Origin: a virus
Direction: 5' to 3' (one strand)
Virus record (IMG/VR): IMGVR_UViG_3300044627_000687
Span: 1 to 21,284 of that record
Length of the DNA: 21,284 nucleotides
In this document: piece by piece, positions 1 to 21,284 of the stretch
How positions within the stretch are numbered: position 1 is the stretch's first letter
Layout of the letters: the number at the start of each line of letters is the position of its first letter
Made by a program: the position numbers and the translations under genes
The notes under the pieces: generated by a model
Told to the model about the DNA's origin: nothing
What the model saw: only the letters and a program-made list of their open reading frames with translations
The model's database searches: none

Positions 1-736
1 GACCATCAATTTGGTCGAAATATTCAGCAGAGCGGGGATCCACTCCGTTTGTGACTAGTTTCTGATGCAGCCCTAGTGCGTAGCTGGTGTATTCCTCAAA
101 CCCTTGCTGTCCGAACCACTGGTTTTTTGCCTGCCAGCGCAGGGTTTTTTCGTCCGGTTCAGCCCTTGTGGGTTGGGCTTGTTGCGTTTGTACCTCATAA
201 TTATCTTCCTGTAAAGGGGCAGGACGATAATTTTTTACTTGTTCTGCACGAATCTTTGCATCCATCACAGCTTCTTGGGCTTCAATGATGGCATCCGTGT
301 CGAAGGACTCTTGGGCTTCCTTGAGTTTACGCCTTGCCATAACCAACTCAGAATCGGCTTTTGACTTAGCGCCCTCAATGATAGCTTCTTGTCCTGTGTA
401 TACATTTTGTTTGAGGCGTTTGTTCTCCTCAATCAACTGCTGTGCAAGACGCTCAAGCTCTTGCTTCTCACGCATCGTGGCTTCTTTGACACGGCGCTCG
501 TCGTGACGGGCGTGGGTCAGCTCTTTAATGCGCCCCTTGACTTTGTCAGAATAGGACTCGATTTCTTCTTCGGTCGGATCAAGCACTTCACGGTCTAGGG
601 GCTTACGTCCTCTGTCACGTTCAGGCGTGTCGTCTTCAATTTCAATCTCTATCTCGCCTTCGCCTTCTATTTCAAACTCAACGTCGGCAGTTTTTTTGTT
701 CTCGACTTCGTCGGGAAACTTGTACGGTTCAGCCAT
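1..736 (-). CDS. Scaffold-like / capsid assembly protein (partial, C-terminus cut by window edge)
   Basis: The reading frame is open from an ATG at 736 leftward to the window edge, so about 245 N-terminal residues are visible and the stop lies outside. After a short start (MAEPYKFPDEVENKK) there is a very acidic stretch rich in alternating E and I (about residues 18-36). A charged segment with DRGRKPLDRE follows, then a long predicted coiled coil of K/E/R/Q/A (about residues 60-175), then a Gln-rich linker and a Trp-containing segment. Acidic, coiled-coil proteins beside Cpn10-like and portal genes are commonly labelled scaffold or capsid assembly proteins in uncultured aquatic phages. Such proteins guide capsid assembly and leave the mature head. 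By that logic the major capsid gene should lie just beyond the left edge. The role is inferred from composition and position; no catalytic motif is present. Confidence 0.6.
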   Translation of the reverse strand, partial: MAEPYKFPDEVENKKTADVEFEIEGEGEIEIEIEDDTPERDRGRKPLDREVLDPTEEEIESYSDKVKGRIKELTHARHDERRVKEATMREKQELERLAQQLIEENKRLKQNVYTGQEAIIEGAKSKADSELVMARRKLKEAQESFDTDAIIEAQEAVMDAKIRAEQVKNYRPAPLQEDNYEVQTQQAQPTRAEPDEKTLRWQAKNQWFGQQGFEEYTSYALGLHQKLVTNGVDPRSAEYFDQIDG

Positions 737-746
737 ATTCTTCCTT

Positions 747-1178
747 TCAAGCGCGGGTTAAGCCGCGGGGGTCTTGCACAACAGCATCAACTTGGTCGTC
801 GTTGATGAGACGGAACTCCTTGCCAAAGATTTTGAATCTTGTGCCGGAGTAAGTACGTACTAACACGAAGTCGCCCTCTTTGCACCATGCTCCGTTAGGA
901 AACTTGGCGGTGTCGTTGTACGCATCGGGGCCAACTTTTAAAACAAACAACACGGTGGTTGCTGTTTCTTCCAGTCGCATTCCCTCAATAGGCCGGACTA
1001 AGTCCAGACTTGTACCGTCGATACGTTCAGAGATGTCGGGTACCGCACAAAGAATCTTCCAACCTGTTGGGTTGGGAAGTTGCGTGGCCTTCTGCTCGTC
1101 AGTAGCTTCGGGAGCATCCAGAGGCTGGATGGGTTCAGGCAGTGCAAAAGCACCGGGGGTTAAATCAATATCACTCAT
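747..1178 (-). CDS. Cpn10 / GroES-like co-chaperonin-fold protein
   Basis: This is a 143-residue protein starting MSDIDLTPGAF. The frame can be opened further upstream only from a TTG codon. The ATG at 1178 overlaps the preceding stop by eight bases, which favours it. A Pro-rich N-terminal tail of about 40 residues precedes a GroES-like beta domain. That domain has GWKILCAVP at the start, LVRPIEGMRLEE in the mobile-loop region, VLFVLKVGPDAY, GAWCKEGDFVLV and a closing FRLINDDQVDAVV. The order of a first strand, glycine turn, VxxVGPxAY and GDxV matches the Cpn10 family, whose members cap GroEL-type chaperonins. No large chaperonin is visible, so it may work with host GroEL during capsid folding (inference). 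The N-terminal extension is longer than in bacterial GroES. It lies between the portal-proximal small gene and the scaffold-like gene, as in related phages. Confidence 0.65.
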   Translation of the reverse strand: MSDIDLTPGAFALPEPIQPLDAPEATDEQKATQLPNPTGWKILCAVPDISERIDGTSLDLVRPIEGMRLEETATTVLFVLKVGPDAYNDTAKFPNGAWCKEGDFVLVRTYSGTRFKIFGKEFRLINDDQVDAVVQDPRGLTRA

Positions 1179-1365
1179 TTGATTCTTCAACTTTCTGCGC
1201 AAGGTCGATTAGATAACGCTCTGCGAGGGCTAGACCCTGAATAATCCCGCAGAGTTTTTGGTACTCTTCAAAAGTACGGCACGAACCACCAGCCAAGTCA
1301 TCGGCATAGTTGTTCATGTCAGTGCGTATTTTTTCACGTAATACGCGTACGAAGTCTTGGATCAT
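1171..1365 (-). CDS. Small conserved protein downstream of portal, function unknown
   Basis: This 64-residue protein begins MIQDFVRVLREKI and contains a helical stretch with FEEYQKLCGIIQGLALAERYLIDL. Its ATG overlaps the portal TGA by four bases (1362-1365) and its own stop overlaps the next start, so translation is coupled through the late operon. It is predicted to be mostly alpha-helical with no membrane segment or signal peptide. Similar short helical proteins with an xGxIQGLxxAExxLxDL core often follow the portal in uncultured aquatic phage genomes. I do not know a tested function. A head-tail joining or portal accessory role is possible but rests on position only. Confidence 0.75.
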   Translation of the reverse strand: MIQDFVRVLREKIRTDMNNYADDLAGGSCRTFEEYQKLCGIIQGLALAERYLIDLAQKVEESNE

Positions 1366-3869
1366 TTTCTAGAACCTTGGTTCCTACTGTTTGAGAGCGC
1401 AGTAGTACGCGCTTGTAAATCCATCTGGGCTTTACTCTTTGCGATGTCAGCACCCATCTGGATGCCGGCACGTTCTTGTTCAAACTGTTGCTTGAATTCG
1501 CTCTCTTTGATTTGCGCACCTGTGCGAAGAGCTTCCAACTCCAGTTTGCCGCTGACTTCTTGCTCTTTCAAAGCCTGTGCATCGGCCTTGGCAGCAGCGT
1601 CCATCATGATCTTTTGTTTCTTCAACTCTAGCTCTTGTCCTTTGAGTTGGAGTTCCTGCATCTGCAACTGCATGACGGGGTCTTGCATCTGTTGCTGTGC
1701 CTGCATCTGCGCAGCCTTAGCTTTGTTCTGCATCATCACTTGGTTGGCCGCTTGCGCCATCATGCCGGACAGCGCAATCTCCACTTGCGGTGGCAACTTC
1801 TCGTCTTCGGGAGGCAACGGCATACCCAACTGTTGCTCGATCTGCTGGCGCATTTGATAACCGACGTGCTCTGCAATGTGTGCCGTGATTGCGCCCATGA
1901 TCTTGGGAGCCTGTGGGTTCTGGCCAATGAACTGCTGCATCATCGGGTCTTGGAGCAACATCATGTGCACTTGGATGTGCGACTGATGGTCTTGATGTAA
2001 GAACGCCTTGAGTGGTTTGCCTTTAAGCGCGTTCTGATTTTCCTGCACGGGGTCGGTCGGCTTCTGATCGTCCTCAATTGGCACAAGCTTCTCTGCGTTC
2101 TTGATGCCTAAGACGTTTAGCATGCCGCGATGTAGTTCTGGCAAGTTGTAGATGTCCGGAGCCATCTGCGCCATCTGAATGACCGCTTGGTACTGGATAA
2201 CGCGCTGAGACATGGTCGCAGCGTTGGGGTCTGACACGGGGATGATGTCCACCAAGTCATAGTCAGCCTTCTTAGCTTTGCGAGTGCCGTACTCGGGTGT
2301 GTATGTGTAGTCTGGGTCGGTGTAGTCGCGGATGATGTTCTTCAAGAGTTTGAACTCTTGCTTCAAGGCGAAGTGCACACGAGCCTGCACCGCAGTCATC
2401 ACCTTTAACTGACGCTCCAGCAGTGCCAACGTTGTGCCAACAGGAGCCTGCGCCGACATGTCAGACACTTTCATGTCAGCAGTCGCAGCAAAGCGACGAC
2501 CTTCATCAACGATGGTCTGCATCAAGTTAAACAGCGTAGCGCTTGGTTCCTTGTACGGCAGCGGCAAGATGTTGTCACGGATCGTGCCCGAACCAACGTC
2601 TACATCACGGAACTCTCCGGGTGCGATTGGTGTATCGTCGCCCTTGATTCGCAGGCCCCGTGTCTTGAGTCCACCGGGGAGATTGCTGAGTGTTCCTGCA
2701 TCAACAAGTTGTCGCATGAGGGACGTAGCGGATTTAGCAAAACCTCCGATAAGATGGAAAAGCCCGAAGCCGTAAGCTCCAAAACCTGGGATGTACTGGT
2801 AATGAACAAAATGCTGGCGCTTGAGTCTGAGGTCATCTTCTTCCTTCCAGTTGCGGCGGATTGACAGGATGTCGTTGGAGCCTTTAATCAACGTGACAAC
2901 GTACGGCAACATGATGCCGGTCTCTTCTTCCTCGCCATCATCGTCTTCAGACATGTCCTCGTAACCTTCAAGGTTCAGGTCAACGTGGCACTCATACAGT
3001 GTGTAGCGGTCGTCGTTCAAGTCACTAAAGCCTGTCTCTTTGTCTTTGGCTTTCTGAATGTCGGTTAACTCTTTTGGAGAGTCGGGCAACTCAATGTCAA
3101 GGTAGAAGCCTGCTTGCTGCAACTTGATGATCTCATTCTTGGTCTTGCGCATGACGTGCGTGATGCGGTAGCAAGTGTCCAAGTCTGTTGTTCCGTACGG
3201 CAGATACATATCTTCCGCAGGAATAAACATCGACACCTGACGTCCCAAGTTGGGATCGTAGTAGACCTTCTTAAACGCTGAGCCTGTGGCTGGCAGTGAC
3301 CAGAGCATGCGCTCATGCTCAGCGCGGTACTCCGTCATGACTTCGGTCAACTCGTAGTTCATGTCATCTTCGACATTGATTGCGATCTCTTTCATCTCTG
3401 GCGTTTCTTTGCCGATGAGTTTGCTACGCACAGGCCCTTGGGCTGGGAACGTCTCAGTGATTGTCTCTGCTTGGAAGCGCACAACGGCTTCTGTAATCAT
3501 GGGGTGGAACACACCGCATGCGCCATTCCATGGTTCAGTGCGCTCTTCAATCTGTAAGCCCAGAAGTTTCAGACCGTCAACGTACGTCTTCTCCCAATCT
3601 TTGCGGCCATTCTTGTCGTTGTCAATGTCAGACACCAAGTCGCCAGCAAGCGACTGCAACGCACCACTTTTTATGTACTCGGCCAAGTTATCGTCAAAAC
3701 CCTCTTCAGCGTCGCCCTCTCCGGGCTTAAGAGTGATCTCCACCCCGTCCATGCCAATGGTGACTTCTTCGGGATCAACGATCTCGATCTCAATAGGAGA
3801 TTCCTGTTCGCCCAGCGCGTCAATGCCCACGGGTTGTTGGTACAGCGCTTTGTCGATGTTCGTTGCCAT
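1362..3869 (-). CDS. Portal protein (head-tail connector)
   Basis: This 835-residue protein fits the large portal class. Portals form the dodecameric ring at one capsid vertex through which DNA is packaged and ejected. The N-terminal ~65 residues are acidic. A typical portal core follows, with WEKTYVDGLKLLGLQIEERTEPW and, at about residues 360-406, a glycine-rich segment FGAYGFGLFHLIGGFAKSAT leading to RQLVDAGTLSNLPGG. Then come TIVDEGRRFAATADMKVSDM and TTLALLERQLKVMTAVQARVHFALKQEFKLL, resembling the long-helix and tunnel-loop region. The last ~135 residues are very rich in Gln, Met, Lys and Ala (coiled coil), as in portals with a long barrel. It lies immediately downstream of the large terminase and overlaps the next gene by ATGA. 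Identification rests on family resemblance, length and context. Confidence 0.85.
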   Translation of the reverse strand: MATNIDKALYQQPVGIDALGEQESPIEIEIVDPEEVTIGMDGVEITLKPGEGDAEEGFDDNLAEYIKSGALQSLAGDLVSDIDNDKNGRKDWEKTYVDGLKLLGLQIEERTEPWNGACGVFHPMITEAVVRFQAETITETFPAQGPVRSKLIGKETPEMKEIAINVEDDMNYELTEVMTEYRAEHERMLWSLPATGSAFKKVYYDPNLGRQVSMFIPAEDMYLPYGTTDLDTCYRITHVMRKTKNEIIKLQQAGFYLDIELPDSPKELTDIQKAKDKETGFSDLNDDRYTLYECHVDLNLEGYEDMSEDDDGEEEETGIMLPYVVTLIKGSNDILSIRRNWKEEDDLRLKRQHFVHYQYIPGFGAYGFGLFHLIGGFAKSATSLMRQLVDAGTLSNLPGGLKTRGLRIKGDDTPIAPGEFRDVDVGSGTIRDNILPLPYKEPSATLFNLMQTIVDEGRRFAATADMKVSDMSAQAPVGTTLALLERQLKVMTAVQARVHFALKQEFKLLKNIIRDYTDPDYTYTPEYGTRKAKKADYDLVDIIPVSDPNAATMSQRVIQYQAVIQMAQMAPDIYNLPELHRGMLNVLGIKNAEKLVPIEDDQKPTDPVQENQNALKGKPLKAFLHQDHQSHIQVHMMLLQDPMMQQFIGQNPQAPKIMGAITAHIAEHVGYQMRQQIEQQLGMPLPPEDEKLPPQVEIALSGMMAQAANQVMMQNKAKAAQMQAQQQMQDPVMQLQMQELQLKGQELELKKQKIMMDAAAKADAQALKEQEVSGKLELEALRTGAQIKESEFKQQFEQERAGIQMGADIAKSKAQMDLQARTTALSNSRNQGSRK

Positions 3870-3877
3870 GTGTATTC

Positions 3878-5419
3878 CTAGTAGTATTCGTATTTCCGGC
3901 TGCGAAAGAGCGCAAGGTCATCTTTCTCGTCCGTGTCTAAACTGATAAAGCCACCTTGCCTAAAGCGTAGCAGCGCCTGTGTTGTCGTGTCCACGAAGTC
4001 GTCGTGCTCCCCAACTGGGAACGCGGCCATCTCTTCAATCACTTCTCGTGCCCAGCGTGTGTCGGGTGCCCAGACTTTACCTGAACTGAATAAATCCGCA
4101 ACCGCGTTGACACGCACCATCTTGTCATTGCCCCTTGACGGGCTGAACTCTTGCACGGGGATTCCCAACGCCCTGAGTTCCTGAATCAACGGCCCCCCAG
4201 ATGCCTTTTTCTCCACAATGAACGCATCCGGTTCCCACTCTTTGTACTGCTTAAGCGCCACCACCTTAAGCTCAGGGAAAGCCATACGATCTTTAAACGC
4301 ATCCAGTAGGATAAGTTGGGGCGAGTCATTTTCTTCCTCGTTGTAGAAGATGCCCCACGTTGTACACGCAGAGTAGTCGGATGTATTCTTAGTTTCAAAC
4401 GCCGTATCCCAAGACTGAATGATGTATTCGCACCTTGGTGGGTCATCCGGCTCCCAAATACGCCACATCTTACGGCTGACAATAGCGGAGCTCTCACTGG
4501 TGGGCTGCTGCATGTACTGCGCGTTCCAATAACGCGGGTCAATACTGGCTTTCGTAGACTTCAACGCCTCAAGTGACCACTGCTCTGGCCACAGGGACTT
4601 CTCGTCCTCGTCCCCGTCGTTCAAAATGGCCGGCAACTCCACGATTTCCCATGGAATAGCCTCTGGGTTCTTGGTTTGGTAGTCAATCAGGCGCCCAGTC
4701 AGGTCTAAGAGCGACCAACGGGTCATCACAATGATAATCCCACCGCCCGGCATCAGACGTTGTAGTGGGCCCGTCTGGAACCAAGACCAAGCGGTATCAA
4801 ACGCAAGTCGAGAGTTGGACTTTACGTCCTGCTCCGAGTGAGGATCGTCAATAACGAACAGATCAGCACCACGACCAGCAAGAGCGCCCCCGACACCAGC
4901 AGCATAGTACTGACCGCCAGCGCTTGTAGACCACTTACCAGCGGCTTTTTGGTCATCTGCCACCATTGTTTGGGGGAAAACTTCACGGTATTCATCAGAA
5001 TCAATCAAGTTACGTATGCGCCGCCCGAAGTCTTCAGACAAACCCGCAGTGTGCGTGCCCATGATAATCTTCTTCTCAGGATACTTGCCTAAAAAGTACG
5101 CAGGAAACAGGTAAGACGAGAACTCAGACTTACCCATACGCGGCGCGATGTTGATAATCACGCGCTTTTTCCTGCCCTCGACCACGTCGGTGAAGATTTT
5201 TGCTAGTTTTTTGTGGTGTGGGCCGATCTTAAAGCCCGGATATACCGCTTGTGCAAAGCCCAGCATGTTTGTTTTGGCTGCCTGCAGTTTGGCGCGGGAC
5301 TCACGAAGCTCTAAGTCTTCAAACAACTCCATCTTTTCTTTGACGCTCATGTGCGGCAAAGCTTTGGCCATGGCCTCTAGCTCAAGTTTACTTAAGGTGG
5401 TGAAGTTCTCAGGCTTCAT
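3878..5419 (-). CDS. terL: Terminase large subunit (packaging ATPase and nuclease)
   Basis: This 513-residue protein drives DNA translocation into the prohead and cuts the concatemer. The ATPase domain shows a Walker A variant APRMGKS (residues 92-98), a Walker B LFVIDD (187-192) and the coupling segment VMTRW (231-235). The RNase H-like nuclease domain shows SWDTA (D338), IVEKK (E403) and EHDDFVD (D473/D474), the three acidic positions expected for metal binding. The length is normal for the family. Its start ATG overlaps the end of the upstream gene by 11 bases and the portal follows after a gap of 8 bases, the classic terS-terL-portal order. The C-terminus ends in a short basic and aromatic tail (RSRKYEYY), possibly used for portal docking (inference). 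All key residues appear intact. Confidence 0.95.
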   Translation of the reverse strand: MKPENFTTLSKLELEAMAKALPHMSVKEKMELFEDLELRESRAKLQAAKTNMLGFAQAVYPGFKIGPHHKKLAKIFTDVVEGRKKRVIINIAPRMGKSEFSSYLFPAYFLGKYPEKKIIMGTHTAGLSEDFGRRIRNLIDSDEYREVFPQTMVADDQKAAGKWSTSAGGQYYAAGVGGALAGRGADLFVIDDPHSEQDVKSNSRLAFDTAWSWFQTGPLQRLMPGGGIIIVMTRWSLLDLTGRLIDYQTKNPEAIPWEIVELPAILNDGDEDEKSLWPEQWSLEALKSTKASIDPRYWNAQYMQQPTSESSAIVSRKMWRIWEPDDPPRCEYIIQSWDTAFETKNTSDYSACTTWGIFYNEEENDSPQLILLDAFKDRMAFPELKVVALKQYKEWEPDAFIVEKKASGGPLIQELRALGIPVQEFSPSRGNDKMVRVNAVADLFSSGKVWAPDTRWAREVIEEMAAFPVGEHDDFVDTTTQALLRFRQGGFISLDTDEKDDLALFRSRKYEYY

Positions 5420-5984
5420 CTTTGTCTTCTGTCACATCGACAACGTCGATCACACCCATGAACCTGTTGAGCTTTTCTTTAATGCGCGTCTCAAGCTCTA
5501 CGTCTGACATTTGGGTTTTCTTGACCTCAACCCGTTCGGTAAACAGCGCCACTTCCGTGACCTTACCAAGCATGTCCAAGGCTTTAAGCCTGATGCGTGC
5601 GTCTGGATGTTTGACTTCTTCTAGGATCTGAGCCACTGCGTAGCCCCGCAGTTCTTTGGCCTGCTCGACAAACGCCCAATCGTAGGCTGTCAGCATCCCA
5701 ACTAAATGCTGCACTGCAGCAGGGGTCTTTAGATTAGCTAGCGCTTGTTGCGTATTCCCAACAGGCTGGCCAGTCACGAGAGAAGCAAAAGATTTACGGG
5801 CAGATTCTTGTTCTGCCTTAGTCTCAATCTCTTCGTCCTCAAGCTCTAAGTTCTTCAGCCACTCAGCCGTCTTGACTTTGGCGTCGATGGTCATGGCCGG
5901 ATCTGCCTTTTCAAAAGACAGGACTTCCTCGGTGGCGTCGACCACCTCTGGATGAAACTCGCCGTTAATCAAATGTTCTAGCAT
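5409..5984 (-). CDS. terS: Putative terminase small subunit
   Basis: This 191-residue, acidic, mostly helical protein lies directly upstream of the large terminase and overlaps it by 11 bases. Small terminase subunits recognise viral DNA and form a ring that delivers it to the large subunit. The visible sequence has a helical N-terminus (MLEHLINGEFHPEVVDATEEVL), a KTAEWLKNLELEDEEIE stretch, and a helical core with YAVAQILEEVKHPDARIRLKALDMLGKVTEVALF. It ends in a Lys/Glu-rich region and an acidic tail. I do not see an unmistakable helix-turn-helix, so the name rests mainly on position and on resemblance to proteins so labelled in related phages. The ATG at 5984 has no ribosome binding site. 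A leader ORF in the same frame with a strong site ends 12 bases upstream, so reinitiation or another start is possible. Confidence 0.6.
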   Translation of the reverse strand: MLEHLINGEFHPEVVDATEEVLSFEKADPAMTIDAKVKTAEWLKNLELEDEEIETKAEQESARKSFASLVTGQPVGNTQQALANLKTPAAVQHLVGMLTAYDWAFVEQAKELRGYAVAQILEEVKHPDARIRLKALDMLGKVTEVALFTERVEVKKTQMSDVELETRIKEKLNRFMGVIDVVDVTEDKDEA

Positions 5985-5993
5985 TGCGTAGGG

Positions 5994-6065
5994 TTAGTGC
6001 TGGCGTCGCACTTGTTGCCTCGTTGGTGTTAGTGTACACTTCTTTTCGGTGATGGCGCAAGTCAT
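5994..6065 (-). CDS. 23-residue in-frame leader ORF upstream of small terminase
   Basis: The minus strand carries AAGGAGAAGCAATG with the ATG at 6065, the same ribosome binding site style as most genes here. It opens a 23-codon frame beginning MTCAITEKKCTLTPTRQQ and ends in TAA (5996-5994). Three sense codons then follow in the same frame before the ATG of the putative small terminase at 5984. That downstream ATG has no Shine-Dalgarno sequence. Options are a real leader peptide with translational reinitiation, a nonsense change in a longer small terminase that began at 6065, or a sequence error at the TAA. The LTPTRQQ string recalls the LTPxQ opening of some small terminases, which favours the second or third option, but this is only a resemblance. 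Confidence 0.5.
   Translation of the reverse strand: MTCAITEKKCTLTPTRQQVRRQH
6012..6040 (+). promoter_or_regulatory. Weak candidate sigma70 promoter for a short antisense RNA
   Basis: TTGTTG (6012-6017), a 17-base spacer and TACACT (6035-6040) give a modest sigma70-like match, 3 of 6 and 4 of 6 bases. It lies upstream of the plus-strand terminator at 6099-6130. A transcript from here would be about 80-90 bases and would be antisense to the ribosome binding site and first codons of the leader ORF. The promoter match alone is weak; the terminator gives it meaning. Confidence 0.2.
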
Positions 6066-6098
6066 TGCTTCTCCTTGATGGTTTTAGTTGCCATCTTT

Positions 6099-6130
6099 TG
6101 CCCCGGCTCGCAAGGTCGGGGCATTTTTTT
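6099..6130 (+). terminator. Intrinsic terminator, plus strand
   Basis: A perfect 7-bp stem TGCCCCG / CGGGGCA (6099-6105 and 6117-6123) with an 11-base loop is followed at once by seven T residues (6124-6130). The T run is only on the plus strand; the minus-strand reading has no U tract after the stem. There is no plus-strand gene to the left, so it either ends antisense transcription coming through the packaging genes or terminates a short plus-strand RNA. Confidence 0.75.
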
Positions 6131-6226
6131 ATTGTGCCGTGTCCAACGTTTGACATGGTACCTTGGGAATTTTTTAAAATTTTTAGGGGGTGGGGTGTTT
6201 GGGATCAGGAATTTTGAAAATCTGAT

Positions 6227-6255
6227 TTGCGGTTGTGGAACAGTGTTTATATACG
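6227..6255 (+). promoter_or_regulatory. Candidate promoter for the rightward early genes
   Basis: TTGCGG (6227-6232), a 17-base spacer and TATACG (6250-6255) form a moderate sigma70-like match about 175 bases upstream of the first rightward gene. The position fits an early promoter and the downstream GGGACA dyad at 6395 could then act as an operator in the leader. Matches are partial and I cannot exclude a different promoter type. Confidence 0.3.
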
Positions 6256-6394
6256 CGTGGGTCGGGCGGCTCAATTAGGGGTGGTGGGGGATGGGTGGGG
6301 TCAACGTCACGGCAAAAACGCACCCCGCCAAAACACAAAACGCACCCATTCGGACAATAGAGGTATCGGTTAGGGAATGGTTCTTTAATCGATA

Positions 6395-6408
6395 GGGACA
6401 TTTGTCCC
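6395..6408. repeat. GGGACA-TT-TGTCCC dyad, copy 1
   Basis: This is an inverted repeat with 6-bp arms and a 2-base centre, located 22 bases upstream of the first rightward gene. It is the leftmost of seven copies in the window. The flanks (GAT before, GATTC after) resemble those of other copies. No T run follows, so it is not a standard terminator; an operator for a dimeric protein is more likely. Confidence 0.8.
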
Positions 6409-6430
6409 GATTCACATCAAGGAAATCAAA

Positions 6431-6838
6431 ATGACTTTATCTACACACATCACCACAGCACTCAACAGCGCATTGGCATACGGCGAGGCTATCGAGTTGG
6501 CACGCAAGGACGCCAAGGGTATGACGCGTGACGCGGTGCGCGACGTTATCTTGCCCATCGTGGCGAGCAAGTTCGGGGTGACGCTCAAGGACGGCGAGGG
6601 CAAGGCCAAGGGCACGAAGGTACTCGACAAGGATGCGGTCAAGTACGAAGCGGCCAAGAAAGCGGCTCAGAGATTATTGAAGGACATCTGCGGTGACGCA
6701 TCGTCAGGCAAGCAAGAGGAGATCGAAGTGCCTGCTGAGTTGGTCGAGATGGCCAAGAAGCTGGCGAAGCTCGCTCAGAAGTACGAGGGTGCTCGATCAC
6801 TGGCATCGAAAGCAGTTGCCATTGCATTTGCTCAATAA
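6431..6838 (+). CDS. Hypothetical Lys/Ala-rich helical protein
   Basis: This 135-residue protein is preceded by AAGGAAATCAAAATG. It is rich in Ala, Lys and Val and predicted to be almost wholly helical (for example ALNSALAYGEAIELARKDAKGM, AVKYEAAKKAAQRLLKDIC and VEMAKKLAKLAQKYEGARSLASKAVAIAFA). There is no signal peptide, membrane segment or cysteine motif. The middle (GVTLKDGEGKAKGTKVLDKD) is basic and polar and might contact nucleic acid, but no named domain is recognised. It is the first gene of the rightward region and sits between the first and second GGGACA dyads, so it is likely early-expressed and possibly regulated through them. I do not assign a function. Confidence 0.8.
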   Translation: MTLSTHITTALNSALAYGEAIELARKDAKGMTRDAVRDVILPIVASKFGVTLKDGEGKAKGTKVLDKDAVKYEAAKKAAQRLLKDICGDASSGKQEEIEVPAELVEMAKKLAKLAQKYEGARSLASKAVAIAFAQ

Positions 6839-6843
6839 TCATC

Positions 6844-6858
6844 GGGGACATTTGTCCC
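6844..6858. repeat. GGGACA-TT-TGTCCC dyad, copy 2
   Basis: GGGGACATTTGTCCC starts five bases after the stop codon of the upstream gene. It is directly adjacent to a TCAATAATC element (6832-6840), the reverse complement of the recurrent GATTATTGA 9-mer. Flanks are ATC before and TGTTC after. Confidence 0.85.
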
Positions 6859-6870
6859 TGTTCTTCCCCG

Positions 6871-6901
6871 ACACCGCACGAGAGAGGCTTGTGCGGTGTT
6901 T
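6871..6901 (+). terminator. Stem-loop, probable weak terminator
   Basis: A perfect 9-bp stem ACACCGCAC / GTGCGGTGT (6871-6879, 6891-6899) with an 11-base loop is followed by a short TTT and then CAATTCTT. It lies between two plus-strand genes and ends about 30 bases before the next start. The T run is short, so termination would be partial. It may separate expression of the first gene from the small genes after it. Confidence 0.5.
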
Positions 6902-6929
6902 CAATTCTTGTCCAACCAAAGGAACTATC

Positions 6930-7106
6930 ATGAAACCATCAGCAGTCATCTCGCACATCTTGTGCTCACTCACACTCGTGACATCCATCATCGTAGGCTT
7001 CAACGGCATGAACGAGTACGGCGTTGCCCCATTGTGGGCATTGCTCACGCTTGGCGGATCGTTCTTGCTAGGCTTTCAATTCATGCTCATCATCACAGGA
7101 GAATAA
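6930..7106 (+). CDS. Small membrane protein with two transmembrane segments
   Basis: This 58-residue protein starts at an ATG preceded by AAAGGA. Two hydrophobic stretches (about residues 5-24, AVISHILCSLTLVTSIIVGF; and about 33-55, APLWALLTLGGSFLLGFQFMLII) are joined by a short polar loop (NGMNEYG). A helical hairpin in the inner membrane is predicted. It ends in GE-stop, where the GGAGAA of the next gene's ribosome binding site is encoded in its last codons. Small two-span proteins in early phage regions include superinfection-exclusion and holin-like proteins. The position far from lysis or tail genes and the absence of an endolysin nearby do not allow a choice. Confidence 0.75.
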   Translation: MKPSAVISHILCSLTLVTSIIVGFNGMNEYGVAPLWALLTLGGSFLLGFQFMLIITGE

Positions 7107-7108
7107 TC

Positions 7109-7321
7109 ATGCGCTCATTCATACAACCTCGCATCAAAGAAGTTGGCATCGTCACCATTCGTGGGCGTGACTTCCATATGCAGACCATCAGCTACGGCTC
7201 ACGCCATCAGGTTCACATCTTTCGCAAGGGTGCATTGCATCTGCGTGGCATGGTGTTCGAGACTCAGGCGTTGTACGATCAATGGAAGAATGGCATGCAC
7301 CAACTCGACCTGCCCTTTTGA
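7109..7321 (+). CDS. Hypothetical small basic protein
   Basis: This 70-residue protein starts at an ATG two bases after the previous stop, with AGGAGA just upstream. The sequence (IKEVGIVTIRGRDFHMQTISYGSRHQVHIFRKG, then ALHLRGMVFETQALYDQWKNGMHQ) suggests a compact beta-rich fold with a C-terminal helix. It is basic and histidine-rich with no cysteine pairs or membrane segment. A GGGACA dyad begins one base after its stop. I do not recognise the family. It is probably co-transcribed with the preceding membrane protein. Confidence 0.7.
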   Translation: MRSFIQPRIKEVGIVTIRGRDFHMQTISYGSRHQVHIFRKGALHLRGMVFETQALYDQWKNGMHQLDLPF

Positions 7322-7322
7322 T

Positions 7323-7338
7323 GGGGACATTTGTCCCC
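7323..7338. repeat. GGGACA dyad, copy 3 (full 16-bp palindrome form)
   Basis: GGGGACATTTGTCCCC has 7-bp arms and a TT centre and begins one base after a stop codon. A GATTATTGA 9-mer follows at 7346-7354. This is the longest uninterrupted form of the dyad in TT orientation, and its flanks match the extended pattern GAT-dyad-GTTC. Confidence 0.9.
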
Positions 7339-7399
7339 GTTCAAAGATTATTGAAAGACTCAGTGATTATTGTGTTGTTTTTTAGCACAATTCCTAGGT

Positions 7400-7687
7400 G
7401 TCCGTGCCTATGCAAAAGTGGACGAGCGTACAGACAGCCCGCAACCCGCATGGATGTTGGCCTGCACGATTTTGCGTCCACTATATACATACTTTTATTA
7501 TTATTAATATATATATATAAGAGTGTGTATAAGGGGGTGCATTTATTTTTCTTCAAGCCTTTTTTCTTTAAAGCCTTTTGCTCTTTTTGAAAAAGTATGT
7601 ATATGCTGGACGCATTTCGCTGTATCATACTATCCATGCGGGCTAGCGCCTGTCTACCCAATCGTCCGCGTTCATATAGACACGGAC
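7400..7687. repeat. Long inverted repeat with AT-rich centre (candidate origin or regulatory element)
   Basis: The left arm (7400-7496) and the reverse complement of the right arm (7591-7687) are both 97 bases and align without gaps, 66 of 97 identical by hand count. Identity is concentrated in blocks: GTCCGTG, CTAT, GGACGA, AGACA, CCCGCATGGAT (11 of 11), TGCGTCCA and ATATACATACTTTT (14 of 14). The spacers between blocks differ but keep the same length, which points to protein-binding or structural constraint. The 94-base centre (7497-7590) is AT-rich, with a run of TA steps and then T-rich tracts. In each arm GGACG and CGTCC can also pair with each other (8 bp in the left arm). The 413-base gap 7322-7734 that holds this element has no credible gene. 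Confidence 0.8.
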
Positions 7688-7734
7688 GCAACCCCCTAAA
7701 ATGTCAACCACGCACCTAGAAAGGTTCAATAATC

Positions 7735-8436
7735 ATGTACGAAAGCTATCTCAAGCTCACCCCCAACGAGTTGCACATGCGCCTAGCCCGAAGCCAACAC
7801 AAACGGCATCCTGCGGAAATTCAGTACATCAAAGATAAAGTTGCGGCTATGAAGGAGGCGATACGCGTTGATAAGATCACGCGCGCCAACAGACGCACCG
7901 AGTGGACGAAGGTGCTTGCACCTCTGAGGTACGAACTCAACAGTGCCAAGGTGGGCAGGGCCTACAACGGGGACACTTGTCCCCATCGCATCGAAGCGTT
8001 CGATGCCTACATTGCGGTGATGGAGAAGTTGAACGCCATGCTTGCGCACCCAGCCAAGGTGTTGGAGAAGACGCCCATACAGATGGCCACGGCTAAAAAC
8101 TTGCCCAACAACGGCGAGCACTGGACTGACTGGATACCGCAGAGAATAAAGACGCCCATCAGTGAGGCGTTCATGGAGATACCGCATAAGGCCAAGGCCA
8201 AGCGCAAGATACCTTTCTTGCGGACAGTCACGCCCAACTTACACGCCAAGGCTAAAAAGAGATTATTGAGTAAAACAACCAAGGAGATGCAAACCTTGGA
8301 GACCCGCATCCTCATGCAACCTACCGAAGAAAGGCAAGACCAACTCAAGAAAATGCAAGCAGCACTCAAGATTATTGAAGCAATGGAGGATGGTGTATTC
8401 ATCCCAGCCTCTTGGCGAGGCATCGTCACCGAGTGA
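7735..8436 (+). CDS. Hypothetical basic helical protein next to the inverted repeat
   Basis: This 233-residue protein is preceded by AAAGGTTCAATAATCATG, so its start sits directly against a TCAATAATC element. It is Lys- and Arg-rich (for example KAKAKRKIPFLRTVTPNLHAKAKKRLLSKTTKEMQTLETR) and predicted to be mostly helical with a C-terminal coiled coil. This composition is compatible with DNA or RNA binding. No known domain is recognised. It carries a GGGACA dyad inside its coding sequence (7969-7984, encoding NGDTCPH) and two GATTATTGA 9-mers in two different reading frames. Being first after the long inverted repeat makes it a candidate partner of that element, but this is inference from position and charge only. 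Confidence 0.75.
   Translation: MYESYLKLTPNELHMRLARSQHKRHPAEIQYIKDKVAAMKEAIRVDKITRANRRTEWTKVLAPLRYELNSAKVGRAYNGDTCPHRIEAFDAYIAVMEKLNAMLAHPAKVLEKTPIQMATAKNLPNNGEHWTDWIPQRIKTPISEAFMEIPHKAKAKRKIPFLRTVTPNLHAKAKKRLLSKTTKEMQTLETRILMQPTEERQDQLKKMQAALKIIEAMEDGVFIPASWRGIVTE
7969..7984. repeat. GGGACA dyad, copy 4 (inside a coding sequence)
   Basis: GGGGACACTTGTCCCC has 7-bp arms and a CT centre and lies wholly inside the 7735-8436 gene, where it encodes GDTCP. The arms are perfect despite the coding constraint. Confidence 0.85.
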
Positions 8437-8453
8437 CGACCAGTTTCACTGAT

Positions 8454-8469
8454 GGGGACAAATGTCCCC
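8454..8469. repeat. GGGACA dyad, copy 5 (AA orientation)
   Basis: GGGGACAAATGTCCCC, the reverse-orientation form, lies 17 bases after the stop of the upstream gene and just before three 11-bp direct repeats. The preceding GAT and following ATT resemble the flanks of other copies. Confidence 0.9.
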
Positions 8470-8470
8470 A

Positions 8471-8503
8471 TTGGGAATCCCTGTGGAATCCACGTGGAAT
8501 CCC
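8471..8503. repeat. Three tandem 11-bp repeats (NGTGGAATCCM type)
   Basis: Three consecutive 11-base units share GGAATCC at 8474, 8485 and 8496. The spacing of 11 places the motif on nearly the same face of the helix. The units begin two bases after GGGACA dyad copy 5 and lie about 67 bases upstream of the next gene, so they look like a compound operator. No protein is known to me for this motif. Confidence 0.7.
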
Positions 8504-8569
8504 TTTACGCAACGCCTGTCGGCGCCGAGCATCACGCTCATACTAAAAACTCAAATCACGGAGAAGCAA

Positions 8570-8872
8570 ATGAAAGTAGCTGAATTAATCCAAGCCCTAA
8601 ATGAGATGCCACAGGATATGCCTGTGCATTTCTGGGCGAATGGCGAACGCCAAACCATCATCGAAGTACGTGATGTGGGTGACTGCGTTGACCTGTACGA
8701 AGAAGAAGCATCACGCATCACAGTTTATTTTGAAGCTGGGGCAGGCGCGCACGTAGTCGCCCAGTTTGACAACGAAGAAACCTACATGGCGTGCTTCCCT
8801 GCATTGGAGCAGTTGGCCATGCTCAAGGGCTACACCATCACAGAAAGCAAAGGAGAAAACCATGGCAACTAA
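8570..8872 (+). CDS. Hypothetical 100-residue phage protein
   Basis: The start is the ATG preceded by CACGGAGAAGCAAATG; a longer frame upstream runs back through the dyad and 11-bp repeats and is not credible. The N-terminus KVAELIQALNEMPQDMPVHFWANGERQTIIEVRDVGD resembles short phage proteins that open with xVxELIxxLxxMPQDxPV, a recurrent unknown family. The rest is acidic (DLYEEEASRITVYFEAG) with a likely alpha/beta fold. No membrane or metal-binding motif is seen. Its stop lies 11 bases inside the next gene, and its C-terminal SKGENHGN encodes the AAAGGAGAA ribosome binding site for that gene, so the two are translationally coupled. Function unknown. Confidence 0.75.
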   Translation: MKVAELIQALNEMPQDMPVHFWANGERQTIIEVRDVGDCVDLYEEEASRITVYFEAGAGAHVVAQFDNEETYMACFPALEQLAMLKGYTITESKGENHGN

Positions 8873-9098
8873 AGCCAAACCTAAACACAAGACCAACATC
8901 CAGTTGGTTACCGATCTGATGACGCACTCACAGCAGGGCGTACTCATACAGGCGTTCGTCATCGAGGCGATACACGCCTACTCGAAACAAACCAAGGTCG
9001 CACCGCCATGGTCTACGGACAACACGTTCATCAGCGAAGCTGCTTGGCGTGCGTGTGCTGACGAGGCACTGGACGCTATCAACAACAGGAGTAAATGA
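8862..9098 (+). CDS. Hypothetical 78-residue phage protein
   Basis: This small protein begins MATKAKPKHKTNIQLVTDLM and has a strong AAGGAGAAACC site inside the end of the previous gene. The middle and C-terminus (QQGVLIQAFVIEAIHAYSKQTKVAPPWSTDN, then AWRACADEALDAINNR) look like two helices joined by a loop. The string xxxISxxAWxxxAxExxxAI recurs in phage proteins of unknown function. There are no metal sites or membrane segments. Its stop is one base before the next ATG. It is likely a cytoplasmic accessory protein; I make no functional claim. Confidence 0.75.
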   Translation: MATKAKPKHKTNIQLVTDLMTHSQQGVLIQAFVIEAIHAYSKQTKVAPPWSTDNTFISEAAWRACADEALDAINNRSK

Positions 9099-9099
9099 A

Positions 9100-9513
9100 A
9101 TGAAAGTATACGAACTAACAGGACACGCCCTCAACTGGGCAGTAGCAATGGCAGAGGGTGACAAGGTGTACCGCCCACGCTTGGGCAGACCCTCCAACTG
9201 GGACAAAGAAGCGTATCTTGCGGATGGTTCAGACGACAGGTGGGTAGTGCGTGTGGAGAACCGTAGAGTCGCTCATTTTGTGGACTGGACATACAACCCA
9301 AGCGGGGACTGGATGCAAGGTGGCCCGATCATTGAGCGCGAGCGCATCACGGTTATCGCCATGCCAAACGGGACGTGGGCAACCAGCACTCCGCTACATT
9401 CTTTCCATCACCCCACACCACTCATCGCCGCTATGCGGTGCTATGTGGAAAGCAAGCTCGGCAACGAGATTGACATACCCGCAGAACTTTTAAACCAAGG
9501 AACGACAGTGTAA
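9100..9513 (+). CDS. NinX-like phage protein (DUF2591-type)
   Basis: The protein has 137 residues starting MKVYELTG. It has the pattern I associate with the P22 NinX family: an N-terminal LTGHALNWAVAMAEG, a central DWMQGGPIIERERI, and a C-terminal PTPLIAAMRCYVESKLGNEIDIP. The biochemical role of NinX is not established. It belongs to the accessory nin-type genes of lambdoid phages, which are dispensable and early or delayed-early. The start is chosen at the ATG after AGGAGTAAATGAA; the longer frame overlaps the previous gene in another frame and lacks a better site. A GGGACA dyad follows 11 bases after the stop. Assignment rests on motif order recalled from the family. Confidence 0.65.
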   Translation: MKVYELTGHALNWAVAMAEGDKVYRPRLGRPSNWDKEAYLADGSDDRWVVRVENRRVAHFVDWTYNPSGDWMQGGPIIERERITVIAMPNGTWATSTPLHSFHHPTPLIAAMRCYVESKLGNEIDIPAELLNQGTTV

Positions 9514-9524
9514 GTAAACCCATC

Positions 9525-9546
9525 GGGGACAGGGACAAATGTCCCC
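9525..9546. repeat. GGGACA dyad, copy 6, with an extra half-site
   Basis: The dyad GGGACA-AA-TGTCCC (9532-9545) is preceded directly by another GGGGACA (9525-9531), giving two tandem left half-sites facing one right half-site, spaced 7 bases apart. It lies in the 60-base gap between two genes, 28 bases before the next ATG. Confidence 0.85.
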
Positions 9547-9573
9547 ATTCATAGCAACTCAAGGAGAAACAAT

Positions 9574-11307
9574 ATGTCTACAACAGACAACACATACAAC
9601 TGGCAACATATGCTAGAGATCATTCAAAGAGCGGCCTCGGCTGTGCGTGACGTTGACCGCCAACTGCGTCGCCAATGGCATGACACAGATGACGCAGATG
9701 AGATGGAGGCGATCAGCATCAAGCGCGATGCTAGGCACTGGGTCATTCGTGAGATGGACAGCTACCCCATGCACCCCGTCATCGATGCGGCCATCAAGCT
9801 CGTGCGTCCCATCGACTGGCAACAGTTGTTTCTTGAATGGCCTCACATATCCCAAGGTGACCGCACCCGCATCGCCTACACACAGAACGAGGCCAAGGGT
9901 CAGAAGAACGTGCAGACGGTCACCTCGGTGGGCAAGTATCTCAACAGGCACTTCCCTCTGCCCGATCACACCATTCGTGATCTCGTTGCGCGTCATGGGT
10001 CAGCGGCTCGCTATCAGTTCGTGCATACGACTGCCGAGATGATCTACCATCTACACAAGGGCCCAGGTTCTTGCATGGTCTGGCGTGAGGATCGCGGTAT
10101 CAACTGTCGTGACGGCGTGACTCGTCACCCATACGAGACGTACGATCCCAAGTATGGCTGGCACATGGCTGTGCGCATCGAGGGCGATGAGACTGTTGGC
10201 CGTGCGCTATGTATGACCAGCCCCACTGACGACAAGAAGTACTATGTCAGGACGTACGCTAGACCTTCCAACCACGGCGGGTACAGTGAGACCGACAACG
10301 GCATGGAGAACTGGCTTGCCGAGCAGGGCTACCACAAGCGCGACTGCTGGCGTGATGGCGAGAGGCTTGCGTACCACGAGACGTACGATCACTTCCTTGC
10401 ACCATACCTTGACGGCGGTGAGAAGCGCGTGACGCTTGACGTAGGCAACAAGTGCGTTGTGGTCGACAATGATGGCGAGTATGTCTGCGATCAGACAGGC
10501 GGTGTACCTACGGATGACAGTGGTGACTACTTCGACTGCGAGGACTGCGGTGATCGTACCGATGACAATGACGGCTATTGGGTCGGACGTGGTGAGGACA
10601 CCCGTGTCTGTGAGTCGTGTCTCAGTAACGACTACACCTATGTGTACGGCAGACGTGGGGCTCAGTACCATGTACACAACGACAACGTGGTGTATGTCGA
10701 CTCTCAAAGCGAGCACTATGACGTTGACTACCTTGATGACAACGAGATCATCGAGCTTAACAACGGCGATTACGTCCCGCTTGATGAGGCCATCGAGGTT
10801 GACGGCGATTGGTATCACGTAGACGATGACCGCATATGCCGTACCGAGGACACCGATGAGTTCTTGCGTATCAATGATGGGTGCTGGCAATGCGAGGAGT
10901 CAGGCAACTGGTACACCGATGCTGTTGACTATGTTGAGGTAGAGGGCTGCAAGTATCACCCTGACCATGCCCCTGCTACTGACGATGCCGAGGACGATGG
11001 CGATACTGCCGTAGCTGTTGCCCCTGTCGTTACTAAGCCCGAGGCTACCATGCTGACGATGGAGATGCTCAGTGAGGTCGCTCTGGTCGAGGACTACACA
11101 GTTGCGGGCTCCTTCGTACGCTTCAGCATGACGCTACTGCATGACGGGGTCAAGCTGTTCGCCCATCGTGACTTAGCTTCTGATCACATCATGAGGCACG
11201 GCATGGAGCAGATGCGTATTGAGATGCGCAAGATCATCAGCACCGAGTTGATGTACATGGCATCGATCAATGCCAATCTCAAACTTGAATCAACCGACAC
11301 AATCTAA
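9574..11307 (+). CDS. Large acidic protein with Cys-pair zinc-ribbon-like motifs, function unknown
   Basis: This 577-residue protein starts after AAGGAGAAACAATATG. The first ~230 residues are mixed alpha/beta with conserved-looking WREDRGINCRDGVTRHPYETYDPKYGWHMAVR. From about residue 300 the sequence becomes very Asp- and Tyr-rich. It contains CEDCGDRTDDNDGYW followed by CESC (about residues 320-350), a CxxC...CxxC arrangement suited to zinc, and later CWQCEESGNWY and a Cys/His segment KYHPDH (about 430-470). Short WYHVDDDxxC-like and YVxxD repeats recur through this region, giving a modular look. The C-terminal ~110 residues are mainly helical. Similar Asp/Cys-rich proteins occur in other phage genomes without known function. 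It could sequester metal or mimic nucleic acid charge, but this is speculation. It is the second-longest rightward gene. Confidence 0.8.
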   Translation: MSTTDNTYNWQHMLEIIQRAASAVRDVDRQLRRQWHDTDDADEMEAISIKRDARHWVIREMDSYPMHPVIDAAIKLVRPIDWQQLFLEWPHISQGDRTRIAYTQNEAKGQKNVQTVTSVGKYLNRHFPLPDHTIRDLVARHGSAARYQFVHTTAEMIYHLHKGPGSCMVWREDRGINCRDGVTRHPYETYDPKYGWHMAVRIEGDETVGRALCMTSPTDDKKYYVRTYARPSNHGGYSETDNGMENWLAEQGYHKRDCWRDGERLAYHETYDHFLAPYLDGGEKRVTLDVGNKCVVVDNDGEYVCDQTGGVPTDDSGDYFDCEDCGDRTDDNDGYWVGRGEDTRVCESCLSNDYTYVYGRRGAQYHVHNDNVVYVDSQSEHYDVDYLDDNEIIELNNGDYVPLDEAIEVDGDWYHVDDDRICRTEDTDEFLRINDGCWQCEESGNWYTDAVDYVEVEGCKYHPDHAPATDDAEDDGDTAVAVAPVVTKPEATMLTMEMLSEVALVEDYTVAGSFVRFSMTLLHDGVKLFAHRDLASDHIMRHGMEQMRIEMRKIISTELMYMASINANLKLESTDTI

Positions 11308-11317
11308 GGAAACAATC

Positions 11318-12472
11318 ATGGCTAAACGTAAACAACAACCCATCATCGTACGCACACTTGAACGTGCGCTATCCCGTAAACGTCCACACAAGACACACGA
11401 GGTATCCAACTTCACCGCATGGCTGTTCGAGCATCTGCCTGCTGAACTCAAGTCATTCACATTCGTTGATGGTGCAGGTAACCTACACATCGATGCGCGT
11501 GGTGCGGGTAGCAAGACTCTGTTCATCGCTCACGTTGACACAGTACACAAGGACACAGGCGTCAACCTCATCAAGAAGACGCAGACCCATTGGTATGCCA
11601 ACGGCGCCCCTCTCGGTGCTGACGATGGTGCGGGTTGTGCCATGCTCATGCACCTCATCCACTCAGGTGTCAAGGGCTACTACATCTTCAGCCAAGGCGA
11701 GGAGTGCGGTGGCATCGGTGCCAAGCACATCGCTGACAAACACAAGGACTTGCTCAAGCAGTTCGACAGAGCAATTGCGTTCGACAGGCGTGGTATCGAT
11801 AGCGTCATCAGTCATCAGGGTATGGGTCGCTGTGCCTCAGATACATTCTGCCAAGCCCTTGCGTCTGCGCTCAACGAGCACAACGACAACCTGATGTACT
11901 CGCCTGACGACACGGGTGTGTACACCGACACTGCTGAGTTCACCGATGACATACCTGAGTGCACCAACATCAGTGTCGGTTACTACAACGAGCATGGCGA
12001 TCGTGAGAACCTTGACATCGTGCACTTTGCAGCACTCGCTATTGCCGTGGCCAAGCTCGACTGGGAGGCATTGCCTACTGATCGTGACCCGACTGTGCCT
12101 GAGTACAAGGACTATGGGTATGGCAAACACAACTACAACACTGCATGGTGGTCAAACTATGGCGTGTACAAGGACGACATGGGTGCTAAGAATGATCTGA
12201 TTGTGCCAGCCAAATGGCATGACGACGAGGAGTACTTCGAGACAGAGATTCTGTTCGATGCTCTCTACGATGCGCAAGCTGGGTACTACGATGACATCAT
12301 CAACCTGATCGCCGAGTGTGTGTATCCCGAAGATCCAGTGTTCGCTATCAAGTTCTTGAGCAAGCGCAAGCTGACTGACGATTTATTAGAAGAGGCCAAG
12401 CAAATGGCCCGAGCCTACGACGCACCGACTGTGCTCTGCACACTGTTCGATGCGATTCACTGTGAAGCATGA
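11318..12472 (+). CDS. Zinc metallopeptidase of the M20/M28/M42 type
   Basis: This 384-residue protein has the ordered metal-binding motifs of co-catalytic zinc exopeptidases. They are AHVDT (H72, catalytic D74), LGADDGAG (D102), GEECGG (catalytic E128, metal E129), AFDRRG (D156) and NEHG (H226). Members remove terminal residues from peptides or hydrolyse related amide bonds in the cytoplasm, using two zinc ions. A C-terminal extension of about 130 residues is acidic and Tyr-rich (PEYKDYGYGKHNYNTAWW, then a helical end) and does not look like the family's dimerisation domain. The start ATG follows CTAAGGAAACAATC, overlaps no gene and is better placed than upstream frames. Such genes are uncommon in phages. 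The substrate is unknown and no membrane or secretion signal is present. Confidence 0.8.
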   Translation: MAKRKQQPIIVRTLERALSRKRPHKTHEVSNFTAWLFEHLPAELKSFTFVDGAGNLHIDARGAGSKTLFIAHVDTVHKDTGVNLIKKTQTHWYANGAPLGADDGAGCAMLMHLIHSGVKGYYIFSQGEECGGIGAKHIADKHKDLLKQFDRAIAFDRRGIDSVISHQGMGRCASDTFCQALASALNEHNDNLMYSPDDTGVYTDTAEFTDDIPECTNISVGYYNEHGDRENLDIVHFAALAIAVAKLDWEALPTDRDPTVPEYKDYGYGKHNYNTAWWSNYGVYKDDMGAKNDLIVPAKWHDDEEYFETEILFDALYDAQAGYYDDIINLIAECVYPEDPVFAIKFLSKRKLTDDLLEEAKQMARAYDAPTVLCTLFDAIHCEA

Positions 12473-12485
12473 AAGGAGAAAGCAA

Positions 12486-12779
12486 ATGACTAAGACAGGG
12501 TGGCCACCGCCACCTCTGATGCAGGATGACAACGCACAACTGAGCCAATGGTTTGCAAGCAGACCTGACGCTCGCTATGTTTTTATACGTAACCAAAGGA
12601 GAGAGAAGATGAAATACAAGATGGAAATTGTTATGTCCTACTGGCAGACAGTAGTGATCGAAGCCGACAGCCGTGCCGATGCTGAGAACCGGGCGCTCTA
12701 TGAGTTCGACATTACCAAGGCACGCATGGGCGAAGGTGAGGTGTACGACACAGAACTAATCGAAGGAGAAAGCAAATGA
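12486..12779 (+). CDS. Hypothetical protein with an internal in-frame start (97 and 56 residue forms)
   Basis: The ATG at 12486 has AAAGGAGAAAGCAA before it and opens a 97-residue frame starting MTKTGWPPPPLMQDDN. A second ATG in the same frame at 12609 has its own strong AAAGGAGAGAGAAG and gives a 56-residue protein beginning MKYKMEIVMSYWQTVVIEADSRADAENRAL. The second part resembles short phage beta-alpha proteins with a VxVEAxxxxxAExxAL pattern. The first ~36 residues look like an independent small gene that has run into the next. Both products may be made. The last codons EGESK encode the ribosome binding site of the next gene, whose ATG overlaps this stop. Function unknown. Confidence 0.65.
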   Translation: MTKTGWPPPPLMQDDNAQLSQWFASRPDARYVFIRNQRREKMKYKMEIVMSYWQTVVIEADSRADAENRALYEFDITKARMGEGEVYDTELIEGESK

Positions 12780-13021
12780 CTGACGCACAACTGCAAATGG
12801 AGGCAGATGATCTCATCGCCAAGTACAAAGATGAAATCATCAAAGAGGGTGATTGGTGGTGGGGGACAGACACGCACTCGTACAACATCCACTGCCTCGA
12901 TGATGAATGCGATGGTTGGTACAACGTGAATGTGTACAAGGTTGATCCAGTTACGGGCATGGACAACTATGAGTGGATGATTGATCTGCCCCGTGTTTTT
13001 ATCAAAGGAGAAAGTAAATGA
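12776..13021 (+). CDS. Hypothetical acidic Trp/Asp-rich protein
   Basis: This 81-residue protein overlaps the previous stop by ATGA. Its N-terminal helix (TDAQLQMEADDLIAKYKDEIIKEG) precedes a Trp-, Tyr- and Asp-rich segment (DWWWGTDTHSYNIHCLDDECDGWYNVNVYKV). No metal site is certain, although His and two Cys lie close together. It ends in IKGESK, repeating the tail of the previous protein because the AAAGGAGAAAG ribosome binding site for the next gene is coded there. It is part of a tightly coupled run of small genes from 12486 to 13850. I do not recognise the family. Confidence 0.75.
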   Translation: MTDAQLQMEADDLIAKYKDEIIKEGDWWWGTDTHSYNIHCLDDECDGWYNVNVYKVDPVTGMDNYEWMIDLPRVFIKGESK

Positions 13022-13218
13022 CTGCAATAACTAAGACGCAGATGGTGAACGCCTGCGCTGACTACGAGGTAGATTGGTTCTTTGACAGAGAGCCTGCGGA
13101 ACAGAGGGAAGTGTTCCGACACATCCAACTGCATGGGTTTAGAGGGTTTATCAACTACCCTGATGACGCCTTGTTCGCCACTTGTGTAGACAAGGGCATA
13201 TTCTTAATGGAGGAATGA
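13018..13218 (+). CDS. Hypothetical 66-residue protein
   Basis: It starts by ATGA overlap with the preceding gene and is preceded by AAAGGAGAAAGTAA. The sequence (TKTQMVNACADYEVDWFFDREPAEQREVFRHIQLHGFRGFINYPD, then DALFATCVDKGIFLMEE) is predicted to be helical with a central aromatic cluster and no known motif. Its end LMEE-stop supplies the GGAGGAA site of the next gene, whose ATG is one base after the stop. Function unknown; it is probably translated together with its neighbours. Confidence 0.7.
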   Translation: MTAITKTQMVNACADYEVDWFFDREPAEQREVFRHIQLHGFRGFINYPDDALFATCVDKGIFLMEE

Positions 13219-13219
13219 A

Positions 13220-13588
13220 ATGAACGGACTAGACACACACTACGCCAACATGTTGGCAGATCATCAACGCATGCTCGATGAGCAAGCACAGAAAGAGGAA
13301 GAGATGGATAGTTTCAAAGACAAGATAGCGTTGCTGCTTGAGGAGAACCACCCCGCTGAGTTGGAGAGGCTCACGGGTGTGGACGATACAACGTGCAAGA
13401 AGGTCGTGCACCAACTGTACATGGAAGGGTTCAATGACCAGAACTGTTGGGAGCCTGAGAGGGTAGGTGACATCTGGGTCATCTTCGGCAAGAACTTCTC
13501 AGGTGAGTGGATAGATGAGGAGGGCGAGTATCGAGGGTTCGATACCAAGCGAGAAGCTAACGAGTACATCAAGGAGACATTCAAATGA
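13220..13588 (+). CDS. Hypothetical 122-residue protein
   Basis: It has a GGAGGAATGAA ribosome binding site. The N-terminal half is helical and charged (HQRMLDEQAQKEEEMDSFKDKIALLLEENHPAELERL). The C-terminal half looks like a small alpha/beta domain (VGDIWVIFGKNFSGEWIDEEGEYRGFDTKREANEYIKETF) similar in style to short phage proteins that end in a helix after a three-stranded sheet. There are two cysteines far apart and no membrane segment. Its stop overlaps the next ATG by ATGA. No function can be given. Confidence 0.75.
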   Translation: MNGLDTHYANMLADHQRMLDEQAQKEEEMDSFKDKIALLLEENHPAELERLTGVDDTTCKKVVHQLYMEGFNDQNCWEPERVGDIWVIFGKNFSGEWIDEEGEYRGFDTKREANEYIKETFK

Positions 13589-13758
13589 AGCTATCTAAAG
13601 AGTCAGTGCGTAACTTGCAGTTCATTGAGGCTGACCTACGCGACTACATGAACGACCCGTCCGACTTCACCTGTGAGTACATCGAGAATGTGCATGAGCT
13701 ACTCAAGGTGGTGCTAACTACCACAGGTATTAAACTTTTACAAGAGGAGAAACAATAA
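13585..13758 (+). CDS. Hypothetical 57-residue helical protein
   Basis: The start is an ATG overlapping the preceding stop (ATGA) with AAGGAGACATTCAA in front. It reads MKLSKESVRNLQFIEADLRD, continues through YIENVHELLKVVLTTTGIKLL and ends EEKQ. It is predicted to be helical, acidic and soluble. Its last codons (GAG GAG AAA CAA) are the ribosome binding site of the next small membrane gene, and the TAA and ATG share one base at 13758. The combination of binding site and overlap on both sides supports real translation despite the small size. Confidence 0.65.
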   Translation: MKLSKESVRNLQFIEADLRDYMNDPSDFTCEYIENVHELLKVVLTTTGIKLLQEEKQ

Positions 13759-13850
13759 TGATGACACCATGGGAGAAATTCGAAAGAGTAGTACTTCTGT
13801 TAGCGGTAATAGTACTTATTACCGATTTATATTATTGGAGACCCTATTGA
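13758..13850 (+). CDS. Tiny single-span membrane protein (30 residues)
   Basis: A 30-codon frame starts at the ATG at 13758 (a second ATG follows directly) behind GAGGAGAAACAATA. The order is a short polar head (MMTPWEKFER), a hydrophobic stretch (VVLLLAVIVLITDLYYW) and RPY-stop. One transmembrane helix is predicted. The stop overlaps the -35 box of a near-consensus promoter at 13847. Very small single-span proteins are common in phage early regions but function cannot be inferred. The good ribosome binding site and coupled overlap support it. Confidence 0.55.
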   Translation: MMTPWEKFERVVLLLAVIVLITDLYYWRPY

Positions 13851-13876
13851 CAACTGTCTACTCTTGGACAAATAAT
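13847..13876 (+). promoter_or_regulatory. Near-consensus sigma70 promoter
   Basis: A perfect TTGACA (13847-13852), an 18-base spacer and AATAAT (13871-13876, 5 of 6 to TATAAT) lie in the 46-base gap between two genes. Transcription would start near 13883, just ahead of AAGGAG (13885-13890) and the ATG at 13897, giving a very short leader. This is the best sigma70 match I found in the window and would drive the winged-helix gene and the genes beyond it. Confidence 0.6.
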
Positions 13877-13896
13877 GGACGCATAAGGAGAAACTA

Positions 13897-14115
13897 ATGC
13901 AAAACACACCCTACGACACGGGTAAGGTCAAGATCGGCTTGACCTATACCAGACCAGCCCCTGAATCTACGCCTGAATCTGAATGGATACAGGGCATATT
14001 GCTTGGCGACAAGCAGGGGATGGATGACCTACTGCTCACCACAATACAGTCCATCGGACTCATTGCTTTCATCGTAATCGTCATGCTACTTACAGGAGGA
14101 ACCTCAAATGCCTGA
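13897..14115 (+). CDS. Hypothetical protein with C-terminal membrane anchor
   Basis: This 72-residue protein starts after AAGGAGAAACTA. The first ~45 residues are soluble and Pro-rich (YTRPAPESTPESEWIQGILLGDKQGMDDLL). A hydrophobic C-terminal segment (TIQSIGLIAFIVIVMLL, about residues 48-65) forms a single membrane span. It overlaps the next gene by eight bases, and its end GGTSNA encodes the AGGAGGA site for that gene. It is first after the near-consensus promoter at 13847. A membrane-tethered small protein of unknown role. Confidence 0.7.
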   Translation: MQNTPYDTGKVKIGLTYTRPAPESTPESEWIQGILLGDKQGMDDLLLTTIQSIGLIAFIVIVMLLTGGTSNA

Positions 14116-14764
14116 CATCCAAACCGCCTTCAAATCGGCACTAACTAGAACCTTAACTGAGTGGGATGACGATGAGGGGACATCTGTCCCCGTTCCTTCC
14201 TCTGCCCAACCAGTGTCAATCTCTTCTGTAACAACTCAGGGAATTCCCATGGCCAAGAAAACTTTTAACGTGACCAACAACGTATCACGCGTGACCTTTG
14301 AATACATCAAGAACAACCCCGGCTCCACACGCAAGGAGATCATGACCGCGCTTGAGTATCAAGGGTTCGGTGGTGGGTCAGTCTCTAGCCTGATCGCGCA
14401 GATGCGCCGTAACAAAATGATTCACGAAACCAATGGCCTGCACTACGCAGACATCGATGAGTATCGCCCAATCAAGACGCTCAAGGCTTTACAGAAAACG
14501 AACGAGCCCGCACCCAAGCGCAAGTACGAGAAGAAAGCCGTCACAGGTATCGGTGCGTTGCTACGCGAGAAGCTGGAGAACACCCCTATGCCTAGTCAAG
14601 ATGCGCTTGATGCTGCTGCCTATGCCATGGGCGGGCATGCACCACAACGCAGAGCGTTTGTGTCCCTCGTGCGTACGCAAGACCCTGACGAGATCATCAA
14701 GAAGCTCACAGTATTCCAAGCGCGGGAGTTGTACGACCGCCTCAAGCAAATCTTTAACGCGTAA
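14108..14764 (+). CDS. Winged-helix DNA-binding protein (candidate regulator)
   Basis: This 218-residue protein starts after AGGAGGAACCTCAA. The N-terminal ~47 residues are a low-complexity Ser/Pro/Val-rich leader. A winged-helix-like domain then spans about residues 55-115: VSRVTFEYIKNNPGSTRKEIMTALEYQGFGGGSVSSLIAQMRRNKMIHETNGLHYAD, with a helix, a turn, a recognition helix (GGSVSSLIAQMRRNKMI) and a wing. A basic linker (PKRKYEKKAVTG) follows, then a helical C-terminal domain (ALLREKLENTPMPSQDALDAAAYAMGG, then AFVSLVRTQDPDEIIKKL and an ARELYDRLKQIF end helix). A GGGACA dyad lies inside the leader coding region, so the protein could regulate itself by binding these dyads, but this is untested. 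A second ATG (MAKKTF) at residue 48 has only a weak site. Confidence 0.7.
   Translation: MPDIQTAFKSALTRTLTEWDDDEGTSVPVPSSAQPVSISSVTTQGIPMAKKTFNVTNNVSRVTFEYIKNNPGSTRKEIMTALEYQGFGGGSVSSLIAQMRRNKMIHETNGLHYADIDEYRPIKTLKALQKTNEPAPKRKYEKKAVTGIGALLREKLENTPMPSQDALDAAAYAMGGHAPQRRAFVSLVRTQDPDEIIKKLTVFQARELYDRLKQIFNA
14176..14191. repeat. GGGACA dyad, copy 7 (inside the winged-helix gene)
   Basis: GGGGACATCTGTCCCC has 7-bp arms and a TC centre and is followed by GTTCC as in other copies. It lies in the coding sequence of the winged-helix protein near its N-terminus, encoding GTSVP. It is about 4.6 kb from copy 6 and is the rightmost copy. Confidence 0.85.
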
Positions 14765-14790
14765 TTTAGAAACATCAAGGAGAAAATAAA

Positions 14791-15459
14791 ATGGCTACCA
14801 AAAATCAAATCGAAACAACATACGTAATTTCCCCACCCAAGTTCGCTACTGTGGACTTGATTTTAGAGGGCATTGCACCTCTGGTGGTGGAGCGCTTCAG
14901 CAAGAAGGCCGAACTCATGGCCAAGATGCAAGAAGGCCCATCGTCCAAGAGCAAGAAGGTACGTGAGGCTCGTGACTACGACAGAGAGGCAGAAGACGCA
15001 CGCTACCGCAGTATGGAGAACTGGGAAGGTGTTAACGCTGCCTCATTCCGTGCGGCCATGATCTCAGCGTGTCGCTTGGTTGGGTTTAAGATGACGCTTG
15101 CAAAGCTGTCCACGTTTGTGGAAGCCGATGGTTGGGACAAGCAAGATGGCATACCGCTTGTGCGTATCTATGGCAAGAGCGATGTGTACACAGCGCACAC
15201 TAGAAATGCAACAGGCGTGGTCGATGTACGCTCGCGTCCAATGTATCGTGAGTGGGCGGCCAAACTGCGTGTCAGGTTCGACATGGATCAGTTTAAGATG
15301 GTGGATGTAATTAACCTTGTGAGTCGTTGCGGCTTGCAAGTAGGGATTGGTGCAGGTAGACCCGACAGTAAGGCTAGCGCTGGATGTGGGTTCGGTCTGT
15401 TCCAAGTAGTGGAGAGCAATCGAGAGGTTGCTGTCAAAGCCAAGTTCAGTATCCAGTAA
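14791..15459 (+). CDS. Conserved phage protein of unknown function, upstream of the G-rich array
   Basis: This 222-residue protein starts after AAGGAGAAAATAAA. Segments such as LEGIAPLVVERFSKKAELMAKM, AREAEDARYRS-type ARDYDREAEDARYRSMENWEG, ASFRAAMISACRLVGFKMTLAKLS and LVSRCGLQVGIGAGRPDSKASAGCGFGLFQV recur in hypothetical proteins of many phages. They usually lie near replication genes. The glycine-rich C-terminal segment and beta-rich pattern suggest a compact alpha/beta fold. No catalytic triad, HTH or membrane segment is visible. The array of GGHNN pentamers begins 13 bases after its stop, so the array is likely on the same transcript. A role in replication or recombination is only suggested by context. 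Confidence 0.8.
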   Translation: MATKNQIETTYVISPPKFATVDLILEGIAPLVVERFSKKAELMAKMQEGPSSKSKKVREARDYDREAEDARYRSMENWEGVNAASFRAAMISACRLVGFKMTLAKLSTFVEADGWDKQDGIPLVRIYGKSDVYTAHTRNATGVVDVRSRPMYREWAAKLRVRFDMDQFKMVDVINLVSRCGLQVGIGAGRPDSKASAGCGFGLFQVVESNREVAVKAKFSIQ

Positions 15460-15471
15460 GCTGAACGCCAC

Positions 15472-16107
15472 AGCAGGCTAGGCGCGGCGCGGTTCGTTGC
15501 GGTTTGGTTTGGTGTGGCATGGTATGGCTGGGCACGGCAGGCATGGCGCGGCGAGGCGCGGCTAGGCCCGGAGAGGTCTGGACAGGCACAGCAAGGCAGG
15601 CTTGGTTCGTCAAGGCGCGGTAAGGCACGGCACGGCACGGCTCGGTTTGGCATGGCAGGCATGGCAAGGCATGGACAGGTTTGGCACGGTTTGGCCCATC
15701 AAGGTACGGCAGGCGAGGACTGGCGGGGCGAGGACTGGCTAGGACGAGTGAGGCATGGCAAGGCAGGCACGGCTCGTTATGGCGGGGCTTGGTAGCGACC
15801 GGTTTGGCTCGGCAAGGCAGGCATGGATAGGCGCGGATCGGCGCGGTCAGGCTCGACTTGGTAAGGTGTGGTTTGGCACGGCAGGCGGGGTTCGGCGTGG
15901 CATGGCGCGGTGCGGCAGGGTTGGGTTCGGCGTGGCACAGCAAGGCAGGCTAGGCGAGGCGAGGTGCGTTCAGGCGTGGTGTGGTACAGCAAGGTAAGGC
16001 AGGCATGGCTCGTTTAGGCATCGCGTGGTAGGACACGGCAGGCGGAGCGGGGCTGGGCGGGGCTAGGTGTGGTGGGGTGTGGCACAGCAAGGCATGGAAT
16101 AGCAGGC
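15472..16107 (+). repeat. G-rich pentamer array with periodic tetramer resets (11 units)
   Basis: From 15476 the plus strand reads as consecutive pentamers of form GGHNN. Each run closes with a GGCA tetramer (AGCA at the two outer ends) and then restarts. Units contain 12, 11, 11, 10, 10, 10, 12, 12, 10, 7 and 12 pentamers: 117 in total, 101 of which begin with GG. The boundary GCAGGC occurs at 15473, 15537, 15596, 15655, 15709, 15763, 15817, 15881, 15945, 15999, 16038 and 16102. The spacings are 64, 59, 59, 54, 54, 54, 64, 64, 54, 39 and 64, every one 4 modulo 5. Position 3 after GG is never G. Four units carry GGYACAGCAAGG near the end. The 678-base gap between genes is filled by it; open frames inside it are by-products. 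Two-tetrad G-quadruplexes with 3-base loops could form on the plus strand or its RNA. Confidence 0.95.
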
Positions 16108-16137
16108 ACCCCTATATTTTTTAACAAGGAGAAAACT

Positions 16138-16596
16138 ATGAATGAAGAACGTAAATATTTAGAACAGATGGCACGCCAGAACAACGGCGTGCTGATGATT
16201 GATGACGTCTTACAGGCGGCGCAGGATGAGGACAACATTCTGCATCGTCACTTTGAGTGGGACGACAGCGAGGCGGCCAAGCAGTTCCGAAGGGAACAGG
16301 CGCGGTCATTGATTCAGAGATGCAAGATCACAGTGCTGGACAGCACCCCTACCCATGTCCGTGCATTCATCAGCTTGCCCTCTGATCGAGAGGCTGGAGG
16401 CGGCTACCGCATGACGGCCAACGTACTTGGCAACGAAGACATGAAAGAAGAGTTTATCCACGACATCCAGTTGACCATCGCACGATGGTCGAAGAAGCTG
16501 CACCTGCTTGACATAGACCTTGCCAAGCTGATCGTGCAACTTGACACAGAACTTAAACACCGCCAATTTAAAGAGGAAGCAGAGGCACGCGTATGA
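16138..16596 (+). CDS. Hypothetical 152-residue phage protein
   Basis: It starts at the ATG after AACAAGGAGAAAACT, 30 bases past the end of the G-rich array; the longer frame runs back into the array and is not credible. Segments (NGVLMIDDVLQAAQDEDNILHRHFEWDDSEAAKQFRREQARSLIQRCKI, then HVRAFISLPSDREAGGGYRMTANVLGNEDMKEEF) resemble a widespread phage family with LHxxFEWDD and GGGYR boxes, of unknown function. A helical C-terminal region (HDIQLTIARWSKKLHLLDIDLAKLIVQL) completes it. No enzyme motif is recognised. The next gene overlaps by ATGA. Confidence 0.8.
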   Translation: MNEERKYLEQMARQNNGVLMIDDVLQAAQDEDNILHRHFEWDDSEAAKQFRREQARSLIQRCKITVLDSTPTHVRAFISLPSDREAGGGYRMTANVLGNEDMKEEFIHDIQLTIARWSKKLHLLDIDLAKLIVQLDTELKHRQFKEEAEARV

Positions 16597-16784
16597 GCGA
16601 TACTATTTTTAACAAACAGGACTTCGACAACATCTTTGGCACGCCCAACATAACTTTAAAGCCAGACCCCATGGTGCGCAACGCTGTGCTTGAAGAAGTG
16701 GCGCTAGAGTTTGATGCTATGCGTATTGCGTTTGGTGATACAGCCGACAGCTTTGCACGCTATGTGAGGGACATGAAGACATGA
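16593..16784 (+). CDS. Hypothetical 63-residue protein
   Basis: It overlaps the preceding stop by ATGA. The sequence begins MSDTIFNKQDFDNIFGTPN and ends in a helix (VLEEVALEFDAMRIAFGDTADSFARYVRDMK). It is acidic and soluble with no cysteine. The ribosome binding site is the AGAGGCACG region coded in the previous gene, weaker than in most genes here, so coupling is likely. The next gene also overlaps by ATGA. Function unknown. Confidence 0.65.
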   Translation: MSDTIFNKQDFDNIFGTPNITLKPDPMVRNAVLEEVALEFDAMRIAFGDTADSFARYVRDMKT

Positions 16785-16987
16785 GTGGGTTTGCAAAACA
16801 ACAGCTTGAGATTGGTTCCAAACAACCGGTTCACAAGCACAAGTTGTGCAACAAGTGTGAAGAGATGAAGCCCCCTGAGGGGGGCGTTCAGATGAGCCCG
16901 TCCAAGTGGCACTGTGCAGTGTGTTGGACGAGACGAATAACAACAAAGAGCTTGCTCGACGCAGGAGAAAAGAAACGTGAAGAGTAA
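16781..16987 (+). CDS. Small CxxC-CxxC zinc-ribbon-like protein
   Basis: This 68-residue protein carries CNKC (C23, C26) and CAVC (C45, C48) 18 residues apart, a spacing typical of a small zinc ribbon. Basic residues on both sides (KHKLC and TRRITTKS) would suit nucleic-acid binding. Small proteins with such a pair in phage genomes are often unassigned. The coding sequence contains a strong GC hairpin (GCCCCC / GGGGGC, 16870-16885), which may only reflect Pro/Gly codons. Its stop overlaps the GTG-started next gene by 11 bases, and the end AGEKKREE encodes the AGGAGAA site for that gene. Confidence 0.7.
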   Translation: MSGFAKQQLEIGSKQPVHKHKLCNKCEEMKPPEGGVQMSPSKWHCAVCWTRRITTKSLLDAGEKKREE

Positions 16988-17243
16988 TCACAACATCATT
17001 CGTGAGCTACTCAAAAGACACCCCGATGGTTTGAAGGCAAGCGACATGGCTAAGTTCACTGGCATAGAAGTTCGTTCTGTCAACAAATCATTGGAGAGTG
17101 TGTTTGGTGTGTACATCGATAGGTGGGAGAAGTCAACCCACCGCAACACATTGGCGGCAATCTGGGTCGTCGTTGACGTGCCTGAGAACTGCCCAAAACC
17201 GGAAAACACTGGAAGGAGATCGCGTGATGGCAGAAACACCTGA
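16977..17243 (+). CDS. Winged-helix-like small protein with GTG start
   Basis: It begins with GTG at 16977 (read as Met), preceded by GCAGGAGAAAAGAAAC. The 88-residue protein starts KSNHNIIRELLKRHPDGLKASDMAKFTGIEVRSVNKSLESVFGVYIDRWEK, which reads as a helix-turn-helix with a short wing (VYIDRW) followed by a beta tail. It resembles DNA-binding domains in phage accessory proteins, though no family name is certain. No ATG in this frame lies near a good site, so GTG is the likely start. The last ~17 bases overlap the VRR-NUC gene. A local regulator or helper of the nuclease is possible (inference). Confidence 0.65.
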   Translation: MKSNHNIIRELLKRHPDGLKASDMAKFTGIEVRSVNKSLESVFGVYIDRWEKSTHRNTLAAIWVVVDVPENCPKPENTGRRSRDGRNT

Positions 17244-17538
17244 ATGGAAAGTAAAGAAGGCGGTACGGCTGTTGCTTGACAGGCTAGGCGTGTACCACTT
17301 CATGCCCCCTGCTAACGGCTTTGGCCGTGCGGGGATACCCGACATCGTTGGCTGTATGGATGGACACTTCATCGCCATCGAGTGCAAGGCCGGCAAGGGC
17401 AAGACCACTGCGCTACAGGACAGGGAACTCAACGCCATCCTCAATGCAGGGGGCACGGTGTTCATTGCCCGTGAGCACAACATACCAGACCTAGAACTAT
17501 TACTGAAGGAGAAGCAAGATGAACTACGAGGACTTTGA
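17227..17538 (+). CDS. VRR-NUC domain nuclease
   Basis: This 103-residue protein is a stand-alone VRR-NUC, a small PD-(D/E)xK-fold nuclease. Visible pieces are the helix PEWKVKKAVRLLLDRLGVYHF, the GRAGIPDIVGCM strand-turn with its acidic Asp, and the IAIECKAGKG box with the E-x-K pair. Then come TTALQDRELNAILNAGGTVFIARE and a helical end. VRR-NUC enzymes cleave branched or structured DNA; phage forms are of unknown exact substrate, probably Holliday-like or replication intermediates. The start ATG at 17227 follows AAGGAGATCGCGTG (a GTG at 17224 is an alternative). It overlaps the genes on both sides and lies two genes before the DNA polymerase. Confidence 0.85.
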   Translation: MAETPEWKVKKAVRLLLDRLGVYHFMPPANGFGRAGIPDIVGCMDGHFIAIECKAGKGKTTALQDRELNAILNAGGTVFIAREHNIPDLELLLKEKQDELRGL

Positions 17539-17815
17539 CGGTTCAATGTCTGAGGCAGAACTGCACCGCAGGGTGACGGCCATGTCAGATGAAGAACAAG
17601 AGCATTTCAAACTGCTCATACACAAGCTGGTGATGTGCTATGGCGAAGGCAAAGCGCAAGGCGTTGTCATCATTGGTCGTGCTGAAGATGCGTTTGCAGG
17701 AGTCGTTACCCTAAACTGTAATGAGATGGAGGCGTCGCAACTCATGTTGGCGGCAAACGATTTTTTCGGCTTTCTAAACGTCCTCGACGCACCACCAAAA
17801 GAAAACTTTAACTAA
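17519..17815 (+). CDS. Hypothetical 98-residue protein
   Basis: It starts by a 20-base overlap with the nuclease gene, with AAGGAGAAGCAAG before the ATG. The N-terminal half (SEAELHRRVTAMSDEEQEHFKLLIHKLVMCYGEGK) is helical. The second half (AQGVVIIGRAEDAFAGVVTLNCNEMEASQLMLAANDFFGFLNV) has beta-strand-like stretches and a final helix. It resembles small phage proteins adjacent to replication genes but I cannot name it. No metal or membrane features. A gap of only 12 bases precedes the next small gene. Confidence 0.7.
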   Translation: MNYEDFDGSMSEAELHRRVTAMSDEEQEHFKLLIHKLVMCYGEGKAQGVVIIGRAEDAFAGVVTLNCNEMEASQLMLAANDFFGFLNVLDAPPKENFN

Positions 17816-17827
17816 GGAGAAGAACAC

Positions 17828-17992
17828 ATGAATTTAAATCAAGGCAAAGTAGCGGGTGGATTAGTTGACGAACTACTTGAGCTTATTCACAAGTACGACG
17901 AAACGCTTTATATGTCGACAGTGATCGGCTGTTTGGAACTCGTCAAGCAGCAACTGATTAACGACCACATGGTCGACGAGGACGACGAATGA
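17828..17992 (+). CDS. Hypothetical 54-residue protein preceding DNA polymerase
   Basis: A short frame starts MNLNQGKVAGGLVDELLELIHK after AAGGAGAAGAACAC and ends in an acidic tail VDEDDE. It is helical (LVDELLELIHKYDETLYMSTVIGCLELVKQQLI) and soluble. Its TGA overlaps the polymerase ATG (ATGA at 17989), so it could control polymerase translation by coupling. The strong ribosome binding site and the overlap support expression. Function unknown. Confidence 0.7.
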   Translation: MNLNQGKVAGGLVDELLELIHKYDETLYMSTVIGCLELVKQQLINDHMVDEDDE

Positions 17993-19974
17993 GCGCCCCA
18001 TACAAACAGATCATCACGATCGACTTCGAAACCTACTGGGACACCAAGGAAGGTTACACACTCAGCAAAATGACAACGGAGGAATACATACGTGACCCAA
18101 GATTCAAAGCATTTGGAGCTTGCATCCATGAGTACGGATCAGACAAACCAACCCAGTGGTATAGAGGAGACGAACTCAAACGCATCTTGGGTTGCTATGA
18201 TCCTAAGACCACTGCTGTTCTGGCTCATAACGCTCAGTTCGATGTGTCTATATTGGAGTGGGTATATGACTGGCACCCAAGCTTCATTTTTGATTCTCTT
18301 TCTATGGCTCGTGCTCTACGGGGCGTCGAGGTGGGAAACTCATTGATGAAGCTGGCACAGGACTTTGGGCTACCGCCCAAGGGCAACGCTGTGTACAACA
18401 CCAACGGCTACGAGAAGCTCACGCCTGAGATGGAGAAAGAGTTGGCCGACTACTGCGCACATGATGTGTACCTGTGTGAGCAGATCTTTACCCGCTTGGC
18501 TGTTGGCTATCCTTCGAAGGAGCTACGCCTCATTGACATGACCTTGAAGATGTACACCCGTGCGTGCCTTGAGCTTGACCCCAACATGCTGACGGACGCC
18601 ATACTAGATGAAAAGGAAAAACGTGAAGCCCTACTACAAAAGCTCGGCGTGGATGAAACTGCACTGGCATCGAACCCGCAGTTTGCTGCACTACTTGAGA
18701 AACTCAATGTGGTTCCGCCAACCAAGACAAGTAAGACGACTGGGAAAGAGACACTTGCCCTCGCTAAAAACGATGCCCTATTTCAGACGCTACTCAATAG
18801 TGAACGTGAAGACGTTGCCCTACTTTGTGAAGCGCGTCTTCGGGTTAAGTCTACAACCGAGCGGACCCGTGCCCAACGGTTCCTTGATATCAGCAAACGG
18901 GGTGCGCTCCCGGTTCCGCTTTCGTACTATGGTGCTCAGACGGGAAGGTGGACGGCGAGCAAGGGTTCGGCCATCAACATGCAAAACCTTAAGCGAGGCT
19001 CGTTCCTACGCAAAGCGATTATGGCTCCCGCTGGCCACCAACTCGTCGTTGGAGATTTATCGCAGATTGAGCCGCGAGTCCTCGCGTGGTTATCGGACTA
19101 CACAGACATGCTCGACATCTTCAGGGAGGGAGGTGACCCTTATGCCGCGTTCGGTGCGCAGATGTTTAACATACCCGGACTCAGTAAAGAGTCTCACCCT
19201 GACCTTAGGCAGTCTGCAAAGAGCGCTCTCCTTGGTTGCGGTTATGGGTTGGGTTGGGCAGCGTTCGCATCGCAACTACTCACAGGCTTCCTCGGTGCCC
19301 CGCCCCAGCGTTACGACCTTTCATTTGCGAAGAAACTCGGTGTTACCCAAGCCATGGCGCAGAAGTTCCTCGACTGGGACGTGAACGTTGAGAAGCTCCA
19401 AGAGATACCACACACCTGCACAACCAAGGAGCTAGTCATCCACTGCCTAGCATCCAAGGCCATCATCGACAAGTACAGAGCTACGGCTACGCCTGTGGTG
19501 GACTTCTGGGATTTAAACACCCAGCTTATCGGTGAGTGTCTGTACAAGGGGCGTGAGTACAAGCACAAGTGTTTGATCTACCGCAAGGGCGAGATCGAGC
19601 TACCCTCTGGCATGAAGCTGTTGTATCCTGACCTTAACATCAGGCGGTACAAGGACGACAAAACAAATAAAGAACAACTGGAGTGGACATACGGGCCAGA
19701 TCGTACTAAAATATATGCAGGGAAAATAACCAACAATGTCACGCAGGGCGTAGCGAGATGCGTGATGACTGATGGTATGGTGCGTACTGCAAAGAGATAC
19801 TTTGTGGCGGGAACAGTGCATGACGAGCAAATCGTTGTGGTTCCTGATGCAGAGGTGCAAGAAGCTAAGACTTGGGTCTTGGCTCAAATGACTATGGAGC
19901 CGCCTTATATGCCGGGCATTCCATTGGACGCTGACGGTGGTGCTCACCGTCGTTATGGGTTAGCAAAAAACTAA
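17989..19974 (+). CDS. polA: Family A DNA polymerase with 3'-5' exonuclease
   Basis: This 661-residue replicative polymerase lacks a 5'-3' exonuclease, as in phage Pol I types. The N-terminal DEDDy exonuclease shows IDFET (D12, E14), AHNAQFD (D85) and ADYCAHD (Y155, D159). The polymerase domain shows GAQTGRWTASKGSAINMQN, motif A GDLSQIEPR (D356, E361), motif B RQSAKSALLGCGYG (R407, K411, L415, Y419) and motif C VHDE (H611, D612, E613). All catalytic positions are present. The position equal to E. coli Pol I F762 is Leu (L415), a residue known to change processivity and fidelity. Translation is coupled to the gene before by ATGA. It probably copies the phage genome with the nucleases and helicase nearby. 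Confidence 0.95.
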   Translation: MSAPYKQIITIDFETYWDTKEGYTLSKMTTEEYIRDPRFKAFGACIHEYGSDKPTQWYRGDELKRILGCYDPKTTAVLAHNAQFDVSILEWVYDWHPSFIFDSLSMARALRGVEVGNSLMKLAQDFGLPPKGNAVYNTNGYEKLTPEMEKELADYCAHDVYLCEQIFTRLAVGYPSKELRLIDMTLKMYTRACLELDPNMLTDAILDEKEKREALLQKLGVDETALASNPQFAALLEKLNVVPPTKTSKTTGKETLALAKNDALFQTLLNSEREDVALLCEARLRVKSTTERTRAQRFLDISKRGALPVPLSYYGAQTGRWTASKGSAINMQNLKRGSFLRKAIMAPAGHQLVVGDLSQIEPRVLAWLSDYTDMLDIFREGGDPYAAFGAQMFNIPGLSKESHPDLRQSAKSALLGCGYGLGWAAFASQLLTGFLGAPPQRYDLSFAKKLGVTQAMAQKFLDWDVNVEKLQEIPHTCTTKELVIHCLASKAIIDKYRATATPVVDFWDLNTQLIGECLYKGREYKHKCLIYRKGEIELPSGMKLLYPDLNIRRYKDDKTNKEQLEWTYGPDRTKIYAGKITNNVTQGVARCVMTDGMVRTAKRYFVAGTVHDEQIVVVPDAEVQEAKTWVLAQMTMEPPYMPGIPLDADGGAHRRYGLAKN

Positions 19975-19982
19975 GGAGAAGT

Positions 19983-20288
19983 ATGAAGTTACCAACAAAA
20001 ATGAGAGTCGGCAGGAAGTGGTACAGCGTGGAGGTGGTGGAAGCCATGCTTCACCGCCGAGATATGGGGCGCACGTTCTACCCAGAGCAGTGCATCCGGC
20101 TTGGCAAGACCAGCAACATCACGGGGCGTAAGTTCAGTAAGGATGAGTTGGCCGACACCTTCTGGCACGAAGTCACACACGCCATACTGGAGGACATGGG
20201 ACAGCACGAGTTGAACCGCAACGAAGCGTTCGTCACACAGTTTGCCAACCGATTAACAGTAGCCATCAAGACAGCGAAGTTCGAATGA
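19983..20288 (+). CDS. HExxH metalloprotein (SprT / ImmA-like)
   Basis: This 101-residue protein follows AAGGAGAAGT. It carries FWHEVTHAILEDMG, a zincin HExxH (H62, E63, H66), with NRNEAFV supplying a possible third ligand (E81). The N-terminus is basic (MKLPTKMRVGRKWYSVEV). Phage and bacterial proteins of this shape are SprT-like or ImmA/IrrE-like metalloproteases, some of which act on DNA-bound proteins or repressors. Its length is short and no further domain is visible, so substrate and activity are uncertain. It sits between the polymerase and the Cas4-like nuclease and overlaps the latter by ATGA. Confidence 0.75.
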   Translation: MKLPTKMRVGRKWYSVEVVEAMLHRRDMGRTFYPEQCIRLGKTSNITGRKFSKDELADTFWHEVTHAILEDMGQHELNRNEAFVTQFANRLTVAIKTAKFE

Positions 20289-20950
20289 AAAAACCAGCAT
20301 GGTCACACAGCAGCCTAAAAGATTTTGAGGGCTGTCAGCGCAGGTATCACGAGGTCAAGGTCTTAAAGAAGTACCCCTTCCAAGAGACTGAGGCCACGCG
20401 CTACGGCAATCAGGTACATCAGGCCATTGAAGACTACATCAGGGACAAGAAGCCAATACCGCCTGAGTATGCGCAGTTCCAGCCTGTGGTGGACGCTATG
20501 CTGAACAAACCCGGACGAGCTTTGGCTGAGTACGAGATGGCGCTGACTGTGGACTTACGCCCTACCAACTGGAAGGCGCCAGACGTATGGGTCAGGGGTA
20601 TCGCGGACATCTTGGTCATCGATGACGAGAACCTTACGGCGTGGGTGGGTGATTGGAAGACAGGCAACAACAAGTACCCCGACAGGGATCAGCTTGTACT
20701 TATGTCGCTTATGGTTTTCTCTCACTTTCCGCACATCCGCAAGGTCAACTCAGCGTTGCTGTTCATTGTCAAAAATGATATGGTCAAGATGCAGATGACA
20801 CGCGATCAATCTGAAGCCTTCTGGTGGAAGTATCGTGAGCGTACTGCGCGGCTCGAAGCATGCTTTGAGAACGATGTATGGAACCCCAATCAAACCCCAC
20901 TATGCGGATGGTGTCAGGTCACCGGATGCGAGTTCAACCCTAAACACTAG
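20285..20950 (+). CDS. PD-(D/E)xK exonuclease, Cas4/RecB-like, with putative Fe-S cluster
   Basis: This 221-residue protein shows the RecB-family nuclease layout. It has SHSSLKDFEGCQRRYHEVK with an early Cys (C17), GNQVHQAIEDYI, EYEMAL, GIADILVIDD with the acidic residue, and GDWKTG containing the D-x-K catalytic pair. DQLVLMSLMVF follows. The C-terminus CGWCQVTGC with the N-terminal Cys makes a four-Cys set typical of Cas4 and AddB iron-sulphur nucleases. Such proteins degrade DNA ends and serve phage recombination. It is coupled to the HExxH gene by ATGA and followed by an HNH gene. No cas genes are present. Confidence 0.85.
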   Translation: MKKPAWSHSSLKDFEGCQRRYHEVKVLKKYPFQETEATRYGNQVHQAIEDYIRDKKPIPPEYAQFQPVVDAMLNKPGRALAEYEMALTVDLRPTNWKAPDVWVRGIADILVIDDENLTAWVGDWKTGNNKYPDRDQLVLMSLMVFSHFPHIRKVNSALLFIVKNDMVKMQMTRDQSEAFWWKYRERTARLEACFENDVWNPNQTPLCGWCQVTGCEFNPKH

Positions 20951-20955
20951 GAGCA

Positions 20956-21198
20956 ATGATGACACAGACCAACGGCAAGCGTGACTACAAACACGCATAC
21001 AAACTGCAAAAGAAAACAGGCGAGACAGCCGATCAAGTTGAGCGTCAGAAAGCACGGCGTGCCTATGACAAGAAGGGTGTTGATCGTGCAGGCAAGGACA
21101 TCGATCACATCAAACCTCTGCGTGCAGGGGGCAAGTCCGTAACAGGTAACACACGCTTGCGTAGTAAGAGCGCCAATCAGAGCGACAACGGAAAATAA
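20956..21198 (+). CDS. HNH-type endonuclease (small)
   Basis: This 80-residue basic protein begins MMTQTNGKRDYKHAYKLQKK. It has the HNH-like core AGKDIDHIKPLRAGGKSVTGN followed by TRLRSKSANQSD. The order D-H, x-P-L, G, then N and R-x-x-x-x-x-N matches short phage HNH proteins, with the catalytic His at DIDHI. It could act as a homing, packaging or repair nuclease. The size and context (after Cas4-like, before a probable helicase) suggest a replication-associated role. A weak AGGAGCA site precedes the ATG; a second ATG follows at once. Confidence 0.8.
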   Translation: MMTQTNGKRDYKHAYKLQKKTGETADQVERQKARRAYDKKGVDRAGKDIDHIKPLRAGGKSVTGNTRLRSKSANQSDNGK

Positions 21199-21213
21199 TA
21201 GCTTGGAGAAGCA

Positions 21214-21284
21214 ATGGAAATCGTAGAAGACAAAGCAATCATCTTACGCACAAGGAACCCGCACAAGTACTCAATCATCCCTAA
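21214..21284 (+). CDS. Start of a probable SNF2-type helicase (partial)
   Basis: After TTGGAGAAGCA the ATG at 21214 opens a frame that runs off the window (23 codons seen), reading MEIVEDKAIILRTRNPHKY and then SIIP. This opening resembles the N-terminus of phage SNF2-like DEAD-box helicases (MEIxExKAxLLxxRNPxxxxxxIP), which remodel DNA during replication and recombination. The motifs needed to prove it lie outside the window. Position after the Cas4-like and HNH genes fits. Confidence 0.45.
   Translation, partial: MEIVEDKAIILRTRNPHKYSIIP

Follow-up and report, generated by a model that had tools for sequence, protein, structure and literature searches.

What is the function of a long mirrored sequence lying between two early genes of an uncultured freshwater phage? 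The DNA analysed here, called the window, is a virus record of 21,284 bases. Its closest terminases (~50% identity) are those of HTVC027P/HTVC023P-type pelagiphages, phage 023Pt_psg01, and phage DSL-LC04. We know of no origin or initiator that has been established for most uncultured phages. A preliminary description had proposed protein sites in mirror symmetry and a candidate replication origin, with a divergent regulatory element among the alternatives. From the sequence comparisons presented below, we estimate a probability of roughly 0.6 that the element is an origin of phage DNA replication, or one of several.

Mirrored arms and the A+T-rich centre

The gap of 413 bp (7322-7734) was recovered as described earlier. 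It belongs to the early gene unit and separates ORFs coding for 70 and 233 amino acids (p70 and p233), both of which are directed rightward. The two arms align without gaps at 66 of 97 positions and are separated by 94 bp. The best gapless inverted-repeat score in the gap was 35, compared with a mean of 9.5 (sd 1.2, maximum 17) in 300 dinucleotide shuffles, and a scan of the whole window yielded no second inverted repeat with a score of at least 20. The blocks listed before (GTCCGTG, GGACGA, AGACA, CCCGCATGGAT, TGCGTCCA, and ATATACATACTTTT) were all found, equally spaced in the two arms. The mirror symmetry extends further than had been noticed, and the outermost pair of 9-mers shares nearly the same centre. 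The coordinates of the features are collected in Table 1.

Table 1. Features of the mirrored element and of its flanking genes (window positions).
Feature	Position	Strand	Remarks
p70, gene across the element from p233	7109-7321	+	no co-divergence with the element
Outermost mirrored 9-mer GATTATTGA, left	7346-7354	+	
Left arm	7400-7496	+	gapless alignment, kept gapless in relatives
Half-site GTCC, left arm	7400-7403	+	offset -45 from core
Half-site GGAC, left arm	7420-7423	+	offset -25
Half-site AGACA, left arm	7432-7436	+	offset -13
Left core block CCCGCATGGAT	7445-7455	+	CCGC invariant in 20-arm alignment
Half-site GTCC, left arm	7476-7479	+	offset +31; TGGC in class B relatives
Duplex-unwinding-element candidate	7482-7531		least stable 50 bp of the window by nearest-neighbour energies
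A+T-rich centre between the arms (94 bp), itself non-palindromic	7497-7590		orientation constant in relatives
Right arm, mirror copy	7591-7687	-	gapless alignment
Half-site, right arm, GGAC on + strand	7608-7611	-	offset +31
Right core block ATCCATGCGGG	7632-7642	-	from arm alignment
Half-site, right arm, TGTCT on + strand	7651-7655	-	offset -13
Half-site, right arm, GTCC on + strand	7664-7667	-	offset -25
Half-site, right arm, GGAC on + strand	7684-7687	-	offset -45
Outermost mirrored 9-mer TCAATAATC, right	7726-7734	-	abuts the p233 start codon
p233, basic (pI 9.9) all-helical protein without known family	7735-8436	+	candidate cognate DNA-binding/initiator protein, co-diverges with the element

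The 9-mer GATTATTGA is present, on either strand, at window positions 6672, 6832, 7346, 7726, 8261, and 8370; the last two copies, 109 bp apart, are located inside p233. In the window and in the related records G002, G003, and G005, its copies are clustered no further than about 1 kb from the element.

The positions of the half-sites were counted from the CCGC core as an anchor. In most genomes both arms carry GTCC at -45, GGAC at -25, AGACA or GGACA at -13, and GTCC at +31. Such multiple copies of one short motif at fixed spacing, found in most arms of about 40 relatives, are a feature expected of an initiator-dependent origin. Direct-repeat sites on one side of the unwinding element, as in iteron arrays, were not found here; a direct pair is limited to the sites at -25 and -13, and the whole array is mirrored on both sides.

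The A+T-rich centre noted in the preliminary description contains the 50 bp of lowest duplex stability in the window. The equivalent stretch also ranks first for instability in G005, G002, G003, G012, G009, and G006. Easily melted A+T-rich DNA beside the sites, which is likewise expected of an origin, thus occurs in all seven family records tested (21-66 kb; G006, 65.7 kb), about 5-6 sd off the mean. The circular genome of DSL-LC04 (61.5 kb) also has its 50 bp of lowest stability beside or within a 36-bp mirrored repeat (arms at 20562-20597 and 20729-20764), which lies in the gap 5' of its terS genes.

Conservation of the element and the switch of half-sites

Scanning for exact matches to the innermost block, together with searches with TerL and p233, gave many related viral contigs with the same gap. 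They form a large group of uncultured phages with a terminase akin to those of DSL-LC04 and HTVC023P-type pelagiphages. It had been suggested that the gap be aligned in relatives; there, both arms are kept and the mirror symmetry recurs. In about 40 relatives, the half-sites keep constant distances to an invariant core of the CCGCATG type. The element itself is strongly variable in sequence. The identity between the arms was 96/128 in L033, 96/130 in L061, 92/129 in L018, 74/110 in L122, 72/101 in L016, and 65/86 in G012. L091 and L056 show weak symmetry; in the class of G006, described below, it is limited to the core and the inner parts. Each long record scanned contains a single such element, and all mapped relatives carry it in the p70-p233 interval.

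The same scan of HTVC023P, HTVC027P, and 023Pt (first 29-50 kb) detected no mirrored repeat of comparable strength, so the architecture is not demonstrated across the whole wider group. The passages found in the literature on HTVC023P-type phages and DSL-LC04 mention neither an origin nor an inverted repeat.

In one set of relatives, class B (L010, L015, L024, and others), GTCC/GGAC is replaced by TGGC/GCCA at the corresponding sites of both arms, and the orientation is kept. TGGC is placed at +30/+31, and GCCA at -25/-24 and often, where visible, at -13/-12. Three further contigs (L009, L034, and L049) are intermediate between the two half-site types. A coordinated change of the motif in two arms is what a trans-acting protein of altered specificity would demand.

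Co-divergence of p233 and the element

The model of p233 is confident (mean pLDDT 89). Searches of Pfam, NCBIfam, PHROGs, PDB sequences, and annotated phages gave no convincing match to the protein, and Foldseek returned no match to the model below E 2 in the PDB. A second look at the model with VIA gave Z values of up to 7.2 with unrelated helical proteins and was uninformative; in BFVD, the model matches two models from uncultured phages. By sequence or fold, p233 resembles no known initiator, and no ATPase or helicase signature was detected in it.

The distance between elements tracks the distance between p233 proteins, with r of 0.85-0.98 among contigs that are not phylogenetically independent. 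After controlling for TerS, TerL, portal, p135, p70, p577, or p400, the partial r was 0.86-0.96, and permutations gave 0/1000 for six of the seven controls and 2/1000 for p400. The divergence of the element does not follow TerS, TerL, or portal. No contribution came from p70, which borders the element on the opposite side (partial correlation with the element 0.01, from distances computed on trimmed proteins). Part of the correlation between p233 and the element results from linkage, because the two are neighbours.

The same relation is seen between the classes. Members of class B share 88% identity in p233 and those of class C 83%, against 54% across the two classes, and TerL remains at about 90-92% throughout, with the caveat that classes B and C differ from the window in p577 and p400 too. 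L091 has 97% identity to the window in TerS, 96% in p135, 99% in p70, 87% in p577, and 94% in p400, yet only 61% in p233. Downstream of p233 in classes B and C (G002, G003, and G005), the 577- and 400-amino-acid genes of the window are swapped for genes of about 690-714 and 368-372 amino acids.

Distant homologues of p233 possess an N-terminal CxxC/CxxC motif (hhalign E 1.7e-7). A modelled example has a small N-terminal beta/loop part followed by a helical part. In the G006 set, the gene of such a homologue closely follows an A+T-rich element that shares the CCGCATG core and differs in its flanking sites. In L149-L156, and in G006 near 6171-6797, the CxxC/CxxC homologues lie 3' of an element flanked by TACCCACCA and AAGTGGGCCAGTTA.

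Candidate origin and competing readings

The proposal of mirrored protein sites forming a candidate origin gains support from the half-sites at fixed offsets, the two-arm motif switch, the instability peak, and the single copy per genome. We consider the element real, conserved, and specific, and the p233 family beside it a plausible new family of origin-binding proteins. A basic phage protein, most likely p233, would occupy in several copies the roughly four half-sites of each arm, which are arranged in mirror image. Once bound, the arms would flank and melt the A+T-rich centre over about 50-95 bp, where helicase and primase could then be loaded for replication in both directions. Binding by p233, melting of the centre, and a replication start at this place are inferences from the sequence. 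Cumulative GC skew had been put forward as a check on the origin. GC and AT skew both follow gene direction, and the nearly unidirectional DSL-LC04 has no skew reversal; the skew is therefore uninformative on this point. The missing resemblance of p233 to known initiators, the weak symmetry in L091, L056, and the CxxC class, and the large distance of the primase, helicase, and polymerase genes in DSL-LC04 count against an origin.

The main rival is an operator and promoter region of p233. Here, the half-sites would be operators, either for p233 itself (autoregulation) or for a different regulator. They would surround one or two promoters within the A+T-rich centre, from which p233 would be transcribed to the right and perhaps an antisense or late RNA to the left. 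We regard this as unlikely, though it accounts for several of the observations: the element stands directly 5' of p233 and co-diverges with it as an operator would with its repressor, promoters can also occupy unstable DNA, and several sigma-70-like matches directed leftward fall inside the element. The same sigma-70 scan counted four promoter-like sites over 2.7 kb, compared with 3.0 in shuffled DNA; none of them is directed rightward. Moreover, mirrored multi-site arms of 97-130 bp with a centre of 94-103 bp are larger than a usual operator, and the CCCGCATG core was not seen at the other early promoters of the window. As for the divergent regulatory element named in the preliminary description, this function fits worse than an origin, since the element is placed between two genes that both run rightward, within the early unit and about 1 kb from the divergence point of the early and late (terS-terL-portal) genes; this placement also counts against the operator reading.

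That the terminase recognises the element as a packaging (pac/cos) site is quite improbable. This reading is suggested by terS, the first gene of the late operon, at a distance of about 1.4 kb. It is disfavoured because TerS and TerL are nearly constant while the half-sites switch: in L010 and L107, both are mostly 92-98% identical to those of the window, and in L018 TerL is 96% and TerS 82-83% identical. A packaging site would be expected to follow TerS in its specificity; once p233 is accounted for, the similarity of the element is not predicted by that of TerS (partial correlation -0.57).

It is very improbable that the arms act as RNA, either as a long hairpin or by encoding a pair of small RNAs. 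A long interrupted hairpin can be folded from either strand (z -5 to -15), which is trivial, as any inverted repeat must fold in this way. Among 20 aligned arms, no consensus structure was obtained within the arms (0 pairs), and the Rfam scan of the window was without a match. The mismatches between the arms also speak against this function. They are fixed at spacer positions, and on the + strand C facing C is enriched (81 observed vs 36 expected), while wobble-type changes are not. From this pattern it follows that the arms are not homogenised as a whole. Gene conversion is an unlikely cause of the similarity of the arms, given that mismatched spacers persist at fixed places. The C-C polarity might, as a guess, reflect selection against hairpin formation in mRNA transcribed rightward.

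The inverted arms flanking a spacer also recall the terminal inverted repeats of a mobile element, a hairpin-telomere resolution site, or a recombination site, but these are extremely improbable: the locus is unchanged in relatives of very different sequence (a transposon or MITE would be expected at variable positions), the arms co-diverge, the orientation of the centre is constant, no adjacent transposase or integrase was seen, and the 94-bp centre is asymmetric where telomere resolution requires a palindromic one.

Returning to the candidate origin, its parts have counterparts in several known systems. Iteron plasmid origins combine repeated short sites, a DNA-unwinding element, and an initiator gene close by (PMC4980987, PMC4081077). 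The element is similar in its repeated short sites, unwinding-element candidate, and nearby candidate initiator gene; iterons are direct repeats on one side, whereas the sites described here are mostly inverted pairs in a wholly mirrored array. In ori-lambda, the initiator (the O protein, which binds iterons) has several sites beside A+T-rich DNA that melts, and its gene is close by (PMC7466680). The element shares the sites, the A+T-rich region, and an adjacent candidate initiator gene, but here the arrays are mirrored on both sides of that region, the element is located outside the candidate gene, and p233 has no detectable relation to any known initiator. The oriS of herpes simplex virus, with its origin-binding protein UL9, carries binding boxes in opposite orientation on the two sides of an A+T-rich spacer, and the length of this spacer is important (PMC12543377). 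The layout of opposed sites flanking an A+T-rich spacer is alike, but the proteins have no detectable relation, p233 has no helicase domain, and the phage element has about four sites per arm, a conserved core, and a spacer of about 94 bp. Without detectable protein kinship, and with a mirrored layout that differs from iteron origins, the element was not classed with ori-lambda or oriS. The joint diversification of a regulator and its cis sites on a shared backbone may also be likened to the repressor/stoperator system of mycobacteriophages (PMC6550527); stoperators are single scattered sites, whereas the element combines its sites in a single compact mirrored array with a melting region in the middle.

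The family of p233 could, tentatively, represent a new and structurally unrecognised class of origin-binding proteins acting on mirrored arrays that enclose a melting region. With protein and sites changing together rapidly in an otherwise conserved genome, incompatible origin types might then arise among phages that share a host. If this is true, phages with nearly identical structural genes are split into distinct origin types. The analysis provides a precise candidate origin and a candidate initiator for a large family of freshwater phages, and the natural series of matched protein and site types makes the specificity testable by swapping.

Two other kinds of repeats were observed. A stretch of about 640 bp without a convincing gene (window 15466-16110) contains degenerate GGCNN-like pentamers, with a G+C content of about 60% and a strong G skew; Tandem Repeats Finder did not report it. 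Palindromes of the form GGGGA...TCCCC are present in 3-7 copies per genome, in the early region only. They are located at 7323-7338, 7969-7984, 8454-8469, and 14176-14191 of the window, with one copy within p233, and were also found in G001, G002, G003, G005, L009, L010, L101, and L104. Their inner stems (GACA..TGTC, GAGA..TCTC, GAAA..TTTC, or GACT..AGTC) vary between genomes and are mostly uniform within one, and the palindromes resemble operators, stoperators, or mRNA hairpins.
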